Positions 1 through 64,000 of a stretch of 64,000 bases of DNA are shown piece by piece. Under the pieces are notes generated by a model that ran no database searches, was not told the origin of the DNA, and saw only the letters and a list, made by a program, of their open reading frames with translations. The stretch spans positions 2,418,001 to 2,482,000 of the forward strand of contig NZ_PYAU01000001.1 in NCBI RefSeq assembly GCF_003014675.1. Direction: 5' to 3'. Source of the DNA: Labedella gwakjiensis. Lineage in GTDB: Bacteria > Actinomycetota > Actinomycetes > Actinomycetales > Microbacteriaceae. The translations under genes were made by a program, and so were the position numbers. Position 1 is the first letter of the stretch, and each line of letters opens with the position of its first letter.

Positions 1-1
1 C

Positions 2-1231
2 AACGAGCAGTTCCAGCAGAGCCGTCAGTTCTGGAGCCACCTCGTGGAGACGGGTGCCCTCTCCGACCCGTCGAGCTTCATCAACACCGTTCCGCACATG
101 ACCTTCGTCACGGGCGAGCACGACGTGCGGTACCTCAAGAACCGCTACGAGGCGCTCAAGGACCAGCCGCTCTTCGGTGGCATCGAGTTCTCGGACGACA
201 GCCGGCGCATCGCGAAGTGGGCTCCGCTCCTCATGGAGGGTCGTCGTCAGGGAGTTCCCTTCGCGGCCACCCGCATCGAGGCGGGCACGGACGTCGACTT
301 CGGCTCCCTCACCCGGCAGTTGTTCGCCGGGGCGATCGAGTCGGGCGCGAAGCTGCGCCTGAATCACGAGGTGAAGAGCCTCAAGAAGCTGAAGGACGGC
401 ACCTGGCGCGTCGGCTACCGTCGCGTGGTCGGTCACGCTCCCGGCCACCTCGACGCGCGGTTCGTGTTCGTGGGCGCCGGCGGCTGGGCCCTCAAGCTGC
501 TCCAGAAGGCGGGCATCCCCGAGATCGACGGCTACGGCGTCTTCCCGATCTCCGGACAGTTCCTGCGCACAGACGATCCCAAGGTCGTCGCGAAGCACCA
601 GGCCAAGGTGTACAGCCAGGCCGCCGTCGGTGCGCCGCCCATGTCGGTGCCCCACCTCGACACGCGCGTGGTCGACGGCAAGCCGAGCCTGCTCTTCGGC
701 CCGTACGCCGGGTTCAGCCCCAAGTTCCTGAAGAACGGCTCGTTCCTCGACATCGTCACCCAGGTGCGCCCGAAGAACCTGTTCCCGATGCTCGCCGTCG
801 CACGCGACAACCCGGGACTCATCAAGTACCTCGTGGGCGAGCTGCTCGCCTCGCGCAGCAAGAAGATCGCCGCGCTGCGTGCGTTCATGCCCACGGCCGA
901 CGGTTCCGACTGGCACATGATCACGGCCGGCCAGCGCGCGCAGGTCATGAAGAAGGACGCGAAGAAGGGCGGAGTGCTGCAGTTCGGCACCGAGGTCATC
1001 GCGGCGGGCGACGGCACCATCGCCGGCCTCCTCGGCGCGTCGCCGGGTGCCTCTACCGCTGTTCCGATCATGCTCGACGTCCTGAAGACGTGCTTCCCGC
1101 GCAAGGTCGACGACTGGGAGCCCGAGCTGCGGAAGATGATCCCCAGCTACGGCACGACGCTCAACGACAAGCCGGAGCTCGCCGACGAGGTCCTCACCCG
1201 CACGGCGGGCGTCCTCGGCATCGCGCGCTGA
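2..1231 (+). CDS. mqo: Malate:quinone oxidoreductase, 5'-truncated by window edge
   Basis: The reading frame is open from base 2 and begins outside the window, so only the C-terminal 409 residues are present. Mqo is a membrane-associated FAD enzyme that oxidises malate to oxaloacetate and passes electrons to quinone, in the TCA cycle. Recognisable family stretches are SFINTVPHMTF near the visible start, then FVGAGGWALKLLQ and PISGQFLR in the middle, and LLGASPGASTAVPIMLDVL near the C-terminus. The N-terminal FAD-binding glycine motif lies outside the window. Thymidine kinase follows after only 4 bases, so the two are probably cotranscribed. Identity is confident from overall sequence character. 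Confidence 0.95.
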   Translation, partial: NEQFQQSRQFWSHLVETGALSDPSSFINTVPHMTFVTGEHDVRYLKNRYEALKDQPLFGGIEFSDDSRRIAKWAPLLMEGRRQGVPFAATRIEAGTDVDFGSLTRQLFAGAIESGAKLRLNHEVKSLKKLKDGTWRVGYRRVVGHAPGHLDARFVFVGAGGWALKLLQKAGIPEIDGYGVFPISGQFLRTDDPKVVAKHQAKVYSQAAVGAPPMSVPHLDTRVVDGKPSLLFGPYAGFSPKFLKNGSFLDIVTQVRPKNLFPMLAVARDNPGLIKYLVGELLASRSKKIAALRAFMPTADGSDWHMITAGQRAQVMKKDAKKGGVLQFGTEVIAAGDGTIAGLLGASPGASTAVPIMLDVLKTCFPRKVDDWEPELRKMIPSYGTTLNDKPELADEVLTRTAGVLGIAR

Positions 1232-1235
1232 GTCG

Positions 1236-1856
1236 ATGCCCAAGCTCTACTTCCGCTACGGGGCGATGAACTCCGGCAAGAGCACGGCGCTCCTGCAGGC
1301 GGCGTACAACTACGAGGAGCGCGGGCAGCGGGTGCTCCTCGCAAAGCCCGCCGTGGACACGAAGGGCAACCGCTCGATCGAGTCGCGCCTCGGCGTGAGC
1401 CGCGAGGTCGACTACGTGATCGAGCCGGGGGAGGACACCCTCGCGCAGTTCCAGCGGCACCGGCGCGAGTCGGTGGAGCGCGACGGCGTCGACGTGAGCT
1501 GCCTGCTCGTCGACGAGGCCCAGTTCCTCGAGAGCGCCCAGGTGGACGGCCTCCTGCGCGTCGCCCTCCTCGAGGGCGTGCCCGTGCTTGCCTACGGGAT
1601 CCGGACCGACTTCCTCACGGAGGCGTTCCCGGGGTCCCGTCGCCTCCTCGAGGTCGCGCACTCGCTCGAGGAGCTCAAGACCATCTGCCGCTGCGGTCGC
1701 AAGGCGCTGTTCAACGGCCGCAAGGTGGGGGACAGGTTCGTGTTCGACGGCGACCAGGTGGCCATCGACGGCGAGGAGGTCACCTACGAGTCGCTGTGCG
1801 GCGTCTGCTACCTGGAGGAGTCCGGAGGCGTCATCGGCGCCACCTCACCCCGCTGA
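1236..1856 (+). CDS. tdk: Thymidine kinase, type II
   Basis: This 206-residue protein phosphorylates thymidine to dTMP in the salvage pathway. The P-loop GAMNSGKST lies at about residues 9-17, and the Walker B-type LLVDEAQFL lies near residue 90. Two cysteine pairs (CRCG near 150 and CGVC near 188) match the structural zinc site of type II kinases. Length is normal for the family. The ATG lies 4 bases after the mqo stop with no strong ribosome site of its own, suggesting translational coupling. The next genes are on the opposite strand. Confidence 0.95.
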   Translation: MPKLYFRYGAMNSGKSTALLQAAYNYEERGQRVLLAKPAVDTKGNRSIESRLGVSREVDYVIEPGEDTLAQFQRHRRESVERDGVDVSCLLVDEAQFLESAQVDGLLRVALLEGVPVLAYGIRTDFLTEAFPGSRRLLEVAHSLEELKTICRCGRKALFNGRKVGDRFVFDGDQVAIDGEEVTYESLCGVCYLEESGGVIGATSPR

Positions 1857-1863
1857 TCGGGAC

Positions 1864-2358
1864 TCAGCGACGGTTGGAGCGCCGTCGCAGGGCCAGTCGG
1901 AGCGTCGTGACCACGAGGGCGCCGATCGTGGCTCCCGCGGTGTTCGCGAGCACGTCGAGCGGGGTCGCGAAGCGTTCGGGGAGGAGCATCGCCTGCCCGA
2001 ACTCGATGGCGAGCGACAGCGCGAGCCCGATGATCGGCACGAGCCACCATTCCCAGCGGGGCAGGAGCAGCGCGATGAGCACACCGACGGGGACGAACAT
2101 CACGATGTTCGCGCCGAACTCCAGGTGGGCGTAGTCGACCCAGGCGGGTGCTCCCGCGGCGGCGAGCCGCTCGAGGATCGACCGGAGGAGGCTGTGCACT
2201 CCCCGGTCCACCGGGACCGGCCAGTAGCCGATCGTGAAGACCGCAGCCATGACGGCGGCCGCGAGGACCCGGACGACGATCCGCGCCGTCCGTGATCGTT
2301 CCGGCCCCGGGGCCGGGCCCCTGAGTGCTTCGCGCCTCGCCGAACGGTCGGGCGTCAC
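1864..2358 (-). CDS. VanZ-like family membrane protein (second of a tandem pair)
   Basis: A 164-residue protein is predicted from a GTG at 2358 that overlaps the TGA of the upstream gene (GTGA, 4 bp). This start was preferred over longer in-frame extensions, which run antisense through the neighbour. VanZ-like features are four hydrophobic segments, FGANIVMFVPVGVL in the centre, EFGQAMLLPERFATPLDVLANTAGA near the C-terminus (shown in part), and a basic tail. VanZ domains occur in teicoplanin-resistance and many unrelated membrane proteins, and their biochemical role is not established. It closely resembles the adjacent gene, so the pair looks like a tandem duplication. Confidence 0.85.
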   Translation of the reverse strand: MTPDRSARREALRGPAPGPERSRTARIVVRVLAAAVMAAVFTIGYWPVPVDRGVHSLLRSILERLAAAGAPAWVDYAHLEFGANIVMFVPVGVLIALLLPRWEWWLVPIIGLALSLAIEFGQAMLLPERFATPLDVLANTAGATIGALVVTTLRLALRRRSNRR

Positions 2359-2810
2359 GCGGGCTCCGGGCGGGCCGTCCGCGGGCGACCGCCCTTGAGG
2401 CGTCGGCGTCCGCCGAGGAGGCTGAGGGCGCCGCCGATGAGGGCTCCGGCCGTGTTGGCGACCAGGTCGGAGACGGTCGGGAAGCGTTCCGGCAGGAACG
2501 CCGCCTGGAGGAACTCGATGAGGAGGGTGAACGCGAGTCCGAGCACGACCGTCCACGGCCACATCCAGCGGGGGAGGCTCAGCGCGAGGAACAGGCCGAA
2601 CGGCACGAACATCACGATGTTGGCGGTGAATTCGACGGCCTCGAACGTGATCGCCGTGGGCATCCCGATCGTGTACAGCCAGTCGACGATCGCGCGGGCG
2701 AGCGGTGTTCCGTTACCGTCGTCGGGGTTCGGCCACAGTGTGAGGGCGAGGATCGCGAGGGTCGTGACGGCCAGCAGGATGTTCGGGAGGCGTCGCGACA
2801 TGCCCTCCAT
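2355..2810 (-). CDS. VanZ-like family membrane protein (first of a tandem pair)
   Basis: A 151-residue protein starts at an ATG (MEGMSRRLPN; a second ATG at codon 4 is possible). It has four membrane segments and the VanZ landmarks FTANIVMFVPFGLFLALSL and IEFLQAAFLPERFPTVSDL, the latter followed by VANTAGALIGG. The same landmarks appear in the same order in the overlapping downstream gene. Function is unknown beyond membership of the VanZ-like family. The pair lies upstream of and opposite to tRNA-Pro, so it is expressed as a two-gene unit running away from the tRNA. Confidence 0.87.
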   Translation of the reverse strand: MEGMSRRLPNILLAVTTLAILALTLWPNPDDGNGTPLARAIVDWLYTIGMPTAITFEAVEFTANIVMFVPFGLFLALSLPRWMWPWTVVLGLAFTLLIEFLQAAFLPERFPTVSDLVANTAGALIGGALSLLGGRRRLKGGRPRTARPEPA

Positions 2811-2869
2811 TATCGCTGTGTCTCGGAGGCCCCGATTGTCGGGTATCCTGGGTGAGGCCTTCGGGCCAT

Positions 2870-2946
<77 letters not shown>

Positions 2947-2950
2947 TCCG

Positions 2951-2982
2951 GGCCCGGATCCACACGTGGATCCGGGCCTTTC
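2951..2982 (+). terminator. Rho-independent terminator after tRNA-Pro
   Basis: A 13-bp perfect stem has arms at 2951-2963 and 2966-2978 (GGCCCGGATCCAC and its complement), followed by TTTCT. It begins 4 bases after the encoded CCA, as expected for termination of a tRNA transcript. No gene is seen between here and 3099. Confidence 0.85.
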
Positions 2983-3099
2983 TGGTTCCTGCCGATGTAC
3001 CAGGACCTGTCGAACGCACCGGTTCGATGCCGCGTCCGAGAGTTCCTCGACCACGGTCACCGGACTCGCGGATCGTCACGGTACCGGTTCGAGCGGGCG

Positions 3100-3639
3100 T
3101 CAGGAGTTCGGTAGCTGACTGCCGATCAGGGTGAACCCGAGCAGTACCGCGGCGAAGAAGACCGCCGTCGCCATGGAGAAGGCGGGGAACCACTGCGCTC
3201 GGGTCCGGTGCCACACGAGCACCCCGGCGAACCCATCGAGGACCGGGGCTCCGACCGGCGCGATGGCGAGGATCCAGAGGACGGGGCCCGAGATCGAGAG
3301 GGGGATGCATCGGCCGGCGTCCACCCCTCGGAGAACAGAGGCCCAGTCATCGGCGGCCGACGCGATCGGCCAGAAGGCGGTGAGGGCAGAGACGATCAGG
3401 GCGATCACGGCGATCAGGACATACTCGTCGCGAGGGGTGGGAGCACTCCCCGATCTCGTGCGCCAGAGCATGACGAGAAGGACCGCGCCCACGGCGACCA
3501 ACGCCGTCGAGAAAGCCGTAGCCGTCAGGGTGTCATTGCTCAGTCCCGGGCACGACACGAGGGAGTCGAGCCGCGCCAGGAGCGGTAATCCGGCTGCGGA
3601 GATCACGAGGACCGCGAGGACGCAGAGTGCTTTCCGCAT
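3100..3639 (-). CDS. Hypothetical small multi-pass membrane protein
   Basis: I do not recognise this 179-residue protein. It has about five hydrophobic segments: an N-terminal ALCVLAVLVISAAGLPLLA stretch, then segments near residues 40-60, 75-95, 120-145 and 155-175. Two cysteines lie in the predicted outer loops. The ATG at 3639 was chosen because GACGGA lies 6 bases upstream; an ATG at 3645 in the same frame is the alternative. It follows the membrane-protein gene at 3651-4223 by about a dozen bases, so the two form an operon. Similar lone membrane-protein pairs are common in actinobacteria without assigned function. Confidence 0.7.
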   Translation of the reverse strand: MRKALCVLAVLVISAAGLPLLARLDSLVSCPGLSNDTLTATAFSTALVAVGAVLLVMLWRTRSGSAPTPRDEYVLIAVIALIVSALTAFWPIASAADDWASVLRGVDAGRCIPLSISGPVLWILAIAPVGAPVLDGFAGVLVWHRTRAQWFPAFSMATAVFFAAVLLGFTLIGSQLPNS

Positions 3640-3650
3640 GTTCATTCCGT

Positions 3651-4223
3651 CTACGGCAGTCGTTGCGCGATCAGTACCACGATGGAGACGCTGGTGATGG
3701 CCGGGGCGAGGAGCGCGGCTCCCCACAGAGGCAGGCTTCGGGATCGTGCCGCGAAGCGTCGAGCGACGAGTCCGAAGCTCAACGCGCCGACGTACGAGCC
3801 CATCGTGATCCACGGCAGCACGTCAAGCGCGTCGCTTGCGAGGATCTGTCGCGGTGTGTAGTCGGGCGCGCTCCCCCAACTCCACCAGGTCATCACCAGC
3901 GAAAGGATCGAGGCAACCCCCAGGAGGGCCAATCCGCACCCGGGGCCCCATGTCGGCACGATCGATCGGCCGGACCGGTCGACGAGTGCTGAACTGATCG
4001 CGAGTGCGGCCGCCGTGCCCCCGAGGATGGCGGCGGTCACGAGAGCGTGGCGGTTCATCATCCACTCGTCGCCACGGAGAATCGATTCATAGAGGGGATG
4101 GACGACGTTCATCACCACGACGATCAACGGGATGCTCACGACGGACACGATCAACGCGAGCACATGGGACAGGATCAGGAGGATGAGGCGAGGACGCACC
4201 CTCGGTGATGCAACGAAGGTCAC
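3651..4223 (-). CDS. Hypothetical membrane protein
   Basis: This 190-residue protein is not recognised. It has four predicted membrane segments: LILLILSHVLALIVSVVSIP near the N-terminus, ALVTAAILGGTAAALAIS, a central GLALLGVASILSLVMTWW segment, and a C-terminal LLAPAITSVSIVVLIAQ. The start is a GTG preceded by a GGCGGAGA stretch. It is cotranscribed with the following membrane protein. The N-terminal third resembles the short membrane-anchored proteins that accompany many Gram-positive operons, but no catalytic motif is visible. Confidence 0.7.
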   Translation of the reverse strand: MTFVASPRVRPRLILLILSHVLALIVSVVSIPLIVVVMNVVHPLYESILRGDEWMMNRHALVTAAILGGTAAALAISSALVDRSGRSIVPTWGPGCGLALLGVASILSLVMTWWSWGSAPDYTPRQILASDALDVLPWITMGSYVGALSFGLVARRFAARSRSLPLWGAALLAPAITSVSIVVLIAQRLP

Positions 4224-4255
4224 TCTCCGCCCCCGTCAACCTCGCCGCCCCACTA

Positions 4256-4313
4256 CCCCAAAAAGATGGCGATACGGCCCGAAATTTCGTGCTGTATCGC
4301 CATCTTTTTGGGG
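4256..4313. repeat. 58-bp intergenic palindrome, family copy 1
   Basis: A 58-bp near-perfect palindrome is centred between 4284 and 4285, with arms CCCCAAAAAGATGGCGATAC and the complementary GTATCGCCATCTTTTTGGGG and a GAAATTTC centre. The only mispairs are a G-T wobble and one C/T mismatch. The A and T runs next to the G/C-rich arm allow it to act as an intrinsic terminator in either direction. It sits 5 bp past the stop of the metallophosphoesterase gene. The same arms recur at 21934-21987 and 50693-50750. Confidence 0.9.
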
Positions 4314-4318
4314 TGTTG

Positions 4319-5299
4319 TCAGCGCTCGGCGGGCACGAGGGTAAGGAGCGTGGCCTCGGGGAGGCAGGCGAACCGCACGGGGGCGTAGATCGATGTGCCG
4401 AGGCCCGCTGAGACGTGCAGGTGGGCGCTCCGGTAGGCGTGGCGCCAGACGCTCAGTCCCTTCACCTGACGGCGGGGGATGTCGCAGTTCGTCACGAGCG
4501 CTCCGAAGAACGGAACACACACCTGGCCTCCGTGGGTGTGACCGGCCAGGATGAGGTCGGCGCCGTGTGTCACGAACGACGCGAGCACGCGGCGGTAGGG
4601 CGCGTGGGCGACGCCGACCGTCACGGTGCGCTCAGCATCCGTGGCGTCCTCATCGAGGGTCTCCTCATCCTGCTGGGAGTCGATGAGGCCCGTGAGCCGG
4701 TCCAGACGGTCGCGTCCGATGTGGGGGTCGTCGACGCCGAAGAAATCGAGGCGGGTGCCCTTGATCGTGAGGGAACCGACCGCGTTGTTGAGACCGATCC
4801 AGCCGAGGCCGTCGCGGAAGAAGCGCTCGAGCCGAGCCGTGTCGAGGTCGGCGGGGGTGTCCTTCACTCCGCCCGAATGACGGATGAGGTACCGGAGCCA
4901 GTTCTTGCGGAGTGGTCCGTGGTAGTCGTTCGAGCCGTTGACGTAGACGCCCGGGATGTTCTCGTACCCCGCGAACGCGGCCTCGATCCCGTCGATGCCC
5001 TCTTCGTGACCGAGGTTGTCGCCCGTGTCGACGACGAGGTCGGGTCGCAGCTGCGCAAGCGAACGCACCCACGACTGCTTGTCCCGCTGCCAGGGGGCCA
5101 TGTGCAGGTCGGAGACGTGGAGCACGCGGATCGGCTCGGCACCTGCGGGGAGCACCGGCACGGTCACTCGACGGAGGGTGAACATCTTCCGCTCGACGAG
5201 GGAGCCCCACGCGAACGCGAGTGCGCCCGCAAGCGCCGTGGCGCCCAGCACGATGCCGGGCGCCACGATGCCGCGGGGGAGGCGCGAACTCACCCGCAA
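4319..5299 (-). CDS. Membrane-anchored metallophosphoesterase
   Basis: This 326-residue protein has an N-terminal membrane segment (about residues 13-32) and a calcineurin-like phosphoesterase domain. Metal-binding motifs appear in order: HVSDLH at about 61-66, DTGDN at 91-95, GSND at 122-125 in place of the more common GNHD, and GHTHGG near 255. The family hydrolyses phosphate esters with a two-metal centre; the substrate is unknown. Its first 10 bases overlap the end of the penicillin-binding protein gene, so translation is coupled. The same pair order (ponA2 then a metallophosphoesterase) is known in mycobacteria (Rv3682-Rv3683), suggesting a cell-envelope role. Confidence 0.88.
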   Translation of the reverse strand: MRVSSRLPRGIVAPGIVLGATALAGALAFAWGSLVERKMFTLRRVTVPVLPAGAEPIRVLHVSDLHMAPWQRDKQSWVRSLAQLRPDLVVDTGDNLGHEEGIDGIEAAFAGYENIPGVYVNGSNDYHGPLRKNWLRYLIRHSGGVKDTPADLDTARLERFFRDGLGWIGLNNAVGSLTIKGTRLDFFGVDDPHIGRDRLDRLTGLIDSQQDEETLDEDATDAERTVTVGVAHAPYRRVLASFVTHGADLILAGHTHGGQVCVPFFGALVTNCDIPRRQVKGLSVWRHAYRSAHLHVSAGLGTSIYAPVRFACLPEATLLTLVPAER

Positions 5300-7800
5300 C
5301 CGATCGTCACGGTGTCGCCCTTGTTGGCGTCCGTGTTGCCTCCGGGTGACTGCGTGGTCACCCGTTTGTCGTCGCCCTCGCAGTTCTTATCGAACTTCGT
5401 GGCGAACCCGGCACCCTCCACCTGTTGCTTGGCTTCCTGTGGCGTTTCGCCGACGACGTCGGGGATGGTCGCACCGTTGCCGCTACTCACGTAGATCGTG
5501 ATCCCCGTACCGACGTTCACGTTGGTGCCACCGGCCGGGTCGGTGCGAGCCACGAGGCCTGCACCTTCCGTCGAGGGCACCGGGTCGGGCGACACGGTGA
5601 CGGAGAAGCCCTTGTCCTCGATGGTGGCCGTGGCCTCCTCGACGGACATGCCCGTCACGTTCGGAACGGAACGCGTGACGACCTTGGTGAGGTTGGGGTC
5701 AGGCGCGGGGAACGCGCCACCCGGGAGGGCCTCGTCGATTCCCGTCATGATCTGCTTCCAGATCCCGAACCGAGCAGAGTTGCCCGCGGTATTGCCGATA
5801 CGGATGTTCGCGAGGTCGACCTTGCCTTCGACGTTGCCCACCCAGAGAGCGACCGCAGCGGAGGTCGATGCCCCGGCCAGCCAGGTGTGCAGACGGTTGT
5901 CCGTCGTTCCTGTCTTACCGATGAGCTGGGTGCCGTCGTAGGGATTTCCGGCCGCTCCCGTACCGCCGTTCATGACACCCTTCAGAGCGTACGCCGCGGT
6001 GTTCGCGACGTTCTCTGGGATGGCCTGCGTGCAGGTGCTCTGCGGCGGCTGGATCTCGGCACCGTCGGGACCGACGATGCGGTCGATCGCGACGGGCGTG
6101 CAGTACTTGCCCTGGGCTGCGATCGCGGCGTACGAGCCGGCGACGTCGATGGGCGCCACCTCGTTCACACCGATGATCGACGTGGGGTAGGCGACGAGCT
6201 CGTCACCGTCTGCACGCTTCATGCCGAGCGACTTGGCGACGTCGCGGATCTCGCAGAGGTCGAGCTGCTCGGCCATGGCGGCGAAGCCCGTGTTGAGGGA
6301 CCGCGCGGTGGCCGACATCACGCTGAGGTTCGAACCCGGGGCATTGCCCGAGTTACGGAACTTGTAGGTGCCGCCGGACTCGGGACACGAACCGGTGAGG
6401 GTGTAGTCACGGATGGTGCCGCGCACGACCTCGTTGACGGAGTGCCCATTCATGAGCCAGTCCACGAGGGTGAAGAGCTTGTAGGTGGATCCCGACTGGA
6501 ACCCACGAGACCCGCCATAGTCGTAGGTGGTGTTGTAGTTCACCGTGGTGAAGTTCGGACCGGTCTGCGTATTGCTGTAGTCCTTCGACTGCGCCATCGC
6601 GAGCACACGGCCGGTGCCCGGCTCGATGGTCGTGGCGGCCGCGCCGATGTCGCCGACGGTGGACGTCTTCGGCACGGTGTTGTGGATGGCCTGCTCACTC
6701 GAGAGCTGCGCCTTCATGTTGAGCGTGGTGTAGATGTCCAGGCCGCCGCGCTTGAGGAGATTGAGGCGGTCGGTGGGGTTCTCACCGAACTCCGGGCTGT
6801 TCCGGATCACGTTGATGACGTAGTCGCAGAAGTACGCGCTGCCGCCGGCCGTCTCGCAGCCGGTCTGCAGCGGCTTGATGTTCGGCTCGACCGGAGCCTT
6901 CGAGGCCTCGTCGTACTGCTCCTGCGTGATCTTGCCGTAGGCGAGCATCGCCTGCAGCGTCACGTTGCGAGCCTTGAGAGTCTTCTCGTAGCCGTTGGCC
7001 GCGCCGTTCGTCTCGCTGTCCGGCTTGTCGATGCGGAGCGAGTTCGGGTTGGTCACCATCGAGACGATCGTGGCGGCCTGCACGAGGCTGGCGTCTTTCG
7101 CGGAGACACCGAAGTAGTACTGCGACGCGGACTCCACGCCGTAGGTCACGCCGCCGAAGTGCGCGATGTTGAGGTAGCCGCGCAGGATCTCGTCCTTCGA
7201 GTACTTCTTCTCGAGGCCGATCGCGTAGCGCATCTCCTTGAGCTTGCGGGCCATGCCCTCGGAGCCGTTCGAGGTGGTGTACGCCGTGGCGCACTCCTCG
7301 CCCTCCTCCAGCGTCTCGGAGTCGCTCACGCAACGCTGGATGAGGGTGTTCTTCACGTACTGCTGGGTGATCGACGATCCACCCTGCACGTTCTGGCCGA
7401 GCGCGTTCGACACGACGGCTCGCGTGGTGCCGATGACATCGACCCCGCCGTGCTCGTAGAAGCGGTTGTCCTCCTTGGCGACGGCCGCGTCCTTGAAGTA
7501 CTGCGAGATGTCGTCCCACTGCACCTCCTGGCGGTTCTGGTCGTAGAACTGCGCCAGCTGGACGGGCGTGGTGCCGTCGCTGTCGTACGCATAGATCGTC
7601 GACTTCTCCATGAGAGGCGTGATCTCGAGGAAGTCGGGGAGGGAGTTGAACACCTTGATGGTGTTGTTCGCTCCCATGCCGGAGAGGGCGAGGGCCGGAG
7701 TGACGGCGGCGGTGACGAGGACACCGGCAGCGACGCTGAGGCCGACGAAGCCGAGGAGGCCCCCGAACACACCTCTAGCCGTACGTTTTTGATGAGGCAT
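5290..7800 (-). CDS. Bifunctional penicillin-binding protein with PASTA domains (PonA2-like)
   Basis: This 836-residue class A PBP polymerises glycan strands and cross-links peptidoglycan on the outer face of the membrane. A basic N-terminus is followed by a membrane anchor (about residues 11-38). The glycosyltransferase (GT51) catalytic glutamate is in KEDNRFYEHGG near residue 110. The transpeptidase has SxxK as STYK near 438, an SLN triad near 500, and KTGTT near 628. Two PASTA repeats occupy about 700-768 and 770-836. It resembles mycobacterial PonA2, which also carries a PASTA end. It shares 10 bp with the metallophosphoesterase gene. Confidence 0.95.
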   Translation of the reverse strand: MPHQKRTARGVFGGLLGFVGLSVAAGVLVTAAVTPALALSGMGANNTIKVFNSLPDFLEITPLMEKSTIYAYDSDGTTPVQLAQFYDQNRQEVQWDDISQYFKDAAVAKEDNRFYEHGGVDVIGTTRAVVSNALGQNVQGGSSITQQYVKNTLIQRCVSDSETLEEGEECATAYTTSNGSEGMARKLKEMRYAIGLEKKYSKDEILRGYLNIAHFGGVTYGVESASQYYFGVSAKDASLVQAATIVSMVTNPNSLRIDKPDSETNGAANGYEKTLKARNVTLQAMLAYGKITQEQYDEASKAPVEPNIKPLQTGCETAGGSAYFCDYVINVIRNSPEFGENPTDRLNLLKRGGLDIYTTLNMKAQLSSEQAIHNTVPKTSTVGDIGAAATTIEPGTGRVLAMAQSKDYSNTQTGPNFTTVNYNTTYDYGGSRGFQSGSTYKLFTLVDWLMNGHSVNEVVRGTIRDYTLTGSCPESGGTYKFRNSGNAPGSNLSVMSATARSLNTGFAAMAEQLDLCEIRDVAKSLGMKRADGDELVAYPTSIIGVNEVAPIDVAGSYAAIAAQGKYCTPVAIDRIVGPDGAEIQPPQSTCTQAIPENVANTAAYALKGVMNGGTGAAGNPYDGTQLIGKTGTTDNRLHTWLAGASTSAAVALWVGNVEGKVDLANIRIGNTAGNSARFGIWKQIMTGIDEALPGGAFPAPDPNLTKVVTRSVPNVTGMSVEEATATIEDKGFSVTVSPDPVPSTEGAGLVARTDPAGGTNVNVGTGITIYVSSGNGATIPDVVGETPQEAKQQVEGAGFATKFDKNCEGDDKRVTTQSPGGNTDANKGDTVTIGCG

Positions 7801-7931
7801 AGGATCGATCGTAAGCGACGATTCTGGAAATGCGCCCTATCACGCGCCCACTCGTGCGCGCGGTAACGGCACGCGAACGGGGGTGTCGCGCCTCACGAAT
7901 CCCTCATCTTCCCCACTTCGAAGGAGCCTCC

Positions 7932-8090
7932 ATGACGCGCTGGGAGTACATCACCACGCCGCTTCTCATCCACAACACCACCGCCATCCTCAACAACTGG
8001 GGGAGCGACGGGTGGGAGCTCGTGCAGATCGTCACCGGCCCGGAGGGCGGCCTCGTCGCCTACCTCAAGCGCGAGATCGGCGCCGCCTGA
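7932..8090 (+). CDS. DUF4177 family small protein
   Basis: A 52-residue protein (starts MTRWEYITTPL, ends LKREIGAA) begins at the ATG that follows GAAGGAGCCTCC. The WEY...NNWGSDGWELVQI pattern is typical of the DUF4177 family, small proteins of unknown function. Its last base is shared with the ATG of the RidA gene (TGATG). A DUF4177-like gene next to a RidA gene is also found in mycobacteria (Rv3678A-Rv3678c), supporting a real, coupled pair. Longer in-frame starts upstream lack a ribosome site. Confidence 0.85.
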   Translation: MTRWEYITTPLLIHNTTAILNNWGSDGWELVQIVTGPEGGLVAYLKREIGAA

Positions 8091-8560
8091 TGGGCGCTGT
8101 CACGGATCGCCTCGCTGAGCTCGGCGTGGTCCTGCCCGATGTCGTCCCCCCACTCGCCGCCTACGTCCCGGCGGTCGTGAGCGGCAACCTCGTCTACACC
8201 TCGGGACAGCTGCCGATGACGGCGGGGGCTCTGCCGGCGACGGGCAAGGTCGGTGAGGGCGACGGACTCGTCTCGCCCGAGGATGCGAAGACCTACGCCC
8301 GCACGTGCGCGCTCAACGCCCTGGCGGCGGCGCAGTCGGTCATCGGCTCGCTCGACCGTGTGACGGCCGTCGTGAAGGTCACGGGCTTCGTCGCCTCGGA
8401 TCAGGCATTCACGGCGCAGGCCGGCGTGATCAACGGTGCGAGCGAGTTCCTCGGCGAGGTCTTCGGCGACGCCGGTATCCACGCCCGTTCGGCGGTGGGT
8501 GTCGCGGTGCTTCCGCTCGACTCGCCCGTCGAGGTGGAGATGATCTTCGCGTTCGCCTGA
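8090..8560 (+). CDS. RidA family deaminase
   Basis: This 156-residue protein belongs to the RidA/YjgF/Rv3678c-like group, which hydrolyses reactive enamine and imine intermediates from amino-acid metabolism. Visible landmarks are VSGNLVYTSGQLPM in the N-terminal half, the ALNALAAAQSVIGSLD helix, and VEVEMIFAFA at the C-terminus, where RidA strands carry the conserved glutamate. The start overlaps the DUF4177 stop by one base. Length is slightly above the usual 130 residues because of an N-terminal helix, as in the longer actinobacterial subgroup. Substrate is not inferable. Confidence 0.85.
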   Translation: MGAVTDRLAELGVVLPDVVPPLAAYVPAVVSGNLVYTSGQLPMTAGALPATGKVGEGDGLVSPEDAKTYARTCALNALAAAQSVIGSLDRVTAVVKVTGFVASDQAFTAQAGVINGASEFLGEVFGDAGIHARSAVGVAVLPLDSPVEVEMIFAFA

Positions 8561-8597
8561 CCCCGTGATCGGTCCGACCACGCGATCGACACGTCAT

Positions 8598-8663
8598 CAC
8601 ATACAGCTTTTGAGCGTGATTGCACCGATATACCGGTGCGATCACGCTCAAAAGCTGTATGTG
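8598..8663. repeat. 66-bp palindrome between convergent genes (bidirectional terminator)
   Basis: Arms CATACAGCTTTTGAGCGTGAT and its complement (first and last bases at 8598 and 8663) pair over about 30 bp around the centre CCGATATACCGG. It lies between the convergent ridA and acs genes, so a two-way terminator is the simplest role. It has long perfect arms like the 58-bp family but different sequence, sharing only the short ATACAGC word. Confidence 0.8.
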
Positions 8664-8670
8664 GGTGGTG

Positions 8671-10629
8671 TCAGCGCACCTTGTCGCCGATGATCCGCAT
8701 CACCTGCGTGTCGGCGAGGGTCGTGGTGTCACCGATCTCGCGGCCCTCGGCGAGGTCGCGCAGGAGGCGCCGCATGATCTTGCCCGAGCGGGTCTTGGGA
8801 AGCTCGGCGACCACGTAGATGTCACGCGGACGGGCGATCGGGCCGATCTGCTTCGCCACGTGCGACCGCAGCTCGGCCGCGATGTCGGTCGCCTCGGCCG
8901 TCGCCAGCTGACTCTGCTTGATGATGACGAACGCGACCACGGCCTGACCCGTCGTCTCGTCCGATGCGCCGACCACCGCGGCCTCGGCCGTGAAATGGTG
9001 GGCGACGAGCGCCGACTCGATCTCCGCTGTCGACAGCCGGTGCCCTGAGACGTTCATGACGTCGTCGACGCGTCCGAGGAGCCACACGTCTCCGTCCTCG
9101 TCGAGTCGCGCGCCGTCGCCCGCGAAGTACCGGTCGCCGAACTTCTCCCAGTAGGTCTCGCGATAGCGGTCGGGGTCTCCCCAGATTCCCCGCAGCATCG
9201 ACGGCCACGGTTCGGACACCACGAGGAGTCCGTCGCCGTGCCCCACGGGGGTGCCAGCGTCGTCGACGACGTCGATCGTGATTCCCGGGATCGGCACTTG
9301 CGCGCTTCCCGGTTTCGCGTCGGTGACTCCCGGCAGGGCGGAGATCATGATCGCGCCCGTCTCGGTCTGCCACCACGTGTCGACGATGGGGGTGCGGTCG
9401 GCGCCGATGACGTGCCGGTACCAGAGCCACGCCTCGGGGTTGATCGGCTCGCCCACCGAGCCGAGGAGGCGGAGGCTCGAGAGGTCGAACGCCTCGGGGA
9501 TCTGACGGCCGAGCTTCATGAAGGAGCGGATGGCCGTAGGTGCGGTGTACAGGATCGTGACCTTGTACTTCTCCACGATCTCCCACCAGCGGCCGGCGTG
9601 CGGCGCGTCGGGGGTGCCCTCGTACAGCACCTGCGTCGCGCCGTTGGCGAGCGGACCGTAGGTGACGTAGCTGTGGCCCGTGATCCAGCCGACGTCGGCG
9701 GTGCACCAGTAGACGTCCGACTCCGGCCGGAGGTCGAACACGTTCCGGTGGGTGAAGGCCACCTGGGTGAGGTATCCGCCGGACGTGTGCAGGATGCCCT
9801 TCGGCTTCCCTGTCGTGCCCGAGGTGTAGAGGATGAAGAGGGGGTTCTCGGCGGGGAACGCCCGGGCCTCGTGCTCGGGCGATGCGTCCGCCATGGCCTC
9901 GTGCCACCAGACGTCGCGGTCGTTCCAGTCCACCTCGTTCTCACCACGCCGCACGACCAGGACGTTCGTGACCGTGTCCTGCGCCGGAAGGCCGCCACGC
10001 GGCTCGAGGGATGCGTCGACCGCTGGCTTGAGGGGCGACACCTTGCCCTTCCGCCAGCCGCCGTCGGCCGTGATGACGAGCTTGGCCCCGGCGTCGTCGA
10101 TGCGCGCGCGCAGGCTGTCGGCGCTGAAGCCGCCGAAGACCACGGAGTGGGCCGCTCCGATGCGCGCCACCGCGAGCATGGAGACGACGGCCTCGGGGAT
10201 CATCGGGAGATAGATCGCGACGCGATCGCCGGCGGTCACGCCGAGACTCTCGAGGACGTTGGCCGCCTTCTTCACCTCGGCCGTGAGCTCCGCGTAGGTG
10301 ATGGCGCGGGAGTCGCCCGGCTCGCCCTCCCAGTAGAGGGCGATGCGGTCGCCGTTCCCCTCCTCGACGTGCCGGTCGAGGCAGTTGTAGGCGACGTTCA
10401 GCTCTCCGTCGTCGAACCAGCGGGCGAACGGGGGATCCGACCAGTCGAGTGTCTGGGTGAACGGCTTGTGCCAGTGCAGCAGGTTCCGCGCCTGGTCGGC
10501 CCAGAAACCCTCGCGGTCCTCGGCCGCCGCCTCATAGAGCTCGGGGCGGGCGACGGCCGCCTCCCGGAACTCCGGCGACGGGGGGAAGACCTGCTTGTCG
10601 GGCTGCGTCTGATCGACCTGTGACTCCAT
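8671..10629 (-). CDS. acs: Acetyl-CoA synthetase (AMP-forming)
   Basis: This 652-residue enzyme activates acetate to acetyl-CoA through an acetyl-adenylate. The AMP-binding signature YTSGTTGKPKG lies near residues 267-277, with the adenylate-forming motifs GHSYVTYGPL and TWWQTETGA following. The lysine of PKTRSGKIMRR near 615 is the catalytic, acetylation-regulated residue of the family. Length matches characterised Acs. The ATG follows AAGGAG by 9 bases. It is divergent from the 6C RNA and tad operon. In this window RamB (47132-48571), a regulator of acetate metabolism in related actinobacteria, could be its regulator, but no shared site was confirmed. Confidence 0.97.
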   Translation of the reverse strand: MESQVDQTQPDKQVFPPSPEFREAAVARPELYEAAAEDREGFWADQARNLLHWHKPFTQTLDWSDPPFARWFDDGELNVAYNCLDRHVEEGNGDRIALYWEGEPGDSRAITYAELTAEVKKAANVLESLGVTAGDRVAIYLPMIPEAVVSMLAVARIGAAHSVVFGGFSADSLRARIDDAGAKLVITADGGWRKGKVSPLKPAVDASLEPRGGLPAQDTVTNVLVVRRGENEVDWNDRDVWWHEAMADASPEHEARAFPAENPLFILYTSGTTGKPKGILHTSGGYLTQVAFTHRNVFDLRPESDVYWCTADVGWITGHSYVTYGPLANGATQVLYEGTPDAPHAGRWWEIVEKYKVTILYTAPTAIRSFMKLGRQIPEAFDLSSLRLLGSVGEPINPEAWLWYRHVIGADRTPIVDTWWQTETGAIMISALPGVTDAKPGSAQVPIPGITIDVVDDAGTPVGHGDGLLVVSEPWPSMLRGIWGDPDRYRETYWEKFGDRYFAGDGARLDEDGDVWLLGRVDDVMNVSGHRLSTAEIESALVAHHFTAEAAVVGASDETTGQAVVAFVIIKQSQLATAEATDIAAELRSHVAKQIGPIARPRDIYVVAELPKTRSGKIMRRLLRDLAEGREIGDTTTLADTQVMRIIGDKVR

Positions 10630-10837
10630 GGATCGCTCGCTCCTTCGCGTGCTCTACTCGTTCACCGGGCGGCGGCTGGCCGCGGCGGCGTGGAAGATTC
10701 TTCGACCCTAGCGCTCGCTCAGATGCCCGGATACCCGCCGAAAGATGGGGGATCCGTAACCGGATGTGGACGCTCCGATATCAATTCCACCGATTCCCGT
10801 TGACCGTTGGTGAAAAGGCAAAACGAGGCGTAAGATT
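10630..10837. other. Intergenic region between acs and the 6C RNA
   Basis: No credible protein gene was seen in either direction. It holds the acs ribosome site and presumably the acs promoter on the minus strand. On the plus strand it holds a possible promoter for the small RNA, with TTGGTG at 10809-10814 and TAAGAT at 10833-10838 separated by 18 bp. Confidence 0.5.
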
Positions 10838-10839
10838 GG

Positions 10840-10943
10840 ATTCGGCCGAATGCAAATTCTGGCGTGCAACGCGCGTGATTCCCCCGATCCAGCGTTGTGT
10901 GTGGCGGCATCCATTCCCCCCAATGGGTGCCGCCCCTTTTTTT
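10840..10943 (+). ncRNA. 6C RNA (actinobacterial small RNA with two C-rich loops)
   Basis: Two stem-loops with C-run loops lie in series. The first has arms CAACGC and GCGTTG, an inner GAT/ATC pairing and a CCCCC loop near 10880-10884. The second has arms GGCGGCATCCATT (10903-10915) and AATGGGTGCCGCC (10922-10934), exactly six C in the loop, and ends CCTTTTTTT, an intrinsic terminator. This is the defining shape of 6C RNA, known as B11 in Mycobacterium tuberculosis, where it lies next to the Rv3660c end of the same tad cluster. B11 overexpression affects growth and DNA replication genes. The 5' end is approximate; the second hairpin is certain. Confidence 0.85.
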
Positions 10944-11061
10944 GCCCGCGAGCGGCAGAAGCAGACGGGTGTGCGTCGTCCACGGAAGGCAGATGACGCG
11001 ACTGTCCCGAGATCTCCCCTCGCATCGTCGAAGCGCATGTGCGCTCACGTAGCGTCCGCGC

Positions 11062-12102
11062 ATGATCGATCGCTTCGTCGCCGTCCCCTCGTTCGCCTCA
11101 CGTGGTGCCCCGTTCGACGCCCCGCCGCCACCGCAGTCCGCCGCGCGGCCCTCAGTGGAGAGGCTCGCGCTCGCAGCGGAGTTCGGCCCGCTGGCCCGCC
11201 TGGTCGCTGCTCCGGAGGTGACGGACGTGTTCGTCAACGGCGGGGAGCAGGTGTGGGTCGACCGGGGCGATGGGCTCGAGCGGGCGGACATCGGCCCGTT
11301 GACGGCTGCGGAGTCCCGAGATCTCGCCGTGCGACTCGTCGCGCTCGGCGGGCGCCACGTCGACGAGGCCACGCCGTGCATCGACGTGCGACTCGACGGC
11401 GGTGTTCGGGTGCACGCGGTCCTCGCGCCCGTGGCTCCGTCAGGGGCCCTGCTCTCCATCCGTCTACCGCAGGATCGACGCCTCGATCTCGACACGCTCG
11501 CGGCCGCCGGGATGTTCGATCGCGATCCGGCGAAGCTCGACCGGCTCGTGCGCGCCGTCGGCGCGCGGACGAACCTCCTGATCTCCGGCGCGGGCGGCAG
11601 CGGCAAGACCACGCTCCTCGCGGCGCTTCTCGGGGCGGCGGCACCGGACGAGCGGATCGTCACGATCGAAGACGTCGCCGAGTTGCGCATCGACCATCCG
11701 CACGTCGTGGGTCTGCAGACGCGGCAGGCCAACGTCGAAGGAGCCGGCGACCTCGGGCTCGACCGTCTGTTGCGGGAGTCGCTCCGTATGCGTCCAGACC
11801 GGCTCGTGCTCGGCGAGTGCCGAGGCGCCGAGGTTCGCGAGATGCTCGCGGCGCTCAACACGGGCCACGACGGCGGTGCCGGCACGCTCCATGCGAACTC
11901 CCTCGACGACGTCCCCGCCCGCCTCGAAGCCCTCGGTGCGCTCGCAGGTATGAGTACGGCGGCCCTCGCGCGTCAGGCCGTGAGCGGCATCGGTCTCGTC
12001 CTCCATGTGGAGAGGGAGGGTGGTGTGCGGCGGGTCGCGGCGGTGGGTCGGCTCGCGCTCGCCGATGACGCTCGACTCGTGGTGAGGCGAGAGTCGTGGT
12101 GA
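11062..12102 (+). CDS. tadA: TadA/CpaF-type secretion ATPase
   Basis: This 346-residue cytoplasmic ATPase powers the Tad (Flp-pilus) secretion machinery at the inner membrane. The Walker A motif GAGGSGKTT is near residue 176, the acidic box VTIEDVAELR near 200, and RPDRLVLGECRGAEVREML and the His box HDGGAGTLHANS follow. Length is like mycobacterial Rv3659c. The promoter is not obvious; the gene starts about 118 bases after the 6C terminator. Its final bases carry the first copy of a 17-bp tandem repeat whose second copy creates the stop codon (see findings). The tad genes downstream overlap or follow closely. Confidence 0.92.
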   Translation: MIDRFVAVPSFASRGAPFDAPPPPQSAARPSVERLALAAEFGPLARLVAAPEVTDVFVNGGEQVWVDRGDGLERADIGPLTAAESRDLAVRLVALGGRHVDEATPCIDVRLDGGVRVHAVLAPVAPSGALLSIRLPQDRRLDLDTLAAAGMFDRDPAKLDRLVRAVGARTNLLISGAGGSGKTTLLAALLGAAAPDERIVTIEDVAELRIDHPHVVGLQTRQANVEGAGDLGLDRLLRESLRMRPDRLVLGECRGAEVREMLAALNTGHDGGAGTLHANSLDDVPARLEALGALAGMSTAALARQAVSGIGLVLHVEREGGVRRVAAVGRLALADDARLVVRRESW

Positions 12103-12107
12103 GGCGA
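12074..12107 (+). repeat. 17-bp tandem duplication at the tadA/tadB junction
   Basis: Bases 12074-12090 and 12091-12107 are identical at 16 of 17 positions (GACTCGTGGTGAGGCGA and GAGTCGTGGTGAGGCGA). The second copy contains both the tadA stop and the tadB start. Because 17 is not a multiple of three, removing one copy would join the two genes in frame. Confidence 0.85.
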
Positions 12108-13046
12108 AGACCGTCGCTCGACGAGGAGGCCGCGGTCGTGAGCGAACGTCTCGCGGTGCTCCTCGCGGCGGGCGTGTCACCGAGCACCGTGTGGGGCTAT
12201 CTCGACGAGACCGACGGGCGCTCAGTTGGTGAACGATCGTCGATCCCCGACCGGCTTCGGGACATCGACCGGGCCGCTCGTCGCGGAGACGACGTGGTGG
12301 CGGCGATCCTCGCAGGGGCGTCGACGAGCGACCAGGACGACGCCTGGCGCGGCGTCGCCGCGGCCTGGGCCGTCTCGACGGAGGCCGGCTCACCCGTTGC
12401 GCCGGCGTTCCGCGCCTTCGCCGGGGTTCTGCGCGGGATCGAGCGATCGCGCCGGGATGTCGAGGTCGCTCTGGCCGGTCCGGTTGTGAGCTCCCGCATC
12501 GTGTTCGCCCTGCCAGTGGTCGCCGTCGGACTCGGGATCGCGCTCGGGTTCGACGTGCTCGGTGTCCTCTTCGGGACGGTGGCCGGGATGGTCTGTCTCG
12601 TCGTCGGCGTAACGCTCGCCGCCCTGGCCGTCTTCTGGGTGCGCCACCTCACAGCACGGGCCCGCCGCGCCGACTCGACGCCCGGTCTGCGTGCCGAGCT
12701 CGTGGCGATCGCGATGTCCGGCGGCACATCGGCCGCACGGGCAGTCGATCTCGTCGAGCGCACGCTGGTCCGCGTGGGCCTCTCTGAAGAGGCGGGAGGG
12801 GGAGCAGGGTCCATCGAGCGGATCCTCACGCTCTCCCGTCGCGCGGGGGTCCCCGCCGCCGAGCTCCTGCGCAGCGAGGCGGAGTCCGAACGACTCAGGG
12901 CGGCGACCGACGGCGCGGCGCGGGCCGCCCGCCTCGGCTCGCTGCTGCTCGTGCCGCTCGGGGTGTGCGTGCTGCCGTCGTTCCTCGTGCTCGGCGTGGT
13001 GCCGATGGTGCTGAGCCTCCTGTCGTCCACCGGCCTGTCGTGGTGA
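12096..13046 (+). CDS. TadB-like type II secretion F-family membrane protein
   Basis: A 316-residue integral membrane protein forms the platform on which the TadA ATPase acts. Two hydrophobic hairpins lie at about residues 130-185 and a C-terminal pair at about 278-308, flanking a cytoplasmic helical region typical of the T2SS-F domain. Two adjacent GTG codons (12096 and 12099) can start it; the second overlaps the tadA TGA as GTGA. Mycobacteria have two such genes (Rv3658c and Rv3657c), while only this one, longer than a single TadC-like protein, is present here. It is either the sole platform subunit or a merged one. Confidence 0.82.
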   Translation: MVRRRPSLDEEAAVVSERLAVLLAAGVSPSTVWGYLDETDGRSVGERSSIPDRLRDIDRAARRGDDVVAAILAGASTSDQDDAWRGVAAAWAVSTEAGSPVAPAFRAFAGVLRGIERSRRDVEVALAGPVVSSRIVFALPVVAVGLGIALGFDVLGVLFGTVAGMVCLVVGVTLAALAVFWVRHLTARARRADSTPGLRAELVAIAMSGGTSAARAVDLVERTLVRVGLSEEAGGGAGSIERILTLSRRAGVPAAELLRSEAESERLRAATDGAARAARLGSLLLVPLGVCVLPSFLVLGVVPMVLSLLSSTGLSW

Positions 13047-13136
13047 GGGTTGTCCCCCGATCCGCCGTCTCACGAATCGTCGTCGATCGTGGACGGCTTG
13101 ACTGGCCGTCCACCCGATCCCGACGGAAGGACCGAC

Positions 13137-13346
13137 ATGACCATTCCCACCATCCAGCCCCTCGACCACGTGAGACGCGGCCTTCGACGCCTCGCGGACG
13201 AGGACGGCGCGGCCACGGCCGAGTACGCGATCACCACCATGGCCGCTGTCGCCTTCGCCGGCGTTCTGGTCGCGATCATGCGATCGGGGGAGGTGCGGGG
13301 CATCCTCACCGACCTCGTCCGTCGCGCGCTCTCGTTCGACGGATGA
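13137..13346 (+). CDS. DUF4244 family pilin-like protein
   Basis: A 69-residue protein begins at an ATG 8 bases after CGGAAGG. A basic N-terminal half leads into DEDGAATAEYAITTMAAVAFAG, the DUF4244/Flp-pilin-like signature with a glutamate just before a hydrophobic helix. In Flp pilins this region is cleaved by a prepilin peptidase and the helix packs into the filament; no peptidase gene lies in this window. It corresponds to mycobacterial Rv3656c in position. Its stop overlaps the next ATG (ATGA). Confidence 0.85.
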   Translation: MTIPTIQPLDHVRRGLRRLADEDGAATAEYAITTMAAVAFAGVLVAIMRSGEVRGILTDLVRRALSFDG

Positions 13347-13690
13347 CGATGCACAACGAACGCGGCAGCATCACGGCTGAGTTCGCCGTGGTGCTGCCGG
13401 CCGTGCTGCTCGTGCTCGTCCTCTGCGTGGGGAGCGCCTCGGTCGCGGTGCAGCGGATCGCCGTCCAATCGGCGGCAGCGGCTGCGGCGCGTGCCGTCGC
13501 TCGTGGCGAGGCCGGCGGATCCGCCGAGGGCGCGGTCTCGCGAGCGGGCGGTGGCAGCGTCAGCATCCGGCGGGACGGCGACTTCGTGTGCGCGACCGTC
13601 ACATCGGAGGTCGCCTTCGCAGCCGCGCGCACGGTGGGCATTCGCGTGAGCGGCAGCTCGTGCGCGCTCTCCGGCGAGGTCGCGGAGTGA
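13343..13690 (+). CDS. TadE-like pseudopilin
   Basis: This 115-residue protein begins MTMHNERGSI, followed by TAEFAVVLPAVLLVLVLC, the TadE-like E-before-helix pattern (ERGS.TAEFA). The single N-terminal membrane segment is followed by an alanine-rich helix and a domain with two cysteines (VCATV and SSCAL), which could pair outside. The ATG overlaps the pilin stop by 4 bp. It matches Rv3655c by position and probably is a minor pseudopilin. Confidence 0.85.
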   Translation: MTMHNERGSITAEFAVVLPAVLLVLVLCVGSASVAVQRIAVQSAAAAAARAVARGEAGGSAEGAVSRAGGGSVSIRRDGDFVCATVTSEVAFAAARTVGIRVSGSSCALSGEVAE

Positions 13691-14016
13691 GCCGCGGATC
13701 GGCCTCCGTGCTCGCAGTCGGCCTCGTCGGAGTGTCGGGCCTGCTGGTCGCCGCCACCGGTGCCGTCGGGTACGCCGTCGCGACACGCGTCGCGCTCGAT
13801 GCGGCGGCCGACGCCGCGGCCCTCGCGGCCGCCGATGCGCTGGCCGGCTTCGTCGCGGACGAGCCGTGCGCCGTGGCGCGGCGCGCGGCATCGCTCAACG
13901 GGGCGCGACTCGCGGAGTGCGACACAGACGGAGCGATCGTCGACGTCGTCGTCGACACCGCCGTGATGGGCTTTCACGTGTCGTCGCGTGCTCGTGCCGG
14001 ACCGGCGGACGGGTGA
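13687..14016 (+). CDS. Rv3654c-like TadE-related protein
   Basis: The 109-residue product begins with GTG overlapping the previous TGA. It has one N-terminal membrane segment (SASVLAVGLVGVSGLLVAAT) and the ALDAAADAAALAAADAL helix that marks the actinobacterial secretion/DNA-translocation-related TadE-like family. Two cysteines follow. It is the last gene of the compact tad operon tadA-tadB-pilin-TadE-TadE-like. Function is inferred from family and position only. Confidence 0.85.
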   Translation: MSRGSASVLAVGLVGVSGLLVAATGAVGYAVATRVALDAAADAAALAAADALAGFVADEPCAVARRAASLNGARLAECDTDGAIVDVVVDTAVMGFHVSSRARAGPADG

Positions 14017-14045
14017 CGCGGCAAATCGGATCGGGCAGCGCCCGA

Positions 14046-14282
14046 TCAGCCGAACGACGCCTCTCTGTAGCGGTATGCGACCGCGCTCGGGCGATCCGAG
14101 CCCTCCCGATCGAACTCCATGTCGGAAGTGCGTGCATATATATAGGTCTTGTTCCCGCCAGCGGGAATTCCGATGCTCGGTTTCGGTTCACCTGAGTCGA
14201 GGAAGTCGATCGAGATCGTCTTCCCCTCGAGAGGTCCATCCGCGAGCTTCGCCGTGTAGTGGGTGTCGACTGATGTACTCAT
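14046..14282 (-). CDS. Small conserved-looking hypothetical protein
   Basis: A 78-residue product (starts MSTSVDTHYTAKL, ends YRYREASFG) is predicted on the minus strand between the tad operon and topA. Codon use looks coding: an even amphipathic composition with alternating beta-type segments (KTISIDFL, KTYIYART) and no membrane helix. I do not recognise the family. A GAGGA box lies 11 bases before the chosen ATG and 2 bases before a further in-frame ATG at 14291, so the start is uncertain. Its start faces topA, giving a divergent arrangement. In many relatives a helicase and cold-shock gene occupy this place. Confidence 0.6.
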   Translation of the reverse strand: MSTSVDTHYTAKLADGPLEGKTISIDFLDSGEPKPSIGIPAGGNKTYIYARTSDMEFDREGSDRPSAVAYRYREASFG

Positions 14283-14396
14283 GCGAACCATTGTCCTCGG
14301 CGCGCCGAGGACTACAAGGGTCTCGACTGTGCGCCCGGAGCGATTAGGCACCCGCTCCGACTGTGTGTGTATGGTGTGCCTGAAGAAAGGACCCCT

Positions 14397-17213
14397 GTGG
14401 CCACCACCAAGAAGCTCGTGATCGTCGAGTCCCCGACGAAGATGAAGTCGATCGCGGGGTACCTCGGCGACGACTACGAGGTGCTCTCGAGCGTCGGACA
14501 CATCCGGGACCTCGCCGAGCCGAAGAACCTCCCGGCCGAGCTCAAGAAGGGTCCGCTCGGCAAGTTCGCCGTGGACGTCGACAACGGCTTCGAGCCCTAC
14601 TACGTGGTCTCGGAGGCCAAGAAGAAGACGGTCGCCGAACTCAAGCGGGCTCTGAAGGACGCCGACGAACTCTTCCTCGCAACTGATGAGGACCGGGAGG
14701 GCGAGGCGATCGCCTGGCACCTCCTGCAGGTGCTGAAGCCGAAGGTGCCCGTTCACCGCATGGTGTTCCACGAGATCACGAAGGACGCGATCCTCGCAGC
14801 CAAGGACAACACGCGCCAGCTCGACGAGTCCCTCGTCGACGCCCAGGAGACCCGGCGCATCCTCGACCGCATCTACGGCTACGAGGTCTCGCCCGTCCTC
14901 TGGCGCAAGGTCGGCCCGAGTCTGTCCGCCGGCCGCGTCCAGTCCGCCGCGACCCGCCTCGTCGTGGATCGCGAGCGCGAGCGCCTGGCCTTCGTCGCCG
15001 CCTCCTACTGGGACATCACCACCACAGCTACTCCGGGCAGCGAGACCGACGCCTTCGAGGCGCGCCTCGTCAGGCTCGACGGCACGCGCGTCGCAACGGG
15101 ACGCGATTTCGACGACAAGGGAACGCTCACCGCGAAGGTGACGACGCTCGACGAGCAGTCCGCCAGCCTCCTTGCGAGCGCCCTCGCGGCCGACAGCTCG
15201 GGCGTGCACGTGTCGAAGCTCGAGACCAAGCCGTACTCGCGTCGACCGGCTGCACCCTTCACGACGTCGACGCTCCAGCAGGAGGCCGCGCGCAAGCTGC
15301 GCTTCTCCGCGAAGCAGACGATGAGTGTGGCGCAGTCGCTGTACGAGAACGGGTACATCACCTACATGCGTACCGACTCGCCCTCGCTCTCCGGGCAGGC
15401 GATCAACGCGGCTCGCGCGCAGGCCGTCGAGCTCTACGGCGCCGACTCCATCCCGGACAAGCCCCGCGTCTACACGGGTAAGTCGAAGGGCGCCCAGGAG
15501 GCGCACGAGGCCATCCGTCCCTCGGGTGAGAACTTCCGTTCGCCGTCCTCGCTCTCCAGTGCGCTGCGCGGGAACGACTTCCGGCTTTACGACCTCATCT
15601 GGAAGCGCACCGTCGCGAGCCAGATGGCCGATGCCAAGGGCCAGACGGCCACCGTCACGATCGAGGCCCCCGTGCCCGAGGCCGCACGCAGCGTGGCCTC
15701 GCTCGCGGAGTTCACGGCCGCCGGAACCGTCATCACGTTCCGCGGCTTCCTCGCCGCCTACGAGGAGGGCAAGGACGAGGAGCGCGTCGCCGACCCGTCG
15801 AAGCGCGAGGCGAAGCTCCCCGAGCTCACGGAGGGTCAGTCGCTCACCCTCACCGAGGTCGATGCGAAGGGCCACGAGACCTCCCCGCCGCCGCGCTACA
15901 CGGAGGCGAGCCTGGTCAAGGCCCTCGAGGAGCTCGGCATCGGTCGTCCCTCGACGTACGCCGCCATCCTCTCGACGATCATGGATCGCGGATACGTGAG
16001 TCAGCGCGGCCAGGCACTCGTTCCGAACTGGATCGCCTTCAGCGTGGTACGGCTGCTCGAGGACCACTTCTCCGAGCTCGTCGAGTACGACTTCACGGCG
16101 TCGATGGAGGAGGACCTCGACGAGATCGCGGCCGGTCGCCGCGACCGGCTCGACTGGCTCACGTCCTTCTACTTCGGGAAGGACGCGCACCGCGGACTCC
16201 GCCAGGTGATCGACAACCTCGGCGAGATCGATGCTCGCGAGATCAACTCCGTGCACCTCACGGACGACATCACCCTGCGCATCGGCCGGTACGGCCCGTA
16301 CCTCGAGGTCGCTGACCCCGACGGCACACCCGACGCGGAGACCGGCGTCGTGCCGCCTCGTCGCGTGAACGTTCCGGAGGACCTCGCGCCCGACGAGCTC
16401 ACCGCCGAGAAGGCGCGCGAGCTCGTCGACGCACCCGTCGTGGGCGACCGCGTCGTCGGCGTCGACCCCGAGAACGGCAAGGAGATCGTCGTCAAGACGG
16501 GACGATTCGGCCCCTACGTGACCGAGGTCGAACCCGAGGTCGCATCGGAGCCCGACGAGGCGCCGCTCGCCGACGCGAAGACGGGCGAGATCATCGAGCC
16601 GGCCCCGGCCGCCTCGAAGACCGCGACGAAGGCGAAAGCCCCTGCGAAGGGCAAGGCGAAGGCCCCGGCGAAGTCCGCGGCACCTAAGCCGCGTACGGCG
16701 TCGTTGTTCAGCTCGATGTCGCCGGAGGAGATCGACATCGAGACCGCGCTCAAGCTGCTCTCGCTGCCGCGCGTCGTGGGCACGGACCCGGAGTCGGGTG
16801 CCGAGATCACGGCGCAGAACGGTCGCTACGGCCCCTACCTCAAGAAGGGCACCGACTCCCGCTCGCTCGACTCAGAGGACCTGATCTTCGACATCGAGCT
16901 GCCCGCGGCGCTCGAGATCTTCGCTCAGCCGAAGTACGGAGCCCGTCGCGCGAGCTCGGCCCTGAAGGAGTTCGAGGCCGACCCCGTGAGCGGCAAGCCG
17001 ATCCGTATCCGCGACGGTCGCTTCGGTCCGTACGTCACCGACGGCGAGACCAACGTGACGGTGCCGAAGTCAGAGAAGCCCGAGGACATCACGTTCGAGC
17101 AGGCCGTCCAGATGCTCGCCGACAAGCGGGCGAAGGGGCCGGCCAAGAAGCCTGCTCGCAAGGCTCCCGCCAAGAAGCCGGCAGCCCGCAAGGCCCCGGC
17201 GAAGAAGAAGTGA
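14397..17213 (+). CDS. topA: DNA topoisomerase I
   Basis: This 938-residue type IA topoisomerase relaxes negative supercoils by single-strand passage. The TOPRIM domain begins at KLVIVESPTK and contains ATDEDREGEAIAWH. The active tyrosine is in YITYMRTDS, residue 323. Actinobacterial C-terminal repeats replace zinc fingers: LRIGRYGPYL, VKTGRFGPYV, AQNGRYGPYL and IRDGRFGPYV. A lysine-alanine-proline rich tail follows, typical for processive relaxation in this phylum. The GTG was chosen because AAGAAAGG lies 6 bases upstream. The tmk start overlaps its stop (GTGA). Confidence 0.97.
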   Translation: MATTKKLVIVESPTKMKSIAGYLGDDYEVLSSVGHIRDLAEPKNLPAELKKGPLGKFAVDVDNGFEPYYVVSEAKKKTVAELKRALKDADELFLATDEDREGEAIAWHLLQVLKPKVPVHRMVFHEITKDAILAAKDNTRQLDESLVDAQETRRILDRIYGYEVSPVLWRKVGPSLSAGRVQSAATRLVVDRERERLAFVAASYWDITTTATPGSETDAFEARLVRLDGTRVATGRDFDDKGTLTAKVTTLDEQSASLLASALAADSSGVHVSKLETKPYSRRPAAPFTTSTLQQEAARKLRFSAKQTMSVAQSLYENGYITYMRTDSPSLSGQAINAARAQAVELYGADSIPDKPRVYTGKSKGAQEAHEAIRPSGENFRSPSSLSSALRGNDFRLYDLIWKRTVASQMADAKGQTATVTIEAPVPEAARSVASLAEFTAAGTVITFRGFLAAYEEGKDEERVADPSKREAKLPELTEGQSLTLTEVDAKGHETSPPPRYTEASLVKALEELGIGRPSTYAAILSTIMDRGYVSQRGQALVPNWIAFSVVRLLEDHFSELVEYDFTASMEEDLDEIAAGRRDRLDWLTSFYFGKDAHRGLRQVIDNLGEIDAREINSVHLTDDITLRIGRYGPYLEVADPDGTPDAETGVVPPRRVNVPEDLAPDELTAEKARELVDAPVVGDRVVGVDPENGKEIVVKTGRFGPYVTEVEPEVASEPDEAPLADAKTGEIIEPAPAASKTATKAKAPAKGKAKAPAKSAAPKPRTASLFSSMSPEEIDIETALKLLSLPRVVGTDPESGAEITAQNGRYGPYLKKGTDSRSLDSEDLIFDIELPAALEIFAQPKYGARRASSALKEFEADPVSGKPIRIRDGRFGPYVTDGETNVTVPKSEKPEDITFEQAVQMLADKRAKGPAKKPARKAPAKKPAARKAPAKKK

Positions 17214-17851
17214 CGACGGAGGTCTCGGGCGAGGGTCTCTGGATCACCCTCGAGGGAGGCGACGGCTCGGGTAAATCCACCCAGGCCGCCCTCCTCGAGG
17301 AGTGGCTCGTCGGTCGAGGTCGCACCGTCCTCCGCACGCGCGAGCCGGGCGGTTCCGACGTCGGCGTCGCCATCCGCGAGATCGTGCTGCACCACCGCGG
17401 CGACATCGATCCGCGAGCGGAGGCGCTGCTCTACGCCGCCGATCGGGCCCACCACGTGGCCACCGTCGTCCGGCCGGCGCTCGAGCGAGGTGAGGTCGTA
17501 GTCCAGGACCGCTATCTCGACTCGTCCGTCGCCTACCAGGGGGCCGGTCGTGTGCTCGACGCGGAGGAGGTGCGGTCGCTGTCGCTCTGGGCGACCCGCG
17601 ACGCGCTGCCCGATGTGACGATCCTCCTCGACCTCGACGAGACGGCCGCTCGCGCTCGACTCGACCGGTCACGCACCCGGTACGACCGGCTCGAGGCCGA
17701 GAAGGCCGACTTCCACGCGCGGGTCCGCGCGGCGTTCCTCGAGCTCGCCAGCGCTGAGCCCGAGCGGTTCCTCGTCGTCGACGCCTCCTCGCCCGTCGAG
17801 GAGATCTCCGCTGCGATCCGCGACCGCGTCGCAGCAGCCCTCCGCGACTGA
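17210..17851 (+). CDS. tmk: Thymidylate kinase
   Basis: The 213-residue enzyme phosphorylates dTMP to dTDP. It shows the P-loop EGGDGSGKST near residues 15-24, the TREPGGS motif and the QDRYLDSSVAYQGAGR stretch that binds dTMP. The GTG overlaps the topA stop by 4 bp, so expression is coupled to topA. With thymidine kinase also in the window, both salvage and de novo routes to dTTP are represented. A run of at least ten C follows the stop. Confidence 0.96.
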   Translation: MTTEVSGEGLWITLEGGDGSGKSTQAALLEEWLVGRGRTVLRTREPGGSDVGVAIREIVLHHRGDIDPRAEALLYAADRAHHVATVVRPALERGEVVVQDRYLDSSVAYQGAGRVLDAEEVRSLSLWATRDALPDVTILLDLDETAARARLDRSRTRYDRLEAEKADFHARVRAAFLELASAEPERFLVVDASSPVEEISAAIRDRVAAALRD

Positions 17852-17887
17852 CCCCCCCCCCCGTCGTCCGGTGTCGGACGTCCGGGC

Positions 17888-17893
17888 TACGCT
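17888..17893 (+). promoter_or_regulatory. -10 element of a probable leaderless holB promoter
   Basis: TACGCT ends 6 bases before the holB GTG, and no ribosome site fits between them, as expected for a leaderless transcript. No clear -35 element is visible. Confidence 0.5.
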
Positions 17894-17899
17894 TGAGCC

Positions 17900-19111
17900 G
17901 TGACGGTGTGGACGGAGATCACGGGCCAGCGCGACGCTGTCGCAGAGCTCGCCCGCGCCTCGTCGATCTCCCCGAGCTCGGCCGTCGTCGACGACGCCCA
18001 GCCGCCCGTGCTCGATCCAACCGTTGACGACGCGCCCACCGCCTCCGCCAACGCCAGTTCCATGACGCATGCGTGGCTCATCACCGGTCCACCGGGATCC
18101 GGGCGTTCCAACCTCGCGTACGCGTTCGCTGCGGCGCTCATGAGCCCGGACGGCCTCGGCGACGAGCAGACGATCCGGCAGGTGAACGCCCGCACGCACC
18201 CTGACCTCGGCGTGCTCGCGACGGAGAACGTGTCATTCAAGATCGAGGACGTCCGCCGATTCGCGACGAGCTCCTACTACTCCCCATCCGTCGGGCGCTA
18301 TCGGGTCATGGTCGTCGAGGATGCCGACCGCATGACGGAGCGCACGTCGAACGTGCTGCTGAAGGCTCTCGAGGAACCGCCCGTGCGCACCGTGTGGATC
18401 CTCTGCGCACCGAGCGACGCCGACATGCTCCCCACTATCCGCTCGCGGGTTCGCACGGTCCGGTTGCGCATCCCCGACGTCGCCGAAGTGGCCGACCTCA
18501 TCGCCCGCCGCGATGGCGTGGACGACGCAACGGCGGAGCAGGCGGCACGGCTCGCCCAGAGTCACATCGGCATGGCCCACCGCCTCGCCACCGATCCCGA
18601 TGCGCGCCGGCGTCGCGACGACACGGTACGCACGGCCCTCGGCATCCGCTCCGTGGGGGGAGCGGTTCTGGCCGCCGCCCGCATGATCGAGGTGGCGACG
18701 GATGACGCGAAGGCGTACACGGCGTCGCGCGACGCCGAGGAGCGCGAGAGTGCACTCCGCTCCCTCGGTGTGGAGCCCGGGCAAGCGGTGCCTCCAGCCC
18801 TCCGCTCCCAGTTGAAGGCGCTCGAGGACGATCAGAAGCGTCGCGCCACGAGGTCCCTTCGCGACGGCATCGACCGCATCCTCATCGACCTCCTCTCGGT
18901 GTTCCGAGACATCGTCATGGTTCAATTGGGACGACCCGCGGCCGTCATCAATCGCGAGTTCGGGGACGAGATCGCTCGCGCAGCCGCCGCGACCACTCCG
19001 GCCCGAACGCTCGAGACCATGGACGAGATCGCCGTGGCCAGGAAACGTATCGAAGGGAACGTCGCGCCGGCCCTCGCCCTCGAGGCGATGCTCGTCTCGG
19101 CCGTCCGGTGA
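17900..19111 (+). CDS. holB: DNA polymerase III subunit delta'
   Basis: This 403-residue clamp-loader subunit helps load the sliding clamp on DNA. The AAA+ domain starts near residue 55, with TGPPGSGRS in the P-loop position; the usual lysine is arginine, consistent with a delta' subunit that does not hydrolyse ATP. VVEDADRMTERTSNVLLKAL is the delta'-specific Walker-B and SRC-region equivalent. A glutamine-histidine lid and a long helical C-terminal collar follow. The family's zinc cysteines are not evident. The topA-tmk-holB neighbourhood is conserved in actinobacteria. Confidence 0.93.
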   Translation: MTVWTEITGQRDAVAELARASSISPSSAVVDDAQPPVLDPTVDDAPTASANASSMTHAWLITGPPGSGRSNLAYAFAAALMSPDGLGDEQTIRQVNARTHPDLGVLATENVSFKIEDVRRFATSSYYSPSVGRYRVMVVEDADRMTERTSNVLLKALEEPPVRTVWILCAPSDADMLPTIRSRVRTVRLRIPDVAEVADLIARRDGVDDATAEQAARLAQSHIGMAHRLATDPDARRRRDDTVRTALGIRSVGGAVLAAARMIEVATDDAKAYTASRDAEERESALRSLGVEPGQAVPPALRSQLKALEDDQKRRATRSLRDGIDRILIDLLSVFRDIVMVQLGRPAAVINREFGDEIARAAAATTPARTLETMDEIAVARKRIEGNVAPALALEAMLVSAVR

Positions 19112-20676
19112 GGAACGACATGCAACGCACACGCCGCCGCTCGCTGATCGCCGTCGGGGCGCTCGCCGCGGCCCTGACGATGACGCTCTCCGGGTGTGTG
19201 ACCGCGTTCTTCCCGAAGGAAGCCGCGTCGCAGACCTCCACTCCGGCTCCCGTCGCCGACGACCTCGACGCCGAGCTGCGTCCCTTCTACGAGCAGCAGC
19301 TCAGCTGGGAGGCATGCGCGGGGGACGGCTTCGACTGCGCCACCGTCACGGCCCCCATGGACTGGGAGAACCCGTCAGACGGGGAGATCGAGCTCGCCAT
19401 CGTCCGCCAGCGCGCCCTGAACGGCAACGCCGTCGGTTCGCTCCTGATGAACCCTGGAGGCCCGGGCGGCTCGGGTTATGACCTCGTCGCGGACAGCGTC
19501 GACTTCGCCGCGGGCGACGCCCTTCAGCAGAACTTCGACATCGTCGGATTCGACCCGCGGGGCGTCGGCCGTTCGGCCCCCGTCTCGTGCCTCGACTCCG
19601 CCGACATGGATTCCTACCTCTACGACCTTCCGCAGAACGAGACGGGCAGCGATGCCTGGATCGCGGAGGTGGGAGAGAGCTCCGCTGCCTTCAACCAGGC
19701 CTGTGCGGACAACACCGGGGAGTCGCTCGAATTCGTCACCACCGTGAGCGCAGCTCGCGACCTCGACCTCCTCCGTGCGGTGCTCGGCGACGAGAAGCTC
19801 AACTATCTCGGATACTCCTACGGGACGTTCCTCGGCGCGACGTACGCGGAGCTCTACCCCGACACCGTCGGTCGACTCGTCCTCGACGGCGCCATCGACC
19901 CGTCGGCCTCCATCTCGGACGTCAACGAGGCCCAGTCGATGGGCTTCGAGAGCGCGCTGTCGGCGTACCTCGAGGACTGCCTCGGCTCGAGTGACTGCCC
20001 GTTCGACGGCACGGTCGACTCGGCGAAGCAGGACATCGCCGACCTCCTCGCCTCGGTGCAGGCGTCGCCCCTGCCGGCATCCGACGGCCGCCAACTCGGC
20101 TCGTCCACGCTCCTCACCGCCATCATCTACCCGCTCTACTCGGCGGACAGCTGGCCGTACCTGTCCCAGATGTTCGACCAGACCATGTCGGGCGACCCGA
20201 CCTACGCGTTCTTCTTCGCCGACCAGTACAACGGGCGCGACGAGCAGGGCAACTACATCAACAACCAGACGGAGGCGTTCACGGCGTACAACTGCCGCGA
20301 CTACACCTTCGACGCGGACGTCGACTCGATGAGGCAGAAGGCGCAGGAACTCGCCGAGGCGGCCCCCGTGATCGGGCCCTACATGGGCTACGGCGACATC
20401 GGATGCTCTACGTGGCCGTATCCGGAGCAGGCGGAGCGCGCCGAGATCCACGCGGAGGGGGCCGACCCCATCGTCGTCATCGGAACGACGAACGACCCGG
20501 CCACGCCGTACGCGTGGGCCGAGGCGCTCGCCGATCAGCTCGACAGCGGGGTCCTCGTCACCTACGAGGGTGAGGGTCACACGGCCTACAACAAGGGCTC
20601 CGACTGCGTGAACGCCGCGGTCGAGTCGTACCTCGTGGACGGCACCGTCCCGGAGGACGGGCTCGACTGCTCCTGA
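19108..20676 (+). CDS. Secreted lipoprotein alpha/beta hydrolase, TAP-like
   Basis: A 522-residue protein has a lipoprotein signal: RTRRRSLIAVGALAAALTM, then LSGC as lipobox at about residues 28-31. The hydrolase fold has the nucleophile elbow GYSYGTFLG near residue 236, an aspartate in GTTNDPATPYAWAEAL, and the histidine in EGEGHTAYNKGSDC. The C-terminal part matches the TAP-like domain of Streptomyces tripeptidyl aminopeptidases, so it may release N-terminal peptides outside the cell. The GTG overlaps the holB stop (GTGA); an ATG at codon 5 (19120) is an equally plausible start. Several cysteine pairs suggest extracellular disulfides. Confidence 0.88.
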   Translation: MRNDMQRTRRRSLIAVGALAAALTMTLSGCVTAFFPKEAASQTSTPAPVADDLDAELRPFYEQQLSWEACAGDGFDCATVTAPMDWENPSDGEIELAIVRQRALNGNAVGSLLMNPGGPGGSGYDLVADSVDFAAGDALQQNFDIVGFDPRGVGRSAPVSCLDSADMDSYLYDLPQNETGSDAWIAEVGESSAAFNQACADNTGESLEFVTTVSAARDLDLLRAVLGDEKLNYLGYSYGTFLGATYAELYPDTVGRLVLDGAIDPSASISDVNEAQSMGFESALSAYLEDCLGSSDCPFDGTVDSAKQDIADLLASVQASPLPASDGRQLGSSTLLTAIIYPLYSADSWPYLSQMFDQTMSGDPTYAFFFADQYNGRDEQGNYINNQTEAFTAYNCRDYTFDADVDSMRQKAQELAEAAPVIGPYMGYGDIGCSTWPYPEQAERAEIHAEGADPIVVIGTTNDPATPYAWAEALADQLDSGVLVTYEGEGHTAYNKGSDCVNAAVESYLVDGTVPEDGLDCS

Positions 20677-20733
20677 GCGCAACGCCCGCCACACAGGGCC
20701 GCCGCTCGTTTTCACGATCAGGCTCCGACACGC

Positions 20734-20739
20734 TACGAT
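20734..20739 (+). promoter_or_regulatory. tRNA-Thr promoter (-10 element)
   Basis: TACGAT lies 17 bp downstream of TTCACG (20711-20716), about 50 bases before the tRNA. The pair fits a housekeeping sigma promoter. Confidence 0.45.
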
Positions 20740-20789
20740 TGTTCACTGTGCGATGCAGCGCCCGGCAACGGGGACATGCATCGTGCAAC

Positions 20790-20865
20790 GCCGCCTTAGC
20801 TCAGTTGGTAGAGCGATTCACTCGTAATGAATAGGTCGTCAGTTCGATTCTGACAGGTGGCTCCA
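20790..20865 (+). tRNA. tRNA-Thr (anticodon CGT)
   Basis: Acceptor GCCGCCT pairs with AGGTGGC, with discriminator T and encoded CCA (20863-20865). The D loop is GCTC-AGTTGGTA-GAGC. The anticodon stem ATTCA/TGAAT encloses CTCGTAA with anticodon CGT, and the T arm is GTCAG-TTCGATT-CTGAC. It reads threonine codon ACG. Confidence 0.97.
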
Positions 20866-20867
20866 CA

Positions 20868-20947
20868 GGGTCTTTCAGAATCAACTGCCCGCCGGGGTCT
20901 TTCAGGATCGACGGCTCGCCGGGTCTTTCAGGGCCAATGGCCCGTCC
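20868..20947. repeat. Three short tandem repeats directly after tRNA-Thr
   Basis: The word GGGTCTTTCAG starts at 20868, 20895 and 20921, a spacing of 27 and 26 bases, with weaker similarity in the G/C-rich spacers (GCCCGCCG, GCTCGCCG, GCCCGTCC). It begins 3 bases after the tRNA CCA. No clear terminator hairpin for the tRNA is seen before it. Confidence 0.75.
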
Positions 20948-21034
20948 GGTGATGACGTCTGTGGTCTGCCGGGCTTTCCGCCCCGCTTCTTTGGTGGGGC
21001 GAGGGTTCCGGGTTCCCCGTTCGACGCGTACGGT

Positions 21035-21517
21035 ATGGGCATGACGCCCGACCGCATCGCCCTGCTCACGCAGTTGCGACGGGCGCGCGACCGCATCGAT
21101 CGCGAATTCGCGCAGCCGCTCGACGTCCCCACGATGGCAGCGCACGCGTACATGTCACCGGCGCATTTCTCCCGCCAGTTCAAGGCGGCTTACGGTGAGA
21201 CTCCCTACGAGTACCTCATGACCAGACGCGTGGAGCGGGCCATGCGTCTCCTGCGTGCGGGTATGAGCGTGACCGATGCGTGCACCGCCGTCGGGTGCAC
21301 ATCGCTCGGCTCCTTCAGCTCCCGGTTCTCCGAACTCACGGGGGAGTCGCCGAGCAGCTATGCGCGTCGCGAGCACGGCGCCGTGTCCGCGATGCCGTCC
21401 CGGCTCGCGCACGCCGTGACCCGCCCCCGCCGCACTCCGTCGGTCGCCGACCCTACGCTCATCGGGCAGGATCGGAGAAGCACCGCCGCGTCGCCTCGCC
21501 GTACCGTGAACGCATGA
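21035..21517 (+). CDS. AraC-family transcriptional regulator (DNA-binding domain only)
   Basis: A 160-residue protein has two helix-turn-helix units: PTMAAHAYMSPAHFSRQFKA and VTDACTAVGCTSLGSFSSRF, the second followed by the ELTGESPSSY signature. There is no sensory domain; the C-terminal 55 residues are basic and look disordered. Starting at 21041 (second ATG, MTPDRIALL) is also possible. Its stop overlaps the start of the VOC gene (ATGA), so the regulator probably controls that gene with itself. A similar AraC-VOC pair occurs widely in actinobacteria. Confidence 0.9.
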   Translation: MGMTPDRIALLTQLRRARDRIDREFAQPLDVPTMAAHAYMSPAHFSRQFKAAYGETPYEYLMTRRVERAMRLLRAGMSVTDACTAVGCTSLGSFSSRFSELTGESPSSYARREHGAVSAMPSRLAHAVTRPRRTPSVADPTLIGQDRRSTAASPRRTVNA

Positions 21518-21918
21518 TCTCCCTCAGATACTGCGCCATCACCGTCAACGACGTCGACGAGTCGATCGTCTTCTACCGGGACGCCCTCGGCTTCGAGGTG
21601 CGGAACGACGTCTCGTCGGGTGAGTTCCGCTGGGTCACCCTCGGCGCGGGCTCCGACCCGGCCGCAGCGGAGCTCGTGCTCTCGGCCCCGCACGCCGGTC
21701 GTTCACAGGCGGACGGTGACGCCGTCCAGGAACTCCTCGTGAAGGGTGTGCTCGGCTTCTTCGTGTTCCAGACCGACGACGTCGACGCGGCCTTCGAACG
21801 CGCCCGTGCTGCGGGAGCCGACGTGCTCCAGGAACCGATCGATCAGCCGTGGGGTCCCCGCGACTGCGCGTTCCGTGACCCCTCGGGCAACACCATCCGT
21901 ATCAACCAGGCCGCCTGA
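21514..21918 (+). CDS. VOC superfamily (glyoxalase-like) protein
   Basis: This 134-residue protein has the paired beta-alpha-beta-beta-beta fold of the vicinal-oxygen-chelate superfamily. The N-terminal half begins YCAITVNDVDESIVFYRDAL and the C-terminal half ends GPRDCAFRDPSGNTIRINQ. The glutamate usual in the second metal site (DPxGNxxEL) is replaced by arginine (TIRINQ), so metal binding, if present, differs. It may be a resistance or antibiotic-binding protein or a lyase. It is coupled to the AraC regulator by a 4-bp overlap. Confidence 0.88.
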   Translation: MISLRYCAITVNDVDESIVFYRDALGFEVRNDVSSGEFRWVTLGAGSDPAAAELVLSAPHAGRSQADGDAVQELLVKGVLGFFVFQTDDVDAAFERARAAGADVLQEPIDQPWGPRDCAFRDPSGNTIRINQAA

Positions 21919-21933
21919 CCGCCGACACCCGCA

Positions 21934-21987
21934 CCAAAAAGATTGCGATACGGCCCGAAAACTCGTGCTGTATCGCAATCTTAATGG
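21934..21987. repeat. Intergenic palindrome, family copy 2
   Basis: The arms CCAAAAAGATTGCGATACGGC and GCTGTATCGCAATCTT match copy 1 (4256-4313) with one changed base pair in each arm (T-A for G-C), a compensatory change. The centre is CGAAAACTCG. It lies between the convergent VOC and GH35 genes, 16 bp past the VOC stop, and probably terminates both. Confidence 0.88.
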
Positions 21988-21997
21988 GGTGGGGGGG

Positions 21998-23779
21998 TCA
22001 GAACTCGGTGTGGCCGAGGTCGGCGGTGGGGCGGAACGCAAGGACGCCCGTCGTGGTGCCGGTCTCGAAGATGACGATCTCGTTGGTGCCGACACGCAGG
22101 ACGGGAGCGGGAACGCGCAGCGTGTGCTGTGGTCCGCGCGACCAGTAGCGGCCGAGCGGGAATCCGTTCACCCACGCCGCGCCCTTGCCCCAGCCGCTCG
22201 AATCGAGGTGGAGATCACCCACGGCGGAGACCTCGACCGTGCCCACGTGGAACGCCGGTCCGACGGCGGGCTCCGCGGCGCGGGTCGTGTTCGTCCCCGC
22301 GACGTCCGGATCCTCCACGAGACCGAGGTCGCGCGCGGGATCGTCGAGCGCGAGCGGCAGCACGGACCACGGGCCGACGCTCTCACCGCCGACGGTCACA
22401 GGGCCGATGAGGCCCTTCGGCTCGCCGATGCGGACGCCGTAGTTCACGCGCCCCTGGTCCTCGACGAGGACCTCGACTCGGCGGGAGCCCGCCCCGGGGA
22501 GCACGATCGCGTTCTCGTGCGCGTCGCGGGACAGGACGCCGACGGGTGAGCCGTCGACGAAGACCTGGGCGCGGTCGCGCACCTCCTCGCATGCGAGGAC
22601 GACGGGGCCGCTGGTATCGATGTCGAGGCGGTAGAGAACGTACCCGGAGTAGTGCCCGATCTCATCCATCGTCGGGGCGTCGTCGTGATGCGTCCAGCCG
22701 TCGACGCGGTCCACGACGGCGGAGAGCGGCACGACGCGATCGATTCCCGCCCTGTCCACGACCCCGATCGCCGGCCCGGCGGGGGTCTCCGTCGGCACCT
22801 CCGTGTAGCGGGAGAGGACCTCGCGGAACGCCCAGTACTTCGCCGTCGGGGCGCCGCTCTCGTCGAGGAGGGCGTCGTAGTCGTAGCTCGTGACCGTGGG
22901 CTGGTAGACGCCCTTGTCGTTCGCGCCGTTCGTGAAACCGAAGTTGGTGCCGCCGTGGAACATGTAGATGTTGACGGAGGCCCCGGCGGCGAGGAGCGTG
23001 TCGAGTTCGCCTGCCGCCTCGTCGACCGGTGTCGTGTGGTGGTGCGCTCCCCAGTGGTCGAACCAGCCGATCCAGAACTCGGACGACATGAGTGGACCCG
23101 TCGGCTGGTGCCGGCGGAGCGTCGCGAGGCGCTCGGTGGCGCGCGACCCGAACGATCCCGTGCGGTGGAGCTCGGGGAGGCTGCCGCGGGACAGCATCTC
23201 GTCGGTGGGCTGGTCGACCGTGATGAACGGGACGGTCAGTCCGATCCCGCGGTTCATCTCGATGAGGGCCCGCAGGTAGTCGGCGTCGTCGCCGTAGGCG
23301 CCGTACTCGTTCTCGATCTGCACGAGGACGATCGGTCCGCTCCTGTCGATCTGCCGCGGGACGAGAACGGGCGCGAGGTGATCGAAGAAGGTCGCGATCG
23401 CGGCGAGGAACCGCGGCTCGTTGCGCCGCACGCCCGTCTCGCCGTCGATGAAGAGCCACGCGGGCAGCCCGCCGCCGTCCCACTCCGCGCAGATGTACGG
23501 ACCGGGTCGGACGATCGCGTGCATGCCCTCGGCGGCGACGTCGTCGAGGAAGCGGCCGAGGTCGAGTCGCCCGTCCAGATCGAACGTGTCGGGAGTGCGC
23601 GCGTGCAGGTTCCATGGCACGTACGTCTCGATCGTGTTGAGCCCCAGGAGTCGCGCGGCTCGGATGCGGTCGCGCCACTCGTCCGGGTGCACGCGGAAGT
23701 AGTGCAGGGCTCCCGAGAGGATGCGGTGCGGTTCGCCGTCGAGCAGGAAGTCGGCGTCACCGATGCGGAAGTCAGCCAC
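21998..23779 (-). CDS. Beta-galactosidase, GH35
   Basis: This 593-residue enzyme removes terminal beta-galactose, probably from plant arabinogalactan or galactan fragments. The (beta/alpha)8 domain begins LSGALHYFRVHPDEW. The acid/base glutamate is in IENEYG near residue 156 and the nucleophile is in SSEFWIGWFD near 234. MFHGGTNFGFTNGA is a GH35 signature. Beta-jelly-roll domains complete the C-terminus. No signal peptide is seen, so it acts inside the cell on imported sugars. The GTG at 23779 overlaps the stop of the GH51 gene by 8 bases and has GGAGG 6 bases upstream. Confidence 0.94.
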   Translation of the reverse strand: MADFRIGDADFLLDGEPHRILSGALHYFRVHPDEWRDRIRAARLLGLNTIETYVPWNLHARTPDTFDLDGRLDLGRFLDDVAAEGMHAIVRPGPYICAEWDGGGLPAWLFIDGETGVRRNEPRFLAAIATFFDHLAPVLVPRQIDRSGPIVLVQIENEYGAYGDDADYLRALIEMNRGIGLTVPFITVDQPTDEMLSRGSLPELHRTGSFGSRATERLATLRRHQPTGPLMSSEFWIGWFDHWGAHHHTTPVDEAAGELDTLLAAGASVNIYMFHGGTNFGFTNGANDKGVYQPTVTSYDYDALLDESGAPTAKYWAFREVLSRYTEVPTETPAGPAIGVVDRAGIDRVVPLSAVVDRVDGWTHHDDAPTMDEIGHYSGYVLYRLDIDTSGPVVLACEEVRDRAQVFVDGSPVGVLSRDAHENAIVLPGAGSRRVEVLVEDQGRVNYGVRIGEPKGLIGPVTVGGESVGPWSVLPLALDDPARDLGLVEDPDVAGTNTTRAAEPAVGPAFHVGTVEVSAVGDLHLDSSGWGKGAAWVNGFPLGRYWSRGPQHTLRVPAPVLRVGTNEIVIFETGTTTGVLAFRPTADLGHTEF

Positions 23780-25325
23780 GGGGTGCCTCCTGGGCGGTCG
23801 GGCGGAGCGAGATGGCCGACCAGGAGAGCGCCGGCAGCTCGACACTGACGCGCGAGTCGGCGCCCTCGTGGACGACGCGCACGCCGCCGAGTGGTGCCAT
23901 GCCCACGGGCTGGTCGTCCTGGGTGTTCCGGGTGTGCCGATCCGCACCGGCCGGGGTGTGCAGCGTCTCGGCGCTCGCGAGCTCGAGGTGCGATCCGCGT
24001 ACGAGGAGCTCCACAGGAGAGGATGCGTCGGTCGAGCGATTGGTGACGAAGACGGCGAAGGTCCCGTCGTCGCTCATCGTCACAGCCGTGTCGAGCACGG
24101 GGACGGCGCCGTACCGCGAGGTCGCGACCTCCGGGGCGTCGACCGTCGCGCGGACGACCGTTCCAGAGGCGAGGGCCGCCGTGCGCTGGAACGGGAAGAA
24201 GGTGGTCTGCCGCCACGCGGGGCCGCCTGGCTCCGTCCGGATGGGGGCGATCACGTTGACGAGCTGTGCGAGGTTCGCCATCGTCACGTGGTCGACGTGA
24301 CGCAGGAGGGAGGAGAGCAGCGAGCCGACGACGACGGCGTCGGTCACGGAGTACTCGTCCTCGATGAGGCGGGGTGCTTCGGGCCAGTCGCCCGTCATGA
24401 CCACGTCCTTGTCGACGTCGTTCCAGCGCGAGAGGTACCAGACGTTCCACTCGTCGACGCTGATGCCGATGGGGCGTTCGATGCCCTGCTCGGCGCGCAC
24501 CTCTTCGACGATTCCGACGACCTGCTCGATGAAGCGGTCGAGGCCGACGGCGGAGGCCAGGAAGCTGTCGACGTCGCCGTCGAGCTCTTCGTAGTAGGCG
24601 TGGAGGGAGATGTGGTCGATGAGTCCGGCGGTGTGGCGGAGCACGGTGCGCTCCCACTCTCCGAAGGTCGGCATGTCGGCGCTCGAGCTTCCGGCCGCGA
24701 CGAGCTCGACGTCCGGGTCGATGAACCGCATGACGCGTGCAGCCTCTGCGGCGAGCCGGCCGTACTCGTCGGCCGTCTTGTGTCCGATCTGCCAGGGACC
24801 GTCCATCTCGTTGCCGAGGCACCACACGGAGACGCCGAAGGGGGCGTCGGCCCCGTTGGCCCGCCGGCGCTCCGAGAGGGCCGTGCCCTTCGGGTGGTTG
24901 ATGTACTCGAGTACGTCGGCCGCCTCGGCGACGCCGCGCGTGCCGAGGTTGACGGCGTAGACGAGCTCGAGGTCGACGGACTCCGCCCAGTCGGCGAACT
25001 CGTGGAGGCCGACGCGGTTGGTCTCGAGGCTGTGCCACGCGGCGTCGAGACGCACGGGGCGCTCGTCGACGGGGCCCACACCGTCCTCCCACCGGTAGCC
25101 CGAGACGAAGTTGCCGCCGGGGTAGCGGGCCGTCGTCGCGCCGAGCTCGCGAACGAGGTCGGCGACATCGGAACGGAACCCGTCGGCACCGGCCGCCGGG
25201 TGACCCGGTTCGTAGATGCCGTCGTAGACGCTGCGACCCATGTGCTCGACGAACGTGCCGAAGAGGCGACGGGGGACGGGGCCGACCACGTCGGTCGGGT
25301 CGATGGTGATCGTGCTGGGGGTCAC
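23772..25325 (-). CDS. Alpha-L-arabinofuranosidase, GH51
   Basis: This 517-residue enzyme releases arabinofuranose from arabinan, arabinoxylan or arabinogalactan oligosaccharides. The family motif FGTFVEHMGRSVYDGIYEPG lies at the N-terminus. GNEMDGPWQ near residue 171 holds the acid/base glutamate and VDEWNVWY near 291 the nucleophile. A beta-sandwich forms the C-terminus. There is no signal peptide, so it works in the cytoplasm. The GTG at 25325 was chosen because longer frames run into the substrate-binding protein on another frame. It forms an operon with the GH35 gene. Confidence 0.95.
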   Translation of the reverse strand: MTPSTITIDPTDVVGPVPRRLFGTFVEHMGRSVYDGIYEPGHPAAGADGFRSDVADLVRELGATTARYPGGNFVSGYRWEDGVGPVDERPVRLDAAWHSLETNRVGLHEFADWAESVDLELVYAVNLGTRGVAEAADVLEYINHPKGTALSERRRANGADAPFGVSVWCLGNEMDGPWQIGHKTADEYGRLAAEAARVMRFIDPDVELVAAGSSSADMPTFGEWERTVLRHTAGLIDHISLHAYYEELDGDVDSFLASAVGLDRFIEQVVGIVEEVRAEQGIERPIGISVDEWNVWYLSRWNDVDKDVVMTGDWPEAPRLIEDEYSVTDAVVVGSLLSSLLRHVDHVTMANLAQLVNVIAPIRTEPGGPAWRQTTFFPFQRTAALASGTVVRATVDAPEVATSRYGAVPVLDTAVTMSDDGTFAVFVTNRSTDASSPVELLVRGSHLELASAETLHTPAGADRHTRNTQDDQPVGMAPLGGVRVVHEGADSRVSVELPALSWSAISLRPTAQEAPRG

Positions 25326-25356
25326 TGGGAGGTCTCCTCGAGAGGTGGCGTGAAAA

Positions 25357-25389
25357 GTGCGGCGGCGGACTGAGCGCCCGCCGCCGCAC
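25357..25389 (-). terminator. GC-rich hairpin between sugar-binding protein and GH51 genes
   Basis: A perfect 12-bp stem (GTGCGGCGGCGG and its complement) with a 9-base loop is followed on the minus strand by TTTTC. It can act as a partial terminator or as an RNA-stabilising 3' end that raises the level of binding-protein mRNA over the enzymes downstream. Confidence 0.7.
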
Positions 25390-25408
25390 CGGGGATTCCA
25401 GGTGGGGA

Positions 25409-26755
25409 CTACTCCACCGTGAAGCCCTGCTGGTTGCCGTACTCGACGAGCTGCTTCTGCCACTCCTCGAGACCGGCGTTGATGTCGGAGCCGTTCACGT
25501 AGGCCTGGCCGACGGTGTCGCCGTAGATGCTGTTGGCGTAGACCTGGTAGGGCAGGTACTGCCATCCGGACGGCACGTTCTTCGACGCGTCGACGAGGAC
25601 CTCGTTGATCTTCTGACCGCCGAAGTATTCGGGGGCCGCTGCGAGGAAGTCGTCCGACTCGAGGTCGGCCGTGGTCGACGGGAATCCGCCGGACTCGAGG
25701 AAGACGGAGATGCTGTCCTCGTCGTTGTTGAGCCACTTGAGGAAGCCGGCCGCGAGAGCCTGGTTCTTGCTCTGCTTGAGCACGACCTGGCCGCCGCCGC
25801 CGTTCTCGGCGGTCACCGGGGTGCCGTCGTAGGTCGGCATGGGCGCGACGCGCCAGTCACCGGAGGCGTCGGCCACCGAGGACTCGAGCACGCCGGGCAT
25901 CCAGGCGCCGGTCAGGAGCGTCGCGATGGTGCCGTCTCCGAGGCCCTTGTACCACTCGTCGCTCCACCCGGGGGTCTGCGAGAGGAGGCCGCCCTCGTTG
26001 AGCTCGTTCCAGGTGTCGGCCCACTTCTTCGAACCCTCGTCCTGGAGGTCGATCGACACGTTCGTGCCGTCGGCCGAGAAGGGCGTGCCGCCGGCCTGCC
26101 AGATCATGCTGGTGGTGAAGCCGGAGTCACCCGTGTCGGACGTGATGTACGAGTCGGGGCTCTTCTCGTGCAGCGTCTTCGCCGCGGCGATGTACTCGTC
26201 CCACGTGGTGGGGACGGTGAGGCCGTTCGCGTCGAACACGGTCTTGTTGTAGAACATGGCCATGGGGCCGGAGTCCTGCGGGAGGCCGTAGAGGCCGCCG
26301 TTGACGTTGACCGAGCTCCAGGGACCGGGGCTGTAGTCGTCCTCGAGGTCGGCGAATCCGTAGGCCGTGAGGTCGACGAGGGCGTCGGCGAGGGCGAACT
26401 GGGGGATCGCGTAGTACTCGACCTGCGCGACGTCGGGCGCACCGGATCCGGCCGTGATGGCGTTCTGGAGCTTGGTGTACTCCTCGGTGTTGGTTCCGGC
26501 GTTGACGAGCTTGACGTCGACGTTCGGGTATTCCTTCTCGAACGCCGCGACCTGCGCCTCGGCGGATGGGGTCCAGCTCCAGTACGTGAGCGTGCCCCCC
26601 TCCTCGAGCGCGGTCTCGATGTCGGACGCGTCGCCCGACGCGCCGCCGCCACCCTGGTCGGACGAGCAACCGGCGAGGGCGAAGCCGGCGGCGAGTCCGA
26701 CGGTGACGACCGCGGCAGCGGTGCGCGTCGAGCGCCTCCTGATGATGCTGGACAT
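25409..26755 (-). CDS. ABC sugar importer, substrate-binding lipoprotein
   Basis: This 448-residue extracellular solute-binding protein (family 1) has a twin-basic N-terminus RRRSTRTAAAVVTVGLAAGF and lipobox ALAGC. LTYWSWTPSAEAQVAAFEKE and NGGGGQVVLKQSKNQALAAGF are typical of family 1 binding proteins. The ATG at 26755 has GAAAGGAAA upstream. It precedes the glycosidases and follows two permease genes, so it delivers oligosaccharides of galactose or arabinose. A further in-frame upstream start at 26818 is less likely. Confidence 0.93.
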   Translation of the reverse strand: MSSIIRRRSTRTAAAVVTVGLAAGFALAGCSSDQGGGGASGDASDIETALEEGGTLTYWSWTPSAEAQVAAFEKEYPNVDVKLVNAGTNTEEYTKLQNAITAGSGAPDVAQVEYYAIPQFALADALVDLTAYGFADLEDDYSPGPWSSVNVNGGLYGLPQDSGPMAMFYNKTVFDANGLTVPTTWDEYIAAAKTLHEKSPDSYITSDTGDSGFTTSMIWQAGGTPFSADGTNVSIDLQDEGSKKWADTWNELNEGGLLSQTPGWSDEWYKGLGDGTIATLLTGAWMPGVLESSVADASGDWRVAPMPTYDGTPVTAENGGGGQVVLKQSKNQALAAGFLKWLNNDEDSISVFLESGGFPSTTADLESDDFLAAAPEYFGGQKINEVLVDASKNVPSGWQYLPYQVYANSIYGDTVGQAYVNGSDINAGLEEWQKQLVEYGNQQGFTVE

Positions 26756-26827
26756 GCTGTTTCCTTTCGAATCACTTCGTTGTGCGGGGGAGCCGGGAAT
26801 CCCGGTGGTCTGTGTCATCGTGCGGGG

Positions 26828-27763
26828 CTACTGCTTGACGGCTCCGGCGCTGAGGCCGGACTGCCAGTAGCGCTGGAGGATCAGGAACGCGATCACGATC
26901 GGGACGATCGTGAGGAGCGCTCCCGTGATGACGAGGTTGTAGATGGGCTGCGCAGCGACACCCGTGGCCTGCGCGCTCCACTGGCTGAGGCCGACGGTGA
27001 GCGGGTACCACGTGGGCTCGCTCAGCATGATGAGGGGCAGGAAGTAGTTGTTCCACGTGGCGACGACGGCGAAGAGCAGCACGGTCACGATGCCGGGGGC
27101 GAGAAGCCGCAGCGAGATCGTGAAGAAGGTGCGGAACTCGCTGGCCCCATCCATGCGGGCTGCCTCGAGCAGCTCGGTGGGAACGGCCTCGTTCGCGAAC
27201 GTCCACATGAGGTAGAGGCCGAACGGGCTGATGAGCGACGGGAGGATCACGGCCCACGGCGTGTTCGTGAGGCCGAGCTGGCTGAACATGAGGAACGTGG
27301 GAACGGCGAGTGCGGTCCCGGGGACGGCGACGGCTCCGAGCACGAGGGCGAAGACGACCTTCCGTCCGGGGAAGTTGTACTTCGCCATGCCGTATCCGGC
27401 GGCGGTCGCGAGGAAGGTCGCCCCACCCGCTCCCACGACCACGTAGATGAGCGTGTTCCGGAACCACTGCAGGAAGACGCCGTCGCGGTAGGTGAGCGTC
27501 TCGACGATGTTGTCCCAGAGCGAGAAGTTCGGGCCGAACCAGAGGCCGAACGTGGAGAACAGTTCGCCCTGGCCCTTGGTCGCGTTGATGACGAGCCAGG
27601 CGAGCGGGACGATCGAGTAGATGACGAAGATCGCCATGACGACCGTGAGCAGGATCGAGCGCTTCTTGCGTGGGTCGCGGGAGCGGCGCGTCCGGGAACG
27701 GCCGCGCGAGGCCGTAGTGATGGACTCGGTCGCCGTGGGGGCTGGGCGGGTGATGGCGGTCAT
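26828..27763 (-). CDS. ABC sugar importer, permease (MalG-type)
   Basis: This 311-residue inner-membrane protein has about six membrane segments and the carbohydrate permease EAA loop ELLEAARMDGASEFRTFF. A 30-residue basic N-terminal tail precedes the first helix. It starts 2 bases from the upstream permease stop, indicating coupled translation. Together with the next permease and the binding protein it forms a CUT1-type importer. The ATPase subunit is not encoded in this locus. Confidence 0.94.
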   Translation of the reverse strand: MTAITRPAPTATESITTASRGRSRTRRSRDPRKKRSILLTVVMAIFVIYSIVPLAWLVINATKGQGELFSTFGLWFGPNFSLWDNIVETLTYRDGVFLQWFRNTLIYVVVGAGGATFLATAAGYGMAKYNFPGRKVVFALVLGAVAVPGTALAVPTFLMFSQLGLTNTPWAVILPSLISPFGLYLMWTFANEAVPTELLEAARMDGASEFRTFFTISLRLLAPGIVTVLLFAVVATWNNYFLPLIMLSEPTWYPLTVGLSQWSAQATGVAAQPIYNLVITGALLTIVPIVIAFLILQRYWQSGLSAGAVKQ

Positions 27764-27765
27764 GA

Positions 27766-28680
27766 TCAGCGGAGTTCCTGTCGTGAGCCACGGACCTGGA
27801 CGATGTAGGCGATGATCGCCGTGATCACGCCCATCACGATCGCGACGGTGGCGGAGTAGTTGAACTGCTGTCCGGCGAAGGACAGGTTGTAGGCGTACAT
27901 GTTCGGGGTGAAGAAGCTCGAGATCACATTGGGGGCGAGCTTCTGCAGCAGGTTCGGCTCGTTGAAGAGCTGGAAGCTGCCGATGATGGAGAAGATCGTC
28001 GCGATCACGATCGCGCCTCGGAGGGCAGGCAGCTTGATGCCGAAGACGATCCGGACCTCGCCGGCCCCATCGATCTCGGCGGCCTCGTAGAGCTCCCCGG
28101 GGATGACCTTGAGGGCCGAGTAGAAGATCAGCATGTTGTAGCCGAGGAACTCCCACGTGACGATGTTGCCGATAGAGGCGAGGATCCAGTCCTTCCCGAA
28201 CGGCTCGAGGATCGTCGTGCCGAAGAAGTCGTTGATGTTGCCGGCGAGGCCGAACTGGTCGCCGTAGATGAAGCCCCAGATGAGGGCGGCGACGACGCCG
28301 GGGACGGCGTAGGGCAGGAAGATCAGGATGCGGAAGATGCCGGCGCCGCGGAGTCGCGAGCTGTCGATGGCGAGGGCGGCGCAGAGGGAGAGCACGAGCA
28401 TGATCGGCACCTGCACCACCAGGAAGAGGGTGACGCGGGCGAGCGACTCCCAGAACTTCTGGTCCTGGAAGAGCTGCGTGTAGTTCGACAGTCCCGCGAA
28501 CACCGTGCCGCCGATGAGCTGCTGGCGGAAGAGGCTCAGGACGATCGCGTAGACGACGGGGGCCACGAGCACGGCGAGGAACACGATCATGAAGGGGCCG
28601 ACGAACCCCCAACCACGCCAGTCGCGTTTCGCGCGTGTTCGCCGCGGGGGTCCGCTCACGAGAGGGGTCGTTTGAGCCAT
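27766..28680 (-). CDS. ABC sugar importer, permease (MalF-type)
   Basis: The 304-residue permease starts at an ATG with AAGGAAG upstream. Six predicted membrane helices surround the EAA loop ELYEAAEIDGAGEVRIVFGI. It is the first gene of the unit LacI-controlled permease-permease-binding protein-GH51-GH35, reading away from the LacI gene. The gap to the LacI gene contains two operators (28709-28724 and 28744-28759). No ATPase gene accompanies the permeases, so a shared MsmK-like ATPase encoded elsewhere is expected. Confidence 0.94.
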   Translation of the reverse strand: MAQTTPLVSGPPRRTRAKRDWRGWGFVGPFMIVFLAVLVAPVVYAIVLSLFRQQLIGGTVFAGLSNYTQLFQDQKFWESLARVTLFLVVQVPIMLVLSLCAALAIDSSRLRGAGIFRILIFLPYAVPGVVAALIWGFIYGDQFGLAGNINDFFGTTILEPFGKDWILASIGNIVTWEFLGYNMLIFYSALKVIPGELYEAAEIDGAGEVRIVFGIKLPALRGAIVIATIFSIIGSFQLFNEPNLLQKLAPNVISSFFTPNMYAYNLSFAGQQFNYSATVAIVMGVITAIIAYIVQVRGSRQELR

Positions 28681-28708
28681 CGGGTCACTTCCTTGTGGGT
28701 CGGCCAAG

Positions 28709-28724
28709 ATGTTTGCGCCAACAT
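28709..28724. promoter_or_regulatory. LacI-type operator 1 of the GH35/GH51 locus
   Basis: ATGTTTGCGCCAACAT is an inverted repeat with half-site ATGTT. It matches the second copy at 28744 at most positions when read in opposite orientation. Confidence 0.75.
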
Positions 28725-28743
28725 CGTCGAGCGAGACACTAGC

Positions 28744-28759
28744 ATGTTGACGTAAACAT
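28744..28759. promoter_or_regulatory. LacI-type operator 2 of the GH35/GH51 locus
   Basis: ATGTTGACGTAAACAT is an inverted repeat with the same half-sites as operator 1. The two centres are 35 bp apart between the divergent permease and LacI genes. Confidence 0.75.
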
Positions 28760-28789
28760 GCGCCACTCTCGCGTGTTGGAGGGAACTCG

Positions 28790-29830
28790 ATGGGACACGA
28801 TGCAGTGAACGCGAAGCCGCGGCGGAGTCGGCGCGCGCCGTCGATGCTCGATGTGGCGAAACACGCGAACGTCTCGACGCAGACCGTCTCCCGCGTGTCG
28901 AACGGGCTGACGAACGTCGACGAGAACACGCGGGCCCGCGTCATCGAGTCGATGCAGGAGCTCGGCTACCGCCCGAACGGTGCAGCGCGCGCCCTCAAGA
29001 GCGGCCGTTTCCACTCGATCGGCGTCATCACCTTCACCCTCGCGACCGTCGGCAACATGCGCACGCTCGAGGGCATCACGACGCGCGCCGCCGCCGCCGA
29101 CTACACCGTGACGCTCATCTCGATCCCCCCGACCGTCGATGCCGTGTCGGGCGCCTATTCGCGACTCACGGCGCAAGCCGTCGACGGCGTCGTGATCGTG
29201 TTCGAGGCCCGCCTGCTCGACGAGGGTGTCATCACGCTGCCCCCCGGCCTGCCCGTCGTCGTGGTCGACTCGAACGGCGGGCCGGAGCACCCCGTGATCG
29301 ACACCGACCAGTTCGACGGGGCGTCGCGCGCGACCGAGCACCTCCTCGATCTCGGCCACGAGACCGTGTGGCACATCGCCGGCCCGGCCGATTCGTTCTC
29401 CGCCGTGCACCGCCTCGCGGCATGGCAGGAGACCCTCGAGCGCCACGGGCGCAGGGTCCCGCCGGTGATCCACGGTGCGTGGACCACGATGTCGGGTTAC
29501 GAGGCCGGGCGGGAGCTCGCCGCCAGGGACGACGTCACGGCCGTGTTCGCCGCCAACGACCAGATGGCGCTCGGTCTCCTCCGCGCCCTCCACGAGGCCG
29601 GGCGCGATGTACCGGGCGAGGTGAGCGTCGTGGGCTTCGACGACATCGACGAGGCGCAGGGCTTCTGGCCGCCGCTCACGTCGGTGCACCAGGACTTCGC
29701 CGCCGTGGGCTCGGCCGCCGTCGACTCCCTGCTCGAGCGCATCGATGGCGGCGCCGTCCGCGACAGGGTGACGCTCGTGCAGACGGAGCTCGTCGTGCGG
29801 TCGAGCACGGCCCCGCCTCCCGTCCGCTGA
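28790..29830 (+). CDS. LacI-family repressor of the GH35/GH51 sugar locus
   Basis: This 346-residue regulator has the N-terminal helix-turn-helix MLDVAKHANVSTQTVSRVSN and hinge YRPNGAARALKSGR, followed by a periplasmic-binding-protein-like effector domain ending LVVRSSTAPP. GGAGGGAA lies upstream of the ATG. It is divergent from the sugar importer, and both genes share the two ATGTT/AACAT operators, so it probably represses the importer-glycosidase unit and itself until arabino- or galacto-sugars bind. The effector cannot be told from sequence. Confidence 0.93.
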   Translation: MGHDAVNAKPRRSRRAPSMLDVAKHANVSTQTVSRVSNGLTNVDENTRARVIESMQELGYRPNGAARALKSGRFHSIGVITFTLATVGNMRTLEGITTRAAAADYTVTLISIPPTVDAVSGAYSRLTAQAVDGVVIVFEARLLDEGVITLPPGLPVVVVDSNGGPEHPVIDTDQFDGASRATEHLLDLGHETVWHIAGPADSFSAVHRLAAWQETLERHGRRVPPVIHGAWTTMSGYEAGRELAARDDVTAVFAANDQMALGLLRALHEAGRDVPGEVSVVGFDDIDEAQGFWPPLTSVHQDFAAVGSAAVDSLLERIDGGAVRDRVTLVQTELVVRSSTAPPPVR

Positions 29831-29935
29831 TCGCCGCAGGACAGGGGGAGGAGTGAGGGCGTGAGGCCCCACGACGGTCCTCACGCCCCGCTCGACGATC
29901 GGTGCGACAGATGGGTCGTCGAACGCCCCCTCGGA

Positions 29936-29941
29936 TAGAGT
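29936..29941 (+). promoter_or_regulatory. -10 element of a probable leaderless galM promoter
   Basis: TAGAGT ends 8 bases before the epimerase ATG, with no ribosome site between them. Confidence 0.45.
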
Positions 29942-29949
29942 TCGGAACG

Positions 29950-30876
29950 ATGAGTACATCGGAGTGGTATCCCACCGGAATCCAGGTCGACCTGTCCGCC
30001 GGCCGCGTCTCGGCCGTCGTCACGGAGGTGGGGGCGTTCCTCCGCCACCTCGCCGTCGACGGAGTCGAGATCGTCGAGAGCTTCCCCGCCGAGCAGCTGC
30101 CGAAGCAGTCGCAAGGCGCGATCCTCGTGCCGTGGCCGAATCGCGTGCGCGACGGGAAGTGGACGCTCGACGGCGAGCAGATGCAGCTCGATATCAGCGA
30201 GCCGAAGAACGGCAACGCGTCCCACGGGCTGCTGCGGAACACCGCGTACGCCGTGGAGCGGCTCGCCGACGACCGTGTCGTCCTTCGCGCGCCCATCCAT
30301 CCGACACGCGGATACCCGTTCAGCCTCGCGACCGAGGTCGAGTACGCGCTGACGGAGGACGGTCTCGTCGTCACCCATCGCCTCACGAATCACGGCACTG
30401 CGGCTGCACCCGTCGGCGTGGGCGCCCATCCCTACCTTTGCATCGGCGACACCCCCACGGCCGAGCTCACGCTCACGAGCAGCGGATCGACCCTCGTCGT
30501 GGTCGACGACCGCCTCAACCCGACCGGGACGGCACCCGTTCCGGCGGAGAAGGACCTGCGCGGCGGTCCGCGCGTCGGCGACTTGAGTCTCGACGACGCG
30601 TACACGGACCTCGACGTGGTGGACGGTCGCGTCGAGCACGTGCTCGCCGCCCCGGACGGCTCGACCGTCACCCTCTGGGCCGACGAGGCATTCGCGTGGA
30701 TGCAGGCCTTCGTCTCCACGAAGCTGCGTCCGGGCGGGCTGGCCCTCGCCGTGGAACCCATGACGATGCCGGCCAACGCCTTCAACACGGGGGACGGCCT
30801 CACGTGGCTGGCCCCCGGCGACACTCTCGAGGTGCACTGGGGCATCCGGGCCGACCTGAGCGAGGAGCGCCGATGA
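29950..30876 (+). CDS. Aldose 1-epimerase family protein
   Basis: The 308-residue protein interconverts alpha and beta anomers of an aldose. Family motifs are LVPWPNRVRDGKWTLDGE (sugar binding), NASHGLLRNTAY with the catalytic histidine, and VGVGAHPYLCIGD with the second histidine. A carboxylate for proton abstraction is in LALAVEPMTMPANAFN. The ATG at 29950 follows a -10-like element by 8 bases. Its stop overlaps the following oxidoreductase (ATGA), and it follows the arabino/galactose LacI gene, suggesting that it handles the released sugar. Confidence 0.9.
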   Translation: MSTSEWYPTGIQVDLSAGRVSAVVTEVGAFLRHLAVDGVEIVESFPAEQLPKQSQGAILVPWPNRVRDGKWTLDGEQMQLDISEPKNGNASHGLLRNTAYAVERLADDRVVLRAPIHPTRGYPFSLATEVEYALTEDGLVVTHRLTNHGTAAAPVGVGAHPYLCIGDTPTAELTLTSSGSTLVVVDDRLNPTGTAPVPAEKDLRGGPRVGDLSLDDAYTDLDVVDGRVEHVLAAPDGSTVTLWADEAFAWMQAFVSTKLRPGGLALAVEPMTMPANAFNTGDGLTWLAPGDTLEVHWGIRADLSEERR

Positions 30877-31931
30877 GCGAGCAGAACACCGACACCACGT
30901 CCCCCACCCCCACGGGGCTCCGCTGGGGCATCCTCGGCACGGGGGGAATCAGCACGAACTTCACCGGCGACATGATCGACGGGGGTTTCCCGGTGGTCGC
31001 CGTGGGGTCGCGTTCCACGGAGTCGGCCGAGCGTTTCGCGCAGGAGCACGACATCGCTCGCGCCCACGGCAGCTACGCCGACCTCGCCGCCGACCCCGAG
31101 GTTGACGCCGTCTACATCGGGACGCCGCACCCGTTCCACGCCGAGAACGCCGTGCAGATGCTCGAGGCGGGCAAGCATGTGCTCGTCGAGAAGCCGTTCA
31201 CGATCAACGAGGCCGAGGCGCGACTCATCGCCGACACGGCCACACGGGTGGGGAAGGTCGCGCTCGAGGCGATGTGGACACGCTTCCTCCCGCACATGAT
31301 CCGGGTGCGCGAGATCGTCGCTTCCGGGGTCCTCGGCGAGCTGCGCTCCGTGGTGGGCGAGCACTGTCAGGACCTGCCGGACGACCCGTCGCACCGGCTC
31401 AACGACCTCGCGCTCGGCGGCGGAGCGCTCCTCGACCTGGGCATCTACCCGATCTCGTTCACGTGGGACATCCTCGGCGCCCCCGAACGGATCATGGCGG
31501 CGGCGGTCTTCAAGGACACGGGTGCGGACGCGCAGACGACGACGCTCTTCCAGTACGCGTCCGGCGCGACGTCGTCGACCGTGTGCGCGAGCGATGCGGC
31601 CGGTGCGAACCGGGCATCGATCGTGGGCACGGAGGGGCGGCTCGATTTCGAGCCCACCTTCTTCACGCCCACCGTCGTGCGTCACGTCGTCCCCGGCGGT
31701 GCCGTCGTCGAGGAGATCGACCTGCCCGTCGAGGGCCGCGGCATGCGCTACCAGGCGGCCGAGCTCGAACGCCTGGCTGCCGCCGGTCTGATCTCCGGCG
31801 ACATCCTCCCGCTCGAAGAGTCCGTCGCGATCATGGGCACGCTCGACGCCATCCGCGCTCAGACGGGGCTGACCTACCCGGGCGAGAGCGCCCCTGGCGT
31901 GCCTGCGGCCCGCTCGAGCATCGTCGGCTGA
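30873..31931 (+). CDS. Gfo/Idh/MocA family oxidoreductase
   Basis: This 352-residue NAD(P)-dependent dehydrogenase has the Rossmann motif GILGTGGISTNF near residue 20 and the dinucleotide-and-substrate motif VLVEKPFTIN (EKP) near 108. LDLGIYPISFTWDILGAP lies in the C-terminal alpha/beta domain. Gfo/Idh enzymes oxidise pyranoses or inositols. It is cotranscribed with the epimerase, which would supply the correct anomer, so a sugar dehydrogenase is likely. Substrate is unknown. Confidence 0.92.
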   Translation: MSEQNTDTTSPTPTGLRWGILGTGGISTNFTGDMIDGGFPVVAVGSRSTESAERFAQEHDIARAHGSYADLAADPEVDAVYIGTPHPFHAENAVQMLEAGKHVLVEKPFTINEAEARLIADTATRVGKVALEAMWTRFLPHMIRVREIVASGVLGELRSVVGEHCQDLPDDPSHRLNDLALGGGALLDLGIYPISFTWDILGAPERIMAAAVFKDTGADAQTTTLFQYASGATSSTVCASDAAGANRASIVGTEGRLDFEPTFFTPTVVRHVVPGGAVVEEIDLPVEGRGMRYQAAELERLAAAGLISGDILPLEESVAIMGTLDAIRAQTGLTYPGESAPGVPAARSSIVG

Positions 31932-31958
31932 CGGCCGCATCGCCCAGGAAGCCGCTCG

Positions 31959-31964
31959 TAGAAT
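31959..31964 (+). promoter_or_regulatory. -10 element of a probable leaderless dacB promoter
   Basis: TAGAAT ends 6 bases before the GTG start, with no ribosome site between them. Confidence 0.5.
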
Positions 31965-31970
31965 CGAGGG

Positions 31971-33458
31971 GTGACCTCGACCGACCGCTCCGACGCCTTC
32001 GCGGTCGATCGGCCGGCGACGGTGGCGGGAGCTGCGCGACACGTCCGGAGGGCCGGCCCGTTCGCGTCTGGCGGTCCCGTGCGTTCCCTCGTCGGAGTCG
32101 TCCTCGCGGCCGTGCTCGTGGGAGCGTCCGTCACCTCGCTCGGTGTGGTCGCGACCACGGCGACGGCCGCCCCGGCCGTCACCGCCACCCCGACCCCCAC
32201 GCCGACGGTGGACCCGCGCATCGTCGCGGACGATCCGGTGCCGGCGACGACGCCGCGGATGTGCTCGGTCGCCGACGTCGCCGCCGACCCCCGCCTCGCC
32301 ACCCTGCAGGCGCAGGTGCGGAGCGCGGATACCGGCGAGATCCTCTTCGACCGGGACGGGGACACCCCGAACCGCACGGCGAGCACCTTCAAGGTCATCA
32401 CGTCGGCTGCGGCGCTCGCCGTCTTCGGGGCCGACCACACCTTCGAGACCCGCGTGGTCGAAGGGGACGAGCCGGGCACGATCGTGCTCGTGGGCGGGGG
32501 AGACATCACCCTGACACGGCTCCCGACGGGGCAGTCGTCCGTCTACACGGACGCCGCGCACCTCGACGATCTGGCCGCACGCACCCTCATGGCCCTCACG
32601 GAGACCGGTGAAACGGATGGGACGGTGACGCGCATCGTGGTGGACGCGTCCCTCTTCGGCACCGACGACTGGCGCCCCGACTGGAACCCGAACTCGCCGG
32701 CGGAGGGGTACCAGACGCGCGTGACCGCGCTGCAGGTGGACGGGGACCGCGACGACCCCACACGCACGGGCTCTCCGCGCGGCACGGACCCCGTGGGGCG
32801 CGCGGCTGATGCGTTCGCGTCGTACTTCCCCGGTGCCGTGGTCGAGTCGGGAACGGCGTCCGCGGACGCGGAGGAGCTCGCCGTCGTCTCGTCGCCCACG
32901 GTGGCGTCACTCGTCCACGACAGCCTGCTCGAGAGCGACAACATGATCGCCGAGGCGCTCGCTCGGCTCGTGTCGATCGAGCTCGGCGCCGGCAACACCT
33001 TCGCAGCGCTTCAGCAGGCCATCCCCGAGGCGCTCGCCGACTACGGAATCCCGACGGACGGTATCGTCGTCGCCGACGGCTCGGGCCTCAGCACGGAGAA
33101 CGCGGTGCCACCGTCGTACCTCACGCGGCTGTTCGGTCTGGTGGAGGACGGCGCGGGGGACCTCGAGGCGGTCGAGGCCGGTCTGCCCGTCGCCGGCGAG
33201 ACGGGCACGCTCGACGAGGACGAGCGCTTCACGGGGGACAGCGCCGCCGCCCGCGGGCACGTTTTCGCGAAGACGGGCTACATCCGCTCCGCCTACACGC
33301 TGTCCGGCATCATCGAGGCGGCCGACGGCTCGACGCTCGTCTTCACGATCTACGCGCTCGGAACGGTGGGGGAGACGCTCCCCACGACGACGATGGAGGG
33401 GATCGACGCTCTCACCACGGCCTTCTACCGCTGCGGCTCGAGCCTCTCGAACGGCTGA
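31971..33458 (+). CDS. dacB: D-alanyl-D-alanine carboxypeptidase, PBP4 type (S13)
   Basis: This 495-residue enzyme trims or opens peptidoglycan cross-links outside the membrane. A long basic cytoplasmic start leads into a membrane segment (about residues 40-60: SLVGVVLAAVLVGASVTSLG) and a threonine-proline linker. Active-site motifs are STFK (residue 138), SDN near 321 and KTG near 434, in the S13 order. The start GTG is 6 bases after a TAGAAT -10 element. Nearby nudix and pncA genes are on the same strand with their own promoters. Confidence 0.93.
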   Translation: MTSTDRSDAFAVDRPATVAGAARHVRRAGPFASGGPVRSLVGVVLAAVLVGASVTSLGVVATTATAAPAVTATPTPTPTVDPRIVADDPVPATTPRMCSVADVAADPRLATLQAQVRSADTGEILFDRDGDTPNRTASTFKVITSAAALAVFGADHTFETRVVEGDEPGTIVLVGGGDITLTRLPTGQSSVYTDAAHLDDLAARTLMALTETGETDGTVTRIVVDASLFGTDDWRPDWNPNSPAEGYQTRVTALQVDGDRDDPTRTGSPRGTDPVGRAADAFASYFPGAVVESGTASADAEELAVVSSPTVASLVHDSLLESDNMIAEALARLVSIELGAGNTFAALQQAIPEALADYGIPTDGIVVADGSGLSTENAVPPSYLTRLFGLVEDGAGDLEAVEAGLPVAGETGTLDEDERFTGDSAAARGHVFAKTGYIRSAYTLSGIIEAADGSTLVFTIYALGTVGETLPTTTMEGIDALTTAFYRCGSSLSNG

Positions 33459-33475
33459 CCCTCCGACGCGGCCGG

Positions 33476-33481
33476 TAGAGT
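33476..33481 (+). promoter_or_regulatory. -10 element of a probable leaderless nudix promoter
   Basis: TAGAGT ends 6 bases before the GTG start at 33488. Confidence 0.45.
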
Positions 33482-33487
33482 CCCGGT

Positions 33488-33964
33488 GTGGCCACTCCTG
33501 ATTTCATCATCGCCCTCCGCGAGAAGATCGGCACCGACCCGCTGTGGTTGTCCGGCGTCACCGCCGTCGTCCTCGACGGCGCGAACGTCCTCCTCGTGAA
33601 GCGCGCGGACAGCGGCGCATGGACCCCGGTCACCGGCATCATCGATCCCGGCGAGGAACCGGCGTTCGCGGCCGTGCGCGAGGTCGAGGAGGAGGCCGGC
33701 GTCTCGTCGGTCGTCGAACGCCTCGCCTGGGTGCGAGTCACCGAGCCCGTGATATACCCGAACGGCGACGAGTCGCAGTACCTCGACCTCGTCTTCCGGC
33801 TCGCCTGGACGGGCGGGGAGCCGACGCCCGCCGACGGCGAGAACACCGAGGCCCGCTGGTTCCCGCTCGACGACCTCCCGCCGATCTCGGATGACATGCG
33901 CGCTCGCATCGCCGCCGCCGTGGAGGACCGTCAGGACACGCGCTTCCAGGCGCCCGGCCGCTGA
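33488..33964 (+). CDS. Nudix hydrolase
   Basis: The 158-residue protein has the full Nudix box GIIDPGEEPAFAAVREVEEE (completed by AGV), which holds the magnesium that cleaves a nucleoside diphosphate linked to another moiety. The substrate is not evident; ADP-ribose, dinucleotides and oxidised nucleotides are all possible. It is the normal length for a single-domain member. It lies between dacB and pncA, which may link it to NAD turnover. Confidence 0.92.
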   Translation: MATPDFIIALREKIGTDPLWLSGVTAVVLDGANVLLVKRADSGAWTPVTGIIDPGEEPAFAAVREVEEEAGVSSVVERLAWVRVTEPVIYPNGDESQYLDLVFRLAWTGGEPTPADGENTEARWFPLDDLPPISDDMRARIAAAVEDRQDTRFQAPGR

Positions 33965-34009
33965 GGCTCCTCCGAGCGCCGCGGCATTCCGGTGAGCGCT
34001 TGGCGCTCG

Positions 34010-34015
34010 TAGAAT
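34010..34015 (+). promoter_or_regulatory. -10 element of the pncA promoter
   Basis: TAGAAT lies about 38 bases before the pncA GTG, which has its own AGGAGG site. Confidence 0.45.
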
Positions 34016-34052
34016 CGGGGCGGACCCACCCCGACGTCCCAGGAGGACCACC

Positions 34053-34655
34053 GTGACGCGCGCACTTCTCATCGTCGACGTACAGAACGACTTCACCGAG
34101 GGCGGCGCCCTCGGCGTCGACGGCGGAGCGGCCGTCGCCGAGAACGTCACGGCCTTCGTGCGCCGCACGTCGGGCGCCTACGGTGTGGTGTTCGCCTCGC
34201 GGGACTGGCACGACGGCGACACCTCCAACGGCGGCCACTTCGCGGACGGCGCTCCCGATTTCGTGGACACCTGGCCACGGCATTGCGTGGCGGGAACACC
34301 GGGAGCCGACTACCACCCGGCACTCGACGCGTCCCTGGTCGACGTGCACGTGCGGAAGGGCCAGGGCGTGCCGGCGTACTCGCTCTTCGAGGGCACGACG
34401 GACGACGGCCGGACCGCGTCGGCGGCCCTCGCAGCGCACGGCGTCACCGAGGTCGACGTCGTCGGCATCGCCACCGATCACTGCGTGCGGGCGACGGCCC
34501 TCGACGCGATCGAGCACGGGCTGCACGTGCGGATCCTCACCGACCTCGTCGCCGGGGTCGCTCCGGATCCGAGCGCTGCGGCGCTCGCCGAGGTCGCGCA
34601 CCACGGCGGGGAACTCGTGTCGAGCACGGTCGTCGAGGCTCCCTCGGAGGGCTGA
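34053..34655 (+). CDS. pncA: Nicotinamidase (isochorismatase fold)
   Basis: The 200-residue enzyme deamidates nicotinamide to nicotinate for NAD salvage. The catalytic aspartate is in VDVQNDF, the metal-binding histidines are in HDGDTSNGGH and WPRHC, the lysine is in RKGQG and the catalytic cysteine is in ATDHCVRATALDA. The GTG start has AGGAGG 8 bases upstream. It is the only gene of this stretch with a clear leader and ribosome site. Confidence 0.93.
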   Translation: MTRALLIVDVQNDFTEGGALGVDGGAAVAENVTAFVRRTSGAYGVVFASRDWHDGDTSNGGHFADGAPDFVDTWPRHCVAGTPGADYHPALDASLVDVHVRKGQGVPAYSLFEGTTDDGRTASAALAAHGVTEVDVVGIATDHCVRATALDAIEHGLHVRILTDLVAGVAPDPSAAALAEVAHHGGELVSSTVVEAPSEG

Positions 34656-34765
34656 AGCCGTCGGCGGTCGACGCGGAGGGGACCGAGGAGGTCGCACCGC
34701 CTCCCCGGCCCCAGTGAACCCGTTCGGTCCCGCTCGGGAATCGGATGGGGTGGACCTCCGGCCCG

Positions 34766-35770
34766 TCAGTCCGTCGCGGGTCCGGTCGACCCCCGCACGA
34801 TGAGCTTCGTGGCCGGCCGGTCGGAGTCTGCCCCCGGTTCGCCCGCGATCGCGCGCTGGAGGGCGACGACCGCGGCCTCACCCAGGCTCCGCATGTGGCT
34901 GCGCACGGTCGTGAGGGGCGGCGTCAGGAGGTCCGCGCCGAAGATGTCGTCGAAGCCGATCACGCTGAGCGTGCCGGGTACGTCGATGCCGGCATCCCTG
35001 GCGCCCTGCAGCAGACCGAAGGCGAGGAGGTCGTTGAACGCCACGACCGCCGTCACACCGCTCGCCGCCACGCGCGGGACGGCGGCCCGGCCGCCGTCGA
35101 TCGTGGGGCTGTCCGACTCGATCGCGCGCACGGTCATTCCTCGGGAGAGGGCGTCCGCCACGAGCACCTCGTGGCGGCGCCCGTTCATCCAGGATGCCGA
35201 GGGGCCGGTGAGGTAGGCGATGTCCCGATGCCCCAGCTCGGCGAGATGGCGGACGGCCTCGTGCACGCCCACCTCCACCTCGGCGGTGGCCGCCGGAAGA
35301 TCGGCGACGAGTCGGTTGACGGTGACGACGGGCTTGAGCTCGGCGAGCGCGACGATCTGTTCGTCGCTGAGACGCGAGCCCACGAGCATGAGGCCGTCGG
35401 CCACGCGGAGGAGGCGCTGGGCTGCGTCGAGCTCGACGTCCACGTTCTCCTGGGAGTCGGCGAAGAGGAGCGTGCAGCCGGCCTCGGCTGTGACCCGTTC
35501 GGCACCGCGTACGAGGTCGAAGTACACCGGGTTCGTCATGTCGGACATCACGAGGGCGAAGTTCCCCGTGAGACCCGACTGCAGGGAGCGGGCCATCGGA
35601 TTGAGGCGGTAGCCGAGCTCATCGGCCGCCGCGCGGATGCGGCGCTCGGTCTCCGAATTGATCCGGCCGGGCTTGTTGAGCGCGCGGGAGACCGTCGAGG
35701 CGGCGACGCCGGCCTTCTCGGCGATGTCGTAGATCGTCGGCGCGGTCGATCGGCGCGTACGTTCGGTCAT
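34766..35770 (-). CDS. LacI-family repressor of the glucuronide locus
   Basis: The 334-residue regulator has the helix-turn-helix TIYDIAEKAGVAASTVSRAL, hinge YRLNPMARSLQSGLTGNF and an effector-binding domain ending KLIVRGSTGPATD. It is divergent from the beta-glucuronide catabolic operon, and three GCAA-N4-TTGC-type operators lie between them. It is therefore the likely repressor, by position a functional analogue of UxuR/UidR. The inducer would be a glucuronide, fructuronate or a related uronate. Confidence 0.92.
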   Translation of the reverse strand: MTERTRRSTAPTIYDIAEKAGVAASTVSRALNKPGRINSETERRIRAAADELGYRLNPMARSLQSGLTGNFALVMSDMTNPVYFDLVRGAERVTAEAGCTLLFADSQENVDVELDAAQRLLRVADGLMLVGSRLSDEQIVALAELKPVVTVNRLVADLPAATAEVEVGVHEAVRHLAELGHRDIAYLTGPSASWMNGRRHEVLVADALSRGMTVRAIESDSPTIDGGRAAVPRVAASGVTAVVAFNDLLAFGLLQGARDAGIDVPGTLSVIGFDDIFGADLLTPPLTTVRSHMRSLGEAAVVALQRAIAGEPGADSDRPATKLIVRGSTGPATD

Positions 35771-35814
35771 CGGTTCCCCCTTCGGCTCCGGCAGGCCTCC
35801 AGAACCTATGGATC

Positions 35815-35830
35815 TGGCAACCGCTTGCCA
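35815..35830. promoter_or_regulatory. Operator candidate 1 (TGGCAA-N4-TTGCCA)
   Basis: TGGCAACCGCTTGCCA is a 6-4-6 inverted repeat, 45 bp upstream of the divergent LacI gene. It matches the LacI/GntR operator style with the GCAA half-site shared by the next two sites. Confidence 0.75.
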
Positions 35831-35870
35831 ATCTAATCACAAACCGGTCTCGGTTGGTCACGAGTATTCG

Positions 35871-35882
35871 GCAATCGATTGC
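35871..35882. promoter_or_regulatory. Operator candidate 2 (GCAATCGATTGC)
   Basis: A perfect 12-bp palindrome centred 53 bp from operator 1. It is followed after one base by a third, slightly imperfect copy. Confidence 0.75.
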
Positions 35883-35883
35883 G

Positions 35884-35895
35884 GCAATCGGTTGC
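35884..35895. promoter_or_regulatory. Operator candidate 3 (GCAATCGGTTGC)
   Basis: A near-palindrome differing from site 2 by one base. Its centre is 13 bp from that of site 2. All three sites lie between the LacI gene and the binding-protein gene. Confidence 0.7.
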
Positions 35896-36045
35896 ACTTG
35901 CTACGGTCGAGTCACGTCGACGGGTCGAAAAGACCCATACGACGGCCCCAGCTCACGCGTCGGACCGGATCCGGCGAACAGCGCGGGCACAGGCTTCCAC
36001 CCCGACAGCCCCACCGTGTCAATGACGAACGAAGGACTACTGACG

Positions 36046-37581
36046 ATGAAGTTGGTTTCGAAGAGAGCCGCGGCCGTGACCGCGTCGATCGCCGCGGCGG
36101 CGCTGCTCGCCGGATGCTCAGGCGGAAACGCCGACAACGGGGGAGGAACCGCCGGAGGCGGGACGCTCACCCTCGGGACGATCGGCGAGCCGACGTCGTG
36201 GGACCCCGCGCAGGCCCACGTCGGGCACACGCTTCAGCCGTACCAGGTGGCGTACGACACGCTCATCCTCCGCACGGCCGACGGCGACCTCGAGCCGATG
36301 CTCGCCACCGAATGGTCGTACAACGACGACCGCACTCAGCTCACGCTCGAGCTGCGCGACGACGTCACCTTCAGCGACGGCGCGGCGTTCAACGCCGAGG
36401 CCGTGAAGGCCAACATCGAGAACCTCCAGAACAACAACGGGCGGCAGGCCGCGCAGGTGGCCGCCGTCGAGTCGGTCGACCCCGTGGACGACGACACCGT
36501 CGTGCTCAACCTCTCGGCTCCGGACCCTTCCCTCGAGTACAACCTGTCGCAAGCAGGCGGCCTCATGGGAAGCCCCGAGTCTCTGGGGACCGAGGAGATG
36601 ATCTCCACACCGGTCGGATCGGGACCGTACGTGATGGACACGGAGCAATCGGTCTCGGGATCGCAGTTCGTGTTCACGGCGCGGGAGGACTACTGGAACC
36701 CCGACCTGCAGAAGTTCGACACCGTCGTCCTCAAGCCGTACGAGGAGCTCACCGCGCGTGTGAACGCGCTCCTGTCCAAGCAGGTCGACGCGACGATCCT
36801 CGACGCGTCTACTGCGGAACAGGCCGACGGCGCCGGTTTCGCCACACTCGAGGACTATCGGGTGGACTGGCAGGGACTCCTTCTCCTCGACCGCGAGGGT
36901 ACGCAGGTTCCGGCGCTCGGGGATGTGCGTGTGCGCCAGGCGATCAACTACGCGATCGACCGCGACACGATGCTCGAGTCGATCCTGCGCGGATACGGTG
37001 AGCCGACCCAGCAGGTGTTCGGTCCCGACAGCGGGGCATCCGTCGATGAGCTCGACAGTCGGTATGACTACGACCCCGAGAAGGCGAAGGAACTCCTCGC
37101 CGAGGCCGGATACGCCGACGGCTTCGACCTCCCCATCTCCGCCGGTCCCGGCTTCGAGACGGCCCTGGCCGCGCTGACGCAGCAGTTCGCCGATGTCGGC
37201 ATCCGGGTCCAGGTGACGACCCTGAACGTCCAGACGTTCCTCGACGATCTGTCGTCCGGCAAGGTCCCGGTGCTCTACCAGAACCTCTTCCAGGGTGAGC
37301 CGTGGGTGGCGATCAATCAGATCATCTCCACCGATGCCATCTACAACCCCTTCGACTCGGCCACGCCCGAACTCGACGAACTCATCGCCGCCGTCCAGAC
37401 GGGCGGAGACGAGTCGGCAGAGAACGCCAAGGCCGTGAACGAGTACATCTCGGAGAACGCCTGGTTCGCCCCCGTGTACCGGATCGACCAGGTCTACTCC
37501 TACGATTCCGAGAAGATCTCGGTGGAGAAGCAGATCCAGCAGGCCGTGCCGTCCATCTACAACTTCGCGCCCGCCTCGTAA
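36046..37581 (+). CDS. ABC importer, family 5 substrate-binding lipoprotein
   Basis: A 511-residue lipoprotein (lipobox LLAGC at about residues 20-24) is of the SBP_bac_5 family, usually peptide or nickel binding. GTIGEPTSWDPAQAHVG opens the mature part and APVYRIDQVYSYDSEKISV closes it. It is the first gene of a glucuronide degradation operon, so its ligand is probably a glucuronide rather than a peptide. Family 5 members that bind oligosaccharides are known in Thermotoga. The ATG at 36046 has GAAGGA upstream; a start at 36022 gives 8 more residues. Confidence 0.9.
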   Translation: MKLVSKRAAAVTASIAAAALLAGCSGGNADNGGGTAGGGTLTLGTIGEPTSWDPAQAHVGHTLQPYQVAYDTLILRTADGDLEPMLATEWSYNDDRTQLTLELRDDVTFSDGAAFNAEAVKANIENLQNNNGRQAAQVAAVESVDPVDDDTVVLNLSAPDPSLEYNLSQAGGLMGSPESLGTEEMISTPVGSGPYVMDTEQSVSGSQFVFTAREDYWNPDLQKFDTVVLKPYEELTARVNALLSKQVDATILDASTAEQADGAGFATLEDYRVDWQGLLLLDREGTQVPALGDVRVRQAINYAIDRDTMLESILRGYGEPTQQVFGPDSGASVDELDSRYDYDPEKAKELLAEAGYADGFDLPISAGPGFETALAALTQQFADVGIRVQVTTLNVQTFLDDLSSGKVPVLYQNLFQGEPWVAINQIISTDAIYNPFDSATPELDELIAAVQTGGDESAENAKAVNEYISENAWFAPVYRIDQVYSYDSEKISVEKQIQQAVPSIYNFAPAS

Positions 37582-37586
37582 CCGCC

Positions 37587-37618
37587 GGCGGGGAGGCGAC
37601 CGCGGTCGTCTCCCCGCC
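37587..37618 (+). terminator. GC-rich hairpin between binding-protein and permease genes
   Basis: A 15-bp stem (arms at 37587-37601 and 37604-37618, one G-T wobble) lies just after the binding-protein stop. It is likely a partial terminator or 3'-end stabiliser that lets binding protein exceed permease. Confidence 0.65.
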
Positions 37619-37641
37619 CCTCGGCCCGCTCTGGAGCACTC

Positions 37642-38583
37642 GTGATCACCTACACCCTCAAGCGCATCGCGTCGGGACTCGTCCTGCTCGTCGCCATCTG
37701 CGCCGCCGCCTACGCGCTGCTCTTCGTCAACGGGTCGAGCATCGCCCGCAACATCGTCGGCGATCAGGCCACCGAAGCCCAGGTCGCGGCGAAAGAAGTC
37801 GAGCTCGGCCTCGATCAGCCCCTCCCCGTCCGGTTCCTCGACTGGGTGGCGAGCGCCCTCTCCGGAGACCTGGGTCGGAGCTGGTTCGGGACGATCACCG
37901 TGTCCGACAGCCTCACGACGAGGCTCCCCGTCACGCTCGCCCTGATCGGCGTCGCGATGCTCTTCGTCACGATATTCGCGACCACCATCGGGACGCTCGC
38001 GGCCGTCAAACGCGGCTGGATCGATCGGGCGGTCCAGGTCGGTGCCGTCATCGGCGACGCGATCCCCGGTTTCGTCCTCGCCGTTGTGCTCGCAACGGTG
38101 TTCGCGGTCCAGCTCGGGTGGTTCCCCGCGGTCTCGAGTATCGGACCAGGCTCCGGAATCGACGCGTGGATCGCTTCGCTCACGCTTCCGGTCATCGCCA
38201 TCGTGCTGAACTACGTCACAGCGAGCGCACAGCAGATCCGATCGGCCGTGATCCAGCAGCGCGACCGCGACTTCGTGCGGACTCTCCGCAGCCGCGGACT
38301 CGGCGAGGGGGAGATCCTCCTGAAGCACGTGCTGCGCGCGGCGGCGCCCGCCGGCCTCACCGTCCTGAGTCTGCAGTTCGTCGGCCTGCTCGGCGGAGCC
38401 GTGATTCTCGAGCGCATCTTCGCGCTCCCCGGGATCGGACAGCTCGCCGTGACGTCCACCGTGAGCGGAGACATCCCCATCGTGATGGGCGTCGTCCTCT
38501 ACACGGTCGTGATCGTCGTCATCGTCAATCTCGCCGTCGACCTCATCAACGGCTGGCTCAACCCGAAGGTGCGTGTCTCGTGA
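37642..38583 (+). CDS. ABC importer permease (DppB-like)
   Basis: The 313-residue permease has an N-terminal helix followed by a large outer loop (RNIVGDQATEAQVAAKEVEL), usual in DppB/OppB. Five more helices follow. The cytoplasmic loop VIQQRDRDFVRTLRSRGLGE contains the EAA-type signature. It starts at a GTG 60 bases after the binding-protein stop and ends overlapping the next GTG by 4 bp. It sits in the glucuronide operon, so the transport substrate is inferred as glucuronide. Confidence 0.92.
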   Translation: MITYTLKRIASGLVLLVAICAAAYALLFVNGSSIARNIVGDQATEAQVAAKEVELGLDQPLPVRFLDWVASALSGDLGRSWFGTITVSDSLTTRLPVTLALIGVAMLFVTIFATTIGTLAAVKRGWIDRAVQVGAVIGDAIPGFVLAVVLATVFAVQLGWFPAVSSIGPGSGIDAWIASLTLPVIAIVLNYVTASAQQIRSAVIQQRDRDFVRTLRSRGLGEGEILLKHVLRAAAPAGLTVLSLQFVGLLGGAVILERIFALPGIGQLAVTSTVSGDIPIVMGVVLYTVVIVVIVNLAVDLINGWLNPKVRVS

Positions 38584-40442
38584 CCTCGATCAGCACAGGC
38601 GGAGCCGAGCGTCGTCGCGACAATGTCGTGATCCGTCTCCTCCGCAACCCACTCGGAGCGATCGGACTCTCGGTCGTCCTCCTCGTCGTCCTCGGCGCGA
38701 TCCTTGCGCCCCTCCTCGCTCCGTACGGAGCCACGACCGCGGACATCGCCAACCCGTTCGCGAGCCCCGGAGGGGACCACCTCCTCGGCACCGACAGTTC
38801 GGGACGCGACACGTGGAGCCGGCTCCTCTGGGCCTCTCAGCTGACACTGTCGTCCGCGGTCCTCTGCGCCGTGGTCGCCATCGCGATCGGACTGCCCTCC
38901 GGTCTCATCGCCGGCTACTTCGGCGGCCCGTTCGACGGCGTGTCCTCCTGGTCGGCCAACGCGCTCATGAGCCTTCCCGCCATCATCGTGCTCCTCTCGG
39001 TGCGATCCGCGGTGGGACCGAGCGTCTGGGTCACCATGATCGTCTTCGGTGTCCTGCTGAGCCCCGGCTACTACCGCCTCACGCGAACCGCCGTCCAATC
39101 GGTGCGGAACGAGCTGTACGTCGATGCCGCGCGCGTCTCGGGACTGAGCGACGCCCGCATCATCGCCCGCCACATCATCTCCGTGGTGCGCGCGCCGATC
39201 ATCATCCAGACGGCCCTCATCGCCGGCGTCGCGATCGCCATCCAGTCGGGGCTCGAGTTCCTCGGCCTCGGCAACCCGGCGGAGCCGACGTGGGGCGCCA
39301 TGCTGAGCGAGGGCTTCCGCAACATCTACATCTCGCCGACCCTCATGCTGTGGCCGGCGCTCGCGATCGGCCTCACCGTCGGCGCGTTCGTGCTCATCGG
39401 GAACGCCCTGCGCGACGCCCTCGAGGACCTGCCGAGCGTGCGCGCGAACCGCAAGGCGACGGCCGCCGTCGCCGCGAGCGGCGTGACGCCCGGCGCTCTC
39501 GCCGACACCGTCTCCGTGACGGTGGAGCCCGAGATGGCTCCGACGGTCTCGGTCTCGACGAGCGCCGACCCGCTCCCTGGCACGGACGAACTGCCCGAGG
39601 GCGACCACCTCCTCGAAGTGCGCGACCTCGAGATCGGCTACCCGAACGCCGATGGCGGCCTCACGACGGTCGTGCAGGGTGTCAGCTTCTCGATCGACCG
39701 CGGCGAGGTGCTCAGCATCGTCGGCGAGTCCGGATCGGGCAAGAGCCAGACGGCGTTCGCCGTGCTCGGCCTGCTGCCGAGTTCGGCCCGCATCGTCGCG
39801 GGGAGCATCGTCATCGACGACATCCAGACCATCGACCCGGCGTCGCAGCGCATCCTCCAGAAGGAGGTGGGCCCGCTGCGTGGGCGGCGGATCTCCTACA
39901 TCCCGCAGGAGCCGATGTCGAACCTCGACCCGAACTACACGATCGGGCACCAGCTGGCCCGGCCGATGGTCAAGCTCCTCGGCATCAGCCGCGCCGATGC
40001 GAAACGGCGCGCGATCGATCTCCTCGAACGTGTCGGGATCTCCGACCCGGAGGGGACGTTCGCCTCGTATCCGAACGAGATCTCCGGCGGAATGGCGCAG
40101 CGCGTCCTCATCGCGGGGGCCGTGAGCTGCGAACCCGACCTCATCATCGCCGACGAGCCGACCACGGCGCTCGACGTGACGGTTCAGGCCGAGGTCCTCG
40201 ATCTGCTCCGCCGCATGCGCGACGAGCTCGGAGTCGCGATCCTCCTCGTCACCCACAACTTCGGCGTCGTCGCCGACATCGCCGACCGCGTGGCCGTCAT
40301 GCAGCGCGGCCGGCTCGTGGAGGAGGGACCCGTGCGCGAGATCCTGCACCACCCGCGCCACCCGTACACCCGCACCCTGCTCGGCTCGATGCTCACCGGT
40401 CGGGAACCGCTCACGCCGCTCACCGAGGAGACGACCCGATGA
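38580..40442 (+). CDS. ABC importer permease-ATPase fusion (DppC-DppD)
   Basis: One 620-residue polypeptide joins a DppC-type permease to a DppD-type ATPase. The N-terminal membrane half (about residues 1-300) has six helices and LFLG-like features such as SGLEFLGLGNPAEPTWGAML. A flexible linker rich in V, S and T (about 300-335) leads to the ATPase with Walker A GESGSGKSQTAF, Q-loop YIPQEPMSN, signature EISGGMAQRV and Walker B LIIADEPTTALD. Such fusions are known in some actinobacterial peptide transporters. It overlaps both neighbours by 4 bp, which confirms a single reading frame. Confidence 0.92.
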   Translation: MTSISTGGAERRRDNVVIRLLRNPLGAIGLSVVLLVVLGAILAPLLAPYGATTADIANPFASPGGDHLLGTDSSGRDTWSRLLWASQLTLSSAVLCAVVAIAIGLPSGLIAGYFGGPFDGVSSWSANALMSLPAIIVLLSVRSAVGPSVWVTMIVFGVLLSPGYYRLTRTAVQSVRNELYVDAARVSGLSDARIIARHIISVVRAPIIIQTALIAGVAIAIQSGLEFLGLGNPAEPTWGAMLSEGFRNIYISPTLMLWPALAIGLTVGAFVLIGNALRDALEDLPSVRANRKATAAVAASGVTPGALADTVSVTVEPEMAPTVSVSTSADPLPGTDELPEGDHLLEVRDLEIGYPNADGGLTTVVQGVSFSIDRGEVLSIVGESGSGKSQTAFAVLGLLPSSARIVAGSIVIDDIQTIDPASQRILQKEVGPLRGRRISYIPQEPMSNLDPNYTIGHQLARPMVKLLGISRADAKRRAIDLLERVGISDPEGTFASYPNEISGGMAQRVLIAGAVSCEPDLIIADEPTTALDVTVQAEVLDLLRRMRDELGVAILLVTHNFGVVADIADRVAVMQRGRLVEEGPVREILHHPRHPYTRTLLGSMLTGREPLTPLTEETTR

Positions 40443-41299
40443 CCGAGAAGCTGCTCCAGGTCGACGACCTCGCCGTGGCCTATCCGCGGAAGGGCTTCCG
40501 CCGCGGCCCCGTCGAGATCCTCCACGGCGTCTCCCTCGACATCGAGCCGGGCAAGACGCTCGGCGTCGTGGGGGAGTCGGGATCCGGGAAGACCACGATC
40601 GGCCGCGCCATCCTGGGCCTCGCGCCGATCACCCGCGGAACGGTGACCTTCGGCGGCGTCGACATCACGCACGCCGGGCGACGGAAGCGGGCAGAGCTCG
40701 CCGCCGACCTCCAGGTGGTCTTCCAGGACCCGTACAGCTCGCTCAACCCGGCGATGGAGATCGGTCAGATCCTCGCCGAGCCGCTGCAGGTGCAGAAGGT
40801 CGGTGCGAAGGAGAGCCGCGCCCGCGTCGCCGAGCTGCTCGACCGGGTGGGACTCCCGAGCAACGCCATCACCCGGGTGCCCCGCGAGTTCTCGGGCGGG
40901 CAGCGCCAGCGGATCGCCATCGCGCGCGCCCTCGCCCTGCGGCCGAAGCTCATCGTGTGCGACGAGCCGGTGAGCGCGCTCGACCTCACGACACAGGCTC
41001 GCGTGCTCGACCTGTTCCTCGAGATCCAGCAGGACCTCGGGGTGTCGTATCTCTTCATCTCGCACGATCTCGACGTGATCCGTCACATCAGTCACGACGT
41101 CGCCGTGCTCTACCGCGGCGACGTCGTCGAGCGCGGCGAAGCGGCGGTCGTCACCACGTCGCCGCAGCACCGGTACACCCGGCGGCTCCTCCTCGCGTCG
41201 CCTCTGCCCGACCCCGACGCTCAAGCGGAGCGGCGAGCTCTCCGTGGCCGGATGGCCGCTGAGGAGCGCGTCGCGGCGGGGTCGGGGGTCGAACGATGA
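40439..41299 (+). CDS. ABC importer ATPase (DppF-like)
   Basis: This 286-residue ATPase has Walker A GESGSGKTTIGR near residue 40, the Q-loop FQDPYSSLNP, signature EFSGGQRQRIAIARAL and Walker B LIVCDEPVSALD. The H-loop is in FISHDLDVIRHI. The C-terminal peptide-transporter segment HRYTRRLLLASPLPDPD is typical of OppF/DppF. It completes the transporter with the fused permease-ATPase upstream. Both junctions are 4-bp overlaps (ATGA). Confidence 0.94.
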   Translation: MTEKLLQVDDLAVAYPRKGFRRGPVEILHGVSLDIEPGKTLGVVGESGSGKTTIGRAILGLAPITRGTVTFGGVDITHAGRRKRAELAADLQVVFQDPYSSLNPAMEIGQILAEPLQVQKVGAKESRARVAELLDRVGLPSNAITRVPREFSGGQRQRIAIARALALRPKLIVCDEPVSALDLTTQARVLDLFLEIQQDLGVSYLFISHDLDVIRHISHDVAVLYRGDVVERGEAAVVTTSPQHRYTRRLLLASPLPDPDAQAERRALRGRMAAEERVAAGSGVER

Positions 41300-42717
41300 C
41301 GGACGTCCTGATGGGGGCCACCGCGACCTCGGCGGCATCGGACGACCGGCTCCTGCCCGTCGACGCCGGAACGCGCGCGATCGCTCGAGACCTCTACGAG
41401 ACGGTCGCCGACCTGCCGATCGTCTCGCCCCACAGCCACGTTCCCGCATCGCTCCTCCGGCAGGACCGGGCGTTCGAGGATCCGACGGAGCTGCTCATCA
41501 GCTCCGACCACTACGTGACGCGGCTGCTCCACGCGAACGGCGTGGACTACGACGACCTGCGGCCGACGGACGGGTCTGCGGCCGGCCGGCGGGCGTGGCG
41601 GCTCCTCGCCGAGCACTGGCACGAATTCGCGGGGACGGCATCCGGGTACTGGCTCGAGCGCACCTTCGAGCGTGTCTTCGGCATCGGGGAGGACCTGGCC
41701 GCGGGGAACGCCGACCGGATCTACGAGGCGATCGAGGAGCGGCTCGGCGAGACGGCGTTCCGGCCTCGTGCGCTCTTCCACACCTTCCGCATCGACGTGC
41801 TCGCGACGACCGACGATCCGCTCGACGACCTCGCGGACCACGCCGCACTGCGCGACGACCCGACGTTCACCGGGCGGGTGCTGCCGACGTTCCGTCCGGA
41901 CCGCTACCTCGATCCGGAGAGCCCCACGTTCCCCGCCGACGTCGCACGACTGCACGAGGCGACGGGCGAACCCGCCACGTTCGACGGCTACCTCGCAGCC
42001 CTCGCGGCACGGCGCGCTCACTTCATCGCGAACGGTGCTGTCTCGGCCGATCACGGCATCGCCGACCTGCGCATCGTCGACCTCGGCACCGACACGGCCG
42101 CCCGCCTCTACGACCGTGCGCGGTCCGGCTCGCTCTCGGCCGAGGACGCGCACGCCTTCCGCGGGCACATGCTTCTCGAGATGGGGCGCATGAGCGCCCG
42201 GGACGGGCTCGTCATGACCATCCACCCCGGTGTTCGGCGCAACCACAACACGGCAACGTTCGAGCGCCACGGCGCTGACACCGGGCACGACATCCCGATC
42301 GCGACGCACTTCACGGACGAGATCCGCCCCCTCCTCGACGAGGTAGGACTCGTGGACGGCATGCACCTCGTGCTGTTCAGCGTCGACGAGACGGTGTACT
42401 CGCGAGAGATCGCCCCGCTCGCCGGCTTCTACCCCTCGGTGTACATCGGCGCGCCGTGGTGGTTCCTCGATGCCCCCGACGCCGGGATGCGCTTCCGCTC
42501 GGCCGTCACCGAGACGGCCGGCTTCTACCGTCATTCCGGCTTCATCGACGACACGCGTGCCTTCCTCTCGATCCCGGCCCGCCACGACATGTCGCGCCGG
42601 CTCGACGCGGCCTTCCTGGCGCGACTCGTGGCCGAGGGACGGGTGCGGCCAGCCGCCGCGGAGCGCATCATCCACGACCTCACCGACACGATGCCGCGGA
42701 AGGTGTTCAAACTGTGA
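41296..42717 (+). CDS. uxaC: Glucuronate isomerase
   Basis: The 473-residue enzyme interconverts glucuronate and fructuronate, the first step of hexuronate catabolism. PIVSPHSHVPASLL holds the metal-binding histidines, and WLERTFERVFGI, MTIHPGVRRNHN, HFTDEIRPLLDEVGL and VYIGAPWWFLDAPDAGMRF are family stretches. Length matches the E. coli enzyme. It overlaps the ATPase gene by 4 bp and the reductase gene by 4 bp, placing it firmly in the glucuronide operon. Confidence 0.95.
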   Translation: MTDVLMGATATSAASDDRLLPVDAGTRAIARDLYETVADLPIVSPHSHVPASLLRQDRAFEDPTELLISSDHYVTRLLHANGVDYDDLRPTDGSAAGRRAWRLLAEHWHEFAGTASGYWLERTFERVFGIGEDLAAGNADRIYEAIEERLGETAFRPRALFHTFRIDVLATTDDPLDDLADHAALRDDPTFTGRVLPTFRPDRYLDPESPTFPADVARLHEATGEPATFDGYLAALAARRAHFIANGAVSADHGIADLRIVDLGTDTAARLYDRARSGSLSAEDAHAFRGHMLLEMGRMSARDGLVMTIHPGVRRNHNTATFERHGADTGHDIPIATHFTDEIRPLLDEVGLVDGMHLVLFSVDETVYSREIAPLAGFYPSVYIGAPWWFLDAPDAGMRFRSAVTETAGFYRHSGFIDDTRAFLSIPARHDMSRRLDAAFLARLVAEGRVRPAAAERIIHDLTDTMPRKVFKL

Positions 42718-44036
42718 CGGCGCCCATCGACCGATCGACCCACCCGGAGCCCCGCGGCACGCGCCCCCGCCGCATCGTGCACCTCGGCCTCGGCGCCTTC
42801 CATCGCTCTCACCAGGCCTGGTACACGGCCCGCGCGAACGATCGGGACGACTGGGAGATCACTGCGTACTCCGGTCGGCGCCCGGACGCCGCGGACGCCC
42901 TGCAGGCCCAGGACGGCCTCTACACGCTCATCGAACGCGACGACTCCGGGGACCACGCGACGATCGTCGGTGTCATCACGGAGGCCGTCGACGGCGCGGA
43001 CGTCGAGCATCTCGCTCGCGCCGTGAGCGACCAGCGGACGGCCCTCGTGACGCTCACGATCACGGAGGCCGGCTACCAGGCGTCCGAGGAGGGCGCGGCG
43101 GACCTCGAGAGGCTGGCATCCGCCGCCGAGGGGCGATGCGAGGCCCCTCGTTCCGCACTCGGACGCCTGGCCGTCGCTCTCGATGCCCGCCGCCGCTCGG
43201 GCTCCGGACCGATCGCCCTGGTGAGCTGCGACAACCTGCCGGACAACGGGGGAGTGCTCCGCGAGGCTCTCCGTCCCCTCCTCGAGGCGATCGGCGGCGA
43301 GACGGTCGCCTGGGCCGAGACGCACATCGGCTTCGTGTCGAGTTCCGTCGATCGGATCACGCCGCGCGCCACGGACGCGGATCAGGAGGCGGCCGCTGCC
43401 CTCACCGGGTTCCGGGACGCGTGCGTCGTGGTGGCGGAGCCGTTCGCCGACTGGACGATGTCCGGAGACTTCCCTGCTGGACGACCCGACTGGGAATCGG
43501 CCGGCGCGCGCATAGTCGACGACGTCGAACCGTTCGAGCGTCGCAAGCTGTGGCTCCTCAACGGCGCGCACACGCTGCTCGCCGCGGCGGGGCCCGCGCG
43601 CGGGCATGCCTACGTCGACGAGGCATTCGCCGACCCCGTGGTGCGGTCATGGGTCGAGGAGTTCTGGGACGAATGCGTCCGGCACCTCCCCGAGGGGCTC
43701 GACCTCGACCGCTACCGATCGGACCTCGCGAGCCGCTTCGGCAACTCGGCCATCCGGCACTCGCTCGAGCAGATCGCGACCGACGCCGAGACGAAGCTGC
43801 GCGTGCGGATCGTGCCCGTGCTCGACGCGGAACGCGCCGCCGGTCGCAACGGTTCGGGCGCCGCCCGAGCGCTCGCCGCCCACCTCGCGACGCTCGACGG
43901 GATCGATACGGCCTCGCCGGATCGCATCACGCTGAGAGCCGCCCTCGACCGCATCGCCGGAACGCCCGTCGACGACGCCGTCGTCGACGGATGTCTCGAC
44001 CTGCTCGACGACCTCGTTCCCCTGAGCGCACCCTGA
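42714..44036 (+). CDS. uxuB: Fructuronate reductase (mannitol dehydrogenase family)
   Basis: The 440-residue NAD-dependent enzyme reduces D-fructuronate to D-mannonate. VHLGLGAFHRSHQA is the nucleotide-binding glycine motif of the polyol dehydrogenase family, and the catalytic K-x4-N-x2-H triad is KLWLLNGAH. It is shorter than UxuB of E. coli (about 486). Neighbours uxaC and manD support fructuronate as substrate over tagaturonate, since tagaturonate would lead to altronate. The GTG overlaps the uxaC stop (GTGA). Confidence 0.88.
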   Translation: MTAPIDRSTHPEPRGTRPRRIVHLGLGAFHRSHQAWYTARANDRDDWEITAYSGRRPDAADALQAQDGLYTLIERDDSGDHATIVGVITEAVDGADVEHLARAVSDQRTALVTLTITEAGYQASEEGAADLERLASAAEGRCEAPRSALGRLAVALDARRRSGSGPIALVSCDNLPDNGGVLREALRPLLEAIGGETVAWAETHIGFVSSSVDRITPRATDADQEAAAALTGFRDACVVVAEPFADWTMSGDFPAGRPDWESAGARIVDDVEPFERRKLWLLNGAHTLLAAAGPARGHAYVDEAFADPVVRSWVEEFWDECVRHLPEGLDLDRYRSDLASRFGNSAIRHSLEQIATDAETKLRVRIVPVLDAERAAGRNGSGAARALAAHLATLDGIDTASPDRITLRAALDRIAGTPVDDAVVDGCLDLLDDLVPLSAP

Positions 44037-44051
44037 AATGAAGGAGATTCA

Positions 44052-45848
44052 ATGCTGAAGCCCCAGGCCACCCGGACTCGCGACCTGCGATCGCTCGACG
44101 GGCTCTGGTCCTTCGCCCTCGACAGCGAGGTCGGCGACGAGCCCTGGCGCGGACGCCTGCCCGCGATCCGGCAGGCTCCCGTCCCCGCGAGCTACAACGA
44201 CGTCTTCGCCGACGCCGAGATCCGCGACCACATCGGCGTCGCCTGGTACCAGCGCGAATTCGTCGTCCCCTCCACGTGGACGGGTCGCCGCATCGTCTTG
44301 CGCTTCGACGCCGTGACCCACACGGGCACCGTCTTCGTGGGCGACGAGCAGGTGGCGCACCACGAGGGCGGCTACACGCCCTTCGAGGTCGACGTGACGG
44401 AGCTCGCCGCACCCGGCACCGCGGTCGTCGTGACCGTGGCCGTCGACAACCGGCTCACGAGTGCGACCGTGCCGCCCGGCGAGGTCGGAACCGCGGCCGA
44501 CGGGAAGCCGACGCAGCTCTACCGCCACGACTTCTTCAACTACGCCGGGATCCACCGCTCCGTCCACCTGATCGCGACGTCGCCTGCGCACATCGACGAC
44601 GTCTCGGTCACGACGACGCGCGAGTCCGACGGTTCCGCTCGCGTGCACTACACGGTCGACACGGTCGGCGACGGAGATGTGTCCGTCGTGCTGCGCGACG
44701 AGGACCGGCGCGAGGTCGCCGCGGCCGCCGGCGCGAGCGGCACACTCACCGTCACCGACCCGAACCTCTGGCAGCCCGGGGCCGCCTACCTGTACGAGCT
44801 CGAGGTCTCCATGGGGGACGGCGCCGACGCCGACTCGTACACGCTCCCCGTGGGCATCCGCACCGTCGAGGTGAGGGGGCAGCAGTTCCTCATCAACGAC
44901 GAGCCCTTCTACTTCACCGGCTTCGGGAAGCACGAGGATGCGCCGTTCCGCGGGAAGGGCCACGACGACGTGCTGCTCGTGCACGACTTCGCCCTCCTGG
45001 ACTGGATCGGGGCGAACTCCTTCCGCACGTCGCACTACCCGTACGCCGAGGAGGTGCTCGAGTACGCGGACCGGCACGGCATCGTCGTGATCGACGAGAC
45101 CGCGGCCGTCGGCATGAACATCAACATGGCGGGAGGCATCCTCGGCGGAGCGCGGAAGCCCACCTTCTCCCCTGAGACGATGAGCGACGTCACTCGCGAC
45201 GCGACAGCCCAGGGCATCCGCGAGCTCATCGCTCGCGACAAGAACCACCCGAGCGTCGTGATGTGGTGCATCGCCAACGAGCCGGCCTCGGCGGAGCAGG
45301 GCGCGCGCGAGTACTTCGAACCGCTCGTCGAGCTCACACGCGAGCTCGACCCGACGCGTCCCGTCACGTTCGCCAACCAGGGCGATGCACGCTTCGACAA
45401 CGACCTCATCGTGGACCTCTTCGACGTGATCTGCCTCAACCGCTACTTCGGCTGGTACCAGCAGACGGGTGACCTGGCGCGCGCCGAGGTCGAGCTCGAG
45501 AAGGAGCTGCTCGGCTGGGCCGCGACGTACGACAAGCCGATCGTCATGACCGAGTACGGCGTCGACACCGTCGCGGGACTCCACCAGGCCGTGCCGTCAC
45601 CGTGGAGCGAGGAGTACCAGATCGACTTCCTCGAGATGTACCACCGCGTCTTCGACCGCATTCCCGCCGTCACCGGTGAGCAGATCTGGAACTTCGCCGA
45701 CTTCCAGACGAAGGCCGGCATCATCCGGGTGGACGGCAACAAGAAAGGCGTGTTCACGCGTGATCGGCGGCCGAAGTCCGTCGCCCGTGTGCTCAAGGCC
45801 CGATGGACAGCGCGGCGCGACGCCGCGGCAGAAGGAGGAGACCGATGA
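44052..45848 (+). CDS. uidA: Beta-glucuronidase, GH2
   Basis: The 598-residue enzyme hydrolyses beta-D-glucuronides to glucuronate and aglycone. A sugar-binding domain (residues 1-180), Ig-like domain (about 180-270) and TIM barrel follow the GH2 order. [20 protein letters not shown] lies at the barrel start, the acid/base glutamate is in CIANEPAS (residue 410), and the nucleophile is in TEYGVDT (501). Absence of a signal peptide puts it in the cytoplasm. It has its own AAGGAG site. The operon supplies the glucuronide by ABC import. Confidence 0.95.
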
Positions 45849-47083
45849 GGATCGACAAAGCGGAGGTCATCGTCACGAGCCCCGACCGCAACTTCGTCAC
45901 GCTCAAGCTGACGACCGACGATGGTCTCACGGGACTCGGCGACGCGACCCTCAACGGACGCGAGCTGGCCGTCGTGAGCTACCTCGCCGAGCACGTCGTG
46001 CCGCTCCTCATCGGCCGCGACGCGCACAAGATCGAGGACACCTGGCAGTTCCTCTACCGCAGCGCCTACTGGCGTCGCGGGCCCGTGACGATGGCCGCGA
46101 TCGCCGCCGTCGACATGGCACTGTGGGACCTCAAGGGCAAGGCCACCGGGATGCCGGTGTACCAGCTGCTCGGCGGCGCGTCGCGCACCGGCCTGCTCGC
46201 CTACGGGCATGCGTCGGGGAAGACGAACGACGAGCTCTTCGACAGCATCCGCTCGCACCAGGAGCAGGGCTACCGCGCGATCCGCGTGCAGACCGGCGTG
46301 CCCGGGCTGAAGTCGATCTACGGCATCGCCTCCAACGCGACGTTCGAGGCCAACTCCGGCGTGCGCTACGACCACGAGCCCGCCCAGCGCGGCGCGCTCC
46401 CCGCCGAGGAGGACTGGGACACCCGCAGCTACCTCCGGCACATCCCCACCGTCTTCGAGGCGGTGCGGAGCGAGTTCGGACCGGAACTGCCGCTCCTCCA
46501 CGACGCGCACCACCGCATGACGCCGATCCAGGCGGCGAAGCTCGGCAAGAGCCTCGAGCCGTACGACCTGTTCTGGCTGGAGGACTGCACACCGGCCGAG
46601 AATCAGGAGGCGCTGCGTCTCGTGCGCCAGCACACCACGACGCCGCTCGCGATCGGCGAGATCTTCAACTCGGTGTGGGACTACCAGCAGATCATCCGCG
46701 AGCAGCTCATCGACTACGTGCGGAGCGCCGTGACGCACACGGGCGGCATCACGCACCTCAAGAAGGTGCTCGACTACGCGAGCCAGTACCAGATCAAGTC
46801 GGGCATGCACGGGCCCACCGACATCTCCCCGGTCGGCATGGCCGCTGCCATGCACCTCGGGCTCGCCATCCACAACTTCGGCATCCAGGAGTACATGAAG
46901 CACGGGGCGAAGACCGACGAGGTCTTCCAGCAGTCCTTCACGTGGACCGACGGCTTCCTCCACCCGGGCGACGAGCCGGGCCTCGGCGTCGAGCTCGACG
47001 TGGATGCGGCGGGGCAGTACCCGTACCAGCAGGCCTACCTGCCCTACAACCGTCTCGCCGACGGGACCGTGCACGACTGGTGA
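45845..47083 (+). CDS. manD: D-mannonate dehydratase, enolase superfamily (ManD/RspA type)
   Basis: This 412-residue enzyme dehydrates D-mannonate to 2-keto-3-deoxygluconate. Metal ligands are expected in LHDAHHR (Asp), WLEDCTP (Glu) and IGEIFNS (Glu), with a histidine in MHGPTDISP and glutamate in EYMKHGA. The C-terminal [15 protein letters not shown] resembles characterised ManD rather than generic members. It is not the unrelated UxuA. It overlaps the uidA stop (ATGA). It ends the pathway in this operon; kinase and aldolase for ketodeoxygluconate are not in the window. Confidence 0.9.
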
Positions 47084-47131
47084 CCGGCAGGGCGTCGCCC
47101 GTGGGGATACGGCGGGTGGCGCCGTCCCGCG

Positions 47132-48571
47132 TCACGACTCGTGGCGTGACAGGAACTCGTACACCTCGGTGTCGTCGACACCGGGGAAGGTGCCGCGGGG
47201 GAGCGGAGCGAAGGTGTGCGTGTGCACGCGTGCGCTCGGCCACGCCTTGTCCTTCCACCGTGCGGTGAGTTCGTCCGAGGGGCGGCGGCAGCAGGCCTCG
47301 TCCGGGCACGTCGACACGGCGCGTTCCGTCGTCTCCCGGCCCCTGAACCACTTCGCGTCGTCGAACGGCACGCCGACGCTGATCGAGAACTCCCCGTCGG
47401 ACGTCGATCCGGTCTGCGTCGCGCACCAGAAGGTCCCGGCCGGCGTATCCGTGTACTGGTAGAGCTCCGTCGTCCGGTTCGTGCGGTCGAACGCGCTGCG
47501 CGCGCTCCACTTCCGGCACACCATCTGCCCCTCGATCGCTCCCGTGACGTCCGTGGGGAGCGGGAGAGCGTCGTTCTCGTAGCCGCGGAGGAGCGCGCCG
47601 TCGCCCGAGACGCGCAGGAAGTGCATGCGCATATCGAGCTTCGAGGTCGCGAGGTTGGTGAACCTGTGCGCCGCCGCCTCGTGCGTCACCCCGAAGGCGT
47701 CGCGGAAGTCCTCGATCGCGAGGTTCCTGTCCCGCTTGGCCTGGGTGAGGAACGAGACGGCGGCGGTCTGCGGCATGAGGCAGCACGCCGCGTAGTAGTT
47801 GATCTCGAGCCGCTGCCGCAGGAACTCCGCGTAGCTCTCCGGGCGCTCATGACCGAGCACGCGGTGGGCCATGGCCTGGAGCGCCATCGACCGGAGGCCG
47901 TGGCCGCCGGGGATCGAGGCCGGCGGAAGGTAGATGCGCCCGTTCTCGAGGTCGATGACGCTGCGGGCCGAGCTCGGCAGGTCGGACACGTAGATGAGGG
48001 TGAACCCGAGCTGCTCGGCCATGATGCCGACCGTCCGGTGGGTGAGTGCGCCCGATACGTGACCGGCGGCGCGAACCCGTTCCTCCGCAACGGTCTCGAT
48101 GTCGGGGAGGTAGTTGTCCTGGCGCCGCAGGAGTTCGCGCAGCTCCGTGTTCGCGCGCCGCGCCTCCTCCGGCGTCGCGATCGCCTCGCTCGCGCGGCGC
48201 TGGAGCTCGCGGTGCAGGCCCACGACGGCCTCGAGCGTCTCGTCGGAGGTCCCTTTCGTCACGCGGACGCGCGGCAGTCCGAGTGAGGCGTACAGGGCGC
48301 CCCGTTGCGCGCGCTCGAGCTCGATCTCGAGCGAGGCGCGGCGCGAGGGGGCTTCGCCCGAGAGGAGCTCCGCGAGGTCGAGCCCGAGCTCGCGGGCGAT
48401 CGACTGGAGGGTCGAGAGCTTCGGTTCCCGCTTGCCGTTCTCCACGAGCGAGAGCTGGCTCGGCGCCACCCCCGTGCGCTCGCCGAGCGCGTCGAGGGTG
48501 AGGCCCGCGGCCGTGCGGAAGTGGCGGAGGCGGTGCCCGAGGGTGTCGAGTTCGGCGTTCGATGAGGCCAT
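47132..48571 (-). CDS. RamB/PrpR-like short-chain acyl-CoA regulator
   Basis: The 479-residue regulator has an XRE-type helix-turn-helix (residues 10-65; LGERTGVAPSQLSLVENGKR). A middle IrrE-like domain follows, with the metal motif degenerate (MAHRVLGH instead of HExxH). The C-terminal DUF2083 domain carries cysteine clusters VCRKWSARSAF and CPDEACC. Such proteins control acetate, propionate and glyoxylate-cycle genes in corynebacteria and mycobacteria and sense acyl-CoA or use an Fe-S cluster. It is divergent from PEP carboxykinase, and the intergenic region has an overlapping palindrome, so it probably controls pckG and itself. Confidence 0.9.
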   Translation of the reverse strand: MASSNAELDTLGHRLRHFRTAAGLTLDALGERTGVAPSQLSLVENGKREPKLSTLQSIARELGLDLAELLSGEAPSRRASLEIELERAQRGALYASLGLPRVRVTKGTSDETLEAVVGLHRELQRRASEAIATPEEARRANTELRELLRRQDNYLPDIETVAEERVRAAGHVSGALTHRTVGIMAEQLGFTLIYVSDLPSSARSVIDLENGRIYLPPASIPGGHGLRSMALQAMAHRVLGHERPESYAEFLRQRLEINYYAACCLMPQTAAVSFLTQAKRDRNLAIEDFRDAFGVTHEAAAHRFTNLATSKLDMRMHFLRVSGDGALLRGYENDALPLPTDVTGAIEGQMVCRKWSARSAFDRTNRTTELYQYTDTPAGTFWCATQTGSTSDGEFSISVGVPFDDAKWFRGRETTERAVSTCPDEACCRRPSDELTARWKDKAWPSARVHTHTFAPLPRGTFPGVDDTEVYEFLSRHES

Positions 48572-48581
48572 GGCCTTGACA

Positions 48582-48624
48582 ATATCGAAAGAATTGCGAT
48601 TCTTTCCACTACATCTTCCGATAT
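48582..48624. promoter_or_regulatory. Palindromes between the RamB-like regulator and pckG
   Basis: GAAAGAAT-tgcg-ATTCTTTC (48587-48606) is a perfect 8-4-8 inverted repeat. The left half also belongs to a longer inverted pair, ATATCGAAAGA (48582-48592) and TCTTCCGATAT (48614-48624). A TTGACA box lies at 48576-48581. This is the likely operator of the divergent regulator and pckG. Confidence 0.7.
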
Positions 48625-48695
48625 GTGCGGTTCATTCCATTCCAGACTGAGGTCAACACCGATTCTTGAACGCAACCCGATGGAGGGAACTCGCC

Positions 48696-50555
48696 ATGAG
48701 CATCGCGCAGATCACGGACGTCGACCGGGCCGACGTCGACGAGACCACCCCCACCGCACACCGCGGCATCGAGGCACTCCGCGCGTGGGTCGACCAGATC
48801 GCCGCCCTCACCGAGCCGGCGGACATCGTCTGGTGCAACGGCTCGCGTGCCGAGTCGGACCGACTCACGAAGCAGCTCGTGGCCGAGGGCAAGCTCATCA
48901 GACTCAACCCCGAGTGGCGGCCCAACAGCTTCCTCGCACGCACCGACCCGAGCGACGTCGCCCGTGTCGAAGCGCGCACCTTCATCTGCACGACGTTCGA
49001 GGAGGACGCCGGCCCCACCAACAACTGGGTCGCTCCCGAGGAGATGCGCACCGAGCTCGACGGTGTCTTCGCCGGCAGCATGCGCGGGCGCACGATGTAC
49101 GTCGTCCCGTTCTCGATGGGTCCGGTCGGAGGTCGGCTCTCGCAGCTCGGTGTCCAGCTCACCGACTCGGAGTACGCCGTGCTGTCGATGGGTGTCATGA
49201 CGCGCATGGGCGACCGTGTCCTCGACCTCATCGCGGCCGGGGAGTCGTGGGTCGCGACCGTGCACTCGGTGGGGGCTCCCCTCGCCCCGGGCGATGAGGA
49301 CGTCGCCTGGCCGTGCAACGAGACGAAGTACATCGTCCAGTTCCCGGAGACGCGCGAGGTGTGGTCGTACGGCTCCGGCTACGGCGGCAACGCGATCCTC
49401 GCCAAGAAGTGCTTCGCGCTCCGCATCGCCTCGGCGATGGGCCGCGAAGAGGGCTGGCTCGCCGAGCACATGCTGCTCATCAAGCTCACGGATCCGCAGG
49501 GCCGCTCGTTCCACATCGCTGCGGCGTTCCCCTCGGCGTGCGGCAAGACCAACCTCGCGATGCTCCGCCCGTCGCTTCCCGGCTGGAGCGTCGAGACCAT
49601 CGGAGACGACATCGCCTGGCTGCGTCCCGGCGACGACGGACGGCTCTGGGCCATCAACCCGGAGGCGGGCTTCTTCGGCGTCGCACCCGGTACAGGCGAG
49701 TCGACGAACGTGACGGCCGTCGAGACGCTCTGGGGCAACACGATCTTCACGAACGTCGCTCTGCGCGACGACGGCGACGTGTGGTGGGAGGGCCTCACCG
49801 ACACGCCTCCAGCCCACCTCATCGACTGGGAGGGACGCGACTGGACGCCCACGAGCGGTCGTCCGGCCGCGCACCCGAACTCCCGGTTCACGGTGGCCGC
49901 CGCGCAGTGCCCTCAGATGGCGGACGACTGGCAGGCGCCCGACGGCGTGCCCATCGACGCGATCCTCTTCGGTGGACGGCGGGCGACGAACGTGCCGCTC
50001 GTCGTCGAGGCGACGGATTGGCGACACGGCGTCTTCATCGGTGCCACGATCTCCTCGGAGAAGACGGCGGCCGCGGAAGGCACCGTCGGCGAGCTGCGCC
50101 GTGACCCGTTCGCGATGCTCCCGTTCTGCGGCTACAACATGGCGGACCACTGGGCGCACTGGCTGTCGATCGGCGAGAAGCTGCGCTTCGACCGGGCTCC
50201 GCGCATGTTCCAGGTCAACTGGTTCCGGAAGGGACCGGACGGTGAGTTCCTGTGGCCGGGCTTCTCGGAGAACGCCCGCGTCCTCGAATGGATCGCGGGG
50301 CGCGTCTCCGGCGACGTCGCCGCGGAGGAGTCGTCGATCGGTCGCCTTCCGCTGCTCGAGGACCTCGATGTAGAGGGTCTCGACCTCGCCGATGGCGCGC
50401 TCGAGCGCCTGTTCGCCGTCGACCCCGCGTCGTGGAGTGACGAGGCCGACCTCACCGAGGAGTTCTTCGCTCAGTTCGGCGGCCGACTGCCGGCCGCCCT
50501 CTCGACGGAGCTCGCTGCCCTCCGGTACCGCCTGGCCACGACTGTGCCAGCCTGA
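48696..50555 (+). CDS. pckG: Phosphoenolpyruvate carboxykinase (GTP)
   Basis: This 619-residue enzyme converts oxaloacetate and GTP to PEP and CO2, opening gluconeogenesis from acids such as acetate. The P-loop with the catalytic cysteine is [12 protein letters not shown] near residue 280. Other family stretches are [30 protein letters not shown] and the lid region [19 protein letters not shown]. The ATG at 48696 follows GGAGGGAA by 6-8 bases, which decides against the ATG at 48666. It is divergent from RamB. A palindrome pair follows the gene. Confidence 0.96.
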
Positions 50556-50599
50556 CGGCCCACCCACCCACCTGCTCCTCTCGCCGCGCCTCGTGGGCG

Positions 50600-50674
50600 G
50601 GGGTGGTGGGTCGGGTGGCGGCGCAGCTCGACCTTGGCGGGACCGATCTGCGTCACCACCCGACCCCCCACCCC
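50600..50674. repeat. Imperfect GT/AC-rich inverted repeat after pckG
   Basis: Left arm 50600-50626 (starts GGGGTGGTGGGTCGGGTGG) and right arm 50648-50674 pair at 24 of 27 positions around a 21-base loop. It lies 45 bp past the pckG stop, just ahead of the 58-bp family palindrome. It forms a very stable stem on the RNA, and could help stop transcription or process the 3' end. Confidence 0.7.
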
Positions 50675-50692
50675 CTCCACCCCACCCCCGTA

Positions 50693-50750
50693 CCCCAAAA
50701 AGACGGCGATACAGCATCAAACCCGGTGCTGTATCGCCATCTTTTTGGGG
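50693..50750. repeat. 58-bp intergenic palindrome, family copy 3
   Basis: The arms CCCCAAAAAGACGGCGATAC and GTATCGCCATCTTTTTGGGG match copy 1 base for base except one position, with exactly the same 58-bp length; only the loop (CATCAAACCCGGTG) differs. It lies between the convergent pckG and ABC exporter genes. Both flanks have G/T-rich runs (GGGGTGGGGTGGGG after it). Confidence 0.9.
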
Positions 50751-50776
50751 TGGGGTGGGGTGGGGTGGGGCGGGGG

Positions 50777-52729
50777 TCAGACGAGGAGCTGGTGCTTCGC
50801 GAGGTCGCGGTAGAGCGGAGTCGACTCCACGAGTTCGGAGTGAGTGCCCGAGCCCACCACGCGGCCGTCCTCGAGCACGACGATGTGGTCGCTGTCGACG
50901 ACCGTCGAGAGCCTGTGCGCGATCACGATGAGCGTGCGGTCCGCCGCGACGGCGTCGATCGCGAGGCGCATCTTCTGCTCGTTCACCCCGTCGAGGCTCG
51001 ATGTGGACTCGTCGAGCAGCAGGATCGGGGGAGCGGCCACGAGAGCGCGGGCGATCGACAAGCGCTGGCGCTCGCCGCCCGAGAGCATGATGCCGTCTTC
51101 GCCCACCGGCGCGTCGAGCCCGGCGGGGTCGCGGTCGAGCACGTCGCCGAGGTTCACGGCGTGGAGCACATCGATGCAGAGCTCGTCGGTCGCCTCGGGG
51201 TTGCCGAGGAGCAGGTTCTCGCGGATCGTCCCCGCGAGCACGGGTGCGTCCTGCTCCACGTAGCCGATCCGAGCACGGAGCTCGTCGCGCGGCATCGACC
51301 GCACGTCGACGCCGTCGAGCCGCACCACGCCGGACGCGGGGTCGTAGAAGCGCTCGATGAGACCGAGGATCGTGGATTTGCCTGCGCCACTCGGACCCAC
51401 GAGAGCCGTGCGTCGACCGCGTTCGGCGGCGAAGCTCACCCCCCGGAGCACGGGGTCGCCAGGCATGCGCTTCGCTGTGGAGTCCTTCTCGGTGGACGCC
51501 GACTCGGGGGTAACGTCCGGGACGGGGGGCCGGTCGGACGATCCGCCCGTCGCATCGTCGGCGACCGGTCGGGTCGCATACGCGAACACCACGTCGTCGA
51601 ACGCGATCGCCGGCTGCGCCTCCGCCGGGGTCTTCGGTGCAGCGGCGGATGCGGCGATCTCGGCGTCGTTCGCGTCCTCCGACGGCAGGCCGATGATCTC
51701 CTGGATGCGCCCGAGGGCGCCGAGTGCCTGGTTGGTCGCCGTGATGGCGCCGAAGGCCTGGCCGAGCGGCATGATCATCATGAAGAGGAACAGGATGAAG
51801 GCGACGAGGTTCGCGACGGTGATCGAGCCGGAGGCCACCCGGAAGCCGCCGACGCCGAGCACGACGAGGAACGACACCTGCAGCGCGATGCCCGCGACCG
51901 GTACGATGAGGGCCGAGATCTTCGCGACGCTGATCCCCATGCGCCATGCGCCGGTGGCATCCTCCTCGATCGCGCGGATCTCGCGATCCGTCGCTCCCGC
52001 GGCACGGATGGTCCGCACGGCGCTGATGGCACGTTCGACCGAGGCGGCGAGATCGCCCACCTTCTTCTGTGCGCGGGCGCTCGCCACCCGGATGCGTGCC
52101 GCGAGGAGGACGACCGTCACGACCGAGACGGCGACGACGAGCACCGTCAGCCCGAGGAGGACCGGATCGATGATGAACATCGCGATGAGTGCGCCCACGA
52201 ACGTGACGGCTCCGCCGACCGCCTCGACGAGTCCTTGTGTGAGGACGGCCCGCAGCAGTGTCGTGTCGCTGCCGACGCGCGACACCAGGTCGCCCGTGCG
52301 TCGGGCGTCGAACTCGGACACGGGGAGGTGCAGCATGCGTGAGACGAGTCGTCGTCGGGAGCTGAGCACGACGCCCTCTCCCGTCCGTTGGAGGAGGTAG
52401 TGCTGGTATCCGCTGATGAGTCCGCTCACCACGACCAGGCCGATGAGACCCCAGACGAGGGTGCCGAGCGAGTCGCCGCTCTCCACGATCGAGATGACCT
52501 GGCTCACAAGCAAGGGCTGGGCGAGCGACGCGCCGGCCCCGAGGATGCTGAGCACGATGATGAACCACAGGATCCGGCTGTGCTCGAAGAGATACGGCAG
52601 GAGCTCGCTGAAGCGGGCGCGGGGGCCTTCGTCGATCTCGCCGCCGCGTCGTCCGCGACCCCGGCCACCCGCGCGTGAGGCGCGTTCGGTGGCCGGCGTC
52701 GATCGATCGGAGCTGGTGGTGCTGGTCAT
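50777..52729 (-). CDS. ABC exporter, fused permease and ATPase
   Basis: The 650-residue half-transporter has six membrane helices in residues 45-350, then an ATPase domain. Walker A is GPSGAGKST near 448, signature is LSGGERQRLSIARAL, Walker B is ILLLDESTS and the H-loop IAHRLST. Two such chains dimerise to export lipids, peptides or drugs. Between the A-loop region (FAYATRP near 380) and GDPVLRGVSFAAERG (near 424) lies about 40 extra residues rich in D, S, T and P, unlike typical members. The small HTH gene upstream on the same strand may be its regulator. Substrate unknown. Confidence 0.9.
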   Translation of the reverse strand: MTSTTSSDRSTPATERASRAGGRGRGRRGGEIDEGPRARFSELLPYLFEHSRILWFIIVLSILGAGASLAQPLLVSQVISIVESGDSLGTLVWGLIGLVVVSGLISGYQHYLLQRTGEGVVLSSRRRLVSRMLHLPVSEFDARRTGDLVSRVGSDTTLLRAVLTQGLVEAVGGAVTFVGALIAMFIIDPVLLGLTVLVVAVSVVTVVLLAARIRVASARAQKKVGDLAASVERAISAVRTIRAAGATDREIRAIEEDATGAWRMGISVAKISALIVPVAGIALQVSFLVVLGVGGFRVASGSITVANLVAFILFLFMMIMPLGQAFGAITATNQALGALGRIQEIIGLPSEDANDAEIAASAAAPKTPAEAQPAIAFDDVVFAYATRPVADDATGGSSDRPPVPDVTPESASTEKDSTAKRMPGDPVLRGVSFAAERGRRTALVGPSGAGKSTILGLIERFYDPASGVVRLDGVDVRSMPRDELRARIGYVEQDAPVLAGTIRENLLLGNPEATDELCIDVLHAVNLGDVLDRDPAGLDAPVGEDGIMLSGGERQRLSIARALVAAPPILLLDESTSSLDGVNEQKMRLAIDAVAADRTLIVIAHRLSTVVDSDHIVVLEDGRVVGSGTHSELVESTPLYRDLAKHQLLV

Positions 52730-52784
52730 TCGTCGGTCCTGTCGGGAAGGGGCGTTCGGGGAGGAAGGGAGGGGTGGTCGATCA

Positions 52785-53000
52785 TCAGCTTCGACCGTAT
52801 TTCTTGTGAACCGCCTGACGGCTCACACCGAGGCAGAGCGCGATGAGCTGCCAGCTCGCATTCGCGTTGCGAGCGCGTCGAACGGCGATCGTCTCGACCC
52901 GGTCGAGTTCGCGACGGAGCGCGGCGACGGCCTTGAGGGACTCGAGGGGGTCGTTGGAGCCCGCGCTCGCCGCGAGTGTGTGGATCGTGGTGGAGTCCAC
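52785..53000 (-). CDS. Small helix-turn-helix DNA-binding protein
   Basis: The 71-residue protein has a helical start (LRRELDRVETIAVRRARN) and a C-terminal helix-turn-helix NASWQLIALCLGVSRQAVHK, ending KYGRS. It is short, so it binds probably as a dimer. The start is a GTG with AAGGAGG 5 bases upstream. It is preceded by a good promoter flanked by two operators (53031-53046 and 53075-53094), a layout suggesting autorepression. It lies 55 bp upstream of the ABC exporter on the same strand and may regulate it. Confidence 0.85.
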   Translation of the reverse strand: MDSTTIHTLAASAGSNDPLESLKAVAALRRELDRVETIAVRRARNANASWQLIALCLGVSRQAVHKKYGRS

Positions 53001-53030
53001 GGCGTCCTCCTTCTCTCAATACAGGGCTCT

Positions 53031-53046
53031 GTCAACCCAGGTTGAC
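53031..53046. promoter_or_regulatory. Operator A, GTCAACC-CA-GGTTGAC
   Basis: A perfect 7-2-7 inverted repeat lies 30 bp ahead of the GTG of the small HTH gene. It matches the half-sites of operator B at 53075. Confidence 0.82.
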
Positions 53047-53052
53047 GATCCG

Positions 53053-53081
53053 ACTGTATGTCGAGATCGGAGAAGTGTCAA
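53053..53081 (-). promoter_or_regulatory. Promoter of the small HTH gene
   Basis: On the minus strand, the -35 box TTGACA (53076-53081) is followed by a 17-bp spacer and -10 TACAGT (53053-53058). The -35 box lies inside operator B, and operator A is just downstream of the start site. Confidence 0.72.
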
Positions 53082-53094
53082 CCTGGATTGACAC
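53075..53094. promoter_or_regulatory. Operator B, GTGTCAA-N6-TTGACAC
   Basis: A 7-6-7 inverted repeat (GTGTCAACCTGGATTGACAC) shares the TGTCAACC half with operator A, with centres 46 bp apart. It contains the -35 box of the HTH gene. Confidence 0.82.
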
Positions 53095-53115
53095 GAGGGA
53101 TTCGCCGAAGCGCTT

Positions 53116-53886
53116 TCAGGACCAGCGCACCCGTTGCACGGCGTGCCACATCTCGAGCGTTCCCGGTCGGCCCGATTGCCGGATGTCGCCGCCGCGGTTC
53201 CACAAGCCGAGATAGAGTTCCGCGGCCGTTCCCGAGAATCGGCACCCGGGGGAGTTGCGTCGAGGGGTCGTGTCGACCTCGACGGAGGCCGCACTGATGT
53301 CGAGAGTCCAGGCGACGTCGGCGTCTGTCGGGACGACGGCGATGGAGAACGGTTCGTCGACCCTCCATCGCGATGCGCCCCGCGGGAGGAAGCCCTGGAC
53401 GAGCTCGTCGATCCCGTCCACGGCGAGGGCCGGCGCAATCGCGCTCTCGGCGGCTGTCGGCATGCGACCGAGGGCTGCGGACAGGGCGTCGGCGGCATGG
53501 ATCGTCGTCTCGTGGGCCTGTCGGCGGGCCCAGAACGCTCGTGGAGGAGGGGCGTCGAGGAGGAAGACCATGGCCGCGGCCTCGGCTGGAGCGGTCCGGA
53601 TCGCGTCGACGAGGTCGTCGGCGCCGGCGGCGAGCAGCAGCGCGAGGTCCTCGTCCGACCGGCGCAGTTCCGTCTGGGTTCGCGCGGGCGGCCCCTCCCG
53701 TCCGCGCACGTTCTCCGCGGCCCACGCGTGCACCATCACGACGTGAGCGATGAGGGCGCGCAGATCCCAGCGCGGGCAGGTGGGCACGGGTGTCGATTGG
53801 GGCGCGTTCGCCGCCACATCGAGGAGGCGCGCGACGGAGGTCCGGAGGGCGTCGAGGTGGTCGTCGATCGTGAGCGTCGTGGACAC
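53116..53886 (-). CDS. Maleylpyruvate isomerase-type mycothiol-dependent enzyme
   Basis: The 256-residue protein is of the actinobacterial MDMPI family. Its DinB-like N-terminal helical bundle contains CPRWDLRALIAHVVMVHAWA, with the histidine thought to bind the metal, and a second pair lies in RRQAHETTIHAADALSA. The C-terminal small domain ends LWNRGGDIRQSGRPGTLEMW. The fold uses mycothiol, the actinobacterial thiol, for isomerisations or transfers. The GTG start lacks a good ribosome site, so the start is uncertain. It reads away from the ABC exporter genes upstream. Confidence 0.87.
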   Translation of the reverse strand: MSTTLTIDDHLDALRTSVARLLDVAANAPQSTPVPTCPRWDLRALIAHVVMVHAWAAENVRGREGPPARTQTELRRSDEDLALLLAAGADDLVDAIRTAPAEAAAMVFLLDAPPPRAFWARRQAHETTIHAADALSAALGRMPTAAESAIAPALAVDGIDELVQGFLPRGASRWRVDEPFSIAVVPTDADVAWTLDISAASVEVDTTPRRNSPGCRFSGTAAELYLGLWNRGGDIRQSGRPGTLEMWHAVQRVRWS

Positions 53887-53980
53887 TCGAACATGATGAC
53901 ACCGGACTCCGACATCCGGACGATCGTCGGGGCGCAGCCGCCATCCCCCCACTCGCTCGACCGATGTCGGAGGCCGCGGC

Positions 53981-53996
53981 TACAGTGAATCACTGT
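53981..53996 (+). promoter_or_regulatory. Promoter and palindrome of the DrrAB-like exporter operon
   Basis: -10 TACAGT (53981-53986) ends 8 bases before the GTG at 53995, a leaderless layout. The perfect 7-1-7 palindrome ACAGTGA-A-TCACTGT (53982-53996) covers the -10 element, start site and first two bases of the start codon, so a bound regulator would block the promoter. Confidence 0.7.
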
Positions 53997-54921
53997 GTCT
54001 GCTCCCGTGATCACCGCTCGCTCACTCGTCAAGAAGTACGGCGACTTCGCCGCCGTCGACGGCATCGACTTCGAGGTCGCCCCTGGTGAGTCGTTCGGTC
54101 TGCTCGGCCCCAACGGAGCGGGCAAGTCCACGACGATGCGCATGATCGGCGCCGTCTCCAGTCGTACCTCCGGAGAGCTGACGATCCTCGGGCTCGACCC
54201 CGACTCCGCCGGCCCGCAGATCCGCTCGCAGCTGGGCGTGGTGCCACAGGCGGACAACCTCGACATGGAGCTCAAGGTCCGCGAGAACCTCCTGGTCTAC
54301 GGGCGCTACTTCGGGCTGCCCCGAGTGGAGGTGGCGGAGCGCGCCGACGAGCTCCTCGTCTTCGCGCAGCTCGAGGAGAAGGCCAAAGCCAAGGTCGACG
54401 ACCTCTCCGGCGGCATGAAGCGGCGCCTCACGATCGCGCGTGCTCTCATCAACCAGCCGCGCATCCTGCTGCTCGACGAGCCCACGACCGGTCTCGACCC
54501 GCAGGCACGGCACATCCTGTGGGATCGGCTCTTCCGACTCAAGGAGCAGGGCACCACGCTCGTCCTCACCACCCACTACATGGACGAGGCCGAGCAGCTC
54601 TGCGACCGGTTGGTCGTGGTGGACAAGGGGGCCATCATGGCGGAGGGATCCCCGGCGTCCCTCATCCGCGATCACTCGTCGCGCGAGGTGCTCGAGGTGC
54701 GGTTCGGAAGCGATCGCAACGCCGAAGCGGCCGAGCGGCTCGCGTCCGTCGGCGACCGCATCGAGGTGCTGCCCGACCGCATCCTCGTGTACTCGGCAGA
54801 CGGCGAGGCGGAACTCGCGCGCATCACGGCGATGGGTCTCACCCCGCTGACGAGCCTCGTGCGCCGATCCAGCCTCGAAGACGTCTTCCTCCGACTCACC
54901 GGACGGAGCCTCATCGAATGA
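53995..54921 (+). CDS. ABC exporter ATPase (DrrA-like)
   Basis: The 308-residue ATPase has Walker A GPNGAGKST near residue 42, signature DLSGGMKRRLTIARAL and Walker B ILLLDEPTTGLD, with H-loop LTTHYMDEAEQL. The C-terminal 80 residues follow the DrrA type. It powers export of drugs or lipids with the two membrane proteins that follow. Starts and ends overlap (ATGA). A palindrome overlaps its promoter. Confidence 0.94.
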   Translation: MSAPVITARSLVKKYGDFAAVDGIDFEVAPGESFGLLGPNGAGKSTTMRMIGAVSSRTSGELTILGLDPDSAGPQIRSQLGVVPQADNLDMELKVRENLLVYGRYFGLPRVEVAERADELLVFAQLEEKAKAKVDDLSGGMKRRLTIARALINQPRILLLDEPTTGLDPQARHILWDRLFRLKEQGTTLVLTTHYMDEAEQLCDRLVVVDKGAIMAEGSPASLIRDHSSREVLEVRFGSDRNAEAAERLASVGDRIEVLPDRILVYSADGEAELARITAMGLTPLTSLVRRSSLEDVFLRLTGRSLIE

Positions 54922-55754
54922 GCGCCACCGTCACGCAGCGAGCCGAACCGGCCGTCGCGCGGGCCACGGCCCAGCGTTTCGGCACGTGGTACGTCACCGA
55001 GCACAACCTGCGGCGTCTCAAGAACTACGGGTGGACGGTCGTCGCCACGGCCTTCGGCACACCGCTGCTCTACCTGTTCGCCTTCGGCGTGGGACTCGCC
55101 ACCCTCATCACCCAGAACCGCGGCGAGGGGGCTGTTGCAGGCGTCGACTACCTCGTCTTCGTGGCCCCGGCGCTCCTCTGCACAGCCGCGGTCACGGTCG
55201 CCTCGGAAGAGTTCACGTACACGATCATGATGGGCTTCAAGTGGAACCCCATCTTCTTCGCCATGAACGCCGCGCCGCTCCAGCCGTTCCAGATCGTCAA
55301 TGGCGTGATCCTCTTCGTGGCCATCCGCATGACGGTCACGTGCGGCATCTATTTCGCGATCGTCGCGGCCTTCGGCGCCGTGCAGTCGCCGGCCGGTGTC
55401 CTCGGCGTCGCGATCGCGGTGCTCGGCGGACTCGCGTTCGGAACGCCGCTCATGGCCTACAGCGCATCTCTCACGGAGGACCGCGGCCAGTTCGCCATGG
55501 TCATGCGCTTCATCGTCGTCCCCATGACGCTCTTCAGCGGCACGATGTTCCCGCTCACGCAGCTGCCCGTCGGCCTGCAGTGGATCGGGTGGATCTCTCC
55601 GCTCTGGCATTCGACCGAGCTGGCGAGGGTCACGTCCTACGGAATGACGGAGCCCACGTGGTTGAGCGTCGTGCACGTCGTGTACCTCGTCGCCCTCGCC
55701 GCCGTCGGCTGGGTCCTCGCCGCCCGCATCACCGCTCGGAGGTTGAACAAGTGA
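54918..55754 (+). CDS. ABC-2 type permease, first of two
   Basis: The 278-residue membrane protein has six helices in the ABC-2 arrangement, with GTPLLYLFAFGVGLATLI at helix 1 and a C-terminal WVLAARITARRL tail. The family exports drugs, polysaccharides or lipids. It is coupled to the ATPase (ATGA) and to the second permease (GTGA). In the DrrABC type the two permeases form the membrane channel as a pair. Confidence 0.92.
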   Translation: MSATVTQRAEPAVARATAQRFGTWYVTEHNLRRLKNYGWTVVATAFGTPLLYLFAFGVGLATLITQNRGEGAVAGVDYLVFVAPALLCTAAVTVASEEFTYTIMMGFKWNPIFFAMNAAPLQPFQIVNGVILFVAIRMTVTCGIYFAIVAAFGAVQSPAGVLGVAIAVLGGLAFGTPLMAYSASLTEDRGQFAMVMRFIVVPMTLFSGTMFPLTQLPVGLQWIGWISPLWHSTELARVTSYGMTEPTWLSVVHVVYLVALAAVGWVLAARITARRLNK

Positions 55755-56572
55755 GCGTCGTGTCCACTCGCAGCCCGTCGCGCGTCGGGGGAGTGAGCGC
55801 CCTCTCGGCCGGAAACGCTCGCTCGGTCGTCTACCGAGGCCTCCTCGCCACGAAGAGCTCCAACTACCTCGTGGTGCTCTCGGGATTCTTCGAGCCTGTG
55901 TTCTACCTGTTGTCGTTCGGCATCGGCCTCGGGAGCTTCGTCGGGGCCGTCACGGACTCCCGTGGCGACGAGATCCCGTATGCCGCGTTCATCGCTCCGG
56001 CGCTCCTCGCGGTCTCTGCGATGAACGGCGCGATCTACGACTCCACGTGGAACGTGTTCTTCAAGATGCGGTTCTCGAAGCTCTACGAGGGCATGCTGGC
56101 CACGTCCCTCGGTCCGCTCGACGTCGCGCTCGGCGAGATCGCGCTCGCCCTCCTGCGGGGCGCGCTCTACGCGACAGGGTTCCTCCTCGTCATGCAGGTG
56201 CTCGGATTGAACCTCTCGTGGTGGGCTCTGCTCGCGTTCCCCGCGGTCCTGCTCATCGCGTTCGGGTTCGCGAGCCTTGGCATGGCGATCACGAGCTACA
56301 TGAAGACGTTCCAGCAGATGGACTGGATCACCTTCGTGATGCTGCCGATGTTCCTGTTCTCCGCCACGTTCTACCCGCTCAGCGTCTACCCACCCGTCAT
56401 CCAGGGCGTCATCCAGGCTCTTCCGCTCTGGCACGGCGTGGAGCTCGTCCGCGGCCTCACCACCGGCTCGGTCGGCCCGTGGATGCTCGTCCACGTGCTC
56501 TACTACCTCGTGATGATCGCACTCGGCCTCGTCTTCACGACCCGCCGCCTCCGCGCCCTCTTCCTCGCCTGA
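55751..56572 (+). CDS. ABC-2 type permease, second of two
   Basis: The 273-residue protein has six helices. FFEPVFYLLSFGIGLGSFVG and LYEGMLATSLGPLDVALGE are typical of the ABC-2 permease family, and MLPMFLFSATFYPLSVYP lies near the C-terminus. The GTG overlaps the first permease stop. The two differ enough to be distinct subunits of a heteromeric exporter. Substrate unknown. Confidence 0.92.
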   Translation: MSVVSTRSPSRVGGVSALSAGNARSVVYRGLLATKSSNYLVVLSGFFEPVFYLLSFGIGLGSFVGAVTDSRGDEIPYAAFIAPALLAVSAMNGAIYDSTWNVFFKMRFSKLYEGMLATSLGPLDVALGEIALALLRGALYATGFLLVMQVLGLNLSWWALLAFPAVLLIAFGFASLGMAITSYMKTFQQMDWITFVMLPMFLFSATFYPLSVYPPVIQGVIQALPLWHGVELVRGLTTGSVGPWMLVHVLYYLVMIALGLVFTTRRLRALFLA

Positions 56573-56685
56573 CCCAGTCCCAGCCCCTGCCTCCGACCCA
56601 CGGGATGTCGGTCATCGTTCGGGTGACGCAGGCGGACCTCTCCACCCCGGCCGCACCGTACGGACTGATCCGCCGCCACGAACGA

Positions 56686-56748
56686 CCGTGAGGTGCCGCG
56701 TCCGGCCGCTCGACCCGACGGTCGGCAACGGAACGCGACACCTCACGG
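56686..56748. terminator. Nested hairpin between convergent exporter and MHS-transporter genes
   Basis: Arms CCGTGAGGTGCCGCGT (56686-56701) and ACGCGACACCTCACGG (56733-56748) pair with one mismatch. Inside, CCGGCCG pairs with CGGTCGG (one wobble) to make a second hairpin. It lies between two convergent genes and likely terminates both. Confidence 0.7.
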
Positions 56749-56763
56749 AGGTGGGGGACCGGG

Positions 56764-58194
56764 TCAGCGGTCGATGTCGATGTCCTTCGTCTCCTTCGAG
56801 AGGATGAGCGCGATGAGCGTCAGGACTCCCATCGCGGACAGGTACACGCCCACCCAGAACGGACTGCCGTCGGCGGACGACCACAGCCACAGAGCCACGA
56901 TGGGTGCAAGCGCCGCACCGAGGATCGAGCTCACGTTGTAGCTGATCGCCGACCCCGTGTACCGCACGTTCGTGGGGAACAGCTCCGGCAGGAGCGCACC
57001 CATCGGACCGAACGTCGACCCCATGAGCGCGAAGCCCAAGACGAGGAACAGGATCACGGCCGGGGTGCCGCCGCCGAGCATCGGGACGAAGAGGAAGCCG
57101 AACACGATGATGAGGAGCGTCACCACGATGAGCGTCTTCCGTCGCCCGAATCGGTCGGCGAGGGGACCGGACACGAGCGTGAAGATCCCGAAGAACACGA
57201 CGCCGAAGATGAGCATGAGCACGAAATCGGTGTAGGTGTATCCGAGACCCGGGTAGAACGCTGCGCGGAACGCCTCCTCGTTGAAGGGGTTGCCGGCGGC
57301 CTCCGCCGCTGCCTGCGCGTTCGCGGTCGCGACGTCGACGTCGGACGCCTTGGTGCCGTAGGTCAGCGTGAAGTTCGTCATCAGGTAGAACAGCACGTAC
57401 GTGGCGAGCATGATGAACGTGCCGAGGATGAGCTCGCGCCAGTTCGACTTCAGAACCGTGCCGAGCGGCAGCTTCCGCACCGTGCCGCGGTCGACCGTCT
57501 TCTGGAAGGTCGCCGATTCGACGAGACGCAGCCGCACCCACAGGCCGATGATCACCATGACGGCAGAGAAGAGGAACGGGATGCGCCATCCCCAGTCGTC
57601 GAACGCCTGCGACGGGGAGCCGGGTGCGTCGGCGTTGGGGAGCGCGGCGTTGATGATGAGGAAGATGCCGTTCGCGATGATGAAGCCGAGCGGTGCGCCG
57701 AGCTGCGGGAACGTGCCGTACCAGGCGCGCTTGCCCTTCGGTGCGTTCTCGGTGGCGACGAGGGCCGCGCCGCTCCACTCGCCGCCGAGGGCGAAGCCCT
57801 GCGCGAGGCGGAGGACGAGCAGCAGGAGGGCCGCGAACCAGCCGATGTTCTCGTAGGTCGGCAGCACGCCGATGAGGAAGGTCGCGATGCCCATCGTGAG
57901 GAGCGACGCGACGAGGGTCGCTTTGCGCCCGAACTTGTCGCCGTAGTGGCCGAACACCACCGCACCGATGGGGCGGGCGATCATCGCGGCGCCGAACGTC
58001 GCGAACGAGGCGAGGAGCGAGGTGGTCTCGTCGGCCGCGGGGAAGAAGAGGCGCGGGAAGACGAGGACGGCGGCGGTCGCGTAGACGTAGAAGTCGTAGA
58101 ACTCGATCGTGGTGCCGACGAGGCTCGCGAGGATGACGCGGGAACGGGGATTGGCGGGCGTCGTGCCCGAAGAGACGGGGGCTGTACGTGACAT
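56764..58194 (-). CDS. MFS transporter, metabolite:H+ symporter (MHS) family
   Basis: A 476-residue protein has twelve predicted membrane segments. MHS-family marks are TIEFYDFYVYATAAVL in helix 1, GHYGDKFGRKATL in the 2-3 loop, and RLAQGFALGGEWSGAALV in helix 4-5. A large 6-7 loop contains LLPNADAPGSPSQAF-like stretches. The family imports organic acids, shikimate, betaine or proline with protons. The ATG at 58194 was chosen because MSRTAPVSSG precedes the helix by a normal distance. It follows the riboflavin operon without a clear link. Confidence 0.9.
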   Translation of the reverse strand: MSRTAPVSSGTTPANPRSRVILASLVGTTIEFYDFYVYATAAVLVFPRLFFPAADETTSLLASFATFGAAMIARPIGAVVFGHYGDKFGRKATLVASLLTMGIATFLIGVLPTYENIGWFAALLLLVLRLAQGFALGGEWSGAALVATENAPKGKRAWYGTFPQLGAPLGFIIANGIFLIINAALPNADAPGSPSQAFDDWGWRIPFLFSAVMVIIGLWVRLRLVESATFQKTVDRGTVRKLPLGTVLKSNWRELILGTFIMLATYVLFYLMTNFTLTYGTKASDVDVATANAQAAAEAAGNPFNEEAFRAAFYPGLGYTYTDFVLMLIFGVVFFGIFTLVSGPLADRFGRRKTLIVVTLLIIVFGFLFVPMLGGGTPAVILFLVLGFALMGSTFGPMGALLPELFPTNVRYTGSAISYNVSSILGAALAPIVALWLWSSADGSPFWVGVYLSAMGVLTLIALILSKETKDIDIDR

Positions 58195-58390
58195 GGCGGT
58201 GCTGAGGTCCAAAGAGGTGGGAGTGATGGACCGCCGCGCGACACGCCGTTCGTGCCTGCGACCGACGGTGGATGCTGGTGGGTCCGCTCGTGACGGACCT
58301 GGCAACCCTACGCCTGCGCCGAATTCATCGCCACTTCACAGGGGACGGCTTGACGAGGGCTTCGGCTCCGTCGTCCCGGCGGGCCGTCCG

Positions 58391-58861
58391 TCAGGCGCGC
58401 AACGACCGCAGTGCGACGGCCGTGACGACCGCGGCTTCCGCGGCCTCCCTGCCCTTGTCCTCCTTCGACCCGGGCAGCCCGGATCGGTCGATCCCCTGCT
58501 GCTCGTCGTCGAGGGTGAGGAGGCCGAAGCCGACGGGCTTGCCGGTGTCGAGGGCGACACGGGTGAGGCCATCGGTCGCCGCCGCCGAGACGTACTCGAA
58601 GTGCGGGGTTCCGCCGCGGATGATCACGCCGAGCGCGACGACGGCGTCCGCTCCCGCCTCGAGGGCGGCTTTCGCGACCACGGGGAGCTCGAAGCTCCCG
58701 GGCACGCGCACGAGACGATGTGATGCGCCGGCGTCGTCGAGCGCGGCCGTGGCGCCCGCGATGAGGGCCTCGCTGATCGTCTCGTGCCAGCTGCCGGCGA
58801 CGATGACCACGTCGAGTCCGCTGCCGTCGACCTGGAGGTCGGGGGATCCTGCACCGCTCAT
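58391..58861 (-). CDS. ribH: 6,7-dimethyl-8-ribityllumazine synthase
   Basis: The 156-residue enzyme joins 3,4-dihydroxy-2-butanone 4-phosphate to the aminopyrimidine to make lumazine. IVAGSWHETISEALIAGA, VPGSFELPVVAKAAL and VIIRGGTPHFEYV (with the catalytic histidine) are family stretches. It is the last gene of the rib operon, 36 bp after ribBA. It ends 196 bp before the MHS gene start. Confidence 0.96.
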   Translation of the reverse strand: MSGAGSPDLQVDGSGLDVVIVAGSWHETISEALIAGATAALDDAGASHRLVRVPGSFELPVVAKAALEAGADAVVALGVIIRGGTPHFEYVSAAATDGLTRVALDTGKPVGFGLLTLDDEQQGIDRSGLPGSKEDKGREAAEAAVVTAVALRSLRA

Positions 58862-58897
58862 CGGGTGTCCTTCCGTTCGTGTTGCGTCGAGGGAGTG

Positions 58898-60181
58898 CTA
58901 CCGGCGCTCGCCGTGTATGGCGGGCTCGGACACGGGGATCACCCGGTCGAGCTGATGCCCCATGCGGTCGCGCTTCGTATCGAGGTAGGCCGCGTTGATC
59001 TCGCCGACGCCCACCACGAGGGGGACGCGTTCCGAGACGGCGATGCCGCGCGACTCGAGCTGGCGCACCTTCTCGGGGTTGTTGGTGAGAAGCCGGACGG
59101 TCGAGATGCCGAGCTCCTCGAGGATCGCCGTCGCCGCCGTGTAGCTGCGAGCGTCGGCCGGCAGCCCGAGAGCGAGGTTGGCGTCGAGGGTGTCGAGCCC
59201 GTCCTCCTGAAGCCTGTACGCGCGCAGCTTGTTGACGAGGCCGATCCCGCGCCCCTCGTGCCCGCGCAGGTAGATCACGATGCCACCGGACCGGTCGATC
59301 TCGTCGAGGGCCGCGGTGAGCTGCGGCCCGCACTCGCACTTGAGCGAGCCGAAGGCCTCACCCGTGAGGCACTCGGAGTGGACACGCACGATCGCGCCGT
59401 CGGTCGGTTCGCCCGAGATGATCGCGACGTGATCGGCCCCCGTCTCGCGGTCACGGTACGCGCGCACCCGGAACGAGCCGTGTGTCGTGGGGATGGTGGT
59501 CTCGACCTCGAAGCGCACGGCCGACTCGTGCGTCGCCTCGCCTGGGGTGCGATCGCAGATACCGGCGGCTTCCGGGTGGGCGTCGAGGAAGTCGATGAGG
59601 TCGGCGATCGTGATCACCGGCAGATCCGCCTGCTGCCCGAGCGTGATGAGTCCGGGGAGCCGCATCATGTCGCCGTCGTCCTCGACGAGCTCCGCGATGA
59701 CGCCGACGGGTTCGAGCCCGGCGAGCGTCAGCAGATCGACGGCCGCCTCGGTGTGACCGGCGCGGGCGCGCACGCCGCCGGCGACGGCACGGAGGGGCAG
59801 GATGTGGCCAGGACGGATCACGTCGGACGGTCCGGACGCCGGATCCGCGAGGGTGCGGAGGGTGTGGGCACGGTCGTGCGCGCTGATACCCGTCGTCACG
59901 TGCGATGCGGCGTCCACCGAGATCGTGTAGGCGGTGCCGCGCGGGTCCTCACTGCGCGCCACCATCGGCGGCAACTCGAGACGGTCGGCTGTCGCACCGG
60001 TCATGGGAGCGCACACATAGCCACTCGAGTGCCGGATGATCCACGCCATCCACTCCCGGGTCGCGAACTGCGCAGCCATGATCGCGTCACCCTCGTTCTC
60101 GCGTCCTTCGTCGTCGGCGACGATGACCGGCTTGCCCGCGCGGAGCGCGTCGAGCGCCTCGGGGATCGTTGCGATGGTCAT
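58898..60181 (-). CDS. ribBA: DHBP synthase / GTP cyclohydrolase II
   Basis: The 427-residue bifunctional enzyme starts two branches of riboflavin synthesis. The N-terminal RibB domain (about 1-200) has ADDEGRENEGDAI for metal and phosphate binding, and ISAHDRAHT. The C-terminal RibA domain has HSECLTGEAFGSLKCECG, including the zinc cysteines, and RGHEGRGIG. Both active sites look complete. The ATG overlaps the ribE stop by 4 bp. Confidence 0.97.
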   Translation of the reverse strand: MTIATIPEALDALRAGKPVIVADDEGRENEGDAIMAAQFATREWMAWIIRHSSGYVCAPMTGATADRLELPPMVARSEDPRGTAYTISVDAASHVTTGISAHDRAHTLRTLADPASGPSDVIRPGHILPLRAVAGGVRARAGHTEAAVDLLTLAGLEPVGVIAELVEDDGDMMRLPGLITLGQQADLPVITIADLIDFLDAHPEAAGICDRTPGEATHESAVRFEVETTIPTTHGSFRVRAYRDRETGADHVAIISGEPTDGAIVRVHSECLTGEAFGSLKCECGPQLTAALDEIDRSGGIVIYLRGHEGRGIGLVNKLRAYRLQEDGLDTLDANLALGLPADARSYTAATAILEELGISTVRLLTNNPEKVRQLESRGIAVSERVPLVVGVGEINAAYLDTKRDRMGHQLDRVIPVSEPAIHGERR

Positions 60182-60810
60182 GATGCATCATCCCTTTCGG
60201 AGAGCGTTCGGAACGCGAGCATACGCTCGACGTGGCGGGCGAGGATGTCGGTCTCGATGTTGACGACGTCTCCGACCGCGAGTGACCCGAGGCTCGTGAC
60301 GGCGAGCGTCTCGGGGATGAGCGACACCTCGAACCAGTGGTCCGTCGTGGCCGGCTCCGACAGCGAGCTGACGGTCAAAGAGACTCCGTCCACCGCGATC
60401 GACCCCTTGTCCACGACAACGGGAGCGAGCGCAGCCGGGAGCGCGAACCGGAGGACGCGCCAGGCGGATCCCTCCGTGATCGACCGGAGGGTGGCCGTGC
60501 CGTCGACGTGGCCCTGCACGATGTGCCCGCCGAGTCGGTCTCCCACCTGGGCCGCCCGCTCGAGGTTGACGCGGCGGCCGGCCACGACCGTGTCGAGGCT
60601 CGACATCGCGAGGGTCTGCGCCATGACGTCGGCGGTGAAGCTCTCGTCGCCAGCGGTCACGACGGTGAGGCAGACCCCGCTGACCGCGATCGAGTCGCCG
60701 ATGTGCACACCCGTGACGGCGAGGGGGCCGCGAACGGTCAGACGGGCGGCGTCGTCTCCGCGCTCGACGGCGACGACTTCGCCGAGTTCTTCGATGATTC
60801 CCGTGAACAT
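60178..60810 (-). CDS. ribE: Riboflavin synthase alpha chain
   Basis: The 210-residue enzyme dismutates two lumazine molecules to riboflavin. Two lumazine-binding repeats follow each other: MFTGIIEELGEVVAVERG opens the first, and GHIVQGHVDGTATLRSI the second. VSGVCLTV and VDGVSLTVSSL are the paired motifs. It is preceded by ribD with a one-base gap and overlaps ribBA by 4 bp. Confidence 0.96.
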   Translation of the reverse strand: MFTGIIEELGEVVAVERGDDAARLTVRGPLAVTGVHIGDSIAVSGVCLTVVTAGDESFTADVMAQTLAMSSLDTVVAGRRVNLERAAQVGDRLGGHIVQGHVDGTATLRSITEGSAWRVLRFALPAALAPVVVDKGSIAVDGVSLTVSSLSEPATTDHWFEVSLIPETLAVTSLGSLAVGDVVNIETDILARHVERMLAFRTLSERDDAS

Positions 60811-60811
60811 G

Positions 60812-61834
60812 TCAGTGACGTCCTTTCGGAGCTGCGATGAGGAGGAGATCCGGACCCAGGGCGAGCGTCTCGCGGACGTCGAGCCGGAGGCCGTCCGCGA
60901 TAGTGGTCGCGCCGATGTCGATGATGGCCGTGCGGGGCCCTCCGAGGATCGTGGGGGCGAGGTAGACGTGGTACTCGTCGACGAGCCCCGTCGCGATGAC
61001 CGCGCTCGCGAACCGGGGGCCGCCCTCGATGAGGAGGGTGCGAATGCCGCGGGAATGGAGCGCGACGAACTCTCCGACCAGGGAGTTACCCGGCGACGTG
61101 AGGAATCCCCGCGGGTGCGAGCGCACACGGGCGCCCGACGGGATCGCGGTGCGGCCGAACACCACGGGGATCGGCTGACGGTCCGCGAGGGCGTCTCCGT
61201 CGCGTGCGGTGAGGGCCGGATCGTCGGCGAGGACGGTGCCCGTCCCCACGCCGATCGCGTCCACTGAGGCGCGGCGGCTGTGCACGTCGGCTCGCGCGAT
61301 GGGGCCTGTGATCCAGCGGCTCGATCCATCCGCCGCGGCGACCCGTCCGTCGAGGGTCGACGCCCACTTGACGGTGATGAGGGGGCGCCCCAGGCGTGCG
61401 GTGACGAGCCAGTCGTCGAGGAAGATCTCGCCTTCCTCGCGGCGGAATCCGGCGACGACCTCGACACCCGCGGCGCGCAGTCGTTCCGCTCCACCGCCCG
61501 ACGTGCGTCCCGGATCGTCGACGGCGTACACGACGCGCGCGACGCCGGCGGCGATGAGTGCCTCGGCGCACGGCCCCGTCCGGCCGGTGTGGTTGCAGGG
61601 TTCGAGGGTGACGACTGCTGTCGCGCCGTGCGCGGCTCCGGCAGGGAGGTGAGAGAGAGCGTCGACCTCGGCGTGGGCCGTGCCGGCGCCGCGGTGGTGT
61701 CCTTCGGCGATCACGCGCCCGCCGGCGTCGAGCACGACGCACCCCACGCGGGGGTTCACGCCGCGAGCGGGGCCGAGGGCGGCGAGCTCGAACGCACGCG
61801 TCATCGCCTCGTCGATGCTCCGATCCGCCGGCAT
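60812..61834 (-). CDS. ribD: Diaminohydroxyphosphoribosylaminopyrimidine deaminase / reductase
   Basis: The 340-residue bifunctional enzyme deaminates and then reduces the pyrimidine intermediate of riboflavin synthesis. The deaminase has HAEVDAL (zinc and proton shuttle) and EPCNHTGRTGPCAEAL (two zinc cysteines). The reductase domain starts LITVKWASTLDGRVA and ends with a dinucleotide-binding fold. The ATG at 61834 was chosen because the region upstream is the FMN riboswitch and a GGAGCGGGAG site adjoins it; longer in-frame starts lie inside the leader. Confidence 0.95.
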   Translation of the reverse strand: MPADRSIDEAMTRAFELAALGPARGVNPRVGCVVLDAGGRVIAEGHHRGAGTAHAEVDALSHLPAGAAHGATAVVTLEPCNHTGRTGPCAEALIAAGVARVVYAVDDPGRTSGGGAERLRAAGVEVVAGFRREEGEIFLDDWLVTARLGRPLITVKWASTLDGRVAAADGSSRWITGPIARADVHSRRASVDAIGVGTGTVLADDPALTARDGDALADRQPIPVVFGRTAIPSGARVRSHPRGFLTSPGNSLVGEFVALHSRGIRTLLIEGGPRFASAVIATGLVDEYHVYLAPTILGGPRTAIIDIGATTIADGLRLDVRETLALGPDLLLIAAPKGRH

Positions 61835-61844
61835 CTCCCGCTCC

Positions 61845-61865
61845 GTCCGTGTTCGCGAGACGGAC
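61845..61865 (-). promoter_or_regulatory. Hairpin just ahead of the ribD ribosome site
   Basis: GTCCGT pairs with ACGGAC around a 9-base loop immediately 5' of the GGAGCGGGAG ribosome site. It may be part of the riboswitch expression platform that controls translation start. Confidence 0.5.
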
Positions 61866-61928
61866 TCCGGGGCGCCGCGATGCCGTGGGGACATCGACGA
61901 CAGCGGTCGTCGGAGAACCGGCGACCGT

Positions 61929-62071
61929 CGTGCTGCCTTCCATCCGGACTCGAGCCGATCCGTGAGGATCGACCCATAACCGTCGGTGCCGGAGTTCCAC
62001 CGGCTCAACCGCACGAATGCGGGTCGCGGACTATCACCGCCGGTTCGGACTCTCACCGACCCCGGAGCACG
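61929..62071 (-). promoter_or_regulatory. FMN riboswitch (RFN element)
   Basis: On the minus strand the conserved RFN segments appear in order: CTCCGGGGTCGGTGAGAGTC, CGAACCGGCGGTGATAGTCC, GCGACCCG, then GGTGGAACTCCGGCACCGACGGT and, after a variable stem, GAGTCCGGATGGAAGGCAGC. The closing stem is CGTGCT (62066-62071) with AGCACG (61929-61934). It binds flavin mononucleotide and lowers expression of the rib operon downstream. The variable stem (GATCC/GGATC) is typical. Confidence 0.96.
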
Positions 62072-62152
62072 TGTCTCCTGCGATCATAAATCACCGCGAC
62101 CGGCACGGGGTCATTCGCGCCTGTGAGGTTTCCCTGCGTGACGCGGGTCCCG

Positions 62153-63145
62153 TCAGGATCCGTGAGCCCTCGCCGCCATGGTCTCGTCCACGAGCCGACG
62201 TGCCGTGCCCGAATCGACGATGAGATCGGTGACGATTCCGGCCGCCAGCGCCCCTTTCAGGCTCGGGATCTTCGACACCCCGGACACGACGCACACGCGG
62301 CGCGCGACGCCGCGGAGCACCGCGATCCCCGGGCCGGACGATCGCGCGTTGAGCGCGACCCCGTCCTCGCTCCCGTCCTCGCGATAGAAGACGGTCGCGA
62401 CGTCGCCGACGACACCGGCCGTCGACAGGCTCGCGAAGTCCTCGTCGTCGAGATAGCCGCCGATGTACACGTGGCTCGGAACGCCGGCGAACGGGGAACC
62501 GAGGCCGAACACGGCGATGTCGAGCGCGCGCTGCATGGCGACGACGCGAGCCACGCTGCGCTCGCGCCAGAGGGCAGCCTTCGTCTCGGGATCATCGAAG
62601 AACGCGGGGACGGGGAACTGCTGGACGTGGGCTCCGTACGCCGATCCGTACCTCTCGAGGATCTCGCTCGCGTAGAGGATGCCCGTGGTCCGCGGGTTGG
62701 CTGCACCATTGAGCTGGACGATGTTCGAGTTGTGGGTGGCCTTGGGGACCAGGTGTCGGGAGATCGCGCTCATCGTGGAGCCCCAGGCGATGCCCATCGA
62801 CATGTTGGAGTCGAAGAACGTGCCGAGAATTCGTGCAGCCGACACCGCGACGCGCTCGAGCCGGTCGACGTCGCCCGTCTGGTCGGGAACGGGGACGACG
62901 TGGGCGACGATCCCGAACAGGCTGGCGATGTCGCCCTCGAGCTGACGGGGCATGTCGAACGGCGAGTGGACGCGGATGTCCACAAGCCCCGTTTCGCGGG
63001 CGTGGCTGAGCAGCCGGGAGACGGATGATCGCGACGTGCCCAGTTCCGCGGCGATCGCCTCCATCGTGAGGTCCTGCAGGTAATAGAGCTGGGCGGCCGT
63101 CAGCGCGTCCCGTGTCTTGGAGCTCAGGGTCCCCGGTACGTCCAC
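62153..63145 (-). CDS. SorC-type sugar-binding transcriptional regulator
   Basis: The 330-residue regulator has an N-terminal helix-turn-helix (DLTMEAIAAELGTSRSSVSR) and a SorC/CggR-type effector domain, with VPVPDQTGDVDRLERVAVSA and NIVQLNGAANPRTTGI. The ligand is typically a phosphosugar or polyol phosphate. The GTG start has GAGGAGGAG 6 bases upstream. It is divergent from glpD, and an inverted repeat lies between them (63162-63175), so it probably regulates glycerol or polyol use. Confidence 0.92.
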   Translation of the reverse strand: MDVPGTLSSKTRDALTAAQLYYLQDLTMEAIAAELGTSRSSVSRLLSHARETGLVDIRVHSPFDMPRQLEGDIASLFGIVAHVVPVPDQTGDVDRLERVAVSAARILGTFFDSNMSMGIAWGSTMSAISRHLVPKATHNSNIVQLNGAANPRTTGILYASEILERYGSAYGAHVQQFPVPAFFDDPETKAALWRERSVARVVAMQRALDIAVFGLGSPFAGVPSHVYIGGYLDDEDFASLSTAGVVGDVATVFYREDGSEDGVALNARSSGPGIAVLRGVARRVCVVSGVSKIPSLKGALAAGIVTDLIVDSGTARRLVDETMAARAHGS

Positions 63146-63161
63146 GATCGCTCCTCCTCGG

Positions 63162-63175
63162 TGCACGTTTGTGCA
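63162..63175. promoter_or_regulatory. Operator candidate between SorC regulator and glpD
   Basis: TGCAC-GTTT-GTGCA is a perfect 5-4-5 inverted repeat 17 bp upstream of the regulator start codon. It is a candidate SorC site covering a divergent promoter region. Confidence 0.65.
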
Positions 63176-63275
63176 ACGTGCTTGAACAGACGTGAGTCTA
63201 CGCCGATGATCGATGCGAGGGCACGAGCGGAATCCGAACGCAGACGTGCCTATCGACCGTCGCAAGGAGCACACC

Positions 63276-64000
63276 GTGGTTCGTCCTACCCCCCGCCCGT
63301 CCGAACGCCGCGCGACCGTCTCGGCCATCGCCGAACGGCCGAACGCCCAGGTGCTCGTCATCGGCGCCGGCATCAACGGAATCGCCACGTTCCGCGACCT
63401 CGCCCTCCAGGGGATCGACGTCGTCCTCGTCGAGCGCGACGACTTCGTCTCGGGCGCCTCGTCCGCGTCGTCCCACATGATCCACGGCGGCGTCCGCTAC
63501 CTCGAGAACGGCGAGTTCCGCCTCGTCCGCGAGTCCGTGCAGGAGCGAAACCGACTCATCAAGACGGCGCCGCACTACGTCAAGCCGCTGCGCACGACCA
63601 TCCCGATCTACTCGACGTTCTCGGGCATCCTCTCGGCGCCTCTGCGTTTCCTCACGCACAAGGCCGGAAAGCCGACCGAGCGCGGTGCGGCCCTCATCAA
63701 GGTCGGCATGGTCCTCTACGACTCCTTCTCGCGGGACGGCGGATCGGTGCCCCGCCACCGGTTCCTCGGGCGCACCCGTTCTCTCGAGGAACTGCCCCGC
63801 CTGAACGCCGGCCTCAAGTACACCGCCACCTACTACGACGCCTCCATGCACGACCCGGAGCGCCTCGCGCTGGACGTGCTCCGCGACGGCGTCGAGACCG
63901 GTCCGACCGCGCGCGCGGCGAACCGGCTCTCCGCCGTGGGGGCCGACGGCGGCTCCATCGTGCTCCGTGACGAGGAGACGGGGGAGACCTTCCCCTTCAC
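63276..64000 (+). CDS. glpD: Glycerol-3-phosphate dehydrogenase (FAD), truncated by right window edge
   Basis: The first 241 residues are visible. The enzyme oxidises glycerol 3-phosphate to dihydroxyacetone phosphate and passes electrons to quinone at the membrane. An N-terminal extension leads into the FAD motif VLVIGAGINGIATFRDLALQ, with SSASSHMIHGGVRYLENGEF as the next family stretch and TYYDASMHDPERLAL further on. The GTG follows AAGGAG by 6 bases. It is divergent from the SorC regulator, which suggests control by a polyol or phosphosugar. The C-terminal part lies outside the window. Confidence 0.93.
   Translation, partial: MVRPTPRPSERRATVSAIAERPNAQVLVIGAGINGIATFRDLALQGIDVVLVERDDFVSGASSASSHMIHGGVRYLENGEFRLVRESVQERNRLIKTAPHYVKPLRTTIPIYSTFSGILSAPLRFLTHKAGKPTERGAALIKVGMVLYDSFSRDGGSVPRHRFLGRTRSLEELPRLNAGLKYTATYYDASMHDPERLALDVLRDGVETGPTARAANRLSAVGADGGSIVLRDEETGETFPF

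Follow-up and report, generated by a model that had tools for sequence, protein, structure and literature searches.

Palindromes behind stop codons in four Labedella species occupy many shared slots and appear to evolve in concert

Introduction

Short dispersed repeats of bacterial chromosomes include the pneumococcal BOX and RUP elements, which are of MITE nature. Higgins is said to have asked in 1988 whether another such class, the REP elements, evolves by gene conversion. According to the portions of the literature available to us, REP elements have a conserved GT(A/G)G head (PMC2817692), and their classes turn over, with related strains having different ones at orthologous RAYT genes (PMC3686654). 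Portions of another study describe the DUS dialects of Neisseriaceae, in which a spelling is used genome-wide and differs between species, inverted pairs are suggestive of terminators, and copy numbers run from 1543 to 5918 (PMC3630211).

Here we describe a family of 58-bp palindromes in the genus Labedella that shares traits with each of these systems. It was noticed in a 64,000-nucleotide stretch (hereafter, the window) of the 3.84-Mb genome of L. gwakjiensis, which we compared with the genomes of L. endophytica, L. populi and L. phragmitis. Palindromes occupy many of the same slots in the four species, while the spelling of their arms is uniform across each genome and differs between species.

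Results

Three palindromes in the window

The initial annotation of the window had listed three palindromes, starting at positions 4256, 21934 and 50693, and all three are present, although the full register of the second begins two bases earlier. Copy 1 (4256–4313) lies between same-strand genes, 5 nt past the stop of a minus-strand metallophosphoesterase gene (4319–5293). An A–T pair directly outside extends it to 4255–4314. Folded as RNA, 82 nt gave predicted energies of −52.7 kcal/mol (z −9.97) for one strand and −51.0 kcal/mol (z −10.29) for the other. Copy 2 (21932–21989) stands between the convergent genes for a glyoxalase-like protein (stop at 21918) and a GH35 beta-galactosidase (21998–23779, minus strand), and copy 3 (50693–50750) between those for PEPCK (stop at 50555) and an ABC exporter (50777–52729, minus strand). 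The proposed placement of copies 2 and 3 between convergent genes, and of copy 1 at 5 nt from a stop, was thus borne out by our home-made gene calls. Matches to the arms with at most three mismatches numbered six in the window, versus none in 100 shuffled sequences.

Copies 1 and 3 had been described as differing by one base of the left arm. The single T/C difference holds for the 20-nt left arms, and the 20-nt right arms are identical, but the inner parts differ too. Likewise, the compensatory change reported for copy 2 exists (GATGG/CCATC to GATTG/CAATC) but is accompanied by uncompensated ones, with CACC at the left edge and TTAATGGGG at the right edge. At the site orthologous to copy 3, two congeners have a different palindrome, which in one of them consists of CCCCCTGAAAACTTCCTATGTGCTCGAAA and its complement and also spans 58 bp; the third congener has a decayed palindrome there (by eye). 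An Rfam scan of the window at the gathering score found nothing at the three copies and returned only an FMN riboswitch and two tRNAs. The riboswitch is at 61926–62074 on the minus strand (77.3 bits).

The window also contains two other hairpins. One, at 50599–50675 on the 3′ side of the PEPCK gene, has stem changes that go in step (by eye) and a loop stretch, CGACCTTGGCGGGACCG, that is identical in the four Labedella species; it had no match in Rfam. The other, at a convergent junction (8598–8663), belongs to a second, unrelated palindrome family with arms around CAGCTTTTGAGCGTGATTGCACCG and a loop of mostly 6 nt. Matches to its arm with at most three mismatches numbered 17 in L. gwakjiensis, none in L. 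endophytica and L. populi, and one in L. phragmitis. Of the 13 sites listed, ten were seen as palindromes and three rest on one arm match, and these 13 lie closer to dnaA than do those of the 58-bp family (median 0.36 versus 0.82 Mb, P 0.003).

A family of 43 copies with preserved pairing

A search of the whole L. gwakjiensis genome extended the three palindromes to a dispersed family, as had been suspected, with 43 copies of one 58-bp palindrome that all have identical spacing; a control search with the reversed pattern found zero copies. Single arms with at most three mismatches matched 81 times (40 on the plus and 41 on the minus strand), each time inside one of the 43 copies, so neither a solo arm nor a longer element with such ends was seen. 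The closest two copies start 1081 bp apart. The copies are unevenly spread, with a largest gap of 1.03 Mb (none of 5000 random placements gave one as large), and they are sparse in the third of the chromosome farthest from dnaA (at 1.654 Mb), the counts by thirds of origin distance being 17, 23 and 3. We used the position of dnaA as our guide to the origin, the GC-skew signal being too weak.

Each arm has the layout CCCC-AAAAAGAT-NN-CGATAC-AGC-inner. Ten positions of the half-arm (1, 3, 4, 5, 8, 9, 16, 17, 20 and 23) are invariant in all 86 halves, and variation is found at positions 13–15 and in the inner third, except at position 23. Hairpin pairing is maintained through double changes: 92.9% of 1092 cells are paired, compared with 87.3% in shuffles, and the pairing was lost when partners were slid. 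Genome-wide, 53 cells had changes on both sides of a pair, whereas shuffles gave 18.4 and none of the 500 reached 53, so that the compensatory change of copy 2 is one case among many. Counted by pair, the excess is slight and less telling (10 of 26 pairs with a both-side change, versus 8.1 in shuffles, 60 of 500 being as high). Pairs 13–15 vary yet stay mostly paired. Copying of one arm from the other within a palindrome could likewise yield both-side changes.

For the five copies that we folded, one of them on both strands, the predicted RNA energies ranged from −51 to −74 kcal/mol (z −8.4 to −14.4). On either strand of L. gwakjiensis, the 30 nt that precede the hairpin are rich in C and poor in G (58% C and 13% G; 57% C and 12% G), the base pair directly outside the palindrome is A–T in 37 of 43 copies, and the paired CCCC/GGGG stands outside the A5/T5 tract.

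Gene context and predicted folding suggest a place at transcript 3′ ends

Across the four species we assembled 151 copies, whose gene context was assigned by a home-made gene caller that uses codon usage and was trained on the loci retrieved. By these calls, 91 copies lie between convergent and 54 between same-strand genes, three between divergent genes and two inside a gene, with one unassigned. Adjoining gene 3′ ends fall within 40 nt of the copy in 217 of 237 cases, at a median of 12 nt on each side in convergent pairs. For some neighbours of the B- and C-dialect copies in the three congeners, the stop codon apparently lies inside the CCCCCTGA edge (distance −8).

The family had been read as one of bidirectional terminators that spreads by copying. 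The position of the hairpins at gene 3′ ends and the signs of copying between sites, described below, agree with that reading, but the canonical terminator fits best in the L. gwakjiensis dialect. A stable predicted hairpin right past the stop codons, as expected of intrinsic terminators, was found for each of the five copies folded. A U-tract near the 3′ foot of the stem, however, belongs to the L. gwakjiensis dialect and is not a trait of the whole family: a T-run of at least five within the last 18 nt was present at 76 of 86 ends in L. gwakjiensis, 32 of 88 in L. endophytica, 2 of 66 in L. populi and 3 of 62 in L. phragmitis, and a run of at least four at 76, 69, 20 and 25 ends, respectively. 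In the window, a simple terminator scan flagged copy 3 alone of the three copies, and its hit count for the stretch around that copy was at the chance level (1 versus 1.1 in shuffles). Because the T-run is rare in L. populi and L. phragmitis and the scan was at chance, the genus-wide trait would be a long hairpin behind C-rich sequence and not a canonical intrinsic terminator, which on the T-run counts best fits L. gwakjiensis. Judged by where they stand and how they are predicted to fold, the hairpins would mark the 3′ ends of transcripts from both strands, where they might act in Rho-linked termination or in 3′-end protection.

Shared slots carry a different spelling in each species

Searched with at most two mismatches, none of 58 further genomes from the same genus, family and order, the three congeners included, had the L. 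gwakjiensis arms. The exact L. gwakjiensis (A) pattern had no match in the genome_contigs collection, from which the record of this genome itself may have been left out, and a pattern for the B and C dialects matched 17 stretches there, all within three Labedella species; a wide spread among bacteria was rejected on these results. Spread on viruses was likewise rejected, as two dialect patterns had no exact match in viral_contigs. When the arms were sought loosely in two further genera, most of the matches listed were chance-like.

We built a covariance model from 30 copies of three species. It matched 89, 91, 68 and 57 strands in L. gwakjiensis, L. endophytica, L. populi and L. phragmitis, respectively, and among 36 other genomes it matched none in 35 and gave two weak matches in one (G020). 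Because 139–150 of 411–460 first-look candidates per Labedella genome, and 106–139 per other genome, were scored, these copy numbers are lower bounds and the absence elsewhere pertains to the candidates scored. Matches at two sites in L. endophytica, one in L. populi and three in L. phragmitis (among the weakest) stand outside the 151 copies.

When slots were matched by both flanks, 33 of the 43 L. gwakjiensis copies proved common to at least one of the three congeners, and seven slots to all three. L. gwakjiensis and L. endophytica have 30 slots in common, compared with a chance expectation of ~4–5 that assumes ~420 convergent junctions per genome, a number extrapolated from the seven in the window and one that same-strand sites would raise. 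In 31 of the 33 shared slots the congener palindrome is written in another, genome-wide dialect; the other two have a decayed copy of the L. gwakjiensis type in L. endophytica. The main dialects are A in L. gwakjiensis, TGAAAACTTC with a TGAAAATCCC minority in L. endophytica, TGAACACTTC in L. populi, and TGAAAATCCC with a CATNAATTTGGCGATGG minority in L. phragmitis, and 20 of the 151 copies fall outside all dialect groups. A pair of palindromes ~1 kb apart near 2.516 Mb is found in all four species, each time in the local dialect. Arms conserved at orthologous positions had been named in the initial annotation as an argument against a mobile or dispersed family. The outcome is split, in that the arms are not conserved there, yet many such positions do have a palindrome, built from different arms.

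Three of the 151 copies, picked up by the covariance model at L142 and L162 in L. endophytica and at L133 in L. phragmitis, probably belong to another family; their arms resemble AAGACCGCG...CGCGGTCTT and may represent a third type of hairpin. In another genus of the family (genome G009), one 200-kb sample contained ten long inverted repeats, five of which (L266, L267, L269, L270 and L272) have arms like TCGAGCYTGYCGAGAY, whereas the first 200 kb contained nine, all without such arms; this genome may possibly have a dispersed palindrome family of its own.

Ten L. gwakjiensis copies lie outside shared slots, and three of them (L043, L044 and L052) have one flank in common with congener palindrome sites. 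Readings of slots as decayed or empty were made by eye. In the slot of copy 1, 14 bp replace the palindrome in L. endophytica between well-aligned flanks, and L. populi and L. phragmitis have other decayed palindromes, with the right flank alone aligned. The slot of L058 has a decayed palindrome in L. endophytica and none in L. populi or L. phragmitis, that of L064 a covariance-model match in L. endophytica between two flank hits, and those of L039 and L048 unrelated long hairpins in L. endophytica where the family copy is missing. The slot of L075 (2.786 Mb) is empty in L. populi and L. phragmitis, with 75 bp missing and no target duplication visible by eye, as at the few empty sites inspected. 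The right neighbour of copy 2 (L068) was not found in L. populi or L. phragmitis and gave no match in L. endophytica. Because some slots are empty in congeners, the hairpin is evidently not indispensable there.

Signs of sequence exchange between slots

To compare copies by nearest relative we used those of exactly 58 bp, 120 of the 151 (43, 32, 31 and 14 in L. gwakjiensis, L. endophytica, L. populi and L. phragmitis, respectively). Of these, 84 of the 86 in shared slots are closer to a paralogue in their own genome than to any orthologue, the two exceptions being the decayed A-type copies in L. endophytica. Vertical inheritance of each slot's sequence was rejected, as orthologous pairs differed no less than shuffled ones (P 0.10, 0.78, 0.76 and 0.24 for the four species pairs with at least five pairs). 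Judged from these comparisons, the dispersed hairpins evolve in a manner that bears the mark of concerted evolution.

Several observations suggest copying between slots. One pair of identical 58-mers in distant slots occurs in each of three genomes. Among the 43 L. gwakjiensis copies, 11 pairs have at most three differences, versus 2.6 expected (maximum of 500 shuffles, 15), and the 86 halves have 45 distinct inner 9-mers, versus 65 expected (minimum of 1000 shuffles, 57). In L. populi, the new base at position 10 and C16 occur together (Fisher P 0.0025, with 29 copies concordant), and mosaics of an old and a new half account for 2 of 31 copies. Other observations speak against recent wholesale copying: arm type shows no linkage to inner sequence within a half in L. 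gwakjiensis (P 0.93), an excess of near-identical pairs is absent among the 22 L. endophytica and 27 L. populi copies tested, and the half-arm positions listed above are invariant. Local homogenisation by chromosomal distance was not supported, as similarity shows no decay with distance (Mantel P 0.12).

Flank identity is 85.3% between L. gwakjiensis and L. endophytica, 85.2% between L. populi and L. phragmitis, and 82.7–83.4% for the other pairs. The L. endophytica arms are nevertheless nearer those of L. populi than those of L. gwakjiensis (mean difference 13.1 versus 28.9 over non-orthologous pairs). Because arm similarity departs in this way from flank similarity, and because L. endophytica keeps two decayed copies of the L. 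gwakjiensis type, several arm variants probably coexisted and different winners took over in different species.

Discussion

The reading that we favour, and think somewhat probable on balance, is that these are bidirectional 3′-end hairpins in old slots that have been overwritten by copies of a winning variant. It builds on the position of the palindromes, their stable predicted hairpins and preserved pairing, the shared slots, and arms that are uniform within a genome and differ between species. The hairpin would end transcription or protect mRNA 3′ ends, mostly between convergent genes and right behind their stop codons. Slots would exchange sequence either by ectopic conversion limited to the 58-bp unit or by re-copying into an occupied slot, with the result that one variant takes over the genome while the slots persist. 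Most slots would retain a hairpin of some kind through selection, and the invariant positions of the arms may be maintained by a sequence-specific factor. More tentatively, we propose a RAYT-independent system that rewrites 3′-end hairpins as a set, in which a new variant is copied into occupied slots and species dialects result; the rewriting might be driven by an arm-recognising enzyme, or by breakage of the palindrome followed by repair with another copy as template. The second palindrome family of L. gwakjiensis, which lies closer to the origin, suggests that a genome can contain two or more of these sets.

The ten invariant half-arm positions are explained by a factor that recognises them at least as well as by copying, and perhaps better, and such a factor is central to an alternative without any copying, in which a protein binds the arms, its specificity drifts, and the slots follow by parallel compensated substitutions. 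This molecular coevolution, which we regard as unlikely though a serious contender, would account for invariance at particular positions in 86 half-arms next to variable ones, for the lack of arm–inner linkage in L. gwakjiensis, and for pairs 13–15 being variable but mostly paired, and it has a parallel, in the parts of the account available, in the DUS dialects and their binding protein ComP (PMC3630211). It would need many parallel substitutions in ~30 slots between species whose flanks are 85% identical, however, and it leaves unexplained the identical 58-mers in distant slots, the linked variants and half-mosaics of L. populi, and the failure of arm similarity to track flank similarity. 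Weighing the signs of copying against the counter-signs, we favour copying plus selection over coevolution alone, with moderate confidence.

The palindromes could instead have been moved by an unrecognised transposase of REP/RAYT-like or MITE-like kind, with re-insertion favoured at old sites. In favour of this, they are scattered over the chromosome and particular to each species, the copies at 754 kb and 864 kb are almost alike (two differences) but oppositely oriented, and REP classes are described, in the portions consulted, as differing among related strains at orthologous RAYT genes (PMC3686654). The MITE-like or REP-like nature raised by the initial annotation is nonetheless not supported: the RAYT transposase domain Y1_Tnp (PF01797) was found in none of the four Labedella genomes (a control search was positive in 5 of 14 known genomes), all 81 arms fall within the 43 copies with no longer element bearing these ends, a GT(A/G)G head is lacking, and no target duplication was seen by eye at the few empty sites. 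Most sites, moreover, are shared and not new. We consider such an element improbable, and RAYT and MITE membership were rejected on the arm and transposase searches. Still less probable, in our estimation, is a role in DNA topology or chromosome organisation, as sites for gyrase, SMC or a nucleoid protein where transcription units converge. Supercoils gather at convergent junctions, and the uneven spread of the copies, with its 1.03-Mb gap and their scarcity far from dnaA, would suit such a role; yet 54 of the 151 copies lie between same-strand genes, mostly still near a stop codon, and the tight distance to stops indicates transcript ends.

When repeats differ between species, the usual explanation is that they have moved into new sites. 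Many of the Labedella sites are old and their spelling is new, so that a retained role, that of a hairpin behind a stop codon, is separable from sequence turnover. The question of gene conversion among dispersed palindromes becomes testable here, with dozens of marked sites per genome, clear dialects, and laggard and half-converted copies. If slots are rewritten as a set, the family would exemplify, in bacteria, regulatory sites that evolve in concert; should a factor recognise the arms, a ready-made specificity series would be present in each species.

Dispersed palindromic repeats are a known kind of element. In the titles, opening parts of abstracts and some passages that made up the literature surveyed, we found no description of the Labedella family and no precedent for shared slots with replaced spelling in the absence of a RAYT. 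Bidirectional intrinsic (Rho-independent) terminators resemble the family in having a hairpin just past the stops of convergent genes, and L. gwakjiensis has the A5/T5 tract, but the T-run is not retained in two of four species, CCCC/GGGG pairs outside the tract, and the sequence is common genome-wide. MITEs have terminal inverted repeats in common with a longer autonomous element, and no such element was seen in L. gwakjiensis. BOX and RUP are likewise short dispersed repeats, but in Labedella we found no autonomous partner and, at the few empty sites inspected, no target duplication. Like REP elements, the palindromes are extragenic (two of 151 called inside a gene), dispersed in many copies (43 in L. 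gwakjiensis) and divided into species-specific classes. Unlike the REP/RAYT systems of gammaproteobacteria, they are near-perfect over 58 bp, form no BIME clusters, have no RAYT that we could find, end in CCCC or CACC ... GGGG or GGTG in the 43 copies, and share slots while their arms are replaced. With DUS, as far as the published portions consulted go, they share a species-specific spelling across the genome and inverted pairs suggestive of terminators, but they form one 58-bp unit in tens of copies, whereas a DUS is a short word in very many copies, bound by a competence receptor. REP class turnover is the best analogy for the species specificity of the Labedella palindromes, and the DUS dialects the best analogy for their genome-wide spelling.
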